The notes beneath the pieces are model-generated. The model had not been told where the DNA came from, did no database searches, and saw only the letters and a list, made by a program, of their open reading frames with translations. From the NCBI GenBank assembly GCA_019739335.1, contig CP073261.1, positions 2,036,001 through 2,100,000 of the forward strand: a DNA stretch of 64,000 nucleotides, in the 5' to 3' direction. Positions 1 to 64,000 of the stretch are shown here, in pieces (the stretch's first letter is position 1; the number at the start of each line of letters is the position of its first letter). The translations under genes were made by a program, and so were the position numbers. The stretch comes from Erythrobacter sp. (GTDB lineage Bacteria > Pseudomonadota > Alphaproteobacteria > Sphingomonadales > Sphingomonadaceae).

Positions 1-1508
1 ATCAGCACGCCCACGATCATCAGGCCGATGGAATAGGGCAGCATCGTTGCGGCCAGCGATCCGAGGCCGAAATCGCTCTGCCAGCGCTGGCAGAAGATCA
101 GGATCAGCGGGAAGTAAACCATCAGCGGGGTGATGATGTTGGTCGCACTGTCGCCCACGCGATACGCCGCCGTTGCCATTTCCGGCGAAATGCCCAGCAG
201 CATCAGCATCGGCACCAGCACCGGAGCGAGCAGCGCCCACTTGGCGCTGGCCGAACCCACGAACAGGTTGAGCAGGGCTGCCACAATCACGATTGCGCCG
301 AGCAGTGCCCAGGCCGGGAGGCCCAGGCCGCCGAGGAAATCCGCGCCGTTCACGGCGAGGATCAGGCCAAGGTTGGACCAGGCGAACATCGCCACGAAAT
401 GCGCGGCGGCGAAGGCGAGGACGAGGTAATAGGCCATGTCGCCCATCGAACCGGACATCATCTTCACCAGATCGCGATGATCGCCGATCACTCCAGCGCC
501 CTTGCCGTAGGCCCAGCCCGCCAGCAGGAAGAGCAGGAAAAAGCCGCCGACCAGGCTCTGGTAGAACGGTGTCAGCTGCGCTTCGGCACTGGCGGTCTCG
601 TCAATCAGCGGAGTGCCGGGGCCGAAGGTGAACAGCCCCCACAGCGCGCAGACGGCAAGCACGGCAAGCCCGGCCCATTTGAGGCCCTTCTTTTCGCCGA
701 AGGTAAGCGCGCGGTCCTGCTGTTCGTCATCAGCCGGGCGACCGGCCATCGCGGGGTTCCAGGTGCCGAGGCGCGGTTCGATCATCCGGTCGGTCACGAA
801 CCAGATGACCGGCAGGAAAATGAAGGTCATCCCGGCGATGAAATACCAGTTGCCCGCGATATTGGCGGTAAAATCTCCGAACACGGTCTCCACGGCCGCC
901 TCGGTAATGCCGAACAGCAATGCATCGAGCTGACCGGGAACGAGATTGGCGGAAAAGCCGCCCGAAACCCCGGCGAAGGCTGCTGCGATCCCTGCAATCG
1001 GATGGCGCCCGGCGGCGTGGAAGATGATGCCCGCCAGCGGAATCAGCACGACATATGCCGCATCGGCAGCAAGGTTGCCGATCATTCCGACCAGCACCAC
1101 GATCGGGGTCAGTAGCGTCTTGGGGGCATTGCGAACGCCCGCGCGCATCGCGGTGCCGAACAGGCCGGACCGTTCCGCCACGCCCGCTCCCAGCATCACC
1201 ACCAGCACATAGCCGAGCGGATGGAAGTGAGTGAATGTGGCGGGCATTTCCACCCACAGCCGGGCGATGTTCTCCGCGCTCAGCAAGCTGACGGCATCGA
1301 TCACCCGGTTGGTGCCGGTCGCCTCGTCGATTTCCACCGGATGGGCGGCGGACAGACCGGCAAGGCTGGCCACGATCGAGATCACCACCAGGATAGCGAT
1401 CAGCCAGAAGAACAGGAAAACCGGATCGGGCAGCTTGTTGCCCGTGCGTTCGATATAGCCCAGAAAGCCCTTCTGCGGCTGGGGCGGGGTGGCGGCAGTT
1501 TCGTTCAT
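1..1508 (-). CDS. AbgT family transporter (C-terminus cut by window edge)
   Basis: The reverse strand from the ATG at 1508 encodes at least 502 residues of a polytopic membrane protein and runs off the left edge. The start (MNETAATPPQPQKGFLGYIE) followed by KLPDPVFLFFWL is typical of the AbgT family. Members import p-aminobenzoyl-glutamate or export antimetabolites such as sulfonamides, driven by the proton gradient. Further family-like segments are GVSGGFSANL, about residue 195, and the SATNIITPLMVYFPLIL segment near the window edge, which forms part of the transport core. It stands alone, divergent from the site-2 protease gene, so the context does not show the substrate. Assignment to AbgT is firm; the direction and cargo are not known. 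Confidence 0.9.
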   Translation of the reverse strand, partial: MNETAATPPQPQKGFLGYIERTGNKLPDPVFLFFWLIAILVVISIVASLAGLSAAHPVEIDEATGTNRVIDAVSLLSAENIARLWVEMPATFTHFHPLGYVLVVMLGAGVAERSGLFGTAMRAGVRNAPKTLLTPIVVLVGMIGNLAADAAYVVLIPLAGIIFHAAGRHPIAGIAAAFAGVSGGFSANLVPGQLDALLFGITEAAVETVFGDFTANIAGNWYFIAGMTFIFLPVIWFVTDRMIEPRLGTWNPAMAGRPADDEQQDRALTFGEKKGLKWAGLAVLAVCALWGLFTFGPGTPLIDETASAEAQLTPFYQSLVGGFFLLFLLAGWAYGKGAGVIGDHRDLVKMMSGSMGDMAYYLVLAFAAAHFVAMFAWSNLGLILAVNGADFLGGLGLPAWALLGAIVIVAALLNLFVGSASAKWALLAPVLVPMLMLLGISPEMATAAYRVGDSATNIITPLMVYFPLILIFCQRWQSDFGLGSLAATMLPYSIGLMIVGVL

Positions 1509-1605
1509 GTGCGAATTCCTGTCGGCAATTGAGATCGATCTGGCGTAACACGCGCAGCGGCGTAGGTCTTTACCGCCGCAGACGCATTCCCCATCTAGGA
1601 CGATA

Positions 1606-2292
1606 ATGACCGATACGCTTCTTCTCGCAAGCATCCTGATCCCTTGCTTAATCGTCGCCATTGTTTTTCATGAGGTCGCCCATGGCTGGACCGCGCTGAT
1701 GCTGGGCGATCCCACCGCGCAGGAGCAGCGGCGATTGAGCCTCAACCCCCTGCGGCATGTGGACCCTATCGGCACACTGTTGGTGCCGGGTGGGCTGGCA
1801 CTGGCGGGATTGCCGGTGTTCGGCTGGGCCAAGCCAGTGCCGGTAAACAAGTGGCGACTCAAAAATCCGCGCTTCGGGATGATGGCAGTTGCGGCGGCGG
1901 GGCCAGGGACCAATTTTGTCCTGGCGCTGATGGGCGCGGTAGGGCTGGGCCTGTTCGCCGCATCGGTCGATCCCTTTTCGCCAAGCGATCCCGGCGTGAT
2001 CCCCACCGCCTTTGCCTATTTCATCTCGATCAACCTGTTCCTCGCGCTGTTCAACCTGCTCCCGATCCCGCCGTTCGATGGCAGCCACGTAATCGAAGGC
2101 CTGCTGCCGCGAAGTGCCGCGCGCGCCTATGACAAGCTGCGGCCGCTGGGCTTTCCGCTGCTGTTCGTGCTGCTGGTGATCCTGCCCTATCTGTTCCCCG
2201 GACTCGGCATTGTCGAGAAGGTGGTCCTGCCGCCGGTGCAGTGGGCGATGGAGCAGTATCTGGCGCTGGCCGGGTGGATCGCCGGTGCCTGA
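1606..2292 (+). CDS. Site-2 protease family (M50) membrane metalloprotease
   Basis: A 228-residue multi-pass membrane protein. The zinc motif HEVAH lies at residues 22-26 in the first membrane segment. The third zinc ligand is in LLPIPPFDGS, with the Asp at about 158; most relatives have DGG here. These are the hallmarks of intramembrane metalloproteases of the site-2 (M50) family, compact form without a PDZ domain. The stop overlaps the GTG start of truB by 8 bp, so the two are probably co-translated, and the truB-rpsO-pnp order follows. The substrate is unknown; compact family members in this position are usually annotated only as site-2 protease family protein. Confidence 0.92.
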   Translation: MTDTLLLASILIPCLIVAIVFHEVAHGWTALMLGDPTAQEQRRLSLNPLRHVDPIGTLLVPGGLALAGLPVFGWAKPVPVNKWRLKNPRFGMMAVAAAGPGTNFVLALMGAVGLGLFAASVDPFSPSDPGVIPTAFAYFISINLFLALFNLLPIPPFDGSHVIEGLLPRSAARAYDKLRPLGFPLLFVLLVILPYLFPGLGIVEKVVLPPVQWAMEQYLALAGWIAGA

Positions 2293-3292
2293 GCCTTTCC
2301 CGCCCCAATATCCACCTCCACGCCCAGGACCCCACGGCTGGCTGATCCTCGACAAACCGCGCGGGCTTGGCTCGACCCAGGGAGTGGGTGCGGTCAAGCG
2401 GGTGTTGCGTGAGGCTGGGTTCGGCAAGGTCAAGGTCGGCCACGGCGGCACGCTCGATCCGCTGGCCGAAGGCGTCCTGCCGATTGCGCTGGGGGAGGCG
2501 ACCAAGCTGGCCGGGCGGATGCTCGATTCCGACAAGGTCTACGAATTCACGATCCAGTTCGGCGAAGAGACCGCCACGCTCGATACCGAAGGTGAGGTCG
2601 TCGCCCGGTCGGACCGCCGCCCGCCACTGGCTGCCATTGCGGCGATCTGTGCACATTTTTCCGGCGAGATCGAACAGATTCCACCCAAGTATTCGGCGCT
2701 TAAAGTGGACGGCAAGCGCGCCTACGATCTGGCGCGGGCGGGGCAGGAGGTCGAGCTGGAGACCCGGCGGGTCACCATCCACTCACTCGAATTCCTCGGC
2801 CCCGACCTGTCGGCGCTGGGCGTTTCCGCTTTCGATACGGTGCTCGGGCGCCCCGATCCCTACGATCCGCAGGCGCCGCTCGAACTGGCGGACAGCGTCA
2901 CCCTGGTCGCCCACGTCTCCAAAGGCACCTATATCCGCAGCCTTGCCCGCGACATTGCCTATGCCCTTGGAACCGTGGGCCATGTTACTTATCTACGGCG
3001 CACCAAGGCTGGTCCGTTCACTGAAGCACAGGCGATTTCGCTGGACATGCTGAACGAAATCGGTAAGGGCGCGCCACTTCAAGACCACCTCCTGCCGCTG
3101 GAGGCGGGGCTGGACGGTATCCCGGCTCTCGCACTCGATCAGACAAGCGCGCAGGCGGCCCGACAGGGCCGGGTCGTTTCTGATCTGCCCCATTCCGACG
3201 GGCTTTACCTTGCCAAGCTGGACGATGTTCCGGTGGCGCTGGTGGAAGTGGCCGCGGGCACGATGACAATCGTGCGGGGTTTCAATTGCTGA
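2285..3292 (+). CDS. truB: tRNA pseudouridine(55) synthase TruB
   Basis: Converts U55 of the T-loop of tRNAs to pseudouridine. The GTG at 2285 is chosen as start: it gives a 335-residue protein whose catalytic block [10 protein letters not shown] begins at about residue 18, and it overlaps the preceding stop, whereas an extension to 2210 would be unusually Arg/Trp-rich. The catalytic Asp is in [11 protein letters not shown] (Asp58). Other family blocks are [33 protein letters not shown] and [12 protein letters not shown]. It lies between the site-2 protease gene and rpsO, the usual alphaproteobacterial order. Confidence 0.97.
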
Positions 3293-3317
3293 GGATACTG
3301 CGAAAGGTTTGATTACA

Positions 3318-3587
3318 ATGACGATTACCGCAGAACGCAAGCAGGAAGTTATTGCCGACAACGCCCAGACCAAGGGCGACACCGGTTCCCCCGAAGTGCA
3401 GGTCGCGATCCTGACCGAACGGATCCGCAATCTTACCGATCACTTCAAGGAAAACCACAAGGATAACCATTCCCGCCGTGGCCTGCTGAAGATGGTCAAC
3501 AAGCGCCGCAGCCTGCTGGCCTACCTGAAGAAGGAAGACCTGGCGCGGTATAACGCGCTGATCCAGAAGCTGGGTCTGCGCAAGTAA
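3318..3587 (+). CDS. rpsO: 30S ribosomal protein S15
   Basis: An 89-residue ribosomal protein, the normal length for S15, which binds the central domain of 16S rRNA. The signature [16 protein letters not shown] and the [21 protein letters not shown] block are both present. ATG 3318 is preferred over the in-frame TTG at 3309 because GAAAGG at 3302-3307 is well placed for it. It sits between truB and pnp as in most proteobacteria, and is followed by a strong hairpin. Confidence 0.98.
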
Positions 3588-3595
3588 GAGTTTCT

Positions 3596-3626
3596 CGAAG
3601 GGGCGGCCCACTCGGTCGCCCCTTCG
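3596..3626 (+). terminator. Hairpin between rpsO and pnp
   Basis: A perfect 10-bp stem (CGAAGGGGCG pairing with CGCCCCTTCG) around an 11-nt loop begins about 8 nt after the rpsO stop. No T-run follows, so it may be a partial terminator or an RNA-processing hairpin. In E. coli the rpsO-pnp interval carries processing and autoregulatory hairpins; the same role here is inference. Confidence 0.6.
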
Positions 3627-3784
3627 TACATCGGCATGTCGCAATGGCGTGCCAACACCCGGCATCCTTCGCATTTCGGTGAAGGGGCCCTGGGGCCAGC
3701 AAGGCCCTGCACCGGACCGGGACGGACTCCCCGGAAAAGCAGGCCCCGCGCAGCAATATGGCTCGCGGGTCAGAAGGAAAATCA

Positions 3785-6115
3785 ATGTTCGACACGAAAA
3801 CTGTATCGCTGGAGTGGGGCGGCAAGACCCTCACTCTGGAAACCGGCCGTATTGCCCGTCAGGCTGACGGCGCCGTTCTGGCCACCTATGGCGAAACCGT
3901 GGTGCTCTGCGCCGTGACCGCCGCCAAGTCTGTGAAGGAAGGGCAGGATTTCTTCCCGCTCACCGTTCACTATCAGGAAAAGTTCTCCTCCGCCGGCCGT
4001 ATCCCCGGCGGTTTCTTCAAGCGTGAACGCGGCGCGACCGAAAAGGAAACGCTCACCAGCCGCCTGATCGATCGCCCGGTCCGTCCGCTGTTTCCCGAAG
4101 GTTTCTATAACGAAATCAACGTGATCTGCCAGGTTCTCAGCTACGACGGTGAGACCGAGCCGGATGTGGTGGCGATGATCGCTGCTTCGGCCGCGCTGAC
4201 GATTTCGGGCGTGCCCTTCATGGGCCCGATCGGTGCCTGCCGCGTGGGTTATGAAGACGGCGAATACACGCTCAATCCGGCACAGGCTACTGCCGCCAAT
4301 GGCGCGCTCGACCTGATTGTTGCCGCCACCGGCAATGCCGTAATGATGGTCGAATCCGAAGCCAAGGAGCTTTCGGAAGAAGTCATGCTCGGCGCGGTGC
4401 TGTTCGCCCATGACGAGATCAAGAAGGTCGTCGGCGCGATCGTGGAACTGGCCGAACAGGCTGCCAAGGCTCCGTGGACGATCGCTACCAGCGATAACTC
4501 CGCCATGAAGGCCGAGATCAAGGGACTGATCGGCGAAGACGTGGCCAAGGCCTACGCCACCACCGACAAGTCGGCTCGCCGCGAAGCTCTGGATGTAGCC
4601 CGTGACAAGGTGAAGGCGCACTATTCCGATCAGGACGGCCAGACCGTCATGACCGCGATCAAGCTGACCAAGAAAGTCGAAGCCGACGTTGTGCGTGGCG
4701 CCATCCTCAAGGACGGCACCCGCATCGACGGACGCAAGACCGATCAGGTTCGCCCGATCGAGGCAATCGTCGGCTTCCTGCCGCGTGCGCACGGTTCCTC
4801 GCTGTTCACGCGTGGTGAAACGCAGGCTATCTGCACCACTACGCTGGGCACCAAGGATGCCGAGCAGATGATCGACGGGCTGGAAGGCCTGACCTATTCG
4901 AACTTCATGCTGCACTACAACTTCCCCCCATATTCGGTGGGTGAAGTGGGCCGTTTCGGCGCTCCCTCGCGCCGCGATATCGGTCACGGCAAGCTGGCAT
5001 GGCGCGCGCTGCGTGCGGTGCTGCCGACCAAGGAAGATTTCCCCTATACCATCCGTGTCCTGTCCGACATCACCGAGTCGAACGGCTCGAGCTCGATGGC
5101 GACGGTCTGCGGTGGCTGCCTGTCGATGATGGACGCCGGCGTGCCGGTGACCCGTCCGGTTTCGGGCATTGCCATGGGGCTGATCCTCGAAGGTGACGAT
5201 TTCACCGTGCTGTCCGACATCCTGGGTGACGAAGATCACCTTGGTGACATGGACTTCAAGGTAGCCGGGACGTCCGAAGGCATCACCACGATGCAGATGG
5301 ACATCAAGGTGGCCGGGATTACCCGCGAAATCTTCGAAGCGGCGCTCAATCAGGCCAAGGCCGGTCGCGCGCACATCCTGGGCGAAATGACCAAGGCGCT
5401 GGGCTCTGCCCGCACCGAGCTTTCCGCCCATGCCCCGCGCATCGAGACCATGCAGATCGACAAGGCAAAGATCCGCGACGTGATCGGCACCGGCGGCAAG
5501 GTGATCCGCGAAATCGTGGCCGAAACCGGCGCGAAGGTGGACATCGATGACGAAGGACTGATCAAGATCAGCTCTTCCGACATCAGCCAGATCGAAGCTG
5601 CCCGCAAGTGGATCAGTGGGATCGTGGAAGAAGCCGAAGTCGGCAAGATCTACGACGGCAAGGTCGTCAACATCGTCGATTTCGGCGCTTTCGTGAACTT
5701 CATGGGCGGCAAGGACGGTCTCGTCCACGTGTCCGAAATGAAGAACGAGCGGGTCGAGAAGCCGACCGATGTCGTCTCCGAAGGCATGGAAGTGAAGGTC
5801 AAGGTGCTCGAGATCGACCAGCGCGGCAAGGTCCGCCTGTCGATGCGCGTCGTCGATCAGGAAACCGGTGCCGAGCTGGAAGACACCCGCCCAGCGCGTG
5901 AACCGCGCGAAGGTGGTGATCGTGGCCCGCGTAGCGGCGGCGGTGACCGCGGTGACCGTCGCGGCCCGCGCAGCGGTGGCGGCGGTGGTGGTGGCCGTGA
6001 CCGTGGCCCGCGTGGCGGCGGTGATCGTGATCGCGGCCCGCGTCGTGAGCGTGAAGGCGGCGGCGACCAGGGCGGCAGTGCCGACCACATGCCCGCGTTC
6101 CTGAAGGACGACTGA
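3785..6115 (+). CDS. pnp: Polyribonucleotide nucleotidyltransferase (PNPase)
   Basis: Phosphorolytic 3'-5' exoribonuclease of the RNA degradosome, 776 residues. The start [16 protein letters not shown] at 3785 has GAAGG about 7 nt upstream; an in-frame extension to 3758 lacks support. In order: the first RNase PH core ([27 protein letters not shown]), the helical linker, the second core ([14 protein letters not shown], the catalytic region), a KH domain ([15 protein letters not shown], about residues 555-610) and an S1 domain ([17 protein letters not shown], about 620-690). The final ~70 residues are an Arg/Gly/Asp-rich tail typical of alphaproteobacterial PNPases, probably for RNA or RNase E contact. 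Confidence 0.98.
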
Positions 6116-6137
6116 GCCCTTCGGCAATGTAATCAGG

Positions 6138-6163
6138 AAGGGCCGCGAGCAATCGCGGCCCTT
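6138..6163 (+). terminator. Terminator after pnp
   Basis: An 11-bp stem AAGGGCCGCGA pairing with TCGCGGCCCTT around a 4-nt loop, followed by a short T-rich stretch, starts about 22 nt after the pnp stop. It ends only 20 bp before the next ATG, so some read-through into the following gene is possible. Confidence 0.8.
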
Positions 6164-6183
6164 TCCATTTGAAGGACCTTAAG

Positions 6184-6867
6184 ATGCTGCCCCGCCACGA
6201 AATCGCCACTGCCCAAATCCCCGGCGGAGATACCCTGACGCTCGTCAGCCACGGGCGCGACTTCATCATCATGCTTGGCCGCGACGAGCTGATGGGCACG
6301 CGGATGCAGTTCAGCGAGGAGCAGTTGGCGCAGCTGACGCTCGAACGGCTGCAGGTGCCCGCGCCGCGCGTGCTGATCGGCGGCTATGGCATGGGCTTCA
6401 CCTTCCGCGCCGCGCTCGCTGCCCTGCCGCCGGAGGGCCGGGTGGTGGTGGCCGAAGTGGTGCCGGAAATCCTCGACTGGGCAAAAGGGCCGCTGGCGGA
6501 GCTGACCGGCGACAGCCTGAATGATCCACGCGGCGAAGTCGTGATCGCCGATGTGGCTGCGCTGGTGGACGATGCGGTTGACGGCACCACCCCGTTCTTC
6601 GACGCGATCCTGATGGATGTTGACAACGGCCCCGACGGGATCGTGCGCGAGGGCAACGAACGGCTCTACACCCGCACCGGCATTGCCCGGATGCGCGAGG
6701 CGCTGACCGTCGGCGGGGTGCTGGCGATCTGGTCCGCTGCGCCCGATCACAAGTTCACCGGCAGGCTGAAGGATGCCGGGCTCGAAGTGGACGTGCAGCG
6801 CGTCCGCGCCCGGCCCAACAACAAGGGCCCGCAGCACACGATCTGGTTCGCCCGCCGCGTTCGTTGA
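6184..6867 (+). CDS. Spermidine-synthase-like protein (class I SAM fold)
   Basis: A 227-residue protein with a Rossmann-type aminopropyl/methyltransferase fold. Visible motifs are the nucleotide-binding loop VLIGGYGMGFTFRAAL (about residue 63), the acidic end of strand 2 in VVAEVVPEIL, and FFDAILMDVDNGPDG, which matches the spermidine-synthase pattern around the strand-4 Asp. The N-terminal beta tetramerisation region of true SpeE is reduced, so these short homologues are usually annotated spermidine synthase family without proven polyamine activity. ATG 6184 is chosen over the TTG at 6169 because GAAGGA lies 8 bp upstream. Confidence 0.75.
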   Translation: MLPRHEIATAQIPGGDTLTLVSHGRDFIIMLGRDELMGTRMQFSEEQLAQLTLERLQVPAPRVLIGGYGMGFTFRAALAALPPEGRVVVAEVVPEILDWAKGPLAELTGDSLNDPRGEVVIADVAALVDDAVDGTTPFFDAILMDVDNGPDGIVREGNERLYTRTGIARMREALTVGGVLAIWSAAPDHKFTGRLKDAGLEVDVQRVRARPNNKGPQHTIWFARRVR

Positions 6868-6935
6868 CTTTGCCCTCTTCCCTCTTGCGCGCCGGATGAT
6901 AGGAGTTCGGACAAACGCAACACGGGAGAGGGACA

Positions 6936-8000
6936 ATGAACAACGAAGCGATCGATTTCGCCAAGGTCGAAGCCATGGCAGGCACGGTGGTCGGCCATGT
7001 CGCCGGCGCGGTCAGCCTGATGATGGCCTATCTCGGCGACCAGGCTGGCGTGTTTGCGGCGATGGACGGCGAAGGGCCGATGGCGCTGGAGCAGCTTGCT
7101 GCCAAGACCGGGCTGGAGCCGAAGTACCTGCGCGAATGGCTCGGTTCGGTGTCGGCGGCAGGTTACGTCACATTCAATCCGGCGGCGGAAACCTTCGAAC
7201 TCACCGCCGAACAGGCGCTGGTGTTTTCGCGCGAAGGCCAGCCCGCCTGCATGCAGGGCTTCATTCAATCAATTGTGGCGCAGTATGAGATGCACGAAAA
7301 GGCCGTGCAGGTGTTCAAATCGGGCGAAGGGCGCCCGTGGTCCGAGCATTCGCAATGCATGTTCTGCGGCGTCGATCGCTTCTTCCGCCCCGGCTATGCG
7401 GCCAACCTGATCCCGTCCTGGCTGCCCGCGCTGGACGGCGTGACCGACCGGCTGGCAGCAGGCGCGAAGGTGGCGGACATCGGCTGCGGTTATGGCACTT
7501 CCACCATCCTGATGGCGAAGGAATATCCGGCCTCCACCTTCGTCGGCTACGATTTCCACGAACCCTCGATCGCCAAGGCCCGCGAGCGGGCGGCGGAGGA
7601 GGGGCTGGGCAATGTCAGCTTCGAAGTGGCGCGGGCGCAGGACTATCCGGGCGGCGATTTCGATTTCGCCTGCATTTTCGATGCCTTGCACGACATGGGC
7701 GATCCGGTGGGCGCGGCGCGGCATATCCGGGAATCGCTGAAACCAGACGGGGTGTTCATGGTGGTCGAGCCGAACGCGGGGGACTCGATGGCCGAGAACA
7801 TGCACCCGATGGGGCAGATTTTCTACGGCTTCTCCTGCATGGCCTGCGTCCCTGCGTCGCTGGCGCAGGAAGTCGGACTGGGGCTAGGCGCGCAGGCGGG
7901 GCAGGCGCGGCTGACGCAGGTACTGAACGAGGCCGGGTTCACCCAAGTGCGCCGTGCCACCGAGACACCCTCCAACATGGTGCTGGAGGTCCGGGCCTAG
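6936..8000 (+). CDS. Class I SAM-dependent methyltransferase with N-terminal winged helix
   Basis: 354 residues. The first ~95 form a winged-helix dimerisation domain (ALEQLAAKTGLEPKYLREWL) as in Rv2258c-like and plant O-methyltransferase-like enzymes. Residues ~175-300 are the methyltransferase core with the SAM loop VADIGCGYGTST, the acidic FVGYDFHEPSI, and FDFACIFDALHDMGDP at motif III. The substrate cannot be told from the sequence. A good Shine-Dalgarno (GGGAGAGGG) precedes the start. Its stop overlaps the convergent DUF1993 gene by 4 bp. Confidence 0.88.
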   Translation: MNNEAIDFAKVEAMAGTVVGHVAGAVSLMMAYLGDQAGVFAAMDGEGPMALEQLAAKTGLEPKYLREWLGSVSAAGYVTFNPAAETFELTAEQALVFSREGQPACMQGFIQSIVAQYEMHEKAVQVFKSGEGRPWSEHSQCMFCGVDRFFRPGYAANLIPSWLPALDGVTDRLAAGAKVADIGCGYGTSTILMAKEYPASTFVGYDFHEPSIAKARERAAEEGLGNVSFEVARAQDYPGGDFDFACIFDALHDMGDPVGAARHIRESLKPDGVFMVVEPNAGDSMAENMHPMGQIFYGFSCMACVPASLAQEVGLGLGAQAGQARLTQVLNEAGFTQVRRATETPSNMVLEVRA

Positions 8001-8515
8001 CCTTGCTTCAGCCTTAGTGGTCCCATGAAGTCCAGTTTGCCAACCTTCAGCCCGCGCGAGCGCAGGATGCCGTAGGCCGTGCTGGCGTGAAAATAGAAGT
8101 TGGGCTGGCTGAAGCTGAGCAGGAAATCCTCGCTGGCGAACGGCAGGTCGATGTCACGGGGCGGGAAGACGAAATGTGTTTCGCCGCCGATGAAGCTGTC
8201 CACCTCGCCTTTCGACAGCCCCCGCAGTGTATTTTCCGCCGCGCCGAGATTCAGCCGCATCGCTTCGAGCGAGCGCGCAGGGTCGCTCATGTCTGGCGTA
8301 AACTGGCCTTTGCGCACGCCCTCGATCGCGCCGACGGAATGCACCACCATGCTTTTGACCTGATAGGCGAAGGGGAACATGTCTTCGATCAATTTGGCAT
8401 CCGCCAGTTCCTCTTCTGCGGTGCCACAACCCTTGCACTTCTCGATCCAGCCTTGTCCGGCGACCAGAATCTGGATCATCGAAGGAACGACTGCTTCGTA
8501 TAGCGAAAAGGACAT
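7997..8515 (-). CDS. DUF1993 family protein
   Basis: A 172-residue soluble protein starting MSFSLYEAVVPSMIQIL at 8515; upstream in-frame sequence is not family-like. FPFAYQVKSMVVHSVGAIEG and LPNFYFHASTAYGILRSRG-type sequence (here SQPNFYFHASTAYGILR) are characteristic of DUF1993, a helical-bundle family related to the DinB fold, with conserved His residues that may bind metal. Function is unknown. It is convergent with the methyltransferase gene and divergent from the MFS gene. Confidence 0.88.
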   Translation of the reverse strand: MSFSLYEAVVPSMIQILVAGQGWIEKCKGCGTAEEELADAKLIEDMFPFAYQVKSMVVHSVGAIEGVRKGQFTPDMSDPARSLEAMRLNLGAAENTLRGLSKGEVDSFIGGETHFVFPPRDIDLPFASEDFLLSFSQPNFYFHASTAYGILRSRGLKVGKLDFMGPLRLKQG

Positions 8516-8650
8516 GGCGATTTTCTCCAACAGGTGACGCGCGCACAGGCTGGCAGTGCATCGAGCTGGGATCAAGCGCCAGGCTTCTGCTTTGTTCGTG
8601 GACATTCGTGCGCCCGCTGGCATGGTACGCCGCAAAGGGAGCGGGTTCGC

Positions 8651-10015
8651 ATGGCCACCAATTTCAGCGCCGGATCTGGCGCGCGGATGACATTTACCGC
8701 TGCGCTCGATGCGCAGAAGACCAAACCACTGCAATGGATGATCGTCTTCACCTGCATGCTGGTCCTGGTGGCGGAAGGGATGGACCTGCAATTGCTGGGG
8801 GTGCTCGCGCCCAAGGTGATAGACGCCTTCGGGATCACCCGTTCGACCTTCGGGATCGCCAACAGCGCGGCGCTGATCGGGTTCGGCCTCGGCGCGTTCC
8901 TGGGCGGGTTGATGGGGGACCGGATCGGTCGGCGCTGGACGCTGGTGATTTCGTCGATCCTGTTTTCGCTCGCCACCGTGGGCGCATCGTTCGCCACCGA
9001 CGTGTGGCAGCTCGGATTCTGGCGACTGGTCAGCGGGCTGGGCTTCGGCGCGGCCTATTCAAATGCGCTGTCGATGGCGAACGAATGGTTGCCGGTGCGC
9101 TGGCGCCCGGTGGCGGTGAGTACACTGGCTGTCGGGACTCCGCTCGGAGGATCGATCGTCGCCTGGTTCGCGCCCGATCTCGAAGCCCGGTACGGCTGGG
9201 ACGGAACCTTCCTGATCGTCGGTGCGGCTACGATTACTGTGGTGATTGCAGTGCTGCTCGTACTGCGGGACAGCCCGTCCTTTCTGATGGCGCGCGGGAA
9301 ACAGGAGCAGGCACAGAAGAATGCTCGGCTGGTGCTCGACTACGAGGTCGACCTTGAAGTCGAACGCGACGCGCAGGAGACCGCGGGCGGACCGGTGATC
9401 GGTCTCACGCACCGCAGCATCTGGCGGCTCAACATCGGCATCTCGCTGGCCTTTGCCGCTGCCACCATGGTTGCCTATGGTATTCTCAGCTGGGGGACCA
9501 CTTTCCTTACCTCCGCCAATTTCACCTTCGAGGAAGCCAGCTTTGCGATCTGGCTAGCGGGAATCAGTTCGATGGTGGGCTCCGTAATAGTGGGCCTGGT
9601 GGTGCGCCAGTTTGGTTCCAAGGTGGTCATGGCAACGTTGAGCGTGGTGATGGCGCTGTGGATGTTTTCCATCGGCTGGACCATCGAAGGCCTGCCGCCG
9701 GTGCTCGACGCAGGACAGAAGACTTTCGTGATCTGGCTGGTAGGGCTGTCGGGGGCCGCGTTCAGCGCCTCCATCGCCGCCATGTATGTGATGATGGCTT
9801 TCGGTTATCCGCAGGCCTGCCGCGCGGCGGGGATGGGGCTGGGCATCCTGATGAGCCGCTTCGGGGCGATCTCGGCCACCGGTTTTGGCGGAGCATTGCT
9901 CGATTTCGGTGGTGACAGTACTTGGCCCTTCTTCGGCGTGCTGGTTGGAGTGTCGCTGCTGGTTTCGGCGGCTGCCTTTGTGGTTGATAGGCACGTGCCG
10001 CCTTTGAAGGGATGA
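8651..10015 (+). CDS. MFS transporter, aromatic-acid:H+ symporter type
   Basis: A 454-residue, 12-helix major facilitator protein. ATG 8651 (MATNFSAGSG) has AAAGGGAG about 10 nt upstream and is preferred over an in-frame extension to 8534. The loop 2-3 signature GGLMGDRIGRRWTL and the early DLQLLGVLAP region match the aromatic acid:H+ symporter (AAHS) group, whose members import benzoate-, 4-hydroxybenzoate- or protocatechuate-like acids. No catabolic gene adjoins it, so the cargo is open. The downstream gene is a LuxR regulator, transcribed in the same direction after a 164-bp gap. Confidence 0.87.
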   Translation: MATNFSAGSGARMTFTAALDAQKTKPLQWMIVFTCMLVLVAEGMDLQLLGVLAPKVIDAFGITRSTFGIANSAALIGFGLGAFLGGLMGDRIGRRWTLVISSILFSLATVGASFATDVWQLGFWRLVSGLGFGAAYSNALSMANEWLPVRWRPVAVSTLAVGTPLGGSIVAWFAPDLEARYGWDGTFLIVGAATITVVIAVLLVLRDSPSFLMARGKQEQAQKNARLVLDYEVDLEVERDAQETAGGPVIGLTHRSIWRLNIGISLAFAAATMVAYGILSWGTTFLTSANFTFEEASFAIWLAGISSMVGSVIVGLVVRQFGSKVVMATLSVVMALWMFSIGWTIEGLPPVLDAGQKTFVIWLVGLSGAAFSASIAAMYVMMAFGYPQACRAAGMGLGILMSRFGAISATGFGGALLDFGGDSTWPFFGVLVGVSLLVSAAAFVVDRHVPPLKG

Positions 10016-10179
10016 TTCGCTTTCCAGCCACCGCAATTTAGTAAGATTATTTCAAGACTTGGGTGTCGCGTTTGCCGGATGTTGTGAGCTGTGGCATTAT
10101 GCAGCTTCGCAGCCCGTCGCAACACCGGGGATAGCCGTTCAACAAGGGTCGCATCGACACCAATGTGGGTGGATTGCCG

Positions 10180-10953
10180 ATGCCGATGGACGACAACGCC
10201 ATGACAGCAGCGCTCGGCACGATCCGGGATGCGGAAGACGTTGTGCAATTGCGCAGCGCGGTAACGGATGCCCTTTCACTGATCGGGATTGAGGGTGCCT
10301 ATTTCATCGCCCCGCTCACCCGCGATGTGCGGGTGAAGCGCTTGCTGACGAATATCGGCCTGCCGGACGGCTGGGAAAGACTCTATCGGGAGAAGTATTT
10401 TCTCGATGACCCGCTGCCCTCGCTATCTTTCGACCACGGCAATGCCTTTTGCTGGCCTGCCGATATCGAACTGGGCAACCTGACGAAGCCGCAATTGCGC
10501 TATCTCGATTTCGCCGCAGATTATGGCTTGGCACGCGGGATCGGGGTGGCCTGCTACGGCCCGCACGGGCGCGCGGGGTTTCTTGGCGCCGGATGGCCGC
10601 CGGCTGAGGCCCCCAGCGATGCCGTGCTGTTGGCGGTGCACCAGATCGGGCAGGTGTCGTTCCAGAATTATTGCCAGATCATGCGCGACGATCTCACCAT
10701 GCCGGTGCTGTCCAACCGTGAACTGGAAGTGCTCGGCTGGATGTGCCGGGGGAAAACCAATCCTGAAATGGCGGTAACACTGGGCGTCTCGCGCTCGACA
10801 ATCGACGCCTATATCCGCCGTATCTTCTCCAAACTCGACGTCACAGACCGCACGGCGGCCTGTGTGCGCGCCTATTCACTGGGATATATTGTCAGCGAAG
10901 AAGTGGAGAATTTGACCGAACGCGCTCGAGAACGCGATGAGCCGGGGCCGTGA
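10180..10953 (+). CDS. LuxR-type regulator with autoinducer-binding domain (LuxR solo)
   Basis: About 257 residues. The N-terminal autoinducer-binding domain keeps the residues that contact acyl-homoserine lactones in LuxR/TraR: Trp and Tyr in WERLY, Asp-Pro in FLDDP, and Trp in FCWP. The C-terminal GerE/LuxR helix-turn-helix is LSNRELEVLGWMCRGKTNPE followed by SRSTIDAYIRRIFSKLDV. No luxI synthase is in the window, so it looks like a solo. The start is uncertain: ATG at 10180 or 10186, or GTG at 10165; a GGTGGA at 10169-10174 favours one of the ATGs. Confidence 0.85.
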   Translation: MPMDDNAMTAALGTIRDAEDVVQLRSAVTDALSLIGIEGAYFIAPLTRDVRVKRLLTNIGLPDGWERLYREKYFLDDPLPSLSFDHGNAFCWPADIELGNLTKPQLRYLDFAADYGLARGIGVACYGPHGRAGFLGAGWPPAEAPSDAVLLAVHQIGQVSFQNYCQIMRDDLTMPVLSNRELEVLGWMCRGKTNPEMAVTLGVSRSTIDAYIRRIFSKLDVTDRTAACVRAYSLGYIVSEEVENLTERARERDEPGP

Positions 10954-11303
10954 TGCGACGATTCGTTCCGACAAATGTAAAATGCCGTAAACCACCGGAA
11001 GATAAAGCGATTACGTGACACGACATATGTAACATCGCTCCTTATAGGCCCGGCCGGTGGCGCAGGCGAGCCTTCGGGTCGCACCGTGTGGATCGCTCGC
11101 GTCCTGGCGCCCCGGAACCCACATCCGGGGCGCCAAACTCCTTACCGGACCCGCAAATTCGATAGCCGTTGATGGTGTGCGGTAGGGTGTCGAACGCCAT
11201 TCCGGTTTTGATCTCTCGGGTGGGCGTTTTGCTTTCCGGGCGCACACACGAATAAGGCCCGCCTCCCTCTGGTGAAGCGGGCCTTTCGCGTTTCGAGATG
11301 CGA
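10954..11303. other. Intergenic region with strong hairpin
   Basis: No convincing ORF is seen. A perfect 12-bp stem (TGGCGCCCCGGA with TCCGGGGCGCCA, loop ACCCACA) lies at 11105-11135, but no T-run follows. Upstream is GC-rich, fold-prone sequence (11041-11095), and the gcrA terminator is at the right end. This could hold a structured RNA or simply the ends of two convergent units. Confidence 0.4.
11254..11285 (-). terminator. Terminator downstream of gcrA
   Basis: AAGGCCCGC pairs with GCGGGCCTT around a 14-nt loop, about 20 bp beyond the gcrA stop on the reverse strand. On that strand it is followed by a short AT-rich stretch (ATTCG after the stem). It could also act on transcripts arriving from luxR. 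Confidence 0.7.
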
Positions 11304-12005
11304 TCAGCGGACTCGCGGGCCGCCGAACGGCAGCGGCGGCGGGGGCCGGCGTGCACCGCGCGGCAGCTGCGCCTGATAGGCCCGGCCGCAATGCGCCACG
11401 CAGTAGGGGAAGCCGGGGTTCACCTTGTCACCGCAGAAGTGGAAATCGGCTTCGCCCGGATGCCCCATCGGCCAGCGGCACACCCGATCCGAAAGATCCA
11501 GCAAGCTGGTCTTGTCGGCAATCTCCGGACTCGGTTTGGCAGGCACCAGGCGCCGCGGTGGCGCGGGCGGGATCGGCGGCTGCTGGTCGCCGGGGCCCTG
11601 ACGCAGGAAGCCACCGGGCCCGTAGGAAACGATCTTGGGGAAGTTCTCCTGCCGACCGGGGATCGGCTGGCTGTTGGAATCGGAAGCCGTTGCAGGGGTG
11701 GGGGCTTCAATCGATGCTTCGCGCTCGACTTCCGGCTCTGCCCGCGGCGTGTCCGCTATCGGGGCGGACTTCCGCGCAATAGGCCTCGGCGCTACGGGAG
11801 CCGCCTCCACCTTCTTCTTCAGCACGGGCTTTTTTGCTTCCTTCGCCTTCACCGGGCTCGGCCGGGCCTTCAGCCCCAGCCGATGTGCCTTGCCGATCAC
11901 CGCATTTCGGGACACCCCGCCCAGCTCGTCGGCAATCTGGCTGGCGGTCGCCCCGCCTTCCCACATCTTGGTCAGCGTGGCGATGCGTTCTTCGGTCCAA
12001 CTCAT
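11304..12005 (-). CDS. gcrA: GcrA cell cycle regulator
   Basis: A 233-residue protein starting MSWTEERIATLTKMW at 12005, the invariant GcrA opening. GcrA binds sigma-70 RNA polymerase and promoters carrying CcrM-methylated GANTC sites, and drives S-phase genes in alphaproteobacteria. The N-terminal helix-turn-helix (GATASQIADELG, SRNAVIGKAHRLGL) is followed by a long Pro/Ala-rich linker and the sigma-interacting C-terminal domain with its Cys pattern (CRWPMGHPGEADFHFCG, PYCVAHCGRAYQ). The upstream extension to 12032 is not needed. The gene is divergent from the ABC-2 permease gene. Confidence 0.96.
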   Translation of the reverse strand: MSWTEERIATLTKMWEGGATASQIADELGGVSRNAVIGKAHRLGLKARPSPVKAKEAKKPVLKKKVEAAPVAPRPIARKSAPIADTPRAEPEVEREASIEAPTPATASDSNSQPIPGRQENFPKIVSYGPGGFLRQGPGDQQPPIPPAPPRRLVPAKPSPEIADKTSLLDLSDRVCRWPMGHPGEADFHFCGDKVNPGFPYCVAHCGRAYQAQLPRGARRPPPPLPFGGPRVR

Positions 12006-12098
12006 GCAGTCAATTCCAGTCCTGTATCGCAAACCCTAGTGCAACAGGGCCTGCCGTATTTCTTGCCAGTCCGTTCCGCTCAAGATAGGCGACCTCCC

Positions 12099-13001
12099 AT
12101 GTCGGAACAAGCAGCAGAACCCGCCGGAGCAGCCGTGGCCAGCTCCGCTGAATTCCCCGTCACCGGCAGTAATGCCGGGCGCAAGTTCCCGCCAAAGGGA
12201 GTGCCGCAGATCACCGGGATCAACCGGATCGGGCTGTGGAGCCTCTATATTAAGGAGATCCGCCGGTTTCTCAAGGTGCAGACGCAAACCGTCTGGGCAC
12301 CGGCGATCACCACGCTGCTGTTTCTGGTGATATTTACGGTCGCCCTAGGCCGGGAAGGGCGGGAAGTGCTTGGCGTGCCCTTCGGCACCTTCGTCGCGCC
12401 GGGCCTCATCATGATGGCGATGATGCAGAACGCCTTTGCCAATTCCAGTTTCAGCCTGCTGGCGGGCAAGATGCAGGGGACGATCATCGACCTGCTGATG
12501 CCGCCGCTGTCCGAAGCCGAGCTGATGCTGGCGATTGTCGCCGCAGCGATTACCCGCGCCGTGCTGGTGGGCGGAGCGGTGGCGATTGCGATGGCGCTAT
12601 ATCCCGGTGTCGAATTGAAGGCCGCGCATCCGTGGGCGATTGTCTGGTTCGGATTGATGGGAGCAGCCATGCTGGCGATCATCGGTTTCCTTGCCAGTAT
12701 CTGGGCGGAAAAGTTCGACCATAACGCCGCGATCACCAATTTCATCGTGGCCCCGCTCAGCCTGCTGTCGGGCACTTTCTATGTAATTTCCAACCTGTCG
12801 CCGTTTTTCCAGGCGATCAGCCGCGCAAACCCATTCTTCTACATGATTTCCGGCTTCCGCTTCGGCTTTCTGGGAGAAAGCGATATCGGCAACACCAATG
12901 AAGCGGTGATGGGTGCGGCACTAGGTGTAGGCGTGCTCAACCTGCTTCTGGGCTGGCTGACCTATCGAGTGCTGAAAAGCGGCTGGAAGATAAAAAGCTA
13001 G
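12099..13001 (+). CDS. ABC-2 type transporter permease
   Basis: A 300-residue membrane subunit starting MSEQAAEPAGAAV at 12099; a longer upstream extension is the antisense of gcrA. After a ~45-residue cytoplasmic N-terminus there are six predicted membrane helices with the ABC-2/NodJ-like pattern (SLYIKEIRRFLKVQTQTVWA, APLSLLSGTFYVI, NPFFYMISGFRFGF). Such permeases export polysaccharide, lipid or other molecules with a separate ATPase. No ATP-binding gene is adjacent here, so the partner must be elsewhere. Confidence 0.9.
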   Translation: MSEQAAEPAGAAVASSAEFPVTGSNAGRKFPPKGVPQITGINRIGLWSLYIKEIRRFLKVQTQTVWAPAITTLLFLVIFTVALGREGREVLGVPFGTFVAPGLIMMAMMQNAFANSSFSLLAGKMQGTIIDLLMPPLSEAELMLAIVAAAITRAVLVGGAVAIAMALYPGVELKAAHPWAIVWFGLMGAAMLAIIGFLASIWAEKFDHNAAITNFIVAPLSLLSGTFYVISNLSPFFQAISRANPFFYMISGFRFGFLGESDIGNTNEAVMGAALGVGVLNLLLGWLTYRVLKSGWKIKS

Positions 13002-13007
13002 TTTTTA

Positions 13008-13388
13008 TTAATGGGTTAGTGAGCGGCGCAGACGATATTTGCCGCCGCGAAAATCGTCGAACAGCTGGCGCACCTGCGGATGGTCGATAGGTTCCTCGGC
13101 CGTATCACGCAGCAGATTTTGCTGGCTGACATAGGCGACGTAGGAGCTTTCCTCGTTCTCGGCCAGCAGGTGATAGAACGGCTGGTCCCGCCGCGGACGC
13201 TTGTCTTCGGGGATCGCCTCATACCATTCTTCGGAATTGGCATAGACCGGATCGATATCGAAGATAACGCCGCGAAAATCGTGCGTACGGTGCTTCACCA
13301 CATCACCGATGGCGAAACGGGCGCGGGATCGAAGCGGAGCCTCATGCAGGCGTCCGGCTTGTGAAGGAGAGGGTTCCGGGCGGCTCAT
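13008..13388 (-). CDS. hspQ: Heat shock protein HspQ (hemimethylated-DNA-binding fold)
   Basis: 126 residues, starting MSRPEPSPSQAGRL at 13388; the longer upstream extension runs into the tRNA side and is unlikely. RARFAIGDVVKHRTHDFRGVIFDIDP and YHLLAENEESSYVAYVSQQNLL are diagnostic of HspQ, a small beta-barrel protein that acts as specificity enhancer of Lon in enterobacteria and influences DnaA stability. It is convergent with the ABC-2 permease gene. Confidence 0.93.
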   Translation of the reverse strand: MSRPEPSPSQAGRLHEAPLRSRARFAIGDVVKHRTHDFRGVIFDIDPVYANSEEWYEAIPEDKRPRRDQPFYHLLAENEESSYVAYVSQQNLLRDTAEEPIDHPQVRQLFDDFRGGKYRLRRSLTH

Positions 13389-13554
13389 CACTCTCAATAT
13401 AGGTGCGCTCGCAGGTGCAGCAAGTCTGGTTATGCCCCAATCACCCGATTTCGAGGCGAGCGGGGCAAACAGGGACTTGGCAAGCCGAGACCCATCGGCT
13501 AACCGCCACCGCTTCAAGACGACCTGCGGGCCAGCAGCCCGCCACCCTTATTGC

Positions 13555-13644
13555 GGAGAGGTGGCAGAGTGGTCGAACGCGCCGCACTCGAAATGCGGTT
13601 TACGGGCAACCGTAACGTGGGTTCGAATCCCACCCTCTCCGCCA
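13555..13644 (+). tRNA. tRNA-Ser(CGA)
   Basis: A 90-nt class II tRNA. The acceptor GGAGAGG pairs with CCTCTCC, followed by discriminator G and an encoded CCA. The anticodon loop CTCGAAA (13587-13593) gives anticodon CGA, reading serine codon UCG. A long variable arm (ACGGGCAACCGT) and the T-arm GTGGGTTCGAATCCCAC are clear. The IS6-type element begins 107 bp downstream, and tRNA-Ser genes are frequent island integration sites. Confidence 0.97.
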
Positions 13645-13750
13645 GTCTTCCAGAAAAGCCAATAAATCCGGTAGGATGATGATTTTCTGATGCTTTTTAT
13701 GCTGCCTAAGGTACAAAAGGCAGGTACAAATGGCCCTCAGGATGGCAAAG

Positions 13751-14589
13751 GGCTTTGTCAGAGTAACGTGGCTCCTCGCGCCGCGCCCTGCTAGCCAGCA
13801 CTGATGCAGCGCAAATCTCGAGCCCTACCGCCAAGCCCATTTCGCTGTTTCATTTCCTCCCCCGAGGTAATCCGTCTCGTGGTGCTGATGTATGTCCGAT
13901 TTCCACTGAGCCTGCGAAATGTGGAAGACCTGCTCTTCGAACGCGGGATCGACATTTGCCATGAGACAGTCCGGCTATGGTGGAACCGCTTCGGCCCGCT
14001 GTTTGCGGCTGATGTTCGGCGCCAGCGTGTCAGCCGGATGAAGGGCTCCCGACAGTGGAAGTGGCACCTCGACGAGGTGTACGTGAAGATCAATGGCGAG
14101 ATGCATTACCTGTGGCGCGCGGTCGACCAGGAAGGCGGGGTCCTCGAAAGCTACGTTACAAAAACGGGTGACAGGAAGGCATCGCTACGGTTCATGCAGA
14201 AAGCACTGAAGCGCCACGGCTCGCCGGTCGAGATCACCACTGATGGCCTTCGCTCCTACAAGGCGGCGATGTCAGAGCTCGGAAACACGGCAAAACAGGA
14301 GGTGGGACGCTGGGCCAACAACCGGGTGGAGAATAGCCACCTGCCGTTCCGACGACGAGAGCGGGCGATGCTGCGATTTCGGCAGATGAAGTCGTCGCAG
14401 AAGTTCGCCTTGGTCCGCGCCAACGTCCATAATCACTTCAACCTCGAACGCCACCTGATCGACAGAGAGAGCTACAAGCCCGCCGCTCGGCCGCCCTGGC
14501 CGAGTGGCAGACCCTCGCCGCATAAACCGCGCCGGGGTAGAGGAGGGCTTCGCCAATCGGAGACGAGTTGCGGTTAGACTGGTAGCACC
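13751..14589 (+). mobile_element. IS6-family insertion sequence, copy A (intact)
   Basis: About 839 bp. The left end GGCTTTGTCA and the right end, read on the other strand as GGTGCTACCA, match imperfectly. Ends were set by comparison with the copies at 39210 and 52184, whose right ends (GGTGCTGTCA reversed) fit the left end better. No 8-bp target duplication was visible. It carries one transposase gene. Confidence 0.8.
13804..14577 (+). CDS. IS6-family transposase
   Basis: A 257-residue DDE transposase that catalyses replicative transposition with cointegrate formation. The N-terminal HTH region FISSPEVIRLVVLMYVRFPL is followed by the DDE core: first Asp in WHLDEVYVKING, second in ITTDGLRSYKAAM, Glu in NNRVENSHLPFRRRERAM. 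All three are intact, and there is no stop or frameshift, unlike the copies at 39265 and 52242. It is therefore the only potentially active copy in the window and could mobilise the others if their ends are compatible. Confidence 0.92.
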   Translation: MQRKSRALPPSPFRCFISSPEVIRLVVLMYVRFPLSLRNVEDLLFERGIDICHETVRLWWNRFGPLFAADVRRQRVSRMKGSRQWKWHLDEVYVKINGEMHYLWRAVDQEGGVLESYVTKTGDRKASLRFMQKALKRHGSPVEITTDGLRSYKAAMSELGNTAKQEVGRWANNRVENSHLPFRRRERAMLRFRQMKSSQKFALVRANVHNHFNLERHLIDRESYKPAARPPWPSGRPSPHKPRRGRGGLRQSETSCG

Positions 14590-14624
14590 GCGGGGATGGT
14601 TTGTGGATGACTTCGTCAGTCAAG

Positions 14625-14650
14625 CGAGCTGCAGTTAGAGTGACAGCACC
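14625..14650 (+). repeat. Extra IS6-type right-end fragment
   Basis: A 26-bp stretch ending TGACAGCACC matches the right end of the IS copies at 40044 and 53023 with three mismatches. It lies 36 bp beyond the right end of copy A, so two right ends stand in tandem. It probably marks an older, otherwise deleted element. Confidence 0.6.
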
Positions 14651-14735
14651 CTTGTGACCAAAGGCTGTGCCGGATACCATCATCATAGATAATGAAGCCA
14701 TCCGCGCGTCGGCTGGTTCCTGCGGGAGTATGGGG

Positions 14736-15653
14736 ATGGAAATCTCGCGTCGTGCGGTGCTTGCAGGAGGAAGCGCTGCCGCAGTTGCTGCGTCCGTGGG
14801 CAGCACTGCTGGGTTTGCGCAGACTGCCCCGCACTTTTCGCTGGGCTATGCGCCGCACGAGGGCAGCTTTGCGAGCCGTGGTGACCGGCTCGAGCAGATT
14901 GCCTTTGCTGCAGGCGAGGGGTTTTCCGCGTGGGAAGACAATGAGGCGGCAGGCCGCACGGTGGCGGAGCAGACCGCCATGGCCCGCGCGCTCCGGCAGC
15001 GTGGCATGACCATGGGCGTGTTTGTCGCCAGTATGCCCAGGTGGGCGCAATCGCGGCCTCTGCTTGGCGGTGACGACGATGCGGATCGCGAGGCTTTTCT
15101 GGCGGACATTCGCGCTTCGATCGATGTCGCCCGGCGGCTGGACGCGAGGTGGATGACGGTCGTTCCGGGCTTCCTCGATGCCAGACTGCCGATCCATATC
15201 CAGACCGGCCGCGTCATCGACACGATGCGCCGCGCTGCCGAGATCGTGGAGCCGCACGGTCTGGTGATGGTGATGGAGCCGCTCAACACTTTGACCGACC
15301 ACCCCGGCGTGTTCCTCCAGACGATTGCGCAGGCCTATGCTGTGGCAAGGGCGGTCGACAGCCCTGCAATCAAGATCCTTGCCGACGTCTATCACGAGCA
15401 GATCCAGGCCGGAAACCTGCTTACCACGCTCGAGACCTGCTGGGATGAAATCGCCTATCTTCAGTTCGGCGACAATCCGGGCCGCGCCGAGCCCGGCACC
15501 GGCGAGATCAACTACCGCAATATCGTCCGCTGGCTGCGCTCCCGCTCGTTCAGCGGCGTGATCGGCATGGAACACGGGAACTCGATCGGTGGCCGCGAAG
15601 GCGAGGAGCGACTGCTCGCCGCCTATCGCGCAATCGACGCAGAACAAGGATGA
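14736..15653 (+). CDS. Tat-exported hydroxypyruvate-isomerase-like TIM barrel protein
   Basis: 305 residues from the ATG at 14736. The start MEISRRAVLAGG is a twin-arginine signal, so the protein should be folded before export. The mature part matches the hydroxypyruvate isomerase (COG3622) branch of the AP-endonuclease-2/xylose isomerase-like TIM barrels: metal ligands are expected in VMVMEPLNTL, ILADVYHEQI, LQFGDNPGRAEPGTGEINY and GVIGMEHGN. It is the first gene of a five-gene operon, overlapping the next by 4 bp (ATGA). With C3-oxidising and DUF1080 partners in the operon, a role on 3-keto sugars or glycosides is more likely than central glyoxylate metabolism; this is inference. Confidence 0.85.
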   Translation: MEISRRAVLAGGSAAAVAASVGSTAGFAQTAPHFSLGYAPHEGSFASRGDRLEQIAFAAGEGFSAWEDNEAAGRTVAEQTAMARALRQRGMTMGVFVASMPRWAQSRPLLGGDDDADREAFLADIRASIDVARRLDARWMTVVPGFLDARLPIHIQTGRVIDTMRRAAEIVEPHGLVMVMEPLNTLTDHPGVFLQTIAQAYAVARAVDSPAIKILADVYHEQIQAGNLLTTLETCWDEIAYLQFGDNPGRAEPGTGEINYRNIVRWLRSRSFSGVIGMEHGNSIGGREGEERLLAAYRAIDAEQG

Positions 15654-16483
15654 AGTTGATGCTAGGCAGATGGGTCATAGCCGGAGCGGCGTGCTTGTTA
15701 TCAGGGAGTGTCGCCATGGCGCAGGAACGACCGGGCTTCGATGACACGCCATACTTGCCGGGCAGCGAATGGCGCGTGCACGATCCTGCGCGGCCCTATC
15801 CCGAAGTGGTGACGCCGGGCGATGCTCCGGGCGCGCCGCCGTCGGACGCAATCGTGCTGTTCGACGGCAGTTCGCTTGAGGCCTGGCAGGCGCAGGGCGC
15901 CGCCTGGACGGTGAGCGACGGTGTGATGACCGTGCCGCCGCGCGCTCCGGGAAGCGGCGAGAGCGCGCTCGTCAGCAGGGAGAGCTTCGGCGATGTGCAG
16001 CTCCACCTCGAATTCCGCTCGCCGAACCCGCCAGAGCACACCTCGCAGGACCGCGGCAACAGCGGTATCTGGTTCATGCAACGCTACGAAATCCAGATTC
16101 TCGACAGCTACGACAATCCCACCTACGCCGACGGGTCTGCTGGCGCGATCTACGGTTGGAAGCCTCCATTGGTGAACCCGTCGCGCCCACCCGGCGAATG
16201 GCAGAGCTACGACATTGTCTTCGAACGCCCGCGCTTTGGGGAAGATGGCGAGTTGCTGCGTCCGGCCTATATCACCGCCTTCCTGAACGGCGTGCTGGTG
16301 CAAAACCGGCAGCCCTGGTTGGGCGAGACGGTGTGGCGCGATCTTGGCCGTTACACCCCCCACGAGGATGTAGCGCCGATCCAGCTTCAGGATCATAGTT
16401 CTCCCGTTTCGTTTCGCAACATCTGGGTCCGTCGCCTCCCCGAAGCGGCGGTGAACCATGATTTTCCGGAGGCAGGGCAATGA
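15650..16483 (+). CDS. Exported DUF1080 (3-keto-disaccharide hydrolase family) protein
   Basis: 277 residues with a Sec signal peptide (cleavage after VAMA, about residue 24). IVLFDGSSLEAWQAQ, GNSGIWFMQRYEIQILDSY and PIQLQDHSSPVSFRNIWV are the classic DUF1080 blocks of a concanavalin-like beta sandwich. Characterised members hydrolyse 3-keto-glycosides after C3 oxidation of the sugar. Start and stop overlap both neighbours by 4 bp, so translation is coupled through the operon. The GMC/small-subunit pair three genes on would supply the 3-keto substrate. Confidence 0.88.
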   Translation: MKLMLGRWVIAGAACLLSGSVAMAQERPGFDDTPYLPGSEWRVHDPARPYPEVVTPGDAPGAPPSDAIVLFDGSSLEAWQAQGAAWTVSDGVMTVPPRAPGSGESALVSRESFGDVQLHLEFRSPNPPEHTSQDRGNSGIWFMQRYEIQILDSYDNPTYADGSAGAIYGWKPPLVNPSRPPGEWQSYDIVFERPRFGEDGELLRPAYITAFLNGVLVQNRQPWLGETVWRDLGRYTPHEDVAPIQLQDHSSPVSFRNIWVRRLPEAAVNHDFPEAGQ

Positions 16484-17037
16484 ACATAGACCGCAGAGAC
16501 GCGCTGGCGGGCATGGTGGCGATGTTCGGCGCCAGCCTGTTTGCCCCGATAGCTCGGGCAGCATCCCAGGCCGCACCGATCAGCTCCGGCCCGCCAAGCG
16601 CGCCGGTGTTCACCGCGGAGCAGCGCGCGCTGATGACTGCTCTTACCGAACGCATCATGCCAACCACCGATACTCCGGGTGCAATCGCCGCGGGTGTCCC
16701 CGAGTTCATCGAGAAGCTGCTGGCCGATTGGGCGCTGCCTGAAGAGCGTGAGCCGATCATCGCCGGGCTCGATGCCATCGAGGCGCGCAGCCAGACGGAC
16801 TACCAGATGGCCGCGACCAGTACGCTGCCCGAACAACAGGATGCGCTGCTGCAACTGGCGATGGATGGCGAGCTGTCGGAAGGTGCGGATTTCTTCCAGA
16901 AGTTCCGGCAGCTGGTGATCACGGGCTATTTCACTTCCGAGATCGGCATCACGCAAGAGAGGGAATACCTGCCTGTCCCCGGTCGGTATGACGGCGCTTA
17001 CCCGTACTCACAGGTCAACAAGGTGCTTTCCTCATGA
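16480..17037 (+). CDS. Gluconate 2-dehydrogenase subunit 3 family protein (Tat)
   Basis: 185 residues beginning MNIDRRDALAGMVAMFGA, a twin-arginine leader. The mature domain (LTERIMPTTDTPGAIAAGVPEFIEKLLADW) matches the small gamma subunit of membrane-bound GMC dehydrogenases (gluconate, FAD-glucose and fructose dehydrogenases). In those enzymes this subunit carries the only Tat signal and brings the folded flavoprotein across the membrane. The GMC gene two positions downstream lacks its own leader, which fits. It overlaps both neighbours by 4 bp. Confidence 0.9.
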   Translation: MNIDRRDALAGMVAMFGASLFAPIARAASQAAPISSGPPSAPVFTAEQRALMTALTERIMPTTDTPGAIAAGVPEFIEKLLADWALPEEREPIIAGLDAIEARSQTDYQMAATSTLPEQQDALLQLAMDGELSEGADFFQKFRQLVITGYFTSEIGITQEREYLPVPGRYDGAYPYSQVNKVLSS

Positions 17038-17897
17038 TGACCACACGGCGGCAATGGCTGGCGGGTAGCGCTGCACTCGCCACTGGCCTGATGGCTCCTC
17101 CGCTCATGGCGCGCGCATGGGCAGCGAGCGCGAACCCGATCGGACTGCAACTCTACACGGTGCGCGAACTGTTCGCGCGCGAGCCGATCCGCACGCTCGA
17201 GGAAGTCGCCGCGATCGGCTATCGCGAGGTCGAATTCGGGGGCGGCGGCTACGAGGCGATGGACCTTGTCGCGCTGCGTGACACGATGGACCGGCTGGGG
17301 CTCGTCTCGCCCTCGATCCACATCGGCTATGAAACGCTGGCGACCGGTTTCGACCGTGCAGTCGAGACAGCCCGGACCTTGGGTGCCGGAGCGATCGTCC
17401 TTCCCTGGATGGCGGAGGAACATCGCAACTCGGAAGGCTGGACGGCAGCCCTGGCGAACTTCAACCGCTGGGGCCCGCAATTGCAGCAGGCCGGCCTGGA
17501 ATTTGCCTATCACAATCACGACTTCGAATTCACCGAAAAGTTCGGTGGCCGCAGCCTGTTCGATCGGCTGGTCGAGGATACCGATCCGGAAACGGTCAAG
17601 ATCGAGCTCGACCTGTACTGGACGGTGGCTGCGGGCGAGGACGCCAACGCGGTCATCTCCCGCCTGCCGGGCCGGGTCTATGGCTACCACGTCAAGGACC
17701 GCACGGCGGATGGCGTAATGACCAGCGTCGGCAATGGCGTGATCGATTTTGCCGACATCTTCACGCTCAACAGCCTTGCGGGCGTGCGGCATTTCTATGT
17801 CGAGAACGATCAGTGCCCGTCGCCCTATCTCCCCGATATCCACGCCAGCTTCATGGCGCTCAGCGCGCTGCGCGGCGCATTGCCAGGAATCATGTAA
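17034..17897 (+). CDS. Tat-exported sugar phosphate isomerase/epimerase-like protein
   Basis: 287 residues with a twin-arginine leader (MMTTRRQWLAGSAAL). The mature TIM barrel has IGLQLYTVRE at strand 1, then LEFAYHNHDFEF, VKIELDLYWTVAAGEDA, YGYHVKDR and FYVENDQCP, which place the metal-binding Glu/Asp/His residues. In characterised 3-keto-glycoside pathways, proteins of this fold act as isomerases or as lyases that split C- or O-glycosides by beta-elimination. A periplasmic location is unusual for a sugar-phosphate enzyme, so a non-phosphorylated substrate is likely. It overlaps the GMC start by 1 bp. Confidence 0.87.
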   Translation: MMTTRRQWLAGSAALATGLMAPPLMARAWAASANPIGLQLYTVRELFAREPIRTLEEVAAIGYREVEFGGGGYEAMDLVALRDTMDRLGLVSPSIHIGYETLATGFDRAVETARTLGAGAIVLPWMAEEHRNSEGWTAALANFNRWGPQLQQAGLEFAYHNHDFEFTEKFGGRSLFDRLVEDTDPETVKIELDLYWTVAAGEDANAVISRLPGRVYGYHVKDRTADGVMTSVGNGVIDFADIFTLNSLAGVRHFYVENDQCPSPYLPDIHASFMALSALRGALPGIM

Positions 17898-19573
17898 TGT
17901 CCACCATGTATGATGCCGTTGTCGTCGGTTCAGGAGTAAGCGGCGGCTGGGCGGCCAAGGAGCTAACCGAAAAGGGCCTGCGCGTCCTCATGCTCGATCG
18001 CGGGGTCATGGTCGAACATCGCCGGGATTACGAATACGAAGGGGAAATGGCCGCCAATATCCCTGCGCGCGACATGATGCCCCGCCCGTTGCAGGAAAGC
18101 GATTATTTCATCGCCCGGCACGGCTATGTCTCGCCCGCTACGCAGAAATACTACAACAACGACCGGCTCAATCCTTACGCTTATGACGAGGGAGACAAGT
18201 TCTACTGGATACGTCCGGGCGCGGTCGGAGGCAAATCGCTGATATGGGGGCGCTGGACCTTCCGCTTCAGCCCCGATGATTTCGAGGCGAACAGACGCGA
18301 GCAGGTCGGCATCGATTGGCCGATCCGGTATGACGATCTCGCGCCTTGGTACGATTACGTCGAGGATTATGCCGGGGTCTCCGGTTCCCACGAGAACCTC
18401 CCCTATCTGCCCGACAGCCGTTTCCAGCCGCCGATGCCGATGAACATCGCCGAGGAATGGCTGAAGGAGCGGCTCGAAGCGAGCTCACCGGGGCGCAAGC
18501 TGATCCACGCACGGATGTCCAATCTCACCGAGGACAAGCCCGAGCAGGGCCGGGTGAAGTGCCAGTTCCGCAACCAGTGCGGGCGCGGCTGCTCGTTCGG
18601 CGCCTATACCTCGACGCAATCGGTGACCCTGCCTGCGGCGCGCGCGACGGGCAGGCTCACAGTGCGTTCCGATACGGTCGTTACCGGTCTGGAATACGAT
18701 GCGACACGCAAGCTGGTGACGGGCGTACGCGTGGTGGATGCCAACACGCGCGAGGCATCCGTCATTCCCGCGCCTTTGGTGTTCCTGTGCGCCTCGGCGA
18801 TGGCGTCAACGCAGATCCTGATGAATTCACGCGTCCGGGGTAGTGAGCAGAGCCACTTCAACAGCAGCGGCACCCTGGGCCGCTATGTCATGGATCACAT
18901 CTTCCGCGTCGGGATCGGGGGCGAAATTCCGGGCTTTTCGGAGTTCATTGAGTATGGGCGGCGACCGGGCGGGGTCTACATTCCGCGGTTCCGCAACCTT
19001 GGCGGCGAAGAGGATGTCGGCTTCCGTCGCGGCTATGGCTATCAGGGTTCGGCCAGCCGGGGGCCCGCTGGTCCACATGGTTTCGGCGCATCGATGAAGC
19101 ACGGTATGCGCAGCTATAGCCCGTGGCGCTTTTCGATGGGCGCGTTCGGCGAATGCCTTCCCTACGCCGATAACCGCGTCAGTCTGCATCCCGACCAGGT
19201 CGACCGCTTCGGAATGCCGCTGATGCGTTTCGATGTCACTTTCCGCGAGAACGAGATCCGCATGATGGACGATGCGAGGATAGAGGGAGAGCAGATGCTT
19301 CGTGCCGCCGGCCTGCTCAACGTGGAAAGCTGGCGCGGCGAGCATGTCCCGGGTGATGCGATCCACGAGATGGGCGGGGCGCGCATGGGTGACGATCCGC
19401 GCGAGTCCGTGCTCAACAAATGGAGCCAGGCGCACGATGCTGCGAACCTCTATGTCACCGATGGCGCGCAGATGGCGTCGGTCTCCTGCGTCAACCCCTC
19501 GCTGACGTTCATGGCACTGACCGCGCGTGCGGCAGATCACGCGGTCAATCAGCTGCGCTTGGGGGCGATATGA
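17897..19573 (+). CDS. GMC family oxidoreductase (FAD sugar dehydrogenase alpha subunit)
   Basis: 558 residues. YDAVVVGSGVSGGWAAKEL is the N-terminal FAD-binding motif; GAVGGKSLIWGRWTFRF is the GMC signature; EMGGARMGDDP and SVSCVNPSLTFMALTARAADH form the C-terminal catalytic and FAD region. No leader is present; export with the Tat-carrying small subunit at 16480 is expected. This type of alpha subunit oxidises sugars or glycosides, and the DUF1080 and TIM-barrel neighbours suggest C3 oxidation (glucoside 3-dehydrogenase type). The ATG at 17897 shares its A with the preceding stop. No cytochrome c subunit follows; the next reading frame is truncated. Confidence 0.93.
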   Translation: MSTMYDAVVVGSGVSGGWAAKELTEKGLRVLMLDRGVMVEHRRDYEYEGEMAANIPARDMMPRPLQESDYFIARHGYVSPATQKYYNNDRLNPYAYDEGDKFYWIRPGAVGGKSLIWGRWTFRFSPDDFEANRREQVGIDWPIRYDDLAPWYDYVEDYAGVSGSHENLPYLPDSRFQPPMPMNIAEEWLKERLEASSPGRKLIHARMSNLTEDKPEQGRVKCQFRNQCGRGCSFGAYTSTQSVTLPAARATGRLTVRSDTVVTGLEYDATRKLVTGVRVVDANTREASVIPAPLVFLCASAMASTQILMNSRVRGSEQSHFNSSGTLGRYVMDHIFRVGIGGEIPGFSEFIEYGRRPGGVYIPRFRNLGGEEDVGFRRGYGYQGSASRGPAGPHGFGASMKHGMRSYSPWRFSMGAFGECLPYADNRVSLHPDQVDRFGMPLMRFDVTFRENEIRMMDDARIEGEQMLRAAGLLNVESWRGEHVPGDAIHEMGGARMGDDPRESVLNKWSQAHDAANLYVTDGAQMASVSCVNPSLTFMALTARAADHAVNQLRLGAI

Positions 19574-19617
19574 AGTTAGTGCCGATTGCTGGCGTTGCGC
19601 AGGTTGCGTCGCTGTAG
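19570..19617 (+). pseudogene. Start of a truncated sixth operon gene
   Basis: An ATG overlaps the GMC stop by 4 bp (ATGA), exactly as at the other operon junctions, but the frame MKLVPIAGVAQVASL ends after 15 codons. The residues look like the start of a signal peptide or membrane segment. It probably marks a gene whose body was lost when the IS6 debris downstream was formed. The product cannot be identified; an electron-accepting cytochrome or transporter would fit the position. Confidence 0.4.
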
Positions 19618-20328
19618 AGAGCACCCGCGTTGCCACGGCAATGTCCGCTCTTAGGAACCACCGCGAGGTGGCGCTATGTCTTGAATAAGGGTGGGAAGCC
19701 TCGGCTCCGCTTTTAGGACACCAAAGCGAGAAAACAGACGCCTAGACGAGAAGCCGATCGGCAGCAAAGCGCCTTCGCTCGTGGCCAAAAGGCTGCGCTA
19801 TGAAGAGCGTCGCTTCTAGAGATGAGCGCCACCTGATCGACAGAGAAAACTACAAGACCTGCCCCTCGGTCGCCTTGGCCGAGTGGCAGAACCTCGTGGC
19901 ATAAGCCACACTGGGGAAGAGGATGGGTTCCCCAATCGGAGACGAGTTGCGGTTAGACTGACAGCACCACCAGATCTCCATAGGTTTCAATCATTTATGG
20001 TAATTTGATGCACTTATGCCCGCTGCGATGCCCACTTCTTGGTTGGCTCGCGGCGCATTTTAGCGCACCATGGCGCATTCGGCATGACGACCAATTCTGC
20101 AATGGGGGCCCGTTCTTGGGCAGAGCCGGACCCATTTGCTCCGCGAAATCGGCCGTTCAAGGGTTGCCTTCAAGTGCCTGAAGTTGGGCATTCAATCTGA
20201 TTGATTGGGATGGAGGCGGTGTTGGACCAGCCTGCTCGGCAGTGCACACCCATCTCTCTATTCGCTTTTATGTCGGAATTTCATTGCCAACCGGACTTGC
20301 GAAGGTTGAAATTTTTTCTCGACATGGA
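19618..20328. other. Accessory intergenic stretch with IS remnant
   Basis: No gene is supported. It contains short inverted repeats (for example near 19649-19663) and, at 19824-19969, the right end of an IS6-type element. The part at 19970-20320 shows nothing recognisable and looks like scrambled accessory DNA. Confidence 0.5.
19824..19969 (+). mobile_element. IS6-family remnant (right end only)
   Basis: About 146 bp matching the last part of copy A: GCGCCACCTGATCGACAGAG through the end GACAGCACC, including the non-coding tail GAGACGAGTTGCGGTTAGAC. The 5' part is missing. Orientation is the same as copy A, so the sugar operon lies between two directly oriented IS6 ends. Confidence 0.8.
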
Positions 20329-20353
20329 TTAAACGCGAAACCGCAAACGTTTC
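20329..20353 (+). promoter_or_regulatory. ECF-type promoter of the 20402 gene
   Basis: TTAAAC (20329-20334), a 13-nt spacer, then CGTTTC (20348-20353), preceded by GGA. The same hexamers at the same spacing occur upstream of 22110 and 23470. The expected transcript start is near 20360, giving a ~40-nt leader with a GAGGAG ribosome site. Confidence 0.7.
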
Positions 20354-20401
20354 CCTCGCACAGCTGCTGGCAGGCAGCGTCACCACAAGAGGAGAAATGC
20401 A

Positions 20402-20743
20402 ATGCCTATCACGAAGCTTGTTCTTGCACTCGGCATCCTTCCTTTGGCGACGGCGGTATCGGCAGCCGACATCCTTTACGAAGAGAGCATCGCGAGACAG
20501 GAAGAGCAGCGCATTATCGACAGTCCGATCGCCGGCATCGAGAACAGCCTGTGGTTCGATTACCGAATCGATATACTCGAAGCCCAAGAGGAGTTGGTGA
20601 GCGACCTGCGGAGGGCAAGCGATCTGGAGGACCAGCGCGACGTCTGGGAAGAATACGCAAACGAGTTATCCCACGAGCGACGCGATTACATAGAGGAAAT
20701 GGCCGAGCGCGGCTATCGCGATTTCACGATCACGATGGAATGA
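20402..20743 (+). CDS. Small exported helical protein (unknown function), ECF target
   Basis: 113 residues with a Sec signal peptide (MPITKLVLALGILPLATAVS, cleavage near AA-D). The mature ~90 residues are highly charged and predicted helical (EAQEELVSDLRRASDLEDQR, EEYANELSHERRDYIEEMAE), rather like a short periplasmic coiled coil. No family is recognised. It is a single gene with a strong Shine-Dalgarno (GAGGAG) and an intrinsic terminator immediately downstream. The ECF-type promoter upstream makes it a likely member of the envelope-stress set run by the neighbouring sigma factor. Confidence 0.8.
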   Translation: MPITKLVLALGILPLATAVSAADILYEESIARQEEQRIIDSPIAGIENSLWFDYRIDILEAQEELVSDLRRASDLEDQRDVWEEYANELSHERRDYIEEMAERGYRDFTITME

Positions 20744-20765
20744 TGCTGCGCCACTTGCGCAACTG

Positions 20766-20793
20766 AGAGGGGCCGGAGCAATCCGGCCCCTCT
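20766..20793 (+). terminator. Intrinsic terminator after the 20402 gene
   Basis: A 12-bp stem AGAGGGGCCGGA pairing with TCCGGCCCCTCT, loop GCAA, followed by TTTTG. It lies 23 bp after the stop and 36 bp before the end of the convergent anti-sigma gene, so it may serve both. Confidence 0.9.
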
Positions 20794-20828
20794 TTTGTGA
20801 CGACATTCAAATCGAACCCAAGTGGCCG

Positions 20829-21542
20829 TCACCGCCAGCCCGCCTCTCGCGCGGCACGCTCCTCTTCGCTATCGAGCGCGGGACCAGCGGCGCGTTCCTG
20901 GGCCAATGCGAGGATCTCCGCAGATCCAGCCATACGGTAATCCGTGCCGTCGCTGGCATCGCCTTCTCCGGTTGCCTCCAGTCGCCAGCCAGACGCGTCA
21001 CGACAGGCAAGGCCGCTGGCTTCGTTGGATGTGAAAGCCCGGCAGAATTCACCAGCCTCGGTTCGGAAAGACAGCAGGATCCGCGTTGGCGCATCGCTCT
21101 CCTGGTCGGCAACCAATCGGGTATCCAATACGCTGGCAAGCTGGCTATCAGCATAACCGGGCGGAGCGCCGCCGTCTTCACGCGGGAGAAATACTGCCAG
21201 GGCAAGGCTGGCGGCAAGCGCGGGGCCTGCAACCCAGCCCCATCGTGGAAAGCGGCGCCGTTCCAGCAACCGGTCTTTCGCGGCTGAGATGTCTATCACA
21301 GACGCGGAGCCATGGCCTTCGATCTGTCCCCCCTCTTTCAAGAGCGACATCAGCCGGTCGGGCACAGGACTCGCTGCAAGAGGTGCAAAGTGGGATGTGA
21401 GCTTTTGCTTGAGTGTCCTATGGGCTTCCACCTGTTCGCGCAGGTTCCCGTCGGCCTCCACAGCTGCAGCTATCTCCGCGGCGCGCTCACCGTGAATTTC
21501 GCCATCGGTCCATGCAGCGAGTTCTTCGCGGGAAATCGTCAT
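20829..21542 (-). CDS. Anti-sigma factor, single-pass membrane protein
   Basis: 237 residues. The N-terminal cytoplasmic part (MTISREELAAWTDGEIHGER, then about 70 residues) resembles the anti-sigma domain that holds ECF sigma factors. One membrane helix follows at about residue 100 (WGWVAGPALAASLALAVFL), then a ~110-residue periplasmic domain with two Cys (GEFCRAFTS, SGLACRDASG) that may form a disulfide. The ATG overlaps the ECF stop by 4 bp, so the two are translationally coupled. It probably sequesters the sigma factor until an envelope signal arrives; the lack of a clear HxxxCxxC motif argues against the zinc ZAS class. Confidence 0.85.
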   Translation of the reverse strand: MTISREELAAWTDGEIHGERAAEIAAAVEADGNLREQVEAHRTLKQKLTSHFAPLAASPVPDRLMSLLKEGGQIEGHGSASVIDISAAKDRLLERRRFPRWGWVAGPALAASLALAVFLPREDGGAPPGYADSQLASVLDTRLVADQESDAPTRILLSFRTEAGEFCRAFTSNEASGLACRDASGWRLEATGEGDASDGTDYRMAGSAEILALAQERAAGPALDSEEERAAREAGWR

Positions 21543-22027
21543 GCTGCATCCTTCAGCAGCGCCAGAAGCGCGTCGCGGCCCCTGACCAGCCGCGAATTAA
21601 GCGTTCCGACCGGACAGCCGACAATGACGGCCGCTTCCTTGTAGGCATAGCCTTCGACCATCACCAGCAAGACCGCCTCGCGCTGTTCCTCCGGCAGTTG
21701 TTGCAGGGCGCGATCGACATAGGAAAGTTCCATCACGGCTTCCTGCGGACCACAGCCTCCAGTATCGGCACCGGCATCTTCGGCTACGAAAGTGACATTG
21801 CGCCGGGTTCGCGTGCGGCATTCGTCTATCCAGCAATTGCGCATGATCCGATACATCCAGCTGTCGAGCCGCGTGCCGTCCTGCCACTTGTCGCGGTTAA
21901 CGAACGCACGCTCTATGGTTGTCTGGCAAAGGTCGTCCCCATCCGCAGGACTGCCCGCCAGCCCGGCAGCGAAACGACGCAGCCGGGGCAGGAGGTCAGT
22001 CACCTGCTCTTCAAATGATGGGTTCAC
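21539..22027 (-). CDS. ECF RNA polymerase sigma factor
   Basis: 162 residues from GTG 22027. Region 2 is LLPRLRRFAAGLAGSPADGD with TRLDSWMYRIMRNCWIDECR; region 4 is LQQLPEEQREAVLLVMVEGY with GCPVGTLNSRLVRGR. I prefer the GTG at 22027 over the ATG at 22078 for two reasons. GAGG lies 8 nt upstream (22036-22039 on the complement), and the putative autoregulated promoter at 22049-22073 would start transcription near 22042, inside the longer version. The gene is followed by its anti-sigma gene and is divergent from the S8 protease gene. Three flanking genes carry its likely promoter. Confidence 0.92.
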   Translation of the reverse strand: MNPSFEEQVTDLLPRLRRFAAGLAGSPADGDDLCQTTIERAFVNRDKWQDGTRLDSWMYRIMRNCWIDECRTRTRRNVTFVAEDAGADTGGCGPQEAVMELSYVDRALQQLPEEQREAVLLVMVEGYAYKEAAVIVGCPVGTLNSRLVRGRDALLALLKDAA

Positions 22028-22047
22028 TCGTTTTGCCTCTACGTGGA

Positions 22048-22073
22048 TTAAACGGCTGACACGCGCCGTTTCA
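22048..22073. promoter_or_regulatory. Bidirectional ECF-type promoter between sigma and S8 protease genes
   Basis: On the + strand TTAAAC (22048-22053), 13 nt, CGTTTC (22067-22072), pointing to the protease gene at 22110. On the - strand TGAAAC (22073-22068), 13 nt, CGTTTA (22054-22049), pointing to the sigma gene at 22027. Both directions use the same two hexamer types with the same spacing, so one near-palindromic site could drive both genes. Confidence 0.65.
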
Positions 22074-22109
22074 TCCATGCTTAATGGACTTTATTTCAAG
22101 GGACTGACA

Positions 22110-23366
22110 ATGCGTATCTGGTTCCTCCTCACTGCAGCGAGCTTTCTGCTCTATTCTTCTGCGTCAGCCAATGCACAGGTCGCAGTCGGCGATGTGCAAG
22201 TCGGCCTTCCGGGAACGCAACAACTGCCTGGCAGAGTTCTCGACCCGCTTTTGCAGGAGGCCGACAATCTGGAGCGCGAACTGGCACGGCAGGCGCTGGA
22301 CCTTGCGCGAGATCGGGTGCGGAGAATCAATCGTCTGGTCCGGCGCAATCAATCGCTGATCGAGCGCGATGCACGCGGCGAGCCCGCGCGGCGCGGAGAA
22401 TTGATGGTGATGGATGTCGATGCGCAAGCCATCTCTCGCGCCGAAACGGAAGGCTATCGGGTGTTGGGCCGGGAGCAGCTTGACGGGTTGGGGTTGGCAA
22501 TATGGCGCTTGGCGTTACCTCCCGGAGTGGAACTTGCCGAAGGTGAGGAACGCCTCTCCCGATTACTTCCCGATGCGACTATCGACCCCGACAACCTCTA
22601 TGAGCAGTCAGGCACTTCCCCTTCTGCGGGTCACAGTTTCTATCCGGTTCCAGAGCGGAGGCTGCAAGCCACTTCGGTGCGAGTGGGTATGATCGACGGA
22701 GCACCTGCATCCGGAACGGGAGTTGTGACGGTGCGCAGCTTTGCCGAGGGAGGAGGCGAGGCGAGTGATCACGGTAGTGCGATTGCCTCCTTGCTCCGCT
22801 CGGCTGGCGCGTCGCGGATCTATGCGGCCGATGTTTATGGCAGTGATCCCGCAGGGGGAAACGCGCTGGCAATCGTTCGCGCACTCGCCTGGCTGCATGA
22901 ACAGGGGGTGAGAGTGGTTTCTGTCAGCCTTGTTGGCCCGCATAACGCGATCCTTTCCCGCGCCATTCGCGGGGCGCACGCAAGCGGCATGGTTGTGGTG
23001 GCGGCGGTGGGAAACGATGGCCCGGCAGCTCCCCCCGCATATCCGGCGTCTTATGACGGTGTCGTGGCGGTGACCGCGGTAGACCGGCGGGAACGTGCAC
23101 TGATTGAAGCTGGCAGGGCCCTCCACCTTGATTACGCCGCTCCAGGCGCTGACATCTTCGCATGGAACCGGCGCGGAAGACAACAGCGCGTGCGCGGCAC
23201 GTCTTACGCAACACCGCTTGTCGCTGGCCGTATCGCGGTGGCGCTGGATGATGGCAGCAACTGGCGCTCCGTTCTGGATAGCGAGGCGCACGATCTTGGT
23301 CCTCGCGGACCTGATGAGACCTATGGCCGGGGTCTCGTTTGCCGGGACTGCGGCGCGGCGCGCTGA
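22110..23366 (+). CDS. Exported S8 (subtilisin-like) serine protease
   Basis: 418 residues. ATG 22110 begins a Sec signal peptide (MRIWFLLTAASFLLYSSASA) and lies ~30 nt after the predicted ECF transcript start. After a ~200-residue N-terminal region with charged helices, the subtilisin core shows the triad: Asp in VRVGMIDGAPA, His in EASDHGSAIASLL, oxyanion Asn in VVAAVGNDGPA, and Ser in RGTSYATPLVAGRIAV. It is therefore probably active, in the periplasm or outside. C-terminal Cys residues (GLVCRDCGAAR) could pair. ECF/anti-sigma loci sometimes control such proteases; whether it acts on the anti-sigma is unknown. Confidence 0.9.
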   Translation: MRIWFLLTAASFLLYSSASANAQVAVGDVQVGLPGTQQLPGRVLDPLLQEADNLERELARQALDLARDRVRRINRLVRRNQSLIERDARGEPARRGELMVMDVDAQAISRAETEGYRVLGREQLDGLGLAIWRLALPPGVELAEGEERLSRLLPDATIDPDNLYEQSGTSPSAGHSFYPVPERRLQATSVRVGMIDGAPASGTGVVTVRSFAEGGGEASDHGSAIASLLRSAGASRIYAADVYGSDPAGGNALAIVRALAWLHEQGVRVVSVSLVGPHNAILSRAIRGAHASGMVVVAAVGNDGPAAPPAYPASYDGVVAVTAVDRRERALIEAGRALHLDYAAPGADIFAWNRRGRQQRVRGTSYATPLVAGRIAVALDDGSNWRSVLDSEAHDLGPRGPDETYGRGLVCRDCGAAR

Positions 23367-23387
23367 AAAAATCTTTTTGCCGGTGAA

Positions 23388-23412
23388 TTAAACCGAGACA
23401 GCCATCCGTTTC
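23388..23412 (+). promoter_or_regulatory. ECF-type promoter of the 23470 gene
   Basis: TTAAAC (23388-23393), 13-nt spacer, CGTTTC (23407-23412), the third occurrence of the motif. It begins 21 bp after the S8 stop, so the 23470 gene has its own start of transcription. Confidence 0.7.
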
Positions 23413-23469
23413 CCTTTCGTCAACTGGACGCAATCGCGCTTCCGGCAAACCTACGAAAGGAAATCAGCC

Positions 23470-24306
23470 ATGAAGATCATTCTTTCCGCCACCGCAGCCC
23501 TGGCAATTGCCATGTCCGCAACCCCGGCCTGCGCCCAGGTCCTCGGCGGCATCGGCGGAGGCGGCGGGCTCGGCGGCGCGCTCGATACCACGATCGGCGG
23601 CGTGGACCGCACCGTTCGTTCGACCACCGGCGGCGCGTTCGAGACGCGCGGCTCCACGCGCGGGAGAACGCGCGTTGATCGTCGCGAAGGACGGGTCGAA
23701 GCAGAGCGCAGAGCGGATGCCTCGGTAACCGGGGAAGCCGAACAGCTCCTGTCCTCACCCCTGGGCGATACAAGTGCGCAGGGCAGCGGTTCCGGCAGCG
23801 CCTCTGGCCAGGGCAGCGCTTCTGCCCAACTGATTGGCACGGACGCTGTTCGTGAAACCACCGCAGGCATCCGCAGCACTGCCACGGGCACCGTCGCCAG
23901 TGCCAGGGGCACGGCGAGTCGCGTAGCTCGCAGTGCAGGTGGCATTCCATCGGTCTCCGGCGGCGCCAGCGGCGAGAGCGAAGGATCGGGTAACGGCTCG
24001 GCGGATCTGGCGGGTCAGGCCCTTGCAGTTGCAGGCAGCGGAGCAGCAAGCGGAAATGGCGTGTTCGGGGTTTCGCCCGGCATGCCGGTGTTGTCACCCG
24101 ACGGTCGCCAAATTGGCGAGGTTCGCCAAATCGTGGCAGATCGTCGCGGCCGGGTAGAGTCCTTGCTTGTCAGCGCTGGCGACGGCCGCCGTATGGTGCC
24201 GGCCGGGAACTTCACCGCTGCTGGCAATGGTTTGATAATGGGCAGCGGCGAAGCTGGCGGAACTACCGGTTCCACTGCCGAACCGGAAGAAGAGAGCAAT
24301 CAGTAA
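23470..24306 (+). CDS. Exported low-complexity protein with C-terminal PRC-barrel-like domain
   Basis: 278 residues with a Sec signal (cleavage after ACAQ-type site near residue 23). The mature N-terminus is Gly-rich (GGIGGGGGLGGAL), followed by ~130 residues rich in Ser, Gly, Ala, Arg and Thr. The last ~80 residues (PGMPVLSPDGRQIGEVRQIV, GRVESLLVSAGDGRRMVPAG) resemble a PRC-barrel, a small beta domain found in photosynthetic reaction centres and stress proteins. It has its own ECF-type promoter and a downstream terminator. Function is unknown; an envelope or surface stress role is inferred only from its promoter. Confidence 0.8.
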   Translation: MKIILSATAALAIAMSATPACAQVLGGIGGGGGLGGALDTTIGGVDRTVRSTTGGAFETRGSTRGRTRVDRREGRVEAERRADASVTGEAEQLLSSPLGDTSAQGSGSGSASGQGSASAQLIGTDAVRETTAGIRSTATGTVASARGTASRVARSAGGIPSVSGGASGESEGSGNGSADLAGQALAVAGSGAASGNGVFGVSPGMPVLSPDGRQIGEVRQIVADRRGRVESLLVSAGDGRRMVPAGNFTAAGNGLIMGSGEAGGTTGSTAEPEEESNQ

Positions 24307-24341
24307 GCTCTAGCCAAAAACGCCAGTCTTCCTGTACTTGA

Positions 24342-24375
24342 GAACGGCTCCACCTGCTTGCTGGTGGGGCCGTTC
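24342..24375 (+). terminator. Terminator after the 23470 gene
   Basis: A 13-bp stem (GAACGGCTCCACC with GGTGGGGCCGTTC, one G-T pair) around an 8-nt loop, 35 bp after the stop, followed by TTC. It closes the ECF locus. Confidence 0.8.
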
Positions 24376-24537
24376 TTCAAACAGCCCGCTCCCTCAATGC
24401 CGCGCGCATGAAAGACGCCTCGACGCCGGTCATCTCTCGGCTCCCAAGTTGACCTCCGTAAAGTCCTGCATGCGGCCCTTCCTCCCACCTGGCCAAGCCC
24501 ATCCCGCACATCTTGCGAAGCCGATCAGAGGCTGTAA

Positions 24538-24551
24538 TGGTAGCGCTAACA
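24538..24551. promoter_or_regulatory. LacI-family operator-like palindrome upstream of GH9 gene
   Basis: TGGTAGCGCTAACA is a near-perfect palindrome around a central CG, matching the TGGTAGCGCTACCA-type operator common for LacI-family sugar regulators in sphingomonads and xanthomonads. It lies 27 bp before the GH9 start. No LacI-family gene is in the window. Confidence 0.55.
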
Positions 24552-24577
24552 GAAAATGGCGCGCGGGAGTGGATTGG

Positions 24578-27142
24578 ATGAAGCGAGGGAAAGCCTTGGT
24601 CCTGGCTGGACTGATACCGATAGTAATCGCGTCAACGGAAGATCAGATCGATCTGGCGCTGGACACCGAGCGTGAGTATTTCTCCGCAGCCGGACTGGAT
24701 GTAATCGTCTTTGACGACATCTACCCTGACGGGCACCAGACGGGAGTGACGATCATCCAACATGGTCGCCGCGTGGCGGCCAACGGCGATCTGCGGCTTG
24801 AGCCGGAACCGGGGCAGTGGTCACCCATGCCGGTTTCTGCCGGTGCGCGCACGGTCGATCCCGCCACGGGGACGATCACCCAGTCGTTGCGCTATCCGGA
24901 TCCCGCCAAGGATGGACACGGCTTCAATCCGATCTTCTATCCCGAGCTGGAACTTGACTACAGCGTCTCGGTTACGCCGGCCGGTGGCAATTCATTTCGT
25001 ATCACGATCGACCTGGCCGAGCCTCTCCCTGCTGAATGGGTGGGGCGGGCCGGCTTCAACATGGAGCTCTTTCCGGGCGAACTGTTTGGCCGCGCGTGGC
25101 TGATGGACGATGCCACAGGTCTGTTCAATCGCCAGCCTGAAGGTCCGTTGATCACGCTAGACGGCCCGCGTGTCGCGGTGCCGCGAAATGTGCAGATCAA
25201 CGGCCCCGTGCAGGATCCCAACGGTCAGGTGCTCGCAGCGCCACTGGCCACAGGGCAGCGCTTGACGGTCGCTCCCGAAGCGGCGATGCAGCGGATCGAG
25301 TTCCGTAACGTGGGGCCGGGCGAACTGCAGCTGATCGATGGCCGCTCGGCCCACCCCAACGGCTGGTTCATCGTGCGAACGCCGATCCCAGCGGGGGCGA
25401 CGGCAGGTGCGGTTGAGTGGATCGTTACGCCAACGACAGTGCCAGAATGGAGCTACGGCCCTGTCATTCAGGTGTCGCAGATCGGATATGCCCCGGCCCA
25501 GACAAAGCGCGCGGTGATCGAGCTTGCCCGTGGCAGCGCACTGTCGGGCGACGCGGTGCTTTACCGCCTCGGCGCCGATGGCCGGGAGATGGTCAAGGCA
25601 GCACCACCAGCGGTCTGGGGCGATTTCCTGCGCTATGACTATGCGCATTTCGATTTCAGCGATGTTACCCGGCCGGGGCTCTACGAGCTGGAATACGGTG
25701 GGACGACATCGCATCCGTTCCGCATCGATGATGCGGTTTATTCGCGCCACGCCTGGCAACCGACGCTGGAATATTTCCTGCCGGTCCAGATGTGTCACAT
25801 GCTGGTGAACCAACGCTACCGGATCTGGCATGGCCTGGACCACCTCGACGATGCCCTCATGGCCCCGGTCTCGCTCAACCATTTTGATGGTTATGTGCAA
25901 GGTGGTTCGACGCTGACCAGCTTCCAGCCGGGTGATGTCGTTCCAGGCCTCGACCGCGGCGGCTGGCACGACGCTGGCGACTATGACCTGCGCGTCGAAT
26001 CACAGATCGGCACCACCTACATGGTGGCCAAGATGGTGGAGGAATTTGGCCTCGACTACGATGCAACCACGATCGATCAGGAGCGCCGGGTGGTCGAGAT
26101 GCACGATCCCGACGGGACGAATGACGCGATCCAGCAGATCGAACACGGTTTGCTGAATGTTCTTGGCGGGTACCGCGCGCTGGGCCGCCTGTACCGGGGG
26201 ATCATCACCCCGAGCCTGCGTGCCTATGTCATGCTGGGGGACGCGGCCAACCACACCGACAACGAATTCCGGCAGCCGGTCGATGGCCTGGGTCTTGACG
26301 GCAACGGCGATCCGATCCTCTGGGACGACCGCTGGGTCTTCACGGAGGACAACCCCGATCGCGAACTTTTTGTGGCCGGCGGGCTTGCTGCTGCGGGGCG
26401 GGTGATGCGCGCGCATGGATCGCCGCTGGGACAAGAGGCGATCGATGCGGCGGAAGCGATCACGTCACTTGCCTTCGAGCGCTCCGACAATGTTTCCAAC
26501 CAGACATTCGCATTGGCCGAGTTGGCCCAGGCGACCGGCGATCCCCTTTATATTGCTCAGCTCACAGCCATGGAGCCAGCGATCCTTGCAGACGTGGCGA
26601 ACAGTGCCTGGAGGCTCGCCTCGATCGAGGAGCGTTTACCGGAAGGGTTCCGCCAGCGCCTTGCCGCCGCGGTCGCGACACATCAGCTGGTGGTTGAAGC
26701 AAGTGCGCGAACGGATAGCCCTTACGGAGTGCCGTACGAACCCGAAATCTGGGGCGCAGGGTGGACCGTCCAATCGCTTGGAGTGCGTCAGTGGTTTTTT
26801 CACAAGGGGTGGCCGCAGGCGACTTCGCGCGAAAGTTTTCTCAACGCGCTCAACTTTGTCCTCGGCGTGCATCCAGGCGAGAACCACGAGAGCTTTGTGT
26901 CGGGCGTGGGTGCCGACTCCCCCACTGTCGCTTATGGCGTAAACCGTGCCGACTGGTCGTATATACCAGGCGGCGTGATCTCCGGGACCAACCTGGTTCG
27001 GCCGGACCTGCCCGAGTTGAAGGAGTGGCCATTCTTCTGGCAACAGGGAGAGTACGTCATGGGTGGGGGAGCGACCAACTACATGTTCCTCGCTCTGGCG
27101 GCCGATGCGCTTTACCGCGCCGGGGAAGGCAGCATTGATTGA
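24578..27142 (+). CDS. Glycoside hydrolase family 9 (cellulase-type) exported enzyme
   Basis: 854 residues from ATG 24578, which gives a signal peptide (MKRGKALVLAGLIPIVIAS). Residues ~20-300 are a beta-rich region of unknown family. About 300-395 is the N-terminal Ig-like domain typical of GH9 (PVIQVSQIGYAPAQTKRAVI, FRIDDAVYSRH). From about 400 comes the (alpha/alpha)6 catalytic domain. DRGGWHDAGDYDLR holds the catalytic base Asp pair. HPGENHESFVSGVG and WQQGEYVMGGGATNYMF are the C-terminal blocks, with a candidate acid Glu. It would cleave beta-1,4-glucan-type or related polysaccharides outside the cytoplasm. The LacI-type operator upstream fits sugar induction. Confidence 0.9.
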   Translation: MKRGKALVLAGLIPIVIASTEDQIDLALDTEREYFSAAGLDVIVFDDIYPDGHQTGVTIIQHGRRVAANGDLRLEPEPGQWSPMPVSAGARTVDPATGTITQSLRYPDPAKDGHGFNPIFYPELELDYSVSVTPAGGNSFRITIDLAEPLPAEWVGRAGFNMELFPGELFGRAWLMDDATGLFNRQPEGPLITLDGPRVAVPRNVQINGPVQDPNGQVLAAPLATGQRLTVAPEAAMQRIEFRNVGPGELQLIDGRSAHPNGWFIVRTPIPAGATAGAVEWIVTPTTVPEWSYGPVIQVSQIGYAPAQTKRAVIELARGSALSGDAVLYRLGADGREMVKAAPPAVWGDFLRYDYAHFDFSDVTRPGLYELEYGGTTSHPFRIDDAVYSRHAWQPTLEYFLPVQMCHMLVNQRYRIWHGLDHLDDALMAPVSLNHFDGYVQGGSTLTSFQPGDVVPGLDRGGWHDAGDYDLRVESQIGTTYMVAKMVEEFGLDYDATTIDQERRVVEMHDPDGTNDAIQQIEHGLLNVLGGYRALGRLYRGIITPSLRAYVMLGDAANHTDNEFRQPVDGLGLDGNGDPILWDDRWVFTEDNPDRELFVAGGLAAAGRVMRAHGSPLGQEAIDAAEAITSLAFERSDNVSNQTFALAELAQATGDPLYIAQLTAMEPAILADVANSAWRLASIEERLPEGFRQRLAAAVATHQLVVEASARTDSPYGVPYEPEIWGAGWTVQSLGVRQWFFHKGWPQATSRESFLNALNFVLGVHPGENHESFVSGVGADSPTVAYGVNRADWSYIPGGVISGTNLVRPDLPELKEWPFFWQQGEYVMGGGATNYMFLALAADALYRAGEGSID

Positions 27143-27153
27143 CGGGAGCCAAA

Positions 27154-27270
27154 GCATTGCCCCGCGCGATCCAGGTACTTCTCGGACACACGAAGATCGA
27201 GAATACTGTCCGCTATCTTGGCGTCGATGTGGAGGATGCCCTGCTGCTTGCAGAGCGCACAGAAATCTGA
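27154..27270 (+). pseudogene. Tyrosine recombinase remnant (C-terminal fragment)
   Basis: An open frame of 38 codons reads ALPRAIQVLLGHTKIENTVR then YLGVDVEDALLLAERTEI, ending at the stop at 27268. LLGHTKIENTVRYLGV is the C-terminal box of tyrosine integrases, with the catalytic His in GHT and the nucleophile Tyr in RYLG. The N-terminal domain and first catalytic Arg are absent. It begins 12 bp after the GH9 stop, so a recombination junction probably lies there. Confidence 0.85.
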
Positions 27271-27364
27271 ACTATCCTGCGGTCGGCCGGCGACACTGGT
27301 CGACCGCTTTCAGGCTAGCCCTGTGGTTTGACGATCGACCGAAATGGGGGTGGATTCCTGCCGC

Positions 27365-27736
27365 TCAATCAACGCAAAGAAAGCGGCTGCCGATCCTGCC
27401 GCGTCGGACTTCAGCAAAGCACCCAAAGGTGAGGTTTGAGGCCTCACAAGTCCCGCTGACTTCGGTTCCGACAGAAGGCGGTCGTTCGCCGTCCCAGTCG
27501 CCGACAATGCAACGCCCGTCACATTCAGAGCTGTCTTCACACCTCTTCCCACCATCGCTTGTAGGGACAACGCAAGCAGGCGAGCCAATCAATCCCACTG
27601 GCTGCATTGAACCTCCCGAAGCTTCGCATTGTTCGGCTCGAGGAACCTGCAAAGTTGACGGCGACGGATCACGAGTTTGACAGCTAGCCAAAAGCAAAAA
27701 AAGAGCAGCTGCCCAGAGGGTTGTGAAAGTCCGCAC
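27365..27736 (-). CDS. Small Cys-rich lipoprotein (unknown function)
   Basis: 123 residues from GTG 27736, which starts directly before a lipoprotein signal (VRTFTTLWAAALFLLLASC, lipobox LLASC). The mature part has regularly spaced Cys residues (EQCEASGGS, SPACVVPTSDGGKRCED, SECDGRCIV, GTCEASN, FGCFAEV, RFLCVD) suggesting a disulfide-rich periplasmic or outer-membrane protein. Similar Cys-rich lipoproteins occur in sphingomonads, to my recollection, without known function. The start is uncertain: an in-frame ATG at 27835 would put ~33 residues before the signal. It lies downstream of the RTX gene on the same strand. Confidence 0.65.
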   Translation of the reverse strand: MRTFTTLWAAALFLLLASCQTRDPSPSTLQVPRAEQCEASGGSMQPVGLIGSPACVVPTSDGGKRCEDSSECDGRCIVGDWDGERPPSVGTEVSGTCEASNLTFGCFAEVRRGRIGSRFLCVD

Positions 27737-27914
27737 AGGACTAGCGATACCACTTTCGAAAAGCGGCAGCAAAGAGTCGCTTGCAGAAAGTCCGCTTCTG
27801 GTCTTGCTCCGGCTGATAGCTGACATTGCCGACATCGGGAAATGTTTGGCGGCGGTACTTTGTCAGGAATGGCGATAGACTGCCGGCTTGGCGAATGCTG
27901 GAGCACCCTCTTGT

Positions 27915-29165
27915 TTCACAGAAGGAAACTAGCCTCCGCCAAGTTGACCGTGCCGTCCAGCCGGATGGCGTAGTCGGCGAGCGCGTCGCCATCGACGTCC
28001 ATGTAGACCATCGTGTTGGCGCCAACGTGCGCCCAGCGCAGTTCGCCCGCCGTTCCGGAGAAGGCATCGCTGCCGATGTAATCGAAGGCATCGTCTGTGC
28101 CGCCCAGGATCGCATCGACTGCGGACAGATCGATCCTGTCACCCTGCGCCACGGTGAAGTCGGTGATCCGGTCGGCGGTGTTGGCCGCCAGTCCGGCAAA
28201 GTCGCCGTCAGCGAAAGCGAACACGTCTGCGCGGAGGCCGCCGGTCATCACATCGCGGTCCGCCCCGCCGATCAGCCGGTCCACCCCGTCACCGCCGTCG
28301 AGAATGTCGGCCCCGTCCTCGCCGTGCAGCGTATCCATGTTCGCTTCGCCGAGCAGCGTATCATTGCCGGTGCCCCCATAGATGACATCGTTGCCGATGC
28401 CGCCCAGGATCAGGTCATCACCGCCATCGCCGTGGAGAGTGTCGATATTGGTGCCGCCGTTGATGATGTCATTACCTTCGCCGCCATGGATGGCGTCCTC
28501 GCCGAAGTTGCCAACCAGCCGATCAGCCCCGGACCCACCGTAGATTGTGTCGGCCGTGTTGCTGCCATAGATCGTATCATCGCCATCGAGCCCGGAAAGC
28601 GTCGCGCCGGCACTCCCGCCGTAGATCCGGTTGGCCAGCGCATTGCCGGTGCCCACCGTGGCCAGGGTTCCGGCCAGCCGCAGGTCCTCCAGGTTGGCGC
28701 CAAGGGTGTAGTTCACGCCCGAGCGGACATAGTCGATCCCTTCGCCCGCCAGTTCGACAATCACGTCACCTGCTTCGTAGACGAAATAGCTGTCGTCCCC
28801 GCCGCCGCCGCGCATCTCGTCATCGCCCGATCCGCCGTTCAGGAGATCGTTTCCGGCCCCGCCCAAAAGCAGGTCGTTGCCGCCAAGAGCGTTGAGCAGG
28901 CTACCGAGCGTGGCATTGGCGACGAGTTCGTTGGCCAGCTGGTTGCCGCGCAACTGGGTGGCCAAACCGGCGAGGCCGAACGCTTCGATGTTGCCATATC
29001 GAGAAGGGTTCGCGGAGAAATCGATCGAGCTGATGATCCGGTCGAACCCCTCGTTCTCCAGCTCCGTTACAACGTCACCGATGCTGTCGATGGAGAAGGT
29101 GTCGTTGCCCAGGCCACCCACCATCGTGTCACTGCCGGTGCCGCCGTCGAGTGTGTCGTTGCCGC
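27915..29165. repeat. Long direct repeat, copy 1 (RTX C-terminal module)
   Basis: About 1251 bp matching 54356-55606 at a constant offset of 26441 bp; reading both copies I found one difference (29111, G against T, giving Leu or Met). It covers the last ~416 codons of the RTX gene and stops one base beyond its stop codon. Flanking sequence is unrelated on both sides. Confidence 0.95.
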
Positions 29166-31653
29166 CGAGGCCGTAAAGCTGATCGTTGCCGGCACCGCCA
29201 TCGATCAAATCGTTGCCATGTTGATCGATTGACAACGGCAGGGAATCGCCACGTAGAAAGTCATCCCCTGCTTCGCCGTAAAGTTCGTCGTCGAATGCAC
29301 CGCCTTCGATAGTGTCGTTGCCGTCCCCACCGTAAAGGAAGTCATTGCCCGCAGCCCACTCCATGTCGAGCGTGTCGCCGCCGATTATGTCGTCTCCCGC
29401 ACCGCCGTAAACGATGTCCGATCCATAGGCACCGCCGAGCCGGTCGTCGCCCGCGCCGCCATGCAATACATCATTGTCCTGCCCGCCGTCGATGACGTCG
29501 TTTCCTGAGCCCCCGCTAGCAAAATCGTTCCCGTGGCCAAGCGCAAGGGAGACGTTGCCAAAGTATCCAGCCCCGATCACCACATTGTCGGCCACACTAC
29601 CGAAGAAGGAGCCGACAATCGTCTCTGTTTGTAGGAGCTCGAACCCGGTCACACTCATTCCATTGACTGTGCCGGTGCCGCCGTCCCACAGCAGCGTAAG
29701 ATCCATGTTTAGCGCAACGCCGAAGGCTGCTTCGCCCAGCGCGATGCTCAGGGTATCAGTGCCGGTGCCGCCATCCGCCGTGCCGGTGCCAAGGGGTCCG
29801 AGCGTGATGGAATCGTTGCCGTAGCCGCCGAGCAATTCGTTGATCCCTGCACCTGCGAAAATCGCATCGTTGCCTTCGCCGCCGTTGAGATAGGCAGAGC
29901 CGTCCGCACCGATCAGCATATCGTTGCCAAGGCCCGCGTCGTTGACACCGGCACTGCCTGACGTGCCCGCGCCCAGATTGATGACATCGTCCCACTGCGT
30001 TCCATAGATGCCGATGACGGATTCGAATCCGGTGACTGTCCCGCCGTTGACGCTGCCGAAGCCGCCGTTCCACATCCCGGTGAGATCGATGGTAAAGGCG
30101 GTCGTTCGGGCAAAGGGACGGATATCCAGCGAATCCGTGCCAATGCCGCCATCGGCAAGATTCACGGCATTGCCGCTAAAAACAACATAGTCGTCCCCGC
30201 TGCCACCATTTATGATGTTAGTTCCGTCGCTATCCTCGAAATAGTCATTGCCGCCATCACCGTTGAGAGTGTCGTTGCCGACCATTCCGTACAGCGTATC
30301 ATTGCCGTTGCCGCCGTTGATGGTATCATTCCCATCACCGCCATCGAGCCGATTGTTGCCATTGTTGCCGCTCAACACATTACCCACGGAATTGCCGTAG
30401 CCATCGATGTTGGCGAAGCCGGTGAGGGTCAGGTTCTCAAAATTGTCCGCGAGGTACCAGTTGAGCGAAGCCAGCACGGTATCGGTGCCTTCACCAGCCA
30501 ATTCGGTAAGCGTGGTGGCGAGGTTCTCCACCGCATAGTTATCATTGCCGATGCCGCCGATCAGGACATTGGTGCCCCCACCACCGGCCAGTGTATCGTT
30601 GCCCACGCCGCCTTCGACGTAATCGTTGCCGAGGCCGCCAGTGTAGCTGTCATCGCCGCCGAGCAGCCGCATCGTCACCGCCCGATCGAAGGCCGCTCCG
30701 AACACCACCGTGTCATTGTGCTCGGTGGTCTGGTTGAAGAAGGTGTGCAGCGTTTCGAAGCCGGAGATACTCACGCCGCCCACGTTCCCGCTCATGCTGG
30801 TGCCGATGAAGTTCAGCGATATGGAAACGCCAGCCGCGGCGGCAACAAGATCGAAGCGCAGATGGTCTGTACCGATGCCTCCATCGGCCGAACCGCCCGT
30901 CATCGCGCCAAGCATCACGATGTCATCGCCGTCATCGCCATACAGATTGCCGATCCCGTCGACATCGACCAGCGTATCGTTTCCATTGCCGCCGCTCAGC
31001 CAGTCGCTGCCCAAGCCGCCGACAAGCGTATCGTTGCCTTCCTGGCCTTGCAGGTCATCGTTGCCCGCACCACCGCTCAGTGTGTCGTCACCATTTCCGC
31101 CAATGCCGCTATCATTGCCGTCGCCAAGTTCCACCGTCACGGCGGAGTCGTAGAATCTGCCAATCACGACTGTGTCGTTAAGCACGCTACCGATAATCGG
31201 CCCGCCAAGTATTTCGAAATCGCTCACGGTGGCGCTGCCGATCGAGGCGCTTAGTCCTGCCCACAGGAACGTAAGATCGGCCGTTACGCCGCTGGAAGCG
31301 AGCGTGAAATCCAGCGTCAGCGTGTCGGTGCCGCTGCCGCCATCATATATCGTGCCGAGCCCATCCCGTACGATAAGCGTATCATCGCCGTCGTCACCAA
31401 ATGCGCTGTCTCCGCCTTGGACGACCATGGTGTCGCTGCCGTTCCCGCCCGAGAGCTGGTCGGTGCCGTCGCCGCCATCAAGGATATCGTCACCCTCGCC
31501 ACCGTCGAGTTCGTCGTTGCCTGCGCCGCCCAACAAAGTGTCGTTGCCGTCAAGGCCGATAAGTACATCGTCCCCGTCCAGCCCCTCGATCGTGTCCCCG
31601 GTTCCGGTTCCGGAGAGGACATCATTATCCGGAGTCCCCGTGATATCCGCCAT
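27916..31653 (-). CDS. Large RTX (hemolysin-type calcium-binding) secreted protein
   Basis: 1245 residues without a signal peptide, starting MADITGTPDNDVLSGTG and made almost wholly of RTX nonapeptides (GGxGNDxLxG), which fold into calcium-loaded beta rolls after type I secretion. Between RTX blocks lie four related ~70-75-residue modules, at about residues 108-180, 261-332, 505-575 and 632-705. Each opens with GGxGTD and holds a VSGFE-like turn (for example SVTGFELLQ). No catalytic domain is recognised. Residues ~830-1245, including the C-terminal secretion region (ending AEASFLL), are the same as in the serralysin at 54357. No type I secretion genes are in the window. A GGGGGGAG ribosome site precedes the start. 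Confidence 0.9.
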   Translation of the reverse strand: MADITGTPDNDVLSGTGTGDTIEGLDGDDVLIGLDGNDTLLGGAGNDELDGGEGDDILDGGDGTDQLSGGNGSDTMVVQGGDSAFGDDGDDTLIVRDGLGTIYDGGSGTDTLTLDFTLASSGVTADLTFLWAGLSASIGSATVSDFEILGGPIIGSVLNDTVVIGRFYDSAVTVELGDGNDSGIGGNGDDTLSGGAGNDDLQGQEGNDTLVGGLGSDWLSGGNGNDTLVDVDGIGNLYGDDGDDIVMLGAMTGGSADGGIGTDHLRFDLVAAAAGVSISLNFIGTSMSGNVGGVSISGFETLHTFFNQTTEHNDTVVFGAAFDRAVTMRLLGGDDSYTGGLGNDYVEGGVGNDTLAGGGGTNVLIGGIGNDNYAVENLATTLTELAGEGTDTVLASLNWYLADNFENLTLTGFANIDGYGNSVGNVLSGNNGNNRLDGGDGNDTINGGNGNDTLYGMVGNDTLNGDGGNDYFEDSDGTNIINGGSGDDYVVFSGNAVNLADGGIGTDSLDIRPFARTTAFTIDLTGMWNGGFGSVNGGTVTGFESVIGIYGTQWDDVINLGAGTSGSAGVNDAGLGNDMLIGADGSAYLNGGEGNDAIFAGAGINELLGGYGNDSITLGPLGTGTADGGTGTDTLSIALGEAAFGVALNMDLTLLWDGGTGTVNGMSVTGFELLQTETIVGSFFGSVADNVVIGAGYFGNVSLALGHGNDFASGGSGNDVIDGGQDNDVLHGGAGDDRLGGAYGSDIVYGGAGDDIIGGDTLDMEWAAGNDFLYGGDGNDTIEGGAFDDELYGEAGDDFLRGDSLPLSIDQHGNDLIDGGAGNDQLYGLGGNDTLDGGTGSDTMVGGLGNDTFSIDSIGDVVTELENEGFDRIISSIDFSANPSRYGNIEAFGLAGLATQLRGNQLANELVANATLGSLLNALGGNDLLLGGAGNDLLNGGSGDDEMRGGGGDDSYFVYEAGDVIVELAGEGIDYVRSGVNYTLGANLEDLRLAGTLATVGTGNALANRIYGGSAGATLSGLDGDDTIYGSNTADTIYGGSGADRLVGNFGEDAIHGGEGNDIINGGTNIDTLHGDGGDDLILGGIGNDVIYGGTGNDTLLGEANMDTLHGEDGADILDGGDGVDRLIGGADRDVMTGGLRADVFAFADGDFAGLAANTADRITDFTVAQGDRIDLSAVDAILGGTDDAFDYIGSDAFSGTAGELRWAHVGANTMVYMDVDGDALADYAIRLDGTVNLAEASFLL

Positions 31654-32296
31654 CAGCTCACTCCCCCCATGTCCCGGAAGAAACTATCCGGGAAAGCAAG
31701 TATACGCTGCCGCTGCTATGCTCCTGCATTCTTCGCCGTGCCAGAAAAATCAGGGCGAGTCCTGCGCATGCGCCGCCGTCCGGGATCGACGGGCTTTTTA
31801 GCTGGCTCGGGTGCTGCCCCACTGGACGGTTGGTGGCTTGGAGTAATGTCAATGCAGATGCGCCACTGGCAATTGGGGGCAGACCGGTACGAGGGATCAC
31901 GTAACCGCCTACTTTCCTCCAACTGGGGCTTGAACCAAGCCGTGCTCGATAGTCCGCCCCCGGTCCATTCGTGCTCGGAGTTTTACGCTTTGCTCAGGTC
32001 CCGGAGGGCTGGTGTCATCAGCCGAATTGGTCAGCAGAAACCGGATATGGTTAAGAGCAGGACTGGATTGCGCGTGATCAAAGACACCCTCGATCGATAT
32101 GATCATTATTTGAGAGCTGGCAGGGGGATAAAAGACAATGGCTCCTAATCATGGACTGCCAATCCAGACAGTTAACCTTGCCATGGTGAATGGCACCACG
32201 ATCAAATCGTAATCATCGTCTGATGCCGGATGTCACAACCAGGCACTTGTGACACTGGGTGAACAGTTCCTTTTCGCCTCACGCGTGCAAAAGCGG
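31654..32296. other. Intergenic region between ompA-like and RTX genes
   Basis: No gene is supported; a 100-codon frame at 31847-32148 has no recognisable features. It should contain the RTX promoter (reverse strand). A perfect inverted repeat TGTCACAA-N8-TTGTGACA lies at 32231-32254. Confidence 0.5.
32231..32254. promoter_or_regulatory. Perfect 8-bp inverted repeat (possible operator)
   Basis: TGTCACAA, 8-nt spacer CCAGGCAC, TTGTGACA. It lies 43 bp beyond the OmpA-like gene and ~580 bp upstream of the RTX start on the same strand. It could be a dimeric regulator site or the stem of a weak terminator; no T-run follows. Confidence 0.35.
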
Positions 32297-32923
32297 TCAC
32301 TCAGCATATCCGACCAGCATACCCGACTCCCCGTCGCTCGCAGTCACTTCCTCGGCAGTCGTTTCATCGCCGCCCGGTAGCGTTACGAGAAGATCGACGC
32401 GCCGGTTGGCTGCGCGCCCGGGTTCGTTGGGTGTTCCATCAGGAAGCGCATTGGGCTGCATCGGATTTTGCTCGCCAAAAGCGATGATAGTGATCCTCTC
32501 CTCCTCGATACCGTGATCAACCAGATAGTCGCGGACTGCCTCGCCGCGTTGGCGTGAGAAGCGCAGATTGACCTCATCGTCACCCGCAGAATCGCTGTGC
32601 GCGCGCAGCAGGATCGGGCCGCCCTCGGCGATCTGTGGCGAGCTCAGAATGTCTGCCAGCTTGGCTGTGGCTGTTTCCGATAGCTCAGTGCCCCCGTCGG
32701 CGAATGGAATTTGCACGTCAAGCGGCGCTAATTGCGGCTCCGGCGAAAGCACCGGTCCATCCAGATCGTCGCGAATAATGGACGTTGGCTCGGGCGCTGG
32801 TTCGGTCGTTGCGGGTTGCGGCAGACTTTCCTCCCGCTCGCAGCCGCCGAGTGCAAGCAGGAAAGCAGCACCGATCAGTCCGCAGGCAACGGTGTTGGGG
32901 ATTCTTGACATCGCGATTCTCAT
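32297..32923 (-). CDS. OmpA-family lipoprotein
   Basis: 208 residues. A lipoprotein signal ends in LLALGGC (Cys28), followed by a Pro/Glu-rich linker. The C-terminal OmpA/MotB peptidoglycan-binding domain spans about 75-185 (ILLRAHSDSAGDDEVNLRFS, RGEAVRDYLVDHGIEEERI, GRAANRRVDLLVT), including the Asp and Arg that bind diaminopimelate. The expected place is the outer membrane, holding the peptidoglycan. ATG 32923 overlaps the antiporter stop by 4 bp, so the two proteins are made together, an unusual pairing. Confidence 0.9.
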   Translation of the reverse strand: MRIAMSRIPNTVACGLIGAAFLLALGGCEREESLPQPATTEPAPEPTSIIRDDLDGPVLSPEPQLAPLDVQIPFADGGTELSETATAKLADILSSPQIAEGGPILLRAHSDSAGDDEVNLRFSRQRGEAVRDYLVDHGIEEERITIIAFGEQNPMQPNALPDGTPNEPGRAANRRVDLLVTLPGGDETTAEEVTASDGESGMLVGYAE

Positions 32924-34776
32924 GAAGCTGACTCCGGCTTGGGTCCGCTCTCCTTGGCGGCGCGCTTCGCTTCGGCTTTTTCAGAGGTGCGTCGCTGGGG
33001 CGGGGTAAAGGTGATAATGGTATCGCCTGCCTTCGGAACAGGACGAGCTGCGTGAGTGAAGAAGCGCATCTGCCCGCCTTCGCGCAGCAGCAGGAGCATA
33101 TGTGCATGCTCGGGAAGTGCTTCCTGCGCGTCCTCGTAATCGAATTCCTCGGAAAGCCTTGTCTTGCGGAAAACCCAGCCCTCCTTCTGGCGCTCATTGG
33201 TTTCGGTAACGCCCCAACCCGATTGAAACAGAGCACGCCCGCGCAGGGCCTCCGGCAATGAATGGCGGTCGCTATCGTCACCGGCTTCGCCCAGCTGATA
33301 GACTGAATCGCGCCCGATTTCATACGCAAATTCACTACAAACCAGCGTATTGTACGCTTCGTTGTCAGTCGCAGCGACGAGCACCTGGAACGGTCCGAGA
33401 TCGAGATTGTGTTCCGTCGCTTCATTGAGGATTTCGCCATGATAAACGGGCACCCCGCTCTGGCGGGCGAGAGCCAGGCGTTGCCAGCTGGAATCGACAA
33501 CCGTAACCGGGGTCTTGAGATCCAGCATCTGTTTGGCGAGCGCGATCGTCCAGGGAGTGCTGCCGACGATCAACAGGCCGGGTCTTGTAGCGCCTTTGAC
33601 CTTGAGCAGCCGCGCGGCCAGGTCGACCGTGAACCCATGCGCCACGATCGTCGCGACGACAACCGCGAAACTCAGACCGATCAGGACATTGCCATCCTCG
33701 TAGCCGAGCTCTGCCAGGCGCAGCGCGAACAGGCCCGAGATCGCAACCAGCACGATCCCGCGCGGCGCGATCCAGGCCAGGAAGAAACGTTCGTTCCAGG
33801 GTATCGTGGTGCCGGCCAGGGTGATCAGGATAGTCAACGGCCGAACCACGAACAGCAAGGCGAGCAGAAAGGCCGCGAAGCGCCAGTTGAGATATTGAAG
33901 ATCGGCCCACTCGAGCGACGCAGAAAGAAGAATGAAGATGCCCGAAACGAGCAAGACCGCGACATTCTCCTTGAAAGGATGAATGCTGCGGAGGCTTTGG
34001 ACATTCATATTTGCCAGCGCAACTCCCATCACCGTGACCGCCACCAAGCCCGCTTCGTGCTCGATCAGGTTGGAAAGGACGAAAACGCCGATGACCGCAG
34101 TCAGAAGGACTGGCACCTTCAGGTACTCGGGTACGGTGCCCCGGGGGAAAGCCCAAGCAATGATGACCGCCGCAACGTAGCCGAGCAGGCCAGCGAGCGC
34201 CGCTGAAATAATCAGCGGGGGCACCACTTCGATGACGGAGGCTCCATCGGCAGACAGGCGGAAATATTCATACGCGATGACCGCGCACAGCGCGCCTGTC
34301 GGGTCGTTGACGATCGCTTCCCATTTCAGGATCGAGGCTGGCCGGGCCTGGATCGAGCTTTGTCGCAAAAGCGGGATAACCACCGTCGGCCCGGTAACCA
34401 CCAATATGCCGCCGAACAGCACGGCGACAGGCAGCACCAGTCCTGCGATTTCATGCGCTGCCAACGCACCGAGGAACCAGCCCACCAAAACACCGACCGT
34501 CGCCAGCCGCCAAACCGCTTGCCCCGAGTGGCGCAGTTCGCGAAAGTTGAGGCTCAACCCTCCTTCAAACAGGATCAGGGCTACCCCGATGGCAACCATG
34601 GGTTCCAGCAAGTCTCCGAACACCGCTTCGGGATCTATCAGGTTGAGCACCGGACCGGCCAAGAAGCCGGCGAGCAACATCAGGACGATTGCCGGCCATC
34701 CGCTACGCCAGGCAAGCCACTGGGCGCCGATGCCCAGAACGCCGACCACGGCGATGATGAGTGTTTGATCCTGCAT
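32920..34776 (-). CDS. CPA1-type Na+(K+)/H+ antiporter with TrkA-N domain
   Basis: 618 residues from ATG 34776 (MQDQTLIIAVVGVLGIG). About 12 membrane helices occupy residues 1-395, with the ion-binding segment KWEAIVNDPTGALCAVIA (the conserved ND) and WIAPRGIVLVAISGLFALRL near the end. A TrkA-N nucleotide-binding domain follows (LLIVGSTPWTIALAKQML, VTVVDSSWQRL, about 400-510), then a C-terminal regulatory region. It belongs to the NhaP/CPA1 group that exchanges Na+ or K+ for H+. The stop overlaps the OmpA-like lipoprotein start. Confidence 0.92.
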   Translation of the reverse strand: MQDQTLIIAVVGVLGIGAQWLAWRSGWPAIVLMLLAGFLAGPVLNLIDPEAVFGDLLEPMVAIGVALILFEGGLSLNFRELRHSGQAVWRLATVGVLVGWFLGALAAHEIAGLVLPVAVLFGGILVVTGPTVVIPLLRQSSIQARPASILKWEAIVNDPTGALCAVIAYEYFRLSADGASVIEVVPPLIISAALAGLLGYVAAVIIAWAFPRGTVPEYLKVPVLLTAVIGVFVLSNLIEHEAGLVAVTVMGVALANMNVQSLRSIHPFKENVAVLLVSGIFILLSASLEWADLQYLNWRFAAFLLALLFVVRPLTILITLAGTTIPWNERFFLAWIAPRGIVLVAISGLFALRLAELGYEDGNVLIGLSFAVVVATIVAHGFTVDLAARLLKVKGATRPGLLIVGSTPWTIALAKQMLDLKTPVTVVDSSWQRLALARQSGVPVYHGEILNEATEHNLDLGPFQVLVAATDNEAYNTLVCSEFAYEIGRDSVYQLGEAGDDSDRHSLPEALRGRALFQSGWGVTETNERQKEGWVFRKTRLSEEFDYEDAQEALPEHAHMLLLLREGGQMRFFTHAARPVPKAGDTIITFTPPQRRTSEKAEAKRAAKESGPKPESAS

Positions 34777-34886
34777 GGTTCGTCCGATGCCCCCTTGGAG
34801 GCCGCATGAAAGCCTGATGTTGTGATCTAACGTGCGCGCCAAAGGACGGATCCACCAGGCACGGTGTTTCCCACCCTACAAGGAAG

Positions 34887-35181
34887 AGTTCTGCCAAAGC
34901 AAATGCACCGCGGGAACAGAGATCCGGCAGGGGGGCCAATGCCCGGACCAAAGACGCTTGCCAGCCGATCCGCTGCTTCAACTCCTCTCCCGAGCTAATC
35001 CATCTGCCTTTACTGATGTACGCCCGCTTCCCGCTTACCCTGCGCAACGTTGAGGACCTGCATCTTGAACGGGGGGATCGACATCTTCCACGGAGACCGT
35101 GCAGCTCTGGTGGAACAGGTTCGAACCGCCGTTCGCAGGGGATATGGTATCAGAGGTGAGCTCCGGCGAGACTGGCAGCAC
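34887..35181 (+). mobile_element. IS6-type remnant, internally deleted
   Basis: About 295 bp. The left end (TTCTGCCAAAGCAAATGCAC) matches the left ends of the other copies. Degraded transposase sequence follows, recognisable as LMYARFPLTLRNVEDLHLER, and at 35170-35181 GACTGGCAGCAC resembles the right end. The middle and 3' half of the gene are gone, leaving both ends: a MITE-like shape. It has inserted in or fused to the pseudogene at 35217. Confidence 0.6.
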
Positions 35182-35216
35182 TTCCCAACGAGACTGGCTC
35201 CAAGCGATTGCTTCTT

Positions 35217-35504
35217 GGCTCTTATTCCTCGAACTCGCCACAACCACTGACCATCGGGAGCCCCTGCGAAGTGGTCCGGGTGAGCGCAGTTTATCATAAA
35301 GTAGGCCGCCGGGCTGCCCGTCTAGGAGTCCACCTGCTCAATGGCTTCACCAAGCGGCTGTCCGTCAGCCAGCCGCCCGTCGGTTTCCACTGTGAATGAG
35401 ACCACCGAGGGTCCGACAGCGCTCGCCGCTCTCACGAAACCCGCGGCTTCACTCGCCTGGTTGAAAGTCAACGCCGTCACCATGTCTGCTTCGCTCGCCG
35501 CAAT
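35217..35504 (-). pseudogene. Homocysteine S-methyltransferase fragment
   Basis: The reverse strand reads ADMVTALTFNQASEAAGFVR, VVSFTVETDGRLADGQPLGE, AIEQVDS, then a TAG stop, and in the same frame YFMINCAHPDHFAGAPDG and WLWRVRGIRA. This is the central part of a homocysteine S-methyltransferase, with the first zinc Cys in INCAHP. Both ends are missing and the frame is interrupted (TAG at about 35322-35324), so it is dead. It lies between the OsmC gene and the IS remnant. Confidence 0.8.
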
Positions 35505-35596
35505 TCACCCGAGTTGTTCCGAGAAATATCGTTCGGCATCTCCGCCCCGGCGGCGGGGGTTTGGGGGACAACCGCCGGGGCGAAGTACGAGATTAC

Positions 35597-36163
35597 TCAG
35601 TCCGCCTGCAGGCGGCCGTTCATCGTGATCGCGGTGTTGATGTTGAAGAAGTTCGGCGAGGTAGCCTTCACCGCCTCGTGGATTTCCTCGTACTGCTCGC
35701 GCGTCCCGTCGCCTTCGAGTGTGACGACGTAGTCTAGCTGGCGGTAGCCGTTGGGCACATCCGGATCGAGTTCAAGCGCGCCGCGCAGGTCGATCTCGCC
35801 CTCCATTTCGATACGGCAGGTTGTCAGCGTCACGCCGCACATTGCCGCATGTTCGACGTAGCCGACCATCATGCACGCATTCACCGCGCTCATAAGCAGC
35901 TCCTGCGGATTGGGCGCGCTGTCGGTGCCGAACAGTTCATGCGGCTCGTCGGCGACGATCTTGAACCGGCGGTCGATCTTCACGCCTCCCAGCGTGCAGC
36001 TGTCGATTGTGGTTTCCGAGCGGGTTTGGCCGGTCCATTCGGTACGCACGCGAAAGGCCACCTTGCCGTTGGCGGGGTCCTTCTCGATCGCAGAAACGGC
36101 GTCTGCCAGCGCATCGAGATCGATGCCGTTGACGGTCTTCTTCTGAGTAATAGTGTCTAGCAT
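35597..36163 (-). CDS. OsmC family protein
   Basis: 188 residues. NPQELLMSAVNACMMVGYVE contains the Cys conserved in the OsmC/Ohr superfamily, whose members reduce organic hydroperoxides or related electrophiles. The second Cys region (MCGVTLTTCRIEMEGEIDL) does not place the usual CxE pattern exactly, so peroxidase activity is uncertain. It follows the diiron-protein gene by 27 bp on the same strand and a GGAAAAGAAG ribosome site precedes ATG 36163. It is probably the last gene of a three-gene operon. Confidence 0.88.
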   Translation of the reverse strand: MLDTITQKKTVNGIDLDALADAVSAIEKDPANGKVAFRVRTEWTGQTRSETTIDSCTLGGVKIDRRFKIVADEPHELFGTDSAPNPQELLMSAVNACMMVGYVEHAAMCGVTLTTCRIEMEGEIDLRGALELDPDVPNGYRQLDYVVTLEGDGTREQYEEIHEAVKATSPNFFNINTAITMNGRLQAD

Positions 36164-36190
36164 TTCTTCTTTTCCTTGTATTGCCGGGGG

Positions 36191-37102
36191 TCAGCAGAAT
36201 GCCGGCGCGACTTCGGCAATGCGGTCGCGCGCGGCGGGGGATATCGCAGCCACGCTGGCCACGAACTTGGGGTGGGTCATGCCGGATCCGAGATAGGTCC
36301 AGCGCAGGGCCTGGTGCTGGGCTTCGCCGAGCGCGGCGCGCTCTGCGCTGCCGAGCCTGCGCCCGGTAGCGAGCTCCCAGGCGTCGAGGTTGAGCTCGGA
36401 CTGGGTCTTGAGACTTTCGTCCAGAAACATCCCGATCTCGAGATACTCGTCGAGCGCCTGCGTAATGCTCGCCTCGTCACGGCCTTCAGCCAGCGCCTCG
36501 ACCATCAGCGTGTCGAGCTTGGCGTGCTGTGCCTCTTCCATCCAGTGATGCTTGAGCAGGCTCTTGAACAGCGGATCGATCCCGCCGTCGTTGCGCACGC
36601 TGCCGACATAGTGGCTTTGCGTCATCCATTCGATGTGGAGGATGATCAGGGCGACCGCGAGCGGATCGTGGCGCAGCACTTCTGCGGCCACCGCTTCGGG
36701 CGGGCCGATGACCTCGCACTTGCTGCCGAAATCGCGGGTGAAACAGGCATGGAACCGCTTGAACAGCTCGATGTGCTTGGCTTCCTCGCTCGCAAAATTG
36801 AGCAGTGCGCGAACCCGTTCGTCATCGCCATTTAGCTGCGGGCGCACATGGTCGAGCACGAATGGCAGGATGAATTCTTCGACCAGCCCGAAGATCGTCA
36901 GGTATTCGTGACCGCGGATCTGGTTGAGCACGCGCCGCTCATCGGCATCCAGCCCTTCGGCGGAAACGGTACGAGCCAGGCTCTCGGGCAGGAACGGACG
37001 GCTGAAGTCGAGCGCCGAACCTTCGGGCAGGACGTCCTCGATCTGCCAAGCGGCACGGGCTGAAGCGGAGAGGACCGTGGCGAAATTGTACTCATGTTTC
37101 AT
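36191..37102 (-). CDS. Ferritin-like diiron protein (AurF/PABA N-oxygenase-like)
   Basis: 303 residues, all helical. The four-helix diiron ligands appear as GLVEEFILPFV, FASEEAKHIELFKRF (EExxH), IEWMTQSHY and HWMEEAQHAKLDTLM (second EExxH). This pattern fits the AurF-like diiron oxygenases rather than storage ferritins; AurF oxidises aryl amines to nitro compounds. The true substrate is unknown. It lies between the small membrane protein gene (52 bp upstream) and osmC. Confidence 0.78.
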   Translation of the reverse strand: MKHEYNFATVLSASARAAWQIEDVLPEGSALDFSRPFLPESLARTVSAEGLDADERRVLNQIRGHEYLTIFGLVEEFILPFVLDHVRPQLNGDDERVRALLNFASEEAKHIELFKRFHACFTRDFGSKCEVIGPPEAVAAEVLRHDPLAVALIILHIEWMTQSHYVGSVRNDGGIDPLFKSLLKHHWMEEAQHAKLDTLMVEALAEGRDEASITQALDEYLEIGMFLDESLKTQSELNLDAWELATGRRLGSAERAALGEAQHQALRWTYLGSGMTHPKFVASVAAISPAARDRIAEVAPAFC

Positions 37103-37154
37103 GGGTCATTTTCCTGTTTCGAATTGCGGGTGATGAGGGAGTGGGGAGTGGCCG

Positions 37155-37277
37155 TCAGGCCACTCCCGCGTGGGTCACGATGACAATGCCGCTGGTGAGC
37201 CAGAAAACGCTGCAAAAGATCGCTGCAGCCAGGCCAGCACGGGCGGACGCCATCCTTCGGGTGTCCTTGGTATTCAT
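37155..37277 (-). CDS. Small single-pass membrane protein (40 residues)
   Basis: ATG 37277 follows a good ribosome site (AAAGGGAAG). The protein has a short charged N-terminus (MNTKDTRRMASARAG) and one hydrophobic helix (AAAIFCSVFWLTSGIVIV). It heads the reverse-strand unit with the diiron protein and OsmC, and its start is 62 bp from a triple direct repeat. No family is recognised; the size suggests a regulatory or anchoring subunit. Confidence 0.6.
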   Translation of the reverse strand: MNTKDTRRMASARAGLAAAIFCSVFWLTSGIVIVTHAGVA

Positions 37278-37338
37278 CGATGTCTTCCCTTTCAGTGGAG
37301 CCCGGCAATCGGGCGCTGAAAGTGCAGTGGCGGTCCGT

Positions 37339-37374
37339 CGTGGGAACGAGCGTGGGAAAGAGCGTGGAATTTGA
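37339..37374. promoter_or_regulatory. Three tandem 12-bp repeats between divergent genes
   Basis: CGTGGGAACGAG, CGTGGGAAAGAG and CGTGGAATTTGA follow one another without gaps, a spacing of about one helical turn. Direct repeats of this kind are the usual binding sites of OmpR/SARP winged-helix regulators, and the neighbouring gene encodes a BTAD-type regulator. Site function is inferred. Confidence 0.55.
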
Positions 37375-37432
37375 CGCGCTTTCTCTGGGGACGTAGTTTC
37401 AACGGTAGGCCGCGTCCGTGATGGAGGTCGCA

Positions 37433-39028
37433 ATGCTGGAGCTGTCGCTTATCGGCGAAATCGCCGTGCGCCGCGATGCGCAGGATGTGCCTTTGCCAGG
37501 CTCTGCCAAGACTCGTGCGTTGCTCGCATATCTCGTGGCCACCGGTCGCGAACACCGGCGCGAGACGCTTTGCTCGTTATTCTGGAATGTTCCTGACGAC
37601 CCCAAGGGCGCCCTGCGCTGGAGCCTGAGCAAGCTACGCCACGCCGTTGACGAGCCGGACTTTCCGCGCCTTGTCGCCGACCGCGAAACGGTGCGGCTTG
37701 AACTCACCGGCACCCACTGCGATTTCCTTCGTCTGCAGGCTGCGGAGGGGAATGACGATACCGCTGCTCTTGAGAGCGCCGCCGTAATCCGCGGCGAGTT
37801 TGCCCCCGGCATCTCGTTACGCGGCTGCGACGAATTCGAAAGCTGGTTGCTTGCCGCGCGCGAGGATGTCCGCCAGCGGCAATTGCGGATCTGGCGCAAG
37901 CTGACTGAATTTTTCGCTGACCAGCCGGATCGAGCATTGCCTTACGCCCGTTGCGTCGTCGAGGTCGATCCCCTCAGTGAAGCGGGCTGGATGAAACTGG
38001 TTGAGCTCCTACTTGCGGCCGGGCGAACCGAGGAAGCGGCAGCTCAGCGCTCCGTGGCGACGCGCACGCTCGAAGCCGCCGGAATCGCGGTGCCAGTCGA
38101 ACTCGCGCGTCATGGCACCACCCGCGCCGCTGACGGTCCGCGGCACCCGCGTCCGCTGCACGTGGAGCCGGGAAGACCGTTCATCCGCCAGCGCATCGAA
38201 TTTTGCACGGCGCCGGACGGAACTGGAATCGCCTATTCCTGCGTTGGTGAGGGGCCGCCGCTGGTAAAGGCGGCGAACTGGCTCAATCACCTGGAATTCG
38301 AGTGGGAAAGTCCGATCTGGCGCCACTGGATCGAGGAATTGTCGCGCGAGCACAGGCTGGTTCGTTACGACGAGCGCGGCAACGGACTATCGGACTGGAA
38401 AGTTAAGAATCTCGACTTCGAGTGCTTTGTCGAGGATCTGGAAACCGTTGTCGACGCGGCTGGCGTCGAGCACTTCGACCTGCTCGGCATTTCGCAAGGT
38501 TGCGCGGTCTCTATCGCCTATGCCGTGCGTCACCCCGAGCGTGTCCGTTCGATGATCCTCTACGGAGGTTATGCTCAAGGTTGGGCCACCCGCAATGACC
38601 CGGAAGAACGCAGCCGCCGCGAAGCGATGGTGGAACTGACAGGCTCAGGTTGGGGCCAGGGTAATCCGGCGTTTCGACAGATGTTCACCACACTCTACTT
38701 CCCTGATGCCACCGAAGAGCAGGCGCACTGGTTCAATGAACTGCAGCGGATCTCCGCTTCGCCGGAGGGCGCCCAGCGGCTCCAGCGTGCGCTCAGCGTA
38801 ATCGATGTGCGGCATCTTTTGGGAAAGGTGAAGGCCCCTACGCTGGTCCTGCACAGCCGCGATGACGCGGTCGTGCCGTTTGAGGCAGGGCGCATTCTCG
38901 CCCGTTTTATAGAGCACGCTCGTTTTGTCACGCTCGATAGCCGAAACCACTTGGTGCTCAAGCAGGAACCTGCTTGGTCGGAGTTGGTGGCGCACGTCAG
39001 GGGGTTTCTCGCGAATCCGAATTCCTGA
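37433..39028 (+). CDS. BTAD (SARP-type) regulator fused to alpha/beta hydrolase
   Basis: 531 residues from ATG 37433, with GGAGG 5 nt upstream. Residues ~1-95 form the winged-helix domain (LLAYLVATGREHRRETLCSL, GALRWSLSKLRHAVDEP) and ~95-235 the bacterial transcriptional activation domain with TPR-like helices. Residues ~255-530 are an alpha/beta hydrolase: GTGIAYSCVGEGPPLV, nucleophile Ser in LLGISQGCAVSIAYA, Asp in LHSRDDAVVPFEAG, His in DSRNHLVLKQ. The fusion suggests a regulator that senses or processes a small ligand. It is divergent from the small-protein/diiron/osmC operon, with tandem repeats between. Confidence 0.87.
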   Translation: MLELSLIGEIAVRRDAQDVPLPGSAKTRALLAYLVATGREHRRETLCSLFWNVPDDPKGALRWSLSKLRHAVDEPDFPRLVADRETVRLELTGTHCDFLRLQAAEGNDDTAALESAAVIRGEFAPGISLRGCDEFESWLLAAREDVRQRQLRIWRKLTEFFADQPDRALPYARCVVEVDPLSEAGWMKLVELLLAAGRTEEAAAQRSVATRTLEAAGIAVPVELARHGTTRAADGPRHPRPLHVEPGRPFIRQRIEFCTAPDGTGIAYSCVGEGPPLVKAANWLNHLEFEWESPIWRHWIEELSREHRLVRYDERGNGLSDWKVKNLDFECFVEDLETVVDAAGVEHFDLLGISQGCAVSIAYAVRHPERVRSMILYGGYAQGWATRNDPEERSRREAMVELTGSGWGQGNPAFRQMFTTLYFPDATEEQAHWFNELQRISASPEGAQRLQRALSVIDVRHLLGKVKAPTLVLHSRDDAVVPFEAGRILARFIEHARFVTLDSRNHLVLKQEPAWSELVAHVRGFLANPNS

Positions 39029-39209
39029 CCATGAGACACCGGGCGTATTGCGGACTGCTAGCTTTTGAGGGTCCAGCGCTCAAAAGGCTGTTGGCCGAGC
39101 AAAGACCAATTCACTGAAAAAGCCCTAAAGGGCCGCTTTCGGACAGGCAGGTTTCAGATCAATTTTACAGGAAAACTACCTTTCTCTGTCGGTCAGTCGC
39201 CCACCGCTT

Positions 39210-40044
39210 GGCCTTGTCAGAGCAAATGCACCGGATGGTAAGGGCTTGAGGGCAGAGCAATGAGATGCCCAAGCCCCGCAAGCCTGCCAGCCTGTTCCGC
39301 TGTTTCATTTCCTCCCCCGAGGTAATCCGTCTCGTGGTGCTGATGTACGTGCGCTTCCCGCTTTCCCCGCGTAATGTGAAGGCCCTGCTGTTCGAACGCG
39401 GGATCGACATTTGCCATGAGACAGTCCGGCTATGGTGGAACCGCTTCGGCCCGCTGTTTGCGGCTGATGTCCGGCGCCAGCGTGTCAGCCGGATGAAGGG
39501 CTTCCGGCAGTGGAAGTGGCGCCTCGACGAGGTGTACGTCAAGATCAATGGCGAGATGCATTACCTGTGGCGAGCAGTGGACCAGGAGGGCGAGGTCCTC
39601 GAGAGCTACGTCACGAAGGCGAGGGACAAGAAAGCAGCACTCCGGTTTATGAAGAAGGCGCTGAAGCGCCACGGCTCGCCGGTCGAGATCACCACCGATG
39701 GCCTTCGCTCCTACAAGGCGGCGATGTCAGAGCTCGGAAACACGGCAAAACAGGAGGTGGGACGCTGAGCCAACAGCCGGGTGGAGAACAGCCACCTGCC
39801 GTTCCGACGACGAGAGCGGGCGATGCTGCGATTTAGGCAGATGAAGTCGTCGCAGAAGTTCGCCTTGGTCCGCGCCAACGTCCATAAACACTTCAACCTC
39901 GAACGCCACCTGATCGACAGAGAGAGCTACAAGCCCGCCGCTCGGTCGCAATGGCCGAGTGGCAGACCCTCGCCGCATAAACCGCGCCGAGGTAGAGGAG
40001 GGCTTCGCCAATCGGAGACGAGTTGCGGTTAGACTGACAGCACC
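39210..40044 (+). mobile_element. IS6-family insertion sequence, copy B (defective)
   Basis: About 835 bp. The left end GGCCTTGTCA and the right end TGACAGCACC correspond to those of the other copies. The transposase is broken by a stop. The right flank begins ATCGGG, the same six bases that follow the copy at 53023. No target duplication was visible. Confidence 0.8.
39265..40032 (+). pseudogene. IS6-family transposase with internal stop
   Basis: The frame MPKPRKPASLFRCFISSPEV has both catalytic Asp (WRLDEVYVKI and ITTDGLRSY). A TGG codon in RWANNRVENSH of copy A is here TGA at 39766-39768, so translation stops before the catalytic Glu. The rest of the frame continues in phase to 40032. It cannot make an active enzyme without read-through. 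Confidence 0.88.
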
Positions 40045-40094
40045 ATCGGGCGCCTTGGGCGCATCGGCAACAATCGCATCTAGGGCCACGCCGT

Positions 40095-40466
40095 TCAAGC
40101 CGCCTTCTCCGTGCGGTAGCGGCGGGTGCCGTCGAGCTTTTCCGAGGTGATGGTAAGTCCGCGCTTCTTGAGTGCGCCAGCCGGTGCCCCGCGCACCGAG
40201 TGCTGCTGCCAGCTGGTGGCAGCGACCATCTCGGCGATGTTGGCACCGTCCTCACGCGCCAGCAGCGCCTGCAACTGCTCGAGCCGCGAAGGGGCCTTCG
40301 GTACTTGAGAGGCTGTTGCAGCAGCAGGACTTGCATCTGCGGCGCTGCTGTCATGTGCCGTAGTCTCCGCCTGGGAAGAAGCAGCTGACTGCGGGGTGCG
40401 GGCCATGCGGCGCGGCTTCCGCGTGGTAGTCGTGGTAGTGGCCGTGGCCGTGGTGTTGGTGGTCAT
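40095..40466 (-). CDS. DUF3489 domain protein
   Basis: 123 residues. A Thr-rich opening (MTTNTTATATTTTTTRKPRR) and an Ala/Ser-rich linker lead to the C-terminal ~65-residue domain: RLEQLQALLAREDGANIAEM, TSWQQHSVRGAPAGALKKRG, TITSEKLDG. This is DUF3489, a predicted winged-helix-like domain common in sphingomonad accessory regions, often beside recombinase or DUF2924 genes. The stop abuts the IS copy B flank, and sequence between 40045 and 40094 may be the start of a further gene cut by the IS. Confidence 0.87.
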   Translation of the reverse strand: MTTNTTATATTTTTTRKPRRMARTPQSAASSQAETTAHDSSAADASPAAATASQVPKAPSRLEQLQALLAREDGANIAEMVAATSWQQHSVRGAPAGALKKRGLTITSEKLDGTRRYRTEKAA

Positions 40467-41146
40467 GTCGGTGTCTTTGGTAGCGCGGGGCCGGAGTGGC
40501 CGCCGCTACCGGGACAAGCCCGACTCGGCCGGGCGCAGGACCAACAATGCTCGAATATGCGCCCCGATCCAGTCCCAGTGGGTGGAGTGACAGCGGATGG
40601 TCCCAACTTGGCCTCTTGGGGGCGAGGGAATGGCGGGTTTGCGCCCCAGTTTCAGACGAACAGTCGATAAAACGGCAACCCTGCAAGCGGCCACACCTTG
40701 AGGGCCGGGGGCGCCCATCAAGAATATGACCCATAAACGAAGGGCGATATCAACCTGAACCAAACGCCCCTTGGATCGCTTCACGCAGGAAGCATCCGCA
40801 TGGCTGCACACGCATATTGTCAGGATAGACTGGCTGCCGCTGGTATCGATCCCGGATGAAATCTATTTCGAAACCAAATCAGGAGAGAAAATCGCACCAA
40901 ACCAGTAGGCGCGCGCCCTACAGCATCCCGCTGCCTATTTGCAGCGATAGCAGCGCTACGATTGCGCCAGTCCGCCGCAGTGCAAACTTTTCGCAAACCG
41001 TCATCATCCTGCCCGCAAAAGGTCATAAGATCGTCCCGCAACTGTCCCTGATGTTGCATCGCAGCGTAAGAAACCTCGCCTAGCGGAGCCCCTGCAACCG
41101 ATCGCCCGAGAGGCGACCGTAGCGCCAACAAGCAGGGGTACACATC
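40467..41146. other. Intergenic region upstream of the TonB receptor
   Basis: 680 bp without a supported gene. A short frame near 40771-40908 has no recognisable domain. The right part should carry the TonB receptor promoter; an imperfect Pho-box-like sequence (CTGTCCC-N4-GTTGCAT) lies at 41042-41059. Confidence 0.45.
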
Positions 41147-43417
41147 ATGCACACTATCAAGGCCGCATCGCTTGCCAGTGCCGCAACCATTGCTCTGATG
41201 GCGCAGGTCGCCGTCGCGCAGGAAAATGTCGAAGAAGCGCCCGAAGAGGAAGTATCGGGCGAAGCCATCATCGTTTTCGGGCAGGGCCAGACCCGCCAAG
41301 TGCAGGAAGTCGAAAGCGAGGACATCCGCATCCAGCTGCCCGGCACCAGCGTGATCCGCGCGATCGAACGGCTGCCCAGCGTCAACATCCAGGCCGCCGA
41401 TCCGTTCGGCAATTACGAATGGTCCACTCGCGTGACCATCCGCAGCTTCAACCAGAACCAGCTCGGCTTCACTTTCGACGGCGTGCCGCTGGGCGACATG
41501 AGTTACGGCAACCACAACGGCCTGCACATCAGCCGTGCGGTCAGTTCGGAGAACGTCGGCTCGGTGATCGTCAGCCAGGGCGCGGGTTCGATCGGCACTA
41601 ACTCCACCGGCAACCTCGGCGGCACGGTGGAAACCTTCTCGATGGACCCGGATACCGATTTCGGCATCGAAGCATCGGCCACCTATGGCAGCAGCGATAC
41701 CCTGCGAGGCTTCGCCCGCGCGAACTTCGGCAGCGCCAGCGGCCCGCGCGGCTTTGTTTCCTACGCCTATGGAGCAACCGACAAGTACAAGGGCGAAGGC
41801 ACGCAGGACCAGCACATGGTCAATGCCAAGCTGGTAGTGCCGGTTGGCATGGGCGAAATTACTGGCTGGCTCGGCTATTCGGACCGGCGCGAGCAGGACT
41901 ATCAGGACATGTCGCTCGATATGCTCGACCGGCTGGGCTACGATTGGGACAACACTTTCCCCGATTACGATCTGGCGATCCTGCTGGCCGAGATCGGGGC
42001 CAATCGCGGCGATACCGGCGCGGTTGCGACCAATCCGGCAGCAGGAACGGTCTATCCGGGAAATGTGACTTCGGCGGACGATGCCTATTATGACGCATCC
42101 GGCCTGCGGCAGGACTGGCTCAGCTATATTGGCTATGCGACGCCCATTGGCGAAAGCGGCGAATTCGCTCTTACCGGCTACTTCCACGATCAGACCGGCT
42201 TTGGTCTTTGGGGAACTCCTTACGTGCCCAGCCCCACCGGAGCGCCCCTGTCGATCCGCACGACCGAATACGAAATGCAGCGCATCGGCGTGTTCGCCAG
42301 GGTCGGCTTCGAATTGGCGTTCAACCAGATCGACCTGACCGGCTGGTACGAAAGCAACGATTTCAACCAGGCACGCCGTTTCTACGCCTTTGAAAGCCGC
42401 ACCGAACCGGGCCGTTCGTTCCGCGATCATCCGGAAGATCCGTTCTTCACCCAGTGGGAATTCGATTTCAACACCGAGACCCTGCAATATTCGGTGTCCG
42501 ACCGGATCGAGATCGGGATGCTGACGATCAACCTGGGCTGGAAAGGCTTCCGCGTCACCAACCAGGCTACGGCGGTCGTTGCCGCGTCCTTCCCGCAGGG
42601 CGAAATCACGGCAGAAGACTGGTTCCAGCCGCATGTCGGCTTCAACCTTGAGCTGGGAGACATGGTGGAAATGTTCGGCGGCTTCACCCAGGCCACCCGT
42701 GCTTTCGCTTCGGCAACCACCACCGGGCCGTTCAGCACCAATCAGGTCGGCTTCGATGCCATCCGCGATACGCTCCAGCCCGAAGAATCGGACACTTTCG
42801 AACTCGGCCTGCGGTACAATTCCCCCGTCTTCAACGGCGTGGTCGGGGTCTACCTGGTCAACTTCCGCAACCGCCTGCTGGCGGCGGCATCGGGGCCGAG
42901 CATCGTCGGCAGCCCCTCGATCCTCCAGAACGTGGGTGACGTGCAGGCGCTGGGCTTCGAAGCGGTGGGCGATCTGCGACTGACCGACGAACTGTCGCTG
43001 TTCGCTTCGTACAGCTACACCGATGCGACCTATCAGGACGATGTGTTCAACGTGTCGGGCGTGCTGCTCGCGGCCACGGCGGACAAGGCCGTGGTCGATA
43101 CTCCCGAGCACCTGGCGCGCGGTGAAATCAGCTACGACGACGGTTCGCTGTTCGCCCGTGCCGCGGTGAATTACATGTCGGAGCGGTTCTTCACTTTCAC
43201 CAATGACCGCTCGGTGGACGGACGGGCGATTGTCGATGCCTCGCTCGGCTATCGCCTGACCGACGGGATCGAAGTGCAGCTGAACGCCACCAACCTGTTC
43301 GATGAGCAGTATGTTGCGACCGTGGGTTCGGGCGGGTTCGGCAATTCGGGCGACCGGCAGACGCTGCTGGTGGGTGCGCCGCAGCAGTTCTTCGCTACGG
43401 TACGGCTGAGCTACTGA
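41147..43417 (+). CDS. TonB-dependent outer-membrane receptor
   Basis: 756 residues. A signal peptide (cleaved after AVAQ, residue ~25) is followed by an acidic stretch, the plug domain (LPGTSVIRAIERLPSVNIQA, TRVTIRSFNQNQLGFTFDGV, GSVIVSQGAGSIGTNSTGNL) and a 22-strand barrel that ends in the aromatic FFATVRLSY. SuxCD-type helper domains are absent. Two PhoD-type phosphatase genes follow on the same strand, so it probably imports a phosphate ester, or its product, across the outer membrane. A hairpin separates it from the first phoD. Confidence 0.92.
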   Translation: MHTIKAASLASAATIALMAQVAVAQENVEEAPEEEVSGEAIIVFGQGQTRQVQEVESEDIRIQLPGTSVIRAIERLPSVNIQAADPFGNYEWSTRVTIRSFNQNQLGFTFDGVPLGDMSYGNHNGLHISRAVSSENVGSVIVSQGAGSIGTNSTGNLGGTVETFSMDPDTDFGIEASATYGSSDTLRGFARANFGSASGPRGFVSYAYGATDKYKGEGTQDQHMVNAKLVVPVGMGEITGWLGYSDRREQDYQDMSLDMLDRLGYDWDNTFPDYDLAILLAEIGANRGDTGAVATNPAAGTVYPGNVTSADDAYYDASGLRQDWLSYIGYATPIGESGEFALTGYFHDQTGFGLWGTPYVPSPTGAPLSIRTTEYEMQRIGVFARVGFELAFNQIDLTGWYESNDFNQARRFYAFESRTEPGRSFRDHPEDPFFTQWEFDFNTETLQYSVSDRIEIGMLTINLGWKGFRVTNQATAVVAASFPQGEITAEDWFQPHVGFNLELGDMVEMFGGFTQATRAFASATTTGPFSTNQVGFDAIRDTLQPEESDTFELGLRYNSPVFNGVVGVYLVNFRNRLLAAASGPSIVGSPSILQNVGDVQALGFEAVGDLRLTDELSLFASYSYTDATYQDDVFNVSGVLLAATADKAVVDTPEHLARGEISYDDGSLFARAAVNYMSERFFTFTNDRSVDGRAIVDASLGYRLTDGIEVQLNATNLFDEQYVATVGSGGFGNSGDRQTLLVGAPQQFFATVRLSY

Positions 43418-43424
43418 GGCCAAT

Positions 43425-43450
43425 CCCCCTCCCCTTTCGGGGGGAGGGGG
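43425..43450 (+). terminator. G/C-rich hairpin between receptor and phoD genes
   Basis: A perfect 10-bp stem CCCCCTCCCC pairing with GGGGAGGGGG, loop TTTCGG, begins 8 bp after the receptor stop. No T-run follows. Such hairpins are frequent intergenic repeats in sphingomonads and may attenuate or stabilise mRNA rather than end it. Confidence 0.55.
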
Positions 43451-43482
43451 TACCTCTCGAATCGATGACAGGGACCTGCGCC

Positions 43483-45183
43483 ATGAATGAAAAGCCGCTC
43501 TCGCTCACCCGCCGCTCGGCGCTCGGCACCATGGCGCTGGCTCCCGCCGCAGCCTTGCTGCCATTGCCTGCTGCGGCCCATATCGACGGCCCGTTCCGCC
43601 ACGGCGTGGCGAGCGGCGACCCGGCGGCCAGCAGCGTGGTGCTGTGGACGCGGGTGACCACCAGCGGGGATGTCACCCTGCGCTGCGAAGTCGCGCGCGA
43701 TCCGGAGTTTGCCGAACCGGTCCTCCAAGGCGAAGTGGCGACCGGCCCCTATGCCGACCACACCGCCAAGTTCTTCGCCACCGGACTCGAACCGGGCGGC
43801 ACCTTCTACTATCGCTTCTGGCTGGACAGCTTTGCTTCCCCCACCGGGCGCGCGCGGACCTTGCCGACAGGTTCCCCTGAGCGACTGGGGATCGCACTGG
43901 CGAGCTGTTCGAACTACGCCTTTGGCCATTTCAACGCCTACGAAGCGATGGCGCGTGATGCGCAGGTCGATTTCGTGCTGCACACGGGCGATTACCTTTA
44001 CGAGTACGGGCAGGACGGCTGGGGCGATGCCACCGCGCAGGCGCTCGGCCGTCGGCATGATCCGGCGCACGAGATCGTCACCCTTGCCGATTATCGCCGC
44101 CGCCACGCGCAGTACAAGTCCGATCCCGGCGCGCAGGCAATGCACGCCGCGCATAGCTTCATGGCCTGCTGGGACGATCACGAAAGCGCCAACAATCCGT
44201 GGACCGGCGGAGCGCAGAACCATCAACCTGATAGCGAGGGCGACTGGGCGGCGCGGCGCGAGGCTTCGATCCGCGCCTATTACGAATGGATGCCGATCCG
44301 CGAGCCGGAAATGCTCGACGGCCCAAGGCAAAGCCGGGCGCAGTTCTGGCGCAGCTACAGCTTTGGCGATCTCGCCACGCTGGTGACGCTGGAAAGCCGC
44401 CACACCGCGCGCGCCGAGCAAATCGACTACGCGGCATGGAGCGATCAGCTGACCACCCCTGAACAGGCGGCCATGTTCCGCCGCGACGTGCTTGGCGAAG
44501 CGGGCCGGGCGATGTTGAGCCTCGAGGGCGAGCAGGCGCTCGACCGCGCACTGCGGGCCTCGGTGGCGGCAGGGCAGCCGTGGCGGGTGCTCGGTAACGC
44601 GATCCCAATGGCGCGCACGGATGTGCCCGATCTGGTCGCACTCGGCGTGCTGCCCGATCCCTTTGCCGCAGATGCGCCCTATACCAGCGAGGCGGCGCTG
44701 GAAAATGCGCGCGTGCTGGCGTTCAAGGGCCGCGCCAACCTGCCTTTCTATCCCGATACATGGGACGGCTACCCTTGGGCACGCGAGCGGCTTTACGAAC
44801 AGTCGCGCGCGGCAGGCGCGGGCGATCTGATCGTGTTGACCGGAGACAGCCACAGCTTCTGGGCCAACAGCCTGAAAGATGCCGAGGGGCGGCCCGCCGG
44901 ACTGGAACTGGGCACGGCGGGGATCACGTCACCGGGCGATTTCGTCGAAAGCGGCTTCGGAGACGAATTGTCGCGCCAGCTCGATCTAGCCTTCGCCGAG
45001 CATTGCCCGGAGATCGACTGGACCGACAACATGCACCAGGGCTACGTCCGCCTCGAACTGGCGCGCGACGCGGCGCTGGCGACATTCGTGGCGGTGGATA
45101 CCGTCACTGATCGCGATTTCCGCGCTTTTATCCTCAACCGCCTGCGGATCGAGCGGCGCGGTGACGGGCTGGCCTTCGCCTGA
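43483..45183 (+). CDS. PhoD-like alkaline phosphatase, Tat-exported (first copy)
   Basis: 566 residues from ATG 43483, which puts the twin-arginine signal LTRRSALGTMALAPAAALLP near the N-terminus. The N-terminal PhoD_N beta domain (FRHGVASGDPAASSVVLWTR) is followed by the metallophosphatase core: IALASCSNY (metal Cys), FVLHTGDYLYEYG, ACWDDHESANN and LTGDSHSFWANSL. The family hydrolyses phosphomono- and diesters with Fe/Ca. It follows the TonB receptor by 65 bp and is paralogous to the gene at 45348. Confidence 0.94.
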   Translation: MNEKPLSLTRRSALGTMALAPAAALLPLPAAAHIDGPFRHGVASGDPAASSVVLWTRVTTSGDVTLRCEVARDPEFAEPVLQGEVATGPYADHTAKFFATGLEPGGTFYYRFWLDSFASPTGRARTLPTGSPERLGIALASCSNYAFGHFNAYEAMARDAQVDFVLHTGDYLYEYGQDGWGDATAQALGRRHDPAHEIVTLADYRRRHAQYKSDPGAQAMHAAHSFMACWDDHESANNPWTGGAQNHQPDSEGDWAARREASIRAYYEWMPIREPEMLDGPRQSRAQFWRSYSFGDLATLVTLESRHTARAEQIDYAAWSDQLTTPEQAAMFRRDVLGEAGRAMLSLEGEQALDRALRASVAAGQPWRVLGNAIPMARTDVPDLVALGVLPDPFAADAPYTSEAALENARVLAFKGRANLPFYPDTWDGYPWARERLYEQSRAAGAGDLIVLTGDSHSFWANSLKDAEGRPAGLELGTAGITSPGDFVESGFGDELSRQLDLAFAEHCPEIDWTDNMHQGYVRLELARDAALATFVAVDTVTDRDFRAFILNRLRIERRGDGLAFA

Positions 45184-45283
45184 GCGGATTCAGGTCAGGC
45201 GAACAAAATTGGCCACGCCTCCCGTGCGGCGTCAGATGAACGCAGGCGACTGCGCATTGTCGCCCCAGCCCACATGGGCTGCT

Positions 45284-45301
45284 ATGTCATGAAACTGACG
45301 G
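45284..45301 (+). promoter_or_regulatory. Possible Pho box upstream of second phoD
   Basis: ATGTCAT-GAAA-CTGACGG resembles the PhoB half-site pair CTGTCAT-N4-CTGTCAT (6 of 7, then 4 of 7). It ends 46 bp before the start codon, a suitable place for PhoB activation. The match is imperfect and needs a genome-wide comparison. Confidence 0.4.
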
Positions 45302-45347
45302 TGTAGGCGGCTTACTAGCCGCTGAGAATTGCAGCTAGGAACTTGCC

Positions 45348-47000
45348 ATGAAAATCGATCGCCGCGCGGCGCTTGCCTTGTTCGGATCGGGAACTGCGTT
45401 GGCACTTCCCGGCATCGCCAGCGCCCGGCAGGCACCGGAGACGGTGCGCTTTGCCCATGGTGTGGCCAGCGGCGATCCGACACCGGGCGGAGCGATCATC
45501 TGGACGCGGGCGACCGCCGAGGAAGGGTTTGCCGGGGACATTCCGCTGCGCTGGCACGTCGCCACCGATGCTGGTGCAGCACCCCTGATATCGGGAGCGG
45601 TGACGGCGCGGGGCGCGGCGGATCATACCGCGAAGGTCGATCTCACCGGGCTGGAGCCGGGCCGCGAATACCATTACTGGTTCGAAGCCGCCGATGGCAC
45701 GGCCTCCCCACGCGGGCGGTTCCGGACGCTGCCGGTGGCGGCTGTCGACGAACTCGTGCTGGCCGTCGCTTCGTGCCAGCTCTACCCCGGCGGCTACTTC
45801 AACGCCTATGCCGATATGGCCGCGCTGGAGCGGCTGGATGCCGTGGTGCATCTGGGCGATTACATCTACGAATATGGCGAGAGCGGCTACGGCACCGATA
45901 TCGGGCGTCGGCTGGGCCGCCTGCCCGATCCGCCGCACGAAATCGTATCCTTGGCGGACTATCGCCGCCGCCATGCACAGGTGAAGGCCGATCCGCAGAT
46001 CCAGGCCGCGCACGCGCGCGCCGCCTTCATCTGCGTGTGGGACGATCACGAGATCACCAACGATGCCTGGCTGGAAGGCGCGCAGAACCACCAGCCCGCC
46101 GAGGAAGGCGATTGGGCGGCGCGCAAGGCGGTGGCGATGCAGGCCTATTTCGAATGGATGCCGATCCGCGATCCCGATCCGCTGCGCGCGCACGAGGCGA
46201 TTTTCCGCAGCTTCGAATTCGGCGATCTGGCGACGCTGGCGATGGTCGAGACGCGGCTGCTTGCGCGCGACCGGCAGGTGACCCGCCAACCGGACCTGCC
46301 GCCTGCGCAGGCCATCGCCGCCATCCTTGCCGAGCGTGACCGGCCCGAACGCGAATTGCTGGGTCCCGAGCAGGTCGAGTGGCTCGAAGGCGTGCTCGCC
46401 GCTTCGGTCGCGGCGGGCAAGCCATGGCAGGTGCTCGGCAACCAGGTGCTGATGGCGCGGGTCCCCGGCCCCGATCTGGAAGCGCAACTGGGCACTGAGG
46501 CCTATCTCGCCCTGCGCGAACGGCTGCCCGCGCAGTTCCGCAACCGGGTGGACATGTCGGTGAATGGCTATCGCGAAGGCGTGCCGTTCAATCTCGATTC
46601 GTGGGACGGCTACCCGCACGCGCGCGAGCGGCTCTATGCCCGCTTCGCCCGCGCCGGATCGCGCCCGGTGGTGCTGGCGGGGGACAGCCATGCAGCGTGG
46701 GTCAACAACCTGCACGATGCGGCAGGGCGGCTTGCTGCGGTAGAACTGGGCTGCACGGCCATCACCAGCCCGTCGAACGGCTCGGTGCTGCCGAGGGTAG
46801 GGCGCTTTCTGGAGGCGGGGGCGGAGGAAGTCGTGTTCTGCGATCAGGACCACAAGGGCTACGCGCTGCTCACGCTCACGCCGGAAGTGGCGCGGGTGGA
46901 GCATGTCACTGTTTCGACCGTGCTGGAGCCTGCCTTCGAACGCGGCGTCGCCGCCAGCTATAGCGCAAGGCCGGGCATCGACGGCGGCACCTGGGCCTGA
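45348..47000 (+). CDS. PhoD-like alkaline phosphatase, Tat-exported (second copy)
   Basis: 550 residues with a shorter leader (MKIDRRAALALFGSGTALAL), twin Arg present. VRFAHGVASGDPTPGGAIIW, LAVASCQLYPGGYFN, VVHLGDYIYEYGESGYG, CVWDDHEITNDAWLEGAQNH and VVLAGDSHAAWVNNL give the same domain order and metal-site motifs as the gene at 43483. The copies are similar but far from identical, so the duplication is old and the substrate ranges may differ. A putative Pho box lies upstream. Confidence 0.94.
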   Translation: MKIDRRAALALFGSGTALALPGIASARQAPETVRFAHGVASGDPTPGGAIIWTRATAEEGFAGDIPLRWHVATDAGAAPLISGAVTARGAADHTAKVDLTGLEPGREYHYWFEAADGTASPRGRFRTLPVAAVDELVLAVASCQLYPGGYFNAYADMAALERLDAVVHLGDYIYEYGESGYGTDIGRRLGRLPDPPHEIVSLADYRRRHAQVKADPQIQAAHARAAFICVWDDHEITNDAWLEGAQNHQPAEEGDWAARKAVAMQAYFEWMPIRDPDPLRAHEAIFRSFEFGDLATLAMVETRLLARDRQVTRQPDLPPAQAIAAILAERDRPERELLGPEQVEWLEGVLAASVAAGKPWQVLGNQVLMARVPGPDLEAQLGTEAYLALRERLPAQFRNRVDMSVNGYREGVPFNLDSWDGYPHARERLYARFARAGSRPVVLAGDSHAAWVNNLHDAAGRLAAVELGCTAITSPSNGSVLPRVGRFLEAGAEEVVFCDQDHKGYALLTLTPEVARVEHVTVSTVLEPAFERGVAASYSARPGIDGGTWA

Positions 47001-47217
47001 CGCGGACCCGCGCCCGGCTGGCCGGATCAGGGAATTATGCCGTGAAAGTTGACACTAAGGCGACACCAAAATCATCTCTGCAACCAGCGGACGGACAACG
47101 ATTGGAAAGAGCCGAAGTCCCGCAATGGCGCGGGGCCTGACAGGGGCTAGACCAGTCGCTCTCGTGTAGGAAAGAGGGCAGCGAAAGGGCGTTGACGGCG
47201 TGTGCCGCCAGCCTTCC

Positions 47218-48084
47218 TCACCCAGCCACCAACATTGCCTCCCCCGCTTTGATCCGCGCACCGCTCGCAAGTCCCTCCACCGGGCGCAACCCTGGCGGCA
47301 GCAGCGCGACGATGGTGGAGCCGTGCTCGAACCAGCCCATCTCCTCACCTTTGGCGAAGCGCACCTGCTCACGCCAGATGCGCTGGTGCAGGCTGCGGAC
47401 TGGCTCTGCCGCATCGACGAACGGCAGGCGGATGCTCGCCACAAGGATCGCCGCCACCGGCACCAGCGCGACCCGCGCCTCGCCATCGGCCAGCCGCGCC
47501 AGGATCGGCGCGCGTTCGTTGCGGCAGTAGAGCCGCTCCACGCGCTTGAGCGCGACCGGATTGACGTTCCAGGTATCGCCGGAGATGTAGCGCACCTGCT
47601 CCACCACCATGTCCTGCGGCGCGTGGAAGCGATGGTACATGCCGGCGGTCAGCCGCAGGGTGATGAACTGCCCGCCTTCGAAGGCGCTTGCCTCCTCCAC
47701 ATCGCCGAGCAAGTCGGCCAGTGCATAGTCCATGCCCTTGACCTGAAATGCCTGGCCGCCGTGCACCGTGCCGAACGCCCCGACGATGGCATCGCAGGGC
47801 GCAGCAAACACCGCCGGATCGGCATCGAACACCCGTGCGCCGGGCACCAGCGCGCGGGTAAAGGCGTGGTGGAGGCTGCGAAATTCACGCGTTTGGGCGT
47901 CTGTCAAATCCACGTCACAAAAGAACCGCCAAAGCGCGATCGACGGGACGCGCAGCAGCGGGTTCTCGCGCCTGGCGAACCAGCCCATGAATCGGGTGAG
48001 CGCATGGCGCGGAATGCGGTTGGTAAGGAGGAAATTGAGTTCCTCCTGCGCCAGCAGGCGATGCGCGACGCTTCGCAGGCTCAT
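47218..48084 (-). CDS. psd: Phosphatidylserine decarboxylase proenzyme
   Basis: 288 residues. VKGMDYALADLLGD and YHRFHAPQDMVVEQVRYISG are family blocks, and EHGSTIVALLPPGL contains the GST self-cleavage site where Ser becomes the pyruvoyl group. The enzyme converts phosphatidylserine to phosphatidylethanolamine at the inner membrane. It stands 35 bp from the divergent aminotransferase gene; the PE N-methyltransferase gene (50425) lies in the same neighbourhood, so the PS-PE-PC route is encoded here except for PS synthase. Confidence 0.9.
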   Translation of the reverse strand: MSLRSVAHRLLAQEELNFLLTNRIPRHALTRFMGWFARRENPLLRVPSIALWRFFCDVDLTDAQTREFRSLHHAFTRALVPGARVFDADPAVFAAPCDAIVGAFGTVHGGQAFQVKGMDYALADLLGDVEEASAFEGGQFITLRLTAGMYHRFHAPQDMVVEQVRYISGDTWNVNPVALKRVERLYCRNERAPILARLADGEARVALVPVAAILVASIRLPFVDAAEPVRSLHQRIWREQVRFAKGEEMGWFEHGSTIVALLPPGLRPVEGLASGARIKAGEAMLVAG

Positions 48085-48119
48085 GGTCGGGCTCCCGGTC
48101 TATTGGTGAGGGCAGGGTT

Positions 48120-49775
48120 GTGAAATTGGCTTCGATCGCGTGGAAACTGGCCGCTGGAACGGCGGGCCTTGTCACCGCATCCATGGTGCGCGAACGGCTG
48201 CGGCTTTCGCAGGCCAAGCACCGCTCGCTCTCCGGGCACGTGCGGATGGCCAAGCGCGCGGCGGGGCTCGTGCCCGCCTATGCCTTCGGGGCGGAGGAGT
48301 TTTTCGCCACAGACGGTGCCCCGCCCGAAATTGCCGCGCAGCGGCAGCAGGCGATGGCAGCACTTTCGGCGCACTTTGCAGCGACCTACCCCGCCAGCAC
48401 CGCCGCGACACAGGATGCCGCGCAGTGCATTGCCGATGTCGATTTCACCACCACCTACCGGGTGCCGTTCCAGTTCAGCCCGCTGGTGAAGGACTTCCTG
48501 CCCAGCAGCACCTTCTACCACGCCGCAGAGGGCGTGCAGCTGACCGATCTCGACGGCAATCGCTACTACGACCTCACTGGCAGCTACGGGGTCAACCTGC
48601 TCGGCGTCGATGCCTACCGCGCGCTGATGGCCGAAGGCGGGGAAAGCGTCGCCGCGTTCGGGCCGACGCTGGCCGGGCTGCACCCGCTCACGCTCGACAA
48701 TGCGCAGCGGCTGGCGATCCATTCGGGGCTCGATGCGGTGAGCTTCCACATGAGCGGCACCGAAGCGGTGATGCAGGCGGTGCGGTTGGCGCGCTATCAC
48801 ACCGGGCGGAGCAAGATCGTCCGCTTTGCGGGGGCTTACCACGGCTGGTGGGGCGATGTGCAGCCCGGCGTGGGCAATCCGGTGCCAGCGGACCGCACCT
48901 ATACGCTCGCCGATATGAGCGAGAAAAGCCTCAAGGTGCTGCGCACCCGCAAGGATATCGCCTGCGTGCTGGTCAACCCCTTGCAGGCGATGCACCCGAA
49001 CAAGAACGCCCCCGGCGATTCCACCTTGATGGCGAAGCGCGGGCATTCGGGCGTCGATCGGGCTGCCTATTCGGCCTGGCTGGCACGCTTGCAGGAAGTC
49101 TGCCGCGCGGCGGGCGTGGTGCTGATCATGGACGAGGTGTTCACCGGCTTCCGCCTCGCGCCGGGCGGCGCCTGCGAGTACTTCGGCATCCAGCCCGATC
49201 TGGTCACCTACGGCAAGACCTTGGGCGGCGGCTATCCGGTGGGGGTGCTGTGCGGCCGGGCGGAGCTGATGCGCCGCTACAATCCGGACAAGCCCGCCGA
49301 TATCTGCTTTGCGCGCGGCACCTTCAATTCGCACCCTTACGTGATGGGGGCGATGAACGCTTTCCTGCGGCATATGGAGACTGCCGAGGGCAGGGCGCTC
49401 TATGATGGGCTGGACGAGCGCTGGAACACGCGCGCCGCCAGTCTCAACGCGCGACTGGCAGCGGCGGGCCATCCGGTCGCAATCGGCAATCTGTCGACGA
49501 TCTTCACCGTCCGCTACGCCGTGCCCGCGCGCTATCACTGGATGTTGCAGTTCTATCTGAAGAAGCACGGGCTGGCGCTCAGCTGGGTGGGCACGGGGCG
49601 GTTCATCTTCAGCCTCGCCTATTCGGATGCCGACTTTGCCGAAGTGGAGAACCGCTTCCTTGCCGCCTGCGACGAGATGGCGGCGGGCGGCTGGTGGTGG
49701 TCTGCGGGCGAGGAGCACGGCAAGACCATTCGCCAGCGCCTCACCCGCGAGATGCTGCGCCACAAGTTCGGCTGA
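48120..49775 (+). CDS. PLP class III aminotransferase (glutamate-1-semialdehyde aminomutase-like)
   Basis: 551 residues with a GTG start. An N-terminal ~100-residue extension opens with a hydrophobic stretch (LASIAWKLAAGTAGLVTASM) not found in HemL. The fold-type I core follows: YDLTGSYGVNLLGVDAY, VSFHMSGTEAVMQAVRLARY, AGAYHGWWGDVQ, LIMDEVFTGFRLAPGG and the PLP Lys in LVTYGKTLGGGYPVG. Similar to HemL-type enzymes, but the extension and its place between psd and pmtA argue for a lipid-linked substrate; that is inference. Confidence 0.85.
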   Translation: MKLASIAWKLAAGTAGLVTASMVRERLRLSQAKHRSLSGHVRMAKRAAGLVPAYAFGAEEFFATDGAPPEIAAQRQQAMAALSAHFAATYPASTAATQDAAQCIADVDFTTTYRVPFQFSPLVKDFLPSSTFYHAAEGVQLTDLDGNRYYDLTGSYGVNLLGVDAYRALMAEGGESVAAFGPTLAGLHPLTLDNAQRLAIHSGLDAVSFHMSGTEAVMQAVRLARYHTGRSKIVRFAGAYHGWWGDVQPGVGNPVPADRTYTLADMSEKSLKVLRTRKDIACVLVNPLQAMHPNKNAPGDSTLMAKRGHSGVDRAAYSAWLARLQEVCRAAGVVLIMDEVFTGFRLAPGGACEYFGIQPDLVTYGKTLGGGYPVGVLCGRAELMRRYNPDKPADICFARGTFNSHPYVMGAMNAFLRHMETAEGRALYDGLDERWNTRAASLNARLAAAGHPVAIGNLSTIFTVRYAVPARYHWMLQFYLKKHGLALSWVGTGRFIFSLAYSDADFAEVENRFLAACDEMAAGGWWWSAGEEHGKTIRQRLTREMLRHKFG

Positions 49776-49789
49776 TTGACTCGCGCGGG

Positions 49790-50419
49790 TCAGCCCGCGC
49801 GATTGTTGCGCCGCACCGCCACCGCCTGCCTCGCGAGCTGGCCCGGGGCGCGGCAGTAGAGGCGGAAGTCGTTGAAAGGATCGGTGATGATCTTGGTCGC
49901 CCAGACGATCCCGGTTTCGATATCGCGCAGGAAGAACAGGTGCACGGTGCGGAACAGCAGCCCGCCCACGCCCAGCGCCAGCCACATCATGCCGAGGTTT
50001 TCGAGGAAGCTGACCACTCCGGTGTGTGGAGTGACAAGGCCGAACAAGGTCGGTTCGATCACCAGCAACAGCGGGCTGGCTGCCCACAGTCCCATCAGCA
50101 CCACCTTGCGCATCAGGTTGTAGCCGACCTTGATCTCTTCCTTGTACTCGTGACTGCAATCGTTGACCTGGTCGTAATCGTGCGGCTCGAAGAAGAAGTG
50201 CCCGGCCTGACGGCTGGTCATGGCAATGCCCCAGCCCAGCAGGGCCGCCAGCCAGGGCTGGTACCAGGCGATCAGATAGGCGACGATGAAGGTCGTCGCG
50301 CTGACGAAGTGCAGGCTCTGGTTGACCAGATTGTGATGGTAGTAGCGGTGATCGTCCCACCGTTGTTCGCGCAGCTGCTCGCGGAAATGGGCGGTCTTGG
50401 CGGCAAGTACCTGGGGCAT
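49790..50419 (-). CDS. DUF962/Mpo1-like membrane protein
   Basis: 209 residues with about four membrane helices. RYYHHNLVNQSLHFVSATTF and RQAGHFFFEPHDYDQVND resemble the His-containing patterns of DUF962/Mpo1 proteins, membrane dioxygenases that shorten 2-hydroxy fatty acids from phytosphingosine. The match is to motif spacing, not to a full domain, so it is tentative. It lies 5 bp after the N-methyltransferase gene on the same strand, forming an operon with it, and near a divergent aminotransferase. Confidence 0.6.
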   Translation of the reverse strand: MPQVLAAKTAHFREQLREQRWDDHRYYHHNLVNQSLHFVSATTFIVAYLIAWYQPWLAALLGWGIAMTSRQAGHFFFEPHDYDQVNDCSHEYKEEIKVGYNLMRKVVLMGLWAASPLLLVIEPTLFGLVTPHTGVVSFLENLGMMWLALGVGGLLFRTVHLFFLRDIETGIVWATKIITDPFNDFRLYCRAPGQLARQAVAVRRNNRAG

Positions 50420-50424
50420 CGGAT

Positions 50425-51057
50425 TCAGCCTTCCTGCTTCTTGATACGGACGAGCGAGAAATGACCGAGCGGGGGCAGGCTGCGGCGCTCGACCAGCGTG
50501 ACACTGGCATGGGTGTTCGCCCAGTCTTCGTAGAAGGCGAACGGGAATTCGGTGCGCCAGCCCAGCCTGCTGGTCACCGGCATGAGGAACTTTTCGATGC
50601 TCGAGCGAAGACCCGATTCCGCGCCGACCCGGGTGGCAACGATGATTTCCCCGCCCGGCTTCACCACGCGCAGGAATTCGTCCATCGCCCGCGCCGGATT
50701 GGGCACCGCGCTGACGACATATTGCGCGACGACAACATCGAATTCGCCGTCTTCGAAGCTCATCGCCTCGGCATCCATCACCAGCAGGTCCTCGACATTG
50801 GCGAGGCCGTGCTCGCGCACGCGCTTCTTCGCGACATCGAGCATCGAGCCGGAAATGTCTGTGCCGACGATGCGGGTTTCGGGCTTGTACTGGGGCAGCG
50901 AAATGCCCGTACCCACGCCCACCTCCAACACCCGGCGACCTGCCTGCTCGGCAGCGATCACCGCCCGGCGGCGGCCGATGGCGAAGACCTGGCCGAACAC
51001 CAGGTCGTAGATCGGTGCCCAGCGATCGTAGGCGGCGGCAACTCCGGCAGTCTGCAT
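50425..51057 (-). CDS. pmtA: Phospholipid N-methyltransferase (PmtA-like)
   Basis: 210 residues from ATG 51057 (MQTAGVAAAYDRWAPIYDLV). The opening YDRWAPIYDLVFG is typical of Rhodobacter-type PE N-methyltransferases, the SAM site is VLEVGVGTGISLPQY, with the acidic TRIVGTDISGSML and FDVVVAQYVVSAVPNP. The product methylates phosphatidylethanolamine up to phosphatidylcholine. The family also holds other methyltransferases, so PmtA is the best but not the only reading. It sits with psd and other lipid genes. Confidence 0.8.
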   Translation of the reverse strand: MQTAGVAAAYDRWAPIYDLVFGQVFAIGRRRAVIAAEQAGRRVLEVGVGTGISLPQYKPETRIVGTDISGSMLDVAKKRVREHGLANVEDLLVMDAEAMSFEDGEFDVVVAQYVVSAVPNPARAMDEFLRVVKPGGEIIVATRVGAESGLRSSIEKFLMPVTSRLGWRTEFPFAFYEDWANTHASVTLVERRSLPPLGHFSLVRIKKQEG

Positions 51058-51162
51058 TGTGTGTTCCGTTCGCAGCCTCGTGAAAGGCCCGAATGCTGCC
51101 TTAATGTTGCAACGCTGCGACAATCGCGCGCGTGGCTGTGGAGAACTGGAGCTTTGCAGGGG

Positions 51163-52092
51163 CTATCGGCAGTATCCGGCAAGGAAGCTTTCTATGGCAG
51201 ACAGGGTCGCGAGCCGAGGTCCGTTGCTTTCGCGGAGCAATTCGTGGCCGCCACTGGCGATTGTTTGCGGCCGAAGTCCCGGCAGTAGTGCCCCGATCCG
51301 GGCAATCGAGGCGGCGTCCACCACACGGTCGCGCGCGCCTGTCAGCAGGAGGACGGGAAGTCCGGGCGCGTTCTGGCGCAGTTGCCGCTCCAACAGGGTC
51401 ATCGAACGCGCAGCCGCTGCCAACCACAGCCAGGTCGGCCCGCCACGCGCGATTTCCGGGTGCTTGGCCTTCCACCACAGTTTGTCAGCGTGACGATCCG
51501 GACAGGACGTCAGGTGGCCGGGATTGCTGCGCGGCTGGCCTTTCCACAACGGCCGGTGAGCCAAGCACGGCACCCTGCCGACAAGGCCGAAGAAATTGAC
51601 CGCTTTTGCCCCCAACACCCCCGCCCTGATACCCAGCATTGGAGCCAACAGCACCGCCGCATCGCAAGCAATCCGCCGCTCCGCGAGAGCGCGCAGGAGC
51701 AAGTGCCCGCCCAGCGAATGCCCCAATGCAATATGCGACAAGCCATCATCAATGCGCCACTTATCCGCAAATCCCGCCAGATCGTCCACCATCGTCGCGA
51801 AGTCGGCCACGTGGCAGTATCCATCCGGGTGCGTCAGCCCCGATCCACCCTGTCCGCGCCAGTCAAAGCCTGAAACGTCCCAGCCCGAAGCCGCCCAGTA
51901 GCCAAAGGCTTCAAGATATTTCTCGAAAAAATCGCCTCGCCCGCCGAGGAAAAGCAGGCGTCCTCTGGGTAGGGATGCGGCAGCAAGGCGGAAACATCGA
52001 TGCTTGAAACCATCTATCGCACGCCATTCGCCGACCTTCAATCCATCGGGATAATTGCGACGCGCATGGGCTGGAACCATACCGTTGCGCAT
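51163..52092 (-). CDS. Alpha/beta hydrolase (lysophospholipase/monoacylglycerol lipase-like)
   Basis: 309 residues with the serine-aminopeptidase S33 / lysophospholipase pattern: RLLFLGGRGDFFEKYLEAF, DWRGQGGSGLTHPDGYC, nucleophile Ser in ALGHSLGGHLLLRAL, Asp in LLLTGARDRVVDA and His in IASGGHELLRES. It likely hydrolyses an ester of a glycerolipid. ATG 52092 is the furthest start; an ATG four codons on is equally possible. It follows the lipid block on the same strand and precedes the IS copy C. Confidence 0.85.
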   Translation of the reverse strand: MRNGMVPAHARRNYPDGLKVGEWRAIDGFKHRCFRLAAASLPRGRLLFLGGRGDFFEKYLEAFGYWAASGWDVSGFDWRGQGGSGLTHPDGYCHVADFATMVDDLAGFADKWRIDDGLSHIALGHSLGGHLLLRALAERRIACDAAVLLAPMLGIRAGVLGAKAVNFFGLVGRVPCLAHRPLWKGQPRSNPGHLTSCPDRHADKLWWKAKHPEIARGGPTWLWLAAAARSMTLLERQLRQNAPGLPVLLLTGARDRVVDAASIARIGALLPGLRPQTIASGGHELLRESNGPRLATLSAIESFLAGYCR

Positions 52093-52183
52093 AGCGTCTT
52101 GCGTTCGGTGACGGAAGCGACTTCAATCGGTGCTTCGCTTACCGAACCGCTACTCGCAGCGCATTCCCGTCATCAATCTGACG

Positions 52184-53023
52184 GGTCCTGTCAAAGCAAG
52201 TGCAACGCCGGCAAAGCGAGCTTGGCGCGGTAGGGGGTGCCATGTCCCGACCCAGAAAAGCTGCCAGCCCGTTCAGCTATTTCAACTCGTCACCCGAAGT
52301 AATCCGCATGGTGGTGCTGATGTGCGTGCGCTTCCCTTGAGCCTGCGGAACGTCGAGGAGCTGCTTGCAGAGCGAGGCGTCGACATCTGCCATGAGCCCG
52401 TGCGCTTGTGGCGGAACAGGTTCGGACTGCTGTTCGCTGCGGCTGATGTTCGGCGCCAGCGTGTCAGCCGGATGAAGGGCTTCCGGCAGTGGAAGTGGCA
52501 CCTCGGCGAGGTGTACGTGAAGATCAATGGCGAGATGCATTACCTGTGGCGCGCGGTCGACCAGGAAGGCGAGGTCCTCGAAAGCTACGTTACAAAAACG
52601 GGTGACAGGAAGGCATCGCTACGGTTCATGAAGAAAGCACTGAAGCGCCACGGCTCGCCGGTCGAGATCACCACTGATGGCCTTCGCTCCTACAAGGCGG
52701 CGATGTCAGAGCTCGGAAACACGGCAAAACAGGAGGTGGGACGCTGGGCCAACAACCGGGTGGAGAATAGCCACCTGCCGTTCCGACGACGAGAGCGGGC
52801 GATGCTGCGATTTCGGCAGATGAAGTCGTCGCAGAAGTTCGCCTTGGTCCGCGCCAACGTCCATAATCACTTCAACCTCGAACGCCACCTGATCGACAGA
52901 GAGAGCTACAAGCCCGCCGCTCGGCCGCCCTGGCCGAGTGGCAGACCCTCGCCGCATAAACCGCGCCGGGGTAGAGGAGGGCTTCGCCAATCGGAGACGA
53001 GTTGCGGTTAGACTGACAGCACC
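52184..53023 (+). mobile_element. IS6-family insertion sequence, copy C (defective, mosaic)
   Basis: About 840 bp, left end GGTCCTGTCA, right end TGACAGCACC. From about 52440 to the right end it is nearly identical to copy A (14008-14584), while the 5' ~250 bp are clearly divergent. This suggests recombination or conversion between elements. The right flank starts ATCGGG as in copy B. Confidence 0.8.
52242..53011 (+). pseudogene. IS6-family transposase, frameshifted and with first Asp changed
   Basis: The start MSRPRKAASPFSYFNSSPEV ends at TGA 52338-52340, because one base is missing in CGCTTCCC-TTGAGC compared with the other copies. In the following frame the catalytic Asp of WHLDEVYVKI is Gly (WHLGEVYVKI, codon GGC at 52505-52507). 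The second Asp and the Glu remain. It is inactive on two counts. Confidence 0.88.
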
Positions 53024-53065
53024 ATCGGGAGGTCTCGTATCCCAAGTGCCCGAAGGTCCGTGGAC

Positions 53066-54214
53066 TTACTCCTCTTGATCAAGGAAGGCGAGACTTCCCT
53101 GGTTGACCAACTCGACAATCAGTTCAATGATCGAAAGCGAACTCTGTGCATCAAACGTAAACTGCACACTTGCGCAAATCTGCTCAGCAAAAGCAGTGAC
53201 CTCGTCACGACAGGGATAGCAGCGCCCATCAATGAACAACAAAAGCGAAGTTGTCTGCTCCCGAATGAATGAAAAGCGGCTGGCGGGGTTCCGCACCAGT
53301 GGAATACTTTCGGCGAGGCACTGCAATACGACTTCGCTGCTGATGGTCTCCTCGGGTCGCCAATCGATGTCCGGATCCTTCGGCATGGTGCTGTATTGAC
53401 CGAACCACCGTTCAAACGCAGACCGATCAAGCATCGTTTCAGAGATCATGGCTTGTAGTGACCTGATGGCAGACGAAGAGATTTCACCGGGGTTGCGCTG
53501 CTCGGCAAGGTCCGGGTCTGCGTAGCGGTCGCCGTCACTCAGATCGGTTGATACACTTTCGGCCCAGTTCGTGAGCAATTCCGCGCGCGAAGGCGCCCGA
53601 AAGCCTATCGAGTACGTCATGCAATCGTCGCCGATCGCCACGCCGCGATGAGCGACGCGAGGCGGGACATAGAGCATATCGCCTGGCTCGAGGATCCATT
53701 CCTCGACAGCGCGGAAGTCCGCAAGGAGGCGCAAGTCGTCGTGCGGCAGCAACTCGGTGGTCTCGTCACAAAGCTCGCCCAGCTCCCACCGACGCCTGCC
53801 CAAGCCTTGAAGCAGGAACACATCGTAGTGATCGAAATGCGGGCCCACCCCCCCGCCATCGACTGCATAGCTCACCATGACGTCGTCAACCCGCCAGTTT
53901 GGCACGAAACGAAAGGGCTCCAGAAGTGCCGCCACGGACGGGACATGGTGATCAACACCCTGCACCAGCAGCGTCCACGGAATGCGTTCCAGCTTTCCGA
54001 AGCGGCCTTCGGGAAAGGGGCCTTGTTCGAGCTCCCATCGCTGATTGCGCTGGGTCACGAGGCGGGATTCGACGTGATCCTCATCCGCAAGTCCCGCCAG
54101 TTCATTCGGTTCTAGCGGATTGGACCATGCGTCCCATGGCGATCTGATCAGTAGCGGCTTTTTCTGCCAATATTCCTGGAGGAAAGCCGGAATGTCGAAG
54201 TTTTTAAAACGCAT
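53066..54214 (-). CDS. JmjC-type ribosomal oxygenase (RoxA/YcfD-like)
   Basis: 382 residues, close to the ~373 of E. coli YcfD, which hydroxylates Arg81 of ribosomal protein L16 using Fe(II) and 2-oxoglutarate. The JmjC facial triad is HFDHYD (His-x-Asp, in VGPHFDHYDVFLLQ) with the distal His in PPRVAHRGVAIG. The opening FLQEYWQKKPLLIRS is typical of this family, and the C-terminal dimerisation/winged-helix region (VVLQCLAESIPLVRNPASRF, RCYPCRDEVTAFA) is present. It stands alone, convergent with IS copy C. Confidence 0.92.
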   Translation of the reverse strand: MRFKNFDIPAFLQEYWQKKPLLIRSPWDAWSNPLEPNELAGLADEDHVESRLVTQRNQRWELEQGPFPEGRFGKLERIPWTLLVQGVDHHVPSVAALLEPFRFVPNWRVDDVMVSYAVDGGGVGPHFDHYDVFLLQGLGRRRWELGELCDETTELLPHDDLRLLADFRAVEEWILEPGDMLYVPPRVAHRGVAIGDDCMTYSIGFRAPSRAELLTNWAESVSTDLSDGDRYADPDLAEQRNPGEISSSAIRSLQAMISETMLDRSAFERWFGQYSTMPKDPDIDWRPEETISSEVVLQCLAESIPLVRNPASRFSFIREQTTSLLLFIDGRCYPCRDEVTAFAEQICASVQFTFDAQSSLSIIELIVELVNQGSLAFLDQEE

Positions 54215-54355
54215 GATTGTATCACATTTCGCTATTTGAGAGGTTTTATGCGCGCCGCAACCGGGCGAGTTTCATGGGAGGCATAATCCACAAGCAACGA
54301 AAGCAGGCACGGCTTTTAAGATGGAGACCAGCAAGGCCACGAATGCTTGTTTGCC

Positions 54356-55606
54356 TTCACAGAAGGAAACTAGCCTCCGCCAAGTTGACCGTGCCGTCCA
54401 GCCGGATGGCGTAGTCGGCGAGCGCGTCGCCATCGACGTCCATGTAGACCATCGTGTTGGCGCCAACGTGCGCCCAGCGCAGTTCGCCCGCCGTTCCGGA
54501 GAAGGCATCGCTGCCGATGTAATCGAAGGCATCGTCTGTGCCGCCCAGGATCGCATCGACTGCGGACAGATCGATCCTGTCACCCTGCGCCACGGTGAAG
54601 TCGGTGATCCGGTCGGCGGTGTTGGCCGCCAGTCCGGCAAAGTCGCCGTCAGCGAAAGCGAACACGTCTGCGCGGAGGCCGCCGGTCATCACATCGCGGT
54701 CCGCCCCGCCGATCAGCCGGTCCACCCCGTCACCGCCGTCGAGAATGTCGGCCCCGTCCTCGCCGTGCAGCGTATCCATGTTCGCTTCGCCGAGCAGCGT
54801 ATCATTGCCGGTGCCCCCATAGATGACATCGTTGCCGATGCCGCCCAGGATCAGGTCATCACCGCCATCGCCGTGGAGAGTGTCGATATTGGTGCCGCCG
54901 TTGATGATGTCATTACCTTCGCCGCCATGGATGGCGTCCTCGCCGAAGTTGCCAACCAGCCGATCAGCCCCGGACCCACCGTAGATTGTGTCGGCCGTGT
55001 TGCTGCCATAGATCGTATCATCGCCATCGAGCCCGGAAAGCGTCGCGCCGGCACTCCCGCCGTAGATCCGGTTGGCCAGCGCATTGCCGGTGCCCACCGT
55101 GGCCAGGGTTCCGGCCAGCCGCAGGTCCTCCAGGTTGGCGCCAAGGGTGTAGTTCACGCCCGAGCGGACATAGTCGATCCCTTCGCCCGCCAGTTCGACA
55201 ATCACGTCACCTGCTTCGTAGACGAAATAGCTGTCGTCCCCGCCGCCGCCGCGCATCTCGTCATCGCCCGATCCGCCGTTCAGGAGATCGTTTCCGGCCC
55301 CGCCCAAAAGCAGGTCGTTGCCGCCAAGAGCGTTGAGCAGGCTACCGAGCGTGGCATTGGCGACGAGTTCGTTGGCCAGCTGGTTGCCGCGCAACTGGGT
55401 GGCCAAACCGGCGAGGCCGAACGCTTCGATGTTGCCATATCGAGAAGGGTTCGCGGAGAAATCGATCGAGCTGATGATCCGGTCGAACCCCTCGTTCTCC
55501 AGCTCCGTTACAACGTCACCGATGCTGTCGATGGAGAAGGTGTCGTTGCCCATGCCACCCACCATCGTGTCACTGCCGGTGCCGCCGTCGAGTGTGTCGT
55601 TGCCGC
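54356..55606. repeat. Long direct repeat, copy 2 (RTX C-terminal module)
   Basis: Partner of 27915-29165, same orientation, offset 26441 bp, one difference noted. It encodes residues ~750-1165 of the serralysin and ends one base past the stop codon, as copy 1 does. Confidence 0.95.
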
Positions 55607-57854
55607 TCAGACCCTGAAGCACATCATCGCCCGCGAGACCGTAAAGCAAATCCACTCCGCTAGTTCCGGTGAGGTTGTCTATTCCCGGTGTGCCGTCCTG
55701 CCTTGTGGAAGGGACCAGATAGACTTGCTGATCCGAAAAAAGTGCCTGCTCGATGCCGATAAGCTGGTCGGTGCCGTCGGGCCCAACGACCAGGAAACTA
55801 CCGTCGACCTGCTCTGTGATCGTATAGTCCGCCAGCACTCCGGAAAAAACCGCAGTGTCCCACCCTGTACGGCCATTGAGAATATCGTTGCCACCCATTC
55901 CCGTTAGCACATTTGCGCCGGAAGTGCCGAAAATACGGTTATTGTGTTCGTTGCCAGTCCCGTCGAGATCGCCGGTACCCTGAAGGTAGAGAAACTCGAT
56001 CTCCGCGCCGGGGATAAAGCGCGGAAGACTCGCCCCCAGATAGGGATTTCCTCCTCCGGTCCAGTAACCCTGGCTCATTGTAAAGCTGACGGAAGCGTAG
56101 ACCCGGTCGGTGCCCATTCCGACACCTTCATATACTTTGTCGCCTATATGGTCGACGTAATAGATATCGGCTCCGTAATCGCCGGACATGCTATCTGCAC
56201 CGCCGCGTCCGTCGAGAATGTTGTTTCCGCCGTTTCCGCCAAGGCCGTTGTCGCCATCGTCCCCCGTCACGTTGAGGTGCAATAGACCTGACACACGGAC
56301 GTTTTCGATATTGTCACCGGCAGTCAGATTATAGACCGCGCTCGCCAGGGTATCGATCCCCCCATCGGCGAGTTCAATGATGACGTCCCCGATATCGTCC
56401 CAGACATAGGTATCGTTGCCGGTACCGCCGATCATGGTGTCGGCACCCGCGCCCCCATCAAGAAGATCGTTTCCGCCACGACCTATCAGCCGGTCATTGC
56501 CCGCCCCGCCATAGAGGGTGTCATCATCGATTCCGCCGTCGATCAGGTCATGGCCATCTTCGCCGTGAAGCATCCCCTGGCCGTTGCCACCGAACAGCGA
56601 GTCGTCGCCGCTTCCTCCGAAGAGGACATCTCCCCCGCCTTCCCCATGGAGTATATCGTTGCCCGATCCCCCATGGAGTGTATCGTCTTCCCTGCCCCCG
56701 TAGAGGGTGTCGTCGCCCTCCTCACCATGGAGGTTATCCCCGCCGTCGCCCCCTTCGAGCAAGTCGTTCCCGATGCCGCCATACAGCATGTCCCCGTCCG
56801 CCCCGCCAAGCAGATGGTCCTCACCTTCATATCCGAACAGATTATCGCGCCCGATACCCCCTTCGAGCCGATTGGCGATGTGGTTGCCATAGATATCGTC
56901 GTCACCCGATCCGCCGATCGCATTCTCGATCAGCGAGCGTGGATCGCCTGCGAACATGTGGGCATTGGCAACGAGGCCGGGTGGCGTGCTGCCGCCCCCC
57001 AATTGCGCGCTCTGGATCGGGTAGAACCTTATCCAGTTGCCGGGCCGCAAGTCGATATCGCCCGGTTGTGTATAGGTCGAAAAATCATAGGTATCGATAC
57101 CGCCGCCGTCCCAGATGGTCTGGAAAACGATATTCTTTTCAGGCGCGCCTTGCCCCGCCCCGTTGATAAAGAGTTCGCCGCTTGTCGGACTGAATGAATA
57201 GACGGTAGCCCCGGAGTTGGTCGAGTAATTCGGTCCATAGGCCTGCTGGAGGGCAACGATGTCCTCCATCATGTAACTTTGCGCGAAATCGGAGCCGTTG
57301 TTATAATATCCCAGTTCACCGCCTTGCGTCGAGCGGTAGCTCATCACCGTGTAGGGCATCCAGTCACGGTCGAGCGGCATCGGATCGCCGAATTCACCTT
57401 CGTGCGGGTGGAGCAGGCCGAGGGCGTGGCCGATTTCGTGCAGCAGGGCGAAATAGGCAAAGTTGCCGATAGCGGGAGACTGCATGTAGGCTTCGCTCGA
57501 ATACCACGAGTCTCCGCCTACGCTGTCCGTACTCGGCAGGAATGCGAACGCCGCATCTGTCACATTGGTATTGCCGAAGCGCAGTGTCGCTGTGGCATCG
57601 AGGCTGCCGGTGACCTCGGTGAAAACCAGATTCGTGAAGCTGGAAATCGTCGCGAGAATATGCCGGACGGCGTTCTTCTGCATTTCGCTGAAGGACACAA
57701 AACCGGCGACTATTTCATCGCCCGGTCCATAATCGGCATAATCGAGAGGGTTGTCGGGAAAACTGAAAGTGATTGTCAGGCCGGACCAGACGTCCGGGGC
57801 AAGCAGGCTTCGCGTGTAGGGATTAGAAGATAACGGCGCGACTTCCACGTTCAT
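54357..57854 (-). CDS. Serralysin-type RTX metalloprotease (M10B)
   Basis: 1165 residues without a signal peptide. The N-terminal ~260 residues form the metzincin domain: zinc motif LLHEIGHALGLLHPHEGEFG (HExxHxxGxxH) and the Met-turn TVMSYRSTQGG. A peptidase M10 serralysin C-terminal region follows (WDGGGIDTYDFSTYTQPGDI), then RTX repeats (GGxGNDxLxG) from about residue 300. An unrelated segment lies at about 550-720, and residues ~750-1165 are shared with the RTX protein at 27916. Serralysins leave by type I secretion using the C-terminal signal; no inhibitor or transporter gene is next to it. Confidence 0.95.
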   Translation of the reverse strand: MNVEVAPLSSNPYTRSLLAPDVWSGLTITFSFPDNPLDYADYGPGDEIVAGFVSFSEMQKNAVRHILATISSFTNLVFTEVTGSLDATATLRFGNTNVTDAAFAFLPSTDSVGGDSWYSSEAYMQSPAIGNFAYFALLHEIGHALGLLHPHEGEFGDPMPLDRDWMPYTVMSYRSTQGGELGYYNNGSDFAQSYMMEDIVALQQAYGPNYSTNSGATVYSFSPTSGELFINGAGQGAPEKNIVFQTIWDGGGIDTYDFSTYTQPGDIDLRPGNWIRFYPIQSAQLGGGSTPPGLVANAHMFAGDPRSLIENAIGGSGDDDIYGNHIANRLEGGIGRDNLFGYEGEDHLLGGADGDMLYGGIGNDLLEGGDGGDNLHGEEGDDTLYGGREDDTLHGGSGNDILHGEGGGDVLFGGSGDDSLFGGNGQGMLHGEDGHDLIDGGIDDDTLYGGAGNDRLIGRGGNDLLDGGAGADTMIGGTGNDTYVWDDIGDVIIELADGGIDTLASAVYNLTAGDNIENVRVSGLLHLNVTGDDGDNGLGGNGGNNILDGRGGADSMSGDYGADIYYVDHIGDKVYEGVGMGTDRVYASVSFTMSQGYWTGGGNPYLGASLPRFIPGAEIEFLYLQGTGDLDGTGNEHNNRIFGTSGANVLTGMGGNDILNGRTGWDTAVFSGVLADYTITEQVDGSFLVVGPDGTDQLIGIEQALFSDQQVYLVPSTRQDGTPGIDNLTGTSGVDLLYGLAGDDVLQGLSGNDTLDGGTGSDTMVGGMGNDTFSIDSIGDVVTELENEGFDRIISSIDFSANPSRYGNIEAFGLAGLATQLRGNQLANELVANATLGSLLNALGGNDLLLGGAGNDLLNGGSGDDEMRGGGGDDSYFVYEAGDVIVELAGEGIDYVRSGVNYTLGANLEDLRLAGTLATVGTGNALANRIYGGSAGATLSGLDGDDTIYGSNTADTIYGGSGADRLVGNFGEDAIHGGEGNDIINGGTNIDTLHGDGGDDLILGGIGNDVIYGGTGNDTLLGEANMDTLHGEDGADILDGGDGVDRLIGGADRDVMTGGLRADVFAFADGDFAGLAANTADRITDFTVAQGDRIDLSAVDAILGGTDDAFDYIGSDAFSGTAGELRWAHVGANTMVYMDVDGDALADYAIRLDGTVNLAEASFLL

Positions 57855-58302
57855 TTTTCTTCGCCCCGTCGCGTAATATCTTGATTGGGATGGCCTATCC
57901 TATTTCAGGGCGCGCCTCCAGCGCAAATATTTCCGGTTTTGGAGGCTCACGCGACTTCCCGATCTTCCTCGCCAACGATCAGAATTCGGGCGTGAAAAAA
58001 GGGCCAACAAGGTGGAGCACGCTCCGGCTCGTTCCCTTAATTCCTGCCGCGATTGAAATAGCCGGCTGGGTCGGAACAGGAACTTCTGCGCAGGTCTTGT
58101 CCAGCAGTGGAACCCCTCAACCACGCGTCGATTGACCGGGCATCGTTTCATGATTTATCGCCAATGCAGGCAGAGAAACAACCCTGCCGCATTTGTTGTT
58201 TCTGGCTAATGACATTCGGGTCGCACCGCAATTCCGAGTCCCTGGCCGGACAGGCGTAGCTTGCGTTCTTCCGGCGGGGACCAAACCCCGGGAGATTGAT
58301 CC
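57855..58302. other. Divergent intergenic region between serralysin and adhesin genes
   Basis: 448 bp without a supported gene. It should hold both promoters. A small inverted repeat (GGGGACC AAACCCCGG region, 58275-58292) precedes the adhesin ribosome site GGGAGA. Nothing else stands out. Confidence 0.45.
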
Positions 58303-60291
58303 ATGTCTGTTCGTAACGATACCCTGTTCGCCGCCACCCTGCTCACCGGAACCGCGGCAGCCGCGCTGCTGCTCGCACCACAAGAAGCCTTGGCCGAAGA
58401 CTGCCTGCTCGACCGCGACAATGATGGGGTGGTCGATGCCGGTACGGACAATGACGGCGGTGCCAACAGCGGCAATGGTGACAGTCGCCTGGCCTGTGGG
58501 GTGAATGCCAGCGCGGTTGGTTCTTATACAGTGGCGGTGGGCACCAACGCCTTTACTGAGGATGATGGGGCGATTGCTATAGGTTATATCGCAACTGCAA
58601 CTGGATTTCAGTCGATTGCCATTGGTGGTGATGGAGACCCATTCTTCATCAACCCGACCCTTGCCAGTGGCAGCAACTCGATCGCAATCGGTTCTGGAGC
58701 CGCAGCCATGGGGCCATCCAGCTTCGCAGCAGGAGACCAAGCAACAGCTGCGGGTGAAGGCAGTATCTCCTTGGGAGGATCGACCTACACCGGCGATCTT
58801 GCCATCGCAATTGGGGTACTGGCGGAGGCGGCTGGTATCAGCTCCATAGCGATTGGCTACTCTGCTTTTGCTACGGGGAATGGCTCGCTGGCGATTGGTG
58901 AGAATTCTTCAGCTAACAGCGGCCAGTCGGTTGCGATCGGCGATGATAGTTTCGCTTCTACCAACTCGGTGGGGCTGGGAGTTGAGGCCAATGCCGCTGC
59001 CTTGGAGGCGACCGCGATCGGCCACGGCGCCCAAGCGACGGGTGAGATCTCGGTTGCACTCGGCAAATCGTCGAGCGCAGGTGAACGCGCAACAGCTCTT
59101 GGTGGTGGGGCCGCTGCAAGCGGCGCTCGCTCGCTGGCAGTTGGGTTCACTTCTGCCGCATCGGGTGAGGAAGCCATTGGGCAGGGCTGGAACGCCAGTG
59201 CCAGCGGACTTCGCAGTCTTGCCTTAGGCACGCAGTCGATTGCTAACAGCGGCAATGCCGTCGCTATCGGCGGCTCATCGCGAGCGACCGCCATCGGTGC
59301 CATCGCCGTTGGCGGTGACGGGGCTGATGATCTGGCGCTGGGCGCGCAGGCCACCGGGGCGCAATCCATCGCCCTTGGCGTCGATGCCGAGGCGCTGGCG
59401 GAGGACGCCACCGCGATCGGGCGCGATGCGCTCGTTACCGGCCTGCGCAGCGTGGCGCTGGGCAATGCGGTGGAAGTGACCAACAACAATGCCACTGCCG
59501 TCGGCGCCTCTGCCGGGGCCACCGGCCTGTCCGGCTCGGCCTTTGGCGCGCTGGCGCGGGCCGATGCCCAGAATGCGACGGCCGTGGGCCGGTCGACCGA
59601 TGTCACCGGGATCAGCGGGACGGCGGTGGGCTTTTCTTCCACCGTTTCCGGAACCCGCGGCACGGCGGTGGGTGCCGGAGCCAGTGCCTCCGCCACCCGC
59701 GGCACCGCGGTAGGCGACAGCGCGGTGGCGGACCAGGTGCAATCGACCGCAGTGGGCTATCTCGCCAATACCACGGCCGCCAACCAGGTGATGATCGGCG
59801 GAACCGGATCGAGCGTTGCCATCGGCGACATCATGGCCTCGGACGCTGTGCAGGTGGGCGAGGAACAGGTCGTCACTATCGACAGCGCCGGTACGCTGGG
59901 TGTCTCGAACGTGGCCAGTGCCGCCAGCGTCGCCAATGTCCGGGTCAGCGTCGATTACCTCGCTGCAGTGACAGATGCACAGTTCAGTGCCCTATCGGGC
60001 CGTGTCGGCGGACTGGAAAGCGGGCTTGTTGCCACCAATTTCCGGCTGGACGAGATGAATGAGCAATTGAGCGGCGGGATTGCGGCGGCAATGGCCCTGG
60101 GTGCCACGACGATTGTTCCCGGGCGCGCGGTTTCGGTGACGGTGGCGGGCGCGACCTATGGCGGCGAGCAGGGTTACTCTGCCCAGTTAACCGGGCGCGT
60201 AAGCGACAGCGTCTATGTTTCGGCTGGTGTCGCCGGGAACACCGGTGACGGAGAAATGGGCGCGCGAGTGGCGGCAAGCTTCGGGTTCTGA
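58303..60291 (+). CDS. Trimeric autotransporter adhesin (YadA-like)
   Basis: 662 residues. A signal peptide (residues ~1-30, LLLAPQEALA) precedes a short Asp-rich calcium-loop-like segment (DRDNDGVVDAGTDNDGG). Then come ~30 head repeats of the Hep_Hag/YadA type (AVGxNAxAxGxxSIAIG, for example SIAIGSGAAAMGPSSFAAGD) from about residue 60 to 510. A short coiled-coil neck (LSGRVGGLESGLVATNFRLD) leads to the C-terminal four-strand YadA anchor, ending RVAASFGF. The protein should trimerise in the outer membrane and bind surfaces or cells. It is divergent from the serralysin gene and convergent with putR. Confidence 0.92.
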   Translation: MSVRNDTLFAATLLTGTAAAALLLAPQEALAEDCLLDRDNDGVVDAGTDNDGGANSGNGDSRLACGVNASAVGSYTVAVGTNAFTEDDGAIAIGYIATATGFQSIAIGGDGDPFFINPTLASGSNSIAIGSGAAAMGPSSFAAGDQATAAGEGSISLGGSTYTGDLAIAIGVLAEAAGISSIAIGYSAFATGNGSLAIGENSSANSGQSVAIGDDSFASTNSVGLGVEANAAALEATAIGHGAQATGEISVALGKSSSAGERATALGGGAAASGARSLAVGFTSAASGEEAIGQGWNASASGLRSLALGTQSIANSGNAVAIGGSSRATAIGAIAVGGDGADDLALGAQATGAQSIALGVDAEALAEDATAIGRDALVTGLRSVALGNAVEVTNNNATAVGASAGATGLSGSAFGALARADAQNATAVGRSTDVTGISGTAVGFSSTVSGTRGTAVGAGASASATRGTAVGDSAVADQVQSTAVGYLANTTAANQVMIGGTGSSVAIGDIMASDAVQVGEEQVVTIDSAGTLGVSNVASAASVANVRVSVDYLAAVTDAQFSALSGRVGGLESGLVATNFRLDEMNEQLSGGIAAAMALGATTIVPGRAVSVTVAGATYGGEQGYSAQLTGRVSDSVYVSAGVAGNTGDGEMGARVAASFGF

Positions 60292-60299
60292 GCCTCTGC

Positions 60300-60752
60300 C
60301 TAACCGCTGGCCTCCCGCACCGTTTCCATCGCTACAAAGGTGGAGGTACTGGCGACGAAGGGAAGTTCTGAAATCCGCTCCCCCAGCACTTCGCGATACT
60401 TGCGGATGTCTGCCGTGCGGACTTTCAGCAGGTAATCGAAGCTGCTGGCGATCATGTGGCATTCCTCGACTTCGGGAATGCGGCGCACGGCGGCGTTGAA
60501 CTGGGCCAGCGCCGCCTCGCGGGTGTCGGACAGCTTTACCTCGGTGAAGGCGACATGGTTCAGCCCGAGCTTCTGCGGATCGACCATTGCCCGAAAGCCG
60601 GTGATGACGCCTGCCACCAGCATCCGCTTCACCCGTAACTGGCACGGAGTCTTGGAAAGGCCGACGCGGCTGGCCAGATTGGTCATCGTCATCCGCCCGT
60701 CTTCACGCAGGGCGGCGAGAATCTTCCGATCGAAGGAATCCAGTTCGACCAT
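60300..60752 (-). CDS. putR: Lrp/AsnC family regulator, probable PutR
   Basis: 150 residues from ATG 60752 (MVELDSFDRKILAALREDGR), with GAGG close upstream; the TTG at 60770 is not needed. The N-terminal HTH (TMTNLASRVGLSKTPCQLRV) and the C-terminal RAM ligand domain (EVEECHMIASSFDYLLKVRT) are complete. It is divergent from putA, 116 bp apart, which is the alphaproteobacterial PutR arrangement: PutR activates putA in response to proline. The name rests on the position. Confidence 0.85.
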   Translation of the reverse strand: MVELDSFDRKILAALREDGRMTMTNLASRVGLSKTPCQLRVKRMLVAGVITGFRAMVDPQKLGLNHVAFTEVKLSDTREAALAQFNAAVRRIPEVEECHMIASSFDYLLKVRTADIRKYREVLGERISELPFVASTSTFVAMETVREASG

Positions 60753-60868
60753 AGGCACCTCGAATGGCAAGCGATTCCCCTAATTCAGTGGCAAAGAACA
60801 GTCAAAAGATAATGAAATCGGGGCAAAATTGGCCGGACTGGCGGATCGCAAAGGCGTAATATCCGGCG

Positions 60869-63800
60869 ATGAGCACGCCCGTACCCTTCGCCGCTTTTGC
60901 CCCACCGATCCGTCCGCAATCGCCATTGCGGCAGGCGATCACCGCAGCCTATCGTCGCAGCGAGCAGGAAGCCGTCGCGCCCTTGATCCCGGCGGCGAGA
61001 TTGACCGAAACGATGCAAGCGGAGGTACGTGCTACCGCGCGCCAGCTTATCACGGGCCTGCGCGCCAACGCGGACAGCGGCGGAGTGAATGCGCTGGTGC
61101 AGGAATATTCGCTGTCCAGCCAGGAAGGCGTGGCGCTGATGTGCCTTGCTGAAGCGCTGCTGCGGATCCCCGATGTGGCCACCCGAGATGCGTTGATCCG
61201 CGACAAGATCGGCCCCGGCGACTGGGCGGCGCACCTGGGGCAGGGCCGCTCGCTGTTCCTCAACGCCGCGACCTGGGGGCTGGTGGTCACCGGCAAGCTG
61301 GTGGAGAACGTCGACGACACCGGGCTGTCGGCGGCGCTGACGCGGCTGGTGGCGCGGGTGGGCGAACCGGTGATCCGTCGCGGCGTCGACATGGCGATGC
61401 GGATGATGGGCGAGCAATTCGTCGCTGCCGAGACAATTGCCGAAGCCCTGCGCCGCGCGGGGCGGGCTGAGGCCAAAGGCTTCACCTACAGTTATGACAT
61501 GCTTGGCGAAGCGGCGGTGACGGCGGCGGATGCCGCGCGCTATTATGACGATTATGAGCAGGCGATCCATGCCATCGGCGCGGCCTCAGCCGGTCGCGGG
61601 ATATATGCGGGGCCGGGAATCTCGATCAAGCTTTCCGCGCTGCACCCGCGCTATGCGCGCAGCCAGGCTAACCGGGCGATGGGAGAGCTGTTGCCGCGGG
61701 TGAAATCGCTGGCCCTGCTGGCGAAGGGCTACGACATCGGCCTGAACATCGATGCCGAGGAAGCCGACCGGCTCGAACTGTCGCTCGACCTGATCGAGAG
61801 CCTCGCGCTCGATTCCGATCTGGCAGGATGGAACGGGCTGGGCGTAGTCTTGCAGGCCTATGGCAAGCGCTGCCCCTTCGTCATCGACTGGATTATCGAT
61901 CTGGCCCAGCGTGCCGATCGGCGGATCATGGTGCGGCTGGCCAAGGGCGCCTACTGGGATGCCGAGATCAAGCGTGCACAGGTTGACGGGCTGGCGGACT
62001 TTCCGGTCTATACCCGCAAGGTCCACACCGACATTTCCTATGTCGCCTGCGCCCGCAAGTTGCTGGCAGCGCGCGAGCACGTGTTCCCGCAATTCGCTAC
62101 TCACAATGCGCAAACGCTGGCGACGATCTATCATCTGGCGGGGCCGGAATTCGCCCTTGGTGACTGGGAATTCCAGTGCCTGCACGGCATGGGCGAACCG
62201 CTGTACGAGCAGGTCGTCGGGCCGGATCGGCTCAATCGCCCGTGCCGGATCTATGCGCCGGTCGGCTCGCACGAAACGCTGCTTGCCTACCTGGTGCGGC
62301 GCTTGCTGGAAAACGGCGCGAATTCTTCCTTCGTCAACCGCATCAGTGATCCGGCGGTCTCGGTAGACGACCTGGTGGGCGATCCGCTGGCGCAGGCGGG
62401 TGACGAGCTCGGCAAGATGCACGCGGATATCGCGCTGCCAGCTAATATTTACGGTGAACGGCGCAATTCAGCCGGGCTGGACCTGTCCAACGAGACCACG
62501 CTGGCGAGCCTGTCGCAAGCGTTGGAAGCGAGCGCGACGATGGACTGGACCGCTTCGTTTGCTGCTGCCCAGGGCCACGACTGGCAGGCTGTCACCAATC
62601 CCGCCGACCACCGCGAAGTGGTGGGCAAAGTCGCCTTCGCTAGCACTGTGGAAGTGCATCAGGCCGCAGTGATCGCTGCCGAAGCTGCCGAGGAATGGGC
62701 CGCAACCACACCCGCCATGCGCGCCGTCATGCTCGAAAAGGCGGCCGATGCACTGGAAGCGCGGATGCCCCACTTGCTCGGGTTGATCATGCGCGAGGCA
62801 GGCAAATCGCTACCCAATGCCATTGCCGAAGTGCGCGAGGCGGTGGATTTCCTGCGCTATTATGCCGCCGAAGCGCAAAAGCTGTTCGATGAGCGCACCG
62901 CACCGCTCGGCCCCATTGTGTGCATCTCGCCGTGGAACTTCCCGCTGGCGATATTCACCGGCCAGATCGCTGCCGCGCTGGCGGCGGGGAACACCGTGCT
63001 TGCCAAGCCTGCCGAGGAAACCCCGTTGATCGCGGCGGAAGCGGTGCGAATCCTCCACGAAGCCGGGGTGCCGGCAGATGTGCTCCAGTTCGTCCCTGGC
63101 GATGGCGCTATCGGCGCGGCGCTGGTAGCGGCACCGCAGGTGGCGGGGGTGATGTTCACCGGATCGACCGAAGTCGCCAAGGCCATCCAGCGGCAATTGT
63201 CCACCCGACTGGGCGCGCACGGCGGCCCGATCCCGCTGATCGCCGAAACCGGCGGGCAGAACGCGATGATCGTCGACAGTTCGGCGCTCACCGAACAGGT
63301 GGTGGCAGACGTCATCGCCTCCGCCTTCGACAGCGCCGGCCAACGCTGCTCGGCGTTGCGGGTACTGTGCCTGCAGGAAGACATCGCCGACCGCACGCTG
63401 ACGATGCTCAAGGGAGCAATGGCAGAACTGCGGGTCGGTAACACGGATCGGCTGGCGGTCGACATCGGCCCGGTCATCACCGCCGACGCGCAGCAGGGAA
63501 TCGCCGCGCATATCGAAGCCATGCGCGCCAAAGGTTTTGCCGTGCATCAGCTCGCGCTGGCACCGGAAACTGCGCATGGGACTTTCATCCCCCCGACCAT
63601 CATCGAGATCGCCAGCATCGCCGACCTCTCGCGCGAAGTGTTCGGCCCGGTGCTGCACGTGGTGCGCTTTGCCCGCGAGGGGCTGGAGCACCTGATCGAC
63701 GAGATCAACGCTACCGGCTACGGCCTCACCTTCGGGCTGCATACGCGGCTGGAGGAGACGATTGCCCACGTCAGCAGCAGGATCGCGGTCGGCAATATCT

Positions 63801-64000
63801 ACATCAACCGCAACACCATCGGCGCGGTGGTCGGGGTGCAGCCGTTCGGCGGGCGGGGCCTGTCGGGCACCGGGCCCAAGGCGGGCGGGCCGCTCTATCT
63901 GCGGCGGCTGGTGACCGATCCGGCACCGCGCCCGGCAATGGCGGGGCATCAGGCCGATGCCGCGCTTACGGTCTTTGCACAGTGGCTCGACAGCCAGGGC
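60869..64000 (+). CDS. putA: Bifunctional proline dehydrogenase / glutamate semialdehyde dehydrogenase PutA (3' end outside window)
   Basis: 1044 codons are present and the gene runs off the right edge. From ATG 60869 (MSTPVPFAAFAPPIRPQSPL): an alpha-helical arm, the FAD proline dehydrogenase barrel (YDMLGEAAVTAADAARYYDD, GISIKLSALHPRYARSQANR, VRLAKGAYWDAEIKRAQ, ARKLLAAREHVFPQFATHNA), and the NAD aldehyde dehydrogenase. The latter shows PWNFPLAIFTGQ, FTGSTEVAKAI, general base Glu in IAETGGQNAMIV and catalytic Cys in DSAGQRCSALRVL. The enzyme converts proline to glutamate with substrate channelling. No N-terminal DNA-binding RHH domain is present, which fits regulation by the separate putR. 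Confidence 0.96.
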   Translation, partial: MSTPVPFAAFAPPIRPQSPLRQAITAAYRRSEQEAVAPLIPAARLTETMQAEVRATARQLITGLRANADSGGVNALVQEYSLSSQEGVALMCLAEALLRIPDVATRDALIRDKIGPGDWAAHLGQGRSLFLNAATWGLVVTGKLVENVDDTGLSAALTRLVARVGEPVIRRGVDMAMRMMGEQFVAAETIAEALRRAGRAEAKGFTYSYDMLGEAAVTAADAARYYDDYEQAIHAIGAASAGRGIYAGPGISIKLSALHPRYARSQANRAMGELLPRVKSLALLAKGYDIGLNIDAEEADRLELSLDLIESLALDSDLAGWNGLGVVLQAYGKRCPFVIDWIIDLAQRADRRIMVRLAKGAYWDAEIKRAQVDGLADFPVYTRKVHTDISYVACARKLLAAREHVFPQFATHNAQTLATIYHLAGPEFALGDWEFQCLHGMGEPLYEQVVGPDRLNRPCRIYAPVGSHETLLAYLVRRLLENGANSSFVNRISDPAVSVDDLVGDPLAQAGDELGKMHADIALPANIYGERRNSAGLDLSNETTLASLSQALEASATMDWTASFAAAQGHDWQAVTNPADHREVVGKVAFASTVEVHQAAVIAAEAAEEWAATTPAMRAVMLEKAADALEARMPHLLGLIMREAGKSLPNAIAEVREAVDFLRYYAAEAQKLFDERTAPLGPIVCISPWNFPLAIFTGQIAAALAAGNTVLAKPAEETPLIAAEAVRILHEAGVPADVLQFVPGDGAIGAALVAAPQVAGVMFTGSTEVAKAIQRQLSTRLGAHGGPIPLIAETGGQNAMIVDSSALTEQVVADVIASAFDSAGQRCSALRVLCLQEDIADRTLTMLKGAMAELRVGNTDRLAVDIGPVITADAQQGIAAHIEAMRAKGFAVHQLALAPETAHGTFIPPTIIEIASIADLSREVFGPVLHVVRFAREGLEHLIDEINATGYGLTFGLHTRLEETIAHVSSRIAVGNIYINRNTIGAVVGVQPFGGRGLSGTGPKAGGPLYLRRLVTDPAPRPAMAGHQADAALTVFAQWLDSQG

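Follow-up and report, generated by a model that had tools for sequence, protein, structure and literature searches.

What does a motif serve that recurs three times around the genes of one ECF sigma factor, and why does its middle copy, placed between two divergent genes, lie within a long inverted repeat? We addressed these questions for a 64,000-nt stretch of DNA from Erythrobacter sp. (the window), in which TTAAAC-N13-CGTTTC had been noticed upstream of three plus-strand genes and read as the promoter of a small ECF regulon. From comparison of sequences, we arrive at a one-locus, self-amplifying ECF regulon with a conserved palindromic promoter that is likely read both ways, toward the sigma/anti-sigma operon or toward an S8 protease gene, and with one-way copies that likely drive a PRC-like gene and a small gene. 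We assign this reading a probability of roughly 0.8.

Genes of the locus and occurrence of the motif

The locus comprises five genes:

20402 to 20743, plus strand: small charged protein of 113 aa, predicted to be exported and helical
20829 to 21542, minus strand: predicted anti-sigma gene (237 aa), named from its position beside the sigma gene
21539 to 22027, minus strand: ECF sigma factor of 162 aa (Pfam Sigma70_r2 and r4_2)
22110 to 23366, plus strand: S8 (subtilisin-type) serine protease of 418 aa, predicted to be exported (PF00082, E 6.8e-19; subtilisins in PDB)
23470 to 24306, plus strand: PRC-barrel-like protein of 278 aa, predicted to be exported, with a Gly/Ser/Ala-rich middle

The sigma factor consists of regions 2 and 4 only, joined by a short linker (Sigma70_r2 at residues 9 to 76, r4_2 at 103 to 154). 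It scores 68.3 bits against the TIGR02937 sigma70-ECF model (cut-off 42.9) and has SigH, SigE and SigW as solved ECF relatives; the NCBIfam equivalog and subfamily models shown for it all stayed below their cut-offs. Its open frame extends to 22078, and we take the GTG at 22027 as the probable start because homology among relatives begins there. The predicted anti-sigma gene overlaps the sigma gene by 4 bp and adjoins it in the loci examined. According to a structure model and an alignment of 48 sequences, its product has a helical part in the cytoplasm, a single predicted membrane helix and an outer domain that carries an invariant Cys pair (C167 and C180). This protein has no Pfam match, and an NCBIfam anti-sigmaE model reached E 0.035, below cut-off. 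Among the five genes, no regulator was recognised besides this pair.

The three remaining products are predicted to be exported, as judged by eye from their N-termini. That one is an S8 protease, as proposed by the sequence-only reading, is borne out by the PF00082 match; catalytic D196, H221, N302 and S365 are kept, with D196, H221 and S365 invariant in an alignment of 22 sequences, and the protein has a C-terminal CxxC. The PRC-barrel likeness proposed for another (alignment of 36 sequences) holds in part: PF05239 does match weakly (E 8.6e-4), but at 19.7 bits it falls under the Pfam cut-off of 21.2. The small protein matched no family above cut-off, and its structure model (alignment of 30 sequences) comprises three helices at a mean pLDDT of 84.6. 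PDB fold searches with this model and with that of the predicted anti-sigma protein returned no match at E<=0.001, so that no function was read from either fold.

Scanning the window confirmed exact copies of TTAAAC-N13-CGTTTC at 20329-20353, 22048-22072 and 23388-23412, with N13 in each, where 100 dinucleotide shuffles led us to expect none. The distances from the end of the 25-bp site to the start codon (ATG at 20402, 22110 and 23470) are 48, 37 and 57 nt, within the 35 to 60 bp originally claimed. A search of the whole genome, one contig of 3,220,578 bp, had been suggested, and it found the three exact sites to be confined to the locus: with N12-14 allowed, the TTAAAC/CGTTTC motif has no other copies in 3.22 Mb, and the shorter TTAAAC-N12..14-CGTTT occurs three times, always at the locus, versus two occurrences of the reversed control pattern. 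Permitting up to two mismatches gave 42 sites in this genome versus 114 for the control, hence no excess and no indication of further targets, and across 199 family genomes matches outside the locus stayed at the reversed-control level. The single one-mismatch site of the genome is G000:C1:1746554.

A promoter-like site with two faces

Sites of this kind accompany the target genes in relatives as well. Of 107 regions before PRC-like and small genes, 102 contain a site scoring at least 11/15 and five contain none scoring 11; a score of 11 is also reached on the opposite strand in 11/105 regions. The one-way sites of relatives keep GGATTAA and CGTTT while the end of AAAC drifts; TTAAAC, which had been taken for the -35 box, is therefore not the natural one. 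We instead regard GGATTAA as the conserved -35, 22 bp from CGTTT when counted start to start. With these boxes, the sites in the window are as follows:

20326 to 20352, plus strand: one-way site upstream of the small gene, GGATTAAAC-N13-CGTTT, also found before the small gene in relatives
22044 to 22077, no strand assigned: 34-bp inverted repeat TGGATTAAACG-N12-CGTTTCATCCA, a predicted bidirectional sigma promoter with superimposed elements
22045 to 22071, plus strand: protease-ward promoter-like element, -35 GGATTAA at 22045-22051 and -10 CGTTT at 22067-22071
22050 to 22076, minus strand: sigma-ward promoter-like element, -35 GGATGAA at 22076-22070 and -10 CGTTT at 22054-22050
23385 to 23411, plus strand: one-way site upstream of the PRC-like gene, GAATTAAAC-N13-CGTTT, present in relatives too

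The middle site, whose general form is TGGATKAAACG-N12-CGTTTMATCCA, thus carries a complete promoter-like element on each strand, the two overlying one another, and the arms of the window repeat pair at 10/11 positions. When the conservation of the motif in related genomes was examined, as had likewise been suggested, GGATTAAAC-N13-CGTTT (at least 12/14 letters) was present on both strands in 81/81 sigma/protease intergenic regions, namely the window and 80 named relatives. A complete promoter-like element of the same motif hence stands upstream of the sigma gene in all of them, which adds the sigma operon as a fourth predicted output to the three plus-strand genes that had been considered the whole set. 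The sigma-ward -10 lies mostly 21-24 nt before the start of sigma homology (37/81 regions; median 26).

This second face distinguishes the middle site from its one-way counterparts. The opposite-strand half, kept at all 81 middle sites, is missing from 93/102 scored target-only sites; left-arm AACG occurs in 81/81 middle sites versus 9/102 one-way sites, and the same counts hold for right-arm TCC, which lay outside the score used to pick sites. Arm pairing amounts to 8-11 of 11 positions at all 81 middle sites and to 1-7 of 11 at one-way sites. In these sequences, the double element is present only where genes flank both sides.

With arms of 11 bp, the middle repeat looks like a typical dimer operator, and it might accordingly bind an ordinary dimeric regulator, with the other two sites as weaker operators and the likeness to ECF promoters secondary. 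We consider this very unlikely. In 93/102 one-way sites the outer right arm is lost while the left element (-35) and CGTTT (-10) persist, which argues for a promoter rather than a dimer operator; the only regulators recognised at the locus are the sigma/anti-sigma pair; and the -35 part co-varies with a residue of the sigma factor, as detailed below. Moreover, the variant GGAAG appears in each arm at the middle site yet in the left element alone at the PRC site.

The symmetry could also be an accident of ECF boxes, in which AAC and CGTT are partly complementary, preserved by recent common descent. AAAC and GTTT are indeed complementary, and the short pattern can be read on both strands at the first and second sites of the window, but the outer arms match at the middle site only, and the AAAC end itself is what drifts in one-way sites. 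The middle site is furthermore kept in other families though the sigma factor is only about half identical there, and in Sphingopyxis both of its arms were altered together. An accidental origin therefore seems to us barely credible.

The predicted circuit and known systems

Under our preferred reading of a palindromic promoter, sigma-bearing polymerase would read the 34-bp site either way, into its own sigma/anti-sigma operon or into the divergent S8 protease gene, and the two one-way sites would drive the PRC-like and small protein genes. If each half of the middle site is an active promoter and one RNA polymerase on it excludes the other, self-amplification and protease output would share one binding site. 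We put at even odds the further idea of a one-seat switch, in which each binding event is spent on sigma/anti-sigma or on the protease, fixing their ratio and limiting runaway self-amplification, with T/G in each -35 arm setting the bias. The predicted membrane anti-sigma protein would hold the sigma factor until an extracytoplasmic signal, perhaps sensed via the conserved Cys pair, frees it, and the protease, like the PRC-like and small proteins, would presumably work outside the cytoplasm. Envelope stress is a plausible signal, given the predicted exported products and the predicted membrane anti-sigma protein, and it is possible that the protease acts on the latter. Of the original proposal of an ECF regulon, the small, single-locus set and the conserved motif stand, while the -35 had been misplaced and the two-faced middle site overlooked.

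Positive self-control is common among ECF sigma factors.

The locus resembles autoregulated ECF operons (PMC8103513) in having a sigma factor with regions 2 and 4, a predicted anti-sigma gene in the operon, predicted positive self-control, an AAC-like -35 and a CGT-like -10; it differs in that its own predicted promoter overlies the promoter of a target gene and that all exact sites fall in one locus. Divergence of an ECF sigma gene from a target is also seen for hrpL and hrpJ, where HrpL-polymerase at the target promoter affects, and in fact represses, the sigma gene (PMC5263251). By analogy, the protease-ward promoter alone might be active here, the mirrored half allowing sigma-polymerase to block a different promoter of the sigma gene as negative self-control. 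We judge this unlikely, as the sigma-ward half is complete in 81/81 regions (GGAT/GGAA plus CGTTT, N13), a mirrored -35 and -10 being needless for blocking, and its -10 in the window ends 22 nt before the sigma GTG. In the HrpL case, hrpL has its own promoter of the sigma54 type and undergoes repression, and the two promoters are adjacent rather than mirrored on the same bases (PMC5263251).

Bidirectional sigma70 promoters of E. coli, which share a symmetric -10 element and whose activity was measured (Warman et al. 2026, PMC12825309), offer a precedent for pseudo-symmetric DNA able to hold RNA polymerase in two orientations. Here, in contrast, the mirroring spans 34 bp and takes in both boxes, the predicted reader is an ECF factor, one output is the sigma factor's own operon, and activity is predicted. 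EcfG general stress promoters (GGAAC-N16-CGTT, 79 putative operons in Sphingopyxis granuli; PMC7083833) share the CGTT of the -10, a similar start-to-start distance (21 bp versus 22 bp here) and divergent genes of a regulatory locus in related bacteria. They differ in the -35 (GGAAC versus GGATTAA), in reach (79 putative operons versus one locus) and in control, by a NepR/PhyR partner switch as opposed to a predicted membrane anti-sigma protein. A loose pattern for EcfG-type GGAAC sites in the Erythrobacter genome was uninformative (97 matches versus 192 for the control).

Among the literature titles and abstract openings listed (most subscription papers being outside reach), none concerned this locus or an ECF promoter with mirrored boxes, and the excerpts of PMC9304148, PMC3073932 and PMC6180224 dealt with other subjects. 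The locus is distinguished by the mirroring of both boxes, the retention of the site across bacterial families and the sigma factor's own operon as a predicted output. If active, the locus would form a minimal natural circuit of one shared site and five genes, with no other targets seen in its own genome, and would allow direct measurement of how the two orientations of polymerase compete. It also joins, within a single unit, two uncharacterised families of predicted exported proteins and a predicted anti-sigma family.

Reach among relatives and joint change of -35 and sigma residue

In two other families, the middle site and the gene layout recur in a total of three genomes, where the sigma factor shares 47.5-59.4% identity with the best query. 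At greater distance, five S8 loci (L230-L234) with the same divergent layout have no such palindrome, nor any inverted repeat of other sequence above shuffles. Within the family, the GRATKAAAC form is missing from the locus in 9/55 S8-positive genomes, although three of these (G042, G111 and G122) possess a palindrome with a variant sequence.

Finally, GGAA has replaced GGAT in the -35 with four origins on the sigma tree. Sigma residue 148 lies in region 4.2, in the helix predicted to read the -35. Ala occupies this position in 17/18 GGAA rows versus 0/68 GGAT rows; these rows are mutually related, and p values are nominal only. Ala is found there in three of the four origins, and this joint change offers an immediate way to test -35 recognition by ECF factors. 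L227, a GGAA lineage, carries Leu rather than Ala, and in L171 the -35 change affects one arm only.

Three motif copies around one sigma/anti-sigma pair

In the sequence-only reading, three copies of the motif TTAAAC-N13-CGTTTC surround an ECF sigma/anti-sigma pair. We found it exact at all three sites, and shuffling the window 100 times gave an expectation of none. The locus comprises the following features:

20329..20353 (+): site 1, before the small gene
20402..20743 (+): small charged protein, beginning with a signal-peptide-like stretch (by reading)
20829..21542 (-): predicted anti-sigma gene, overlapping the sigma gene
21539..22027 (-): ECF sigma factor, 162 aa, regions 2 and 4; GTG start at 22027 (start inferred)
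22048..22072 (+): site 2, the middle site, within a 34-bp inverted repeat at 22044..22077
22110..23366 (+): S8 protease, beginning with a signal-peptide-like stretch (by reading)
23388..23412 (+): site 3, before the PRC-like gene
23470..24306 (+): PRC-like protein, match below the Pfam cut-off, beginning with a signal-peptide-like stretch (by reading)

A genome-wide search with N12-14 (one contig, 3,220,578 bp) matched at these three places only, compared to two matches for the reversed control. Allowing up to two mismatches, the complete genome yielded 42 sites, one of them being site 2 read on its minus strand; since the control pattern gave 114, no further targets stand out. The sole one-mismatch site outside the locus is G000:C1:1746554-1746578 (-), listed as L007. 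Between a GMC oxidoreductase gene and site 1, about 750 bp (19574-20325) carry no convincing gene.

Protease relatives at E<=1e-20 were found in 55 of 199 family genomes, and 20 long loci were fetched from these S8-positive genomes. In the window and all of these loci, the sigma and anti-sigma genes diverge from the protease gene; by tblastn, the PRC-like gene was present in 20/21 and the small gene in 13/21. A protease alignment (A1, n=22: the window plus 21 of 29 relatives' loci) served to fetch the named loci, the best 80 of 428 found, from Erythrobacter, Qipengyuania, Novosphingobium, Sphingopyxis, Sphingobium, Sphingomonas and other genera. Our main counts refer to the window plus these 80 loci (81 in total); the first and named sets are not independent, because they partly cover the same organisms (e.g., L120/G103).

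A palindrome at the middle site and the assignment of promoter boxes

The motif proved conserved in homologous loci: the plus-strand N13 element lies between sigma and protease genes in 81/81, scoring 13-15 of 15. At a looser threshold (12 of 14), it occurred on both strands in 81/81 regions versus 0/1620 shuffled regions. This threshold partly reaches neighboring spacings (plus, minus strand; of 81: N12 19, 41; N9 13, 20; N8 9, 6; N11 6, 1; N14 0, 1; N10 and N15-20 none), so our firm claim is limited to N13 alone being in all 81 regions. The plus- and minus-strand elements superimpose exactly, giving the consensus TGGATKAAACG-N12-CGTTTMATCCA, with 8-11 of the 11 arm positions paired. The small ECF envelope-stress regulon first proposed is supported in part, as a single-locus ECF regulon with a conserved motif, and is extended by a palindromic, predicted bidirectional promoter.

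For the motif copies before the PRC-like and small genes (one-way sites), we scanned 107 regions and took a score >=11 as a site; 102 had one, and the remaining five were left out of the comparison. Regarding background, a score of 11 was reached in 100 of the 105 regions from named loci, compared with 11 on the opposite strand and 22 of 525 shuffles; for a score of 12, the corresponding counts were 82, 1 and 2. Arm pairing in the one-way sites does not exceed 7 of 11 positions (range 1-7; Mann-Whitney p 9e-32 versus middle sites, nominal because the rows are related). Left-arm AACG and right-arm TCC were each present in 81/81 middle sites versus 9/102 one-way sites; AAC is part of the site score for both kinds, while TCC was not used in picking sites. 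Both are features that only an opposite promoter would need.

In the one-way sites, G(G/A)ATTAA and CGTTT are conserved, but just 52% retain the C of AAAC; this argues for GGATTAA as the predicted -35 element, which starts 22 bp before the start of CGTTT. The initial assignment of CGTTT as -10 stands, whereas TTAAAC gives way as -35. By this reading, AAACG is conserved in the middle site because it would be the -10 of the other strand. The GGATTAA/CGTTT pair is close to EcfG promoters, GGAAC-N16-CGTT (PMC7083833), and to the general AAC/CGT form of ECF promoters (PMC8103513).

The window has GGATT protease-ward and GGATG sigma-ward, and fifth-letter pairs (protease-ward/sigma-ward) vary over the 81 loci: G/G 37, T/G 28, G/T 7, T/T 4, A/G 3 and A/T 2. 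A built-in bias between directions is therefore possible, albeit not general.

Co-change with the sigma factor and genome-wide reach

In Sphingopyxis, the -35 reads GGAAG in both middle-site arms and likewise in the PRC site's left element; middle and PRC sites carry the same letter at position 4 in 68/71 loci. Among 80 sigma sequences, residue 148 is Ala in 15/15 GGAA and 0/65 GGAT loci; with six rows added (n=86), in 17/18 and 0/68. This residue sits in the region 4.2 helix predicted to read DNA and probably corresponds to F175, which contacts the -35 in E. coli sigma E. Many other residues in the 80-sequence set likewise vary with the GGAA/GGAT grouping, since most GGAA rows form a single clade. 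The sigma tree, whose bootstrap was not settled and in which L229 sits on a long branch, needs four GGAA origins, four also being forced by starred branches; three carry Ala 148 and one (L227) Leu. L171, with only its sigma-ward arm changed, was counted as GGAA. This joint change ties the motif to the locus sigma better than position alone.

Across the 199 family genomes, GRATKAAAC-N13-CGTTT was present in 51, with 113 matches by hand tally: 107 at an S8 locus (46 genomes), two forming a palindrome on a short contig with no S8 gene detected there (G143), and four elsewhere (G040, G122, G189, G192), the level of the reversed control (four). This form was absent at the locus in 9/55 S8-positive genomes (G007, G013, G041, G042, G050, G111, G113, G122, G167); a looser search detected a palindrome in G042, G122 and G111, there at a second, more distant S8 copy. 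That copy (L229) is a distant sigma/S8 paralog whose palindrome is of the GGAA type. Additional copies also occur elsewhere, with two palindromes each in G071 and G714 and four, on several contigs, in G851.

The whole-palindrome pattern GGANNAAACG-N12-CGTTTNNTCC matched 93/396 genomes of the order, its control none. With a stricter pattern and genomes drawn over the class, 4/385 matched: the genome of the window and three genomes from two other families. In these three, the palindrome is again flanked by this sigma, anti-sigma and protease set, and sigma identity to the nearest query is 47.5-59.4%. The mirror site is a feature of a subgroup, since L230-L234, more distant S8 loci that share the divergent sigma/anti-sigma arrangement, lack such a palindrome. 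Some of their intergenic regions show, by eye, GGGAATA-like stretches, which could represent distinct promoters of a different ECF type.

Locus products and a proposed mechanism

The protease residues D196, H221, N302 and S365 and a C-terminal CxxC (C411, C414) are kept in 22/22 aligned sequences; the listed translation of an S8 relative from another family (L194) lacks the CxxC. The anti-sigma protein keeps a Cys pair in its outer domain, C167 and C180, in 48/48 aligned sequences (window plus 47 of 77 extracted). Its model (mean pLDDT 85.9) puts them on neighboring strands (residues 166-172 and 175-181), an arrangement in which they might form a disulfide. A possible link between this pair and the protease CxxC would be a signal based on redox state or disulfides. 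The small protein was modeled as three helices (mean pLDDT 84.6); PDB fold searches with this and the anti-sigma model gave no match at E<=0.001.

Most likely, we infer for every step, the anti-sigma protein would keep sigma at the membrane until a signal from outside the cytoplasm frees it, and sigma-polymerase would then bind the 34-bp site in either orientation, plus the two one-way sites. The protease-ward and sigma-ward promoters would exclude each other, because both predicted promoters occupy the same DNA. Such exclusion has been argued for sigma70 bidirectional promoters, with competition showing once one direction is strongly activated (PMC12825309).

The next gene after the PRC-like one (24338-27142, +) encodes a cellulase N-terminal Ig-like domain (E 1.3e-7) with a weak, sub-cut-off match to glycosyl hydrolase family 9, and it is not immediately preceded by any of the three exact sites. 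Further on, a 1245-aa open frame (27916-31653, -) has, as read from its translation, many GGxGxD-type repeats resembling calcium-binding RTX repeats.
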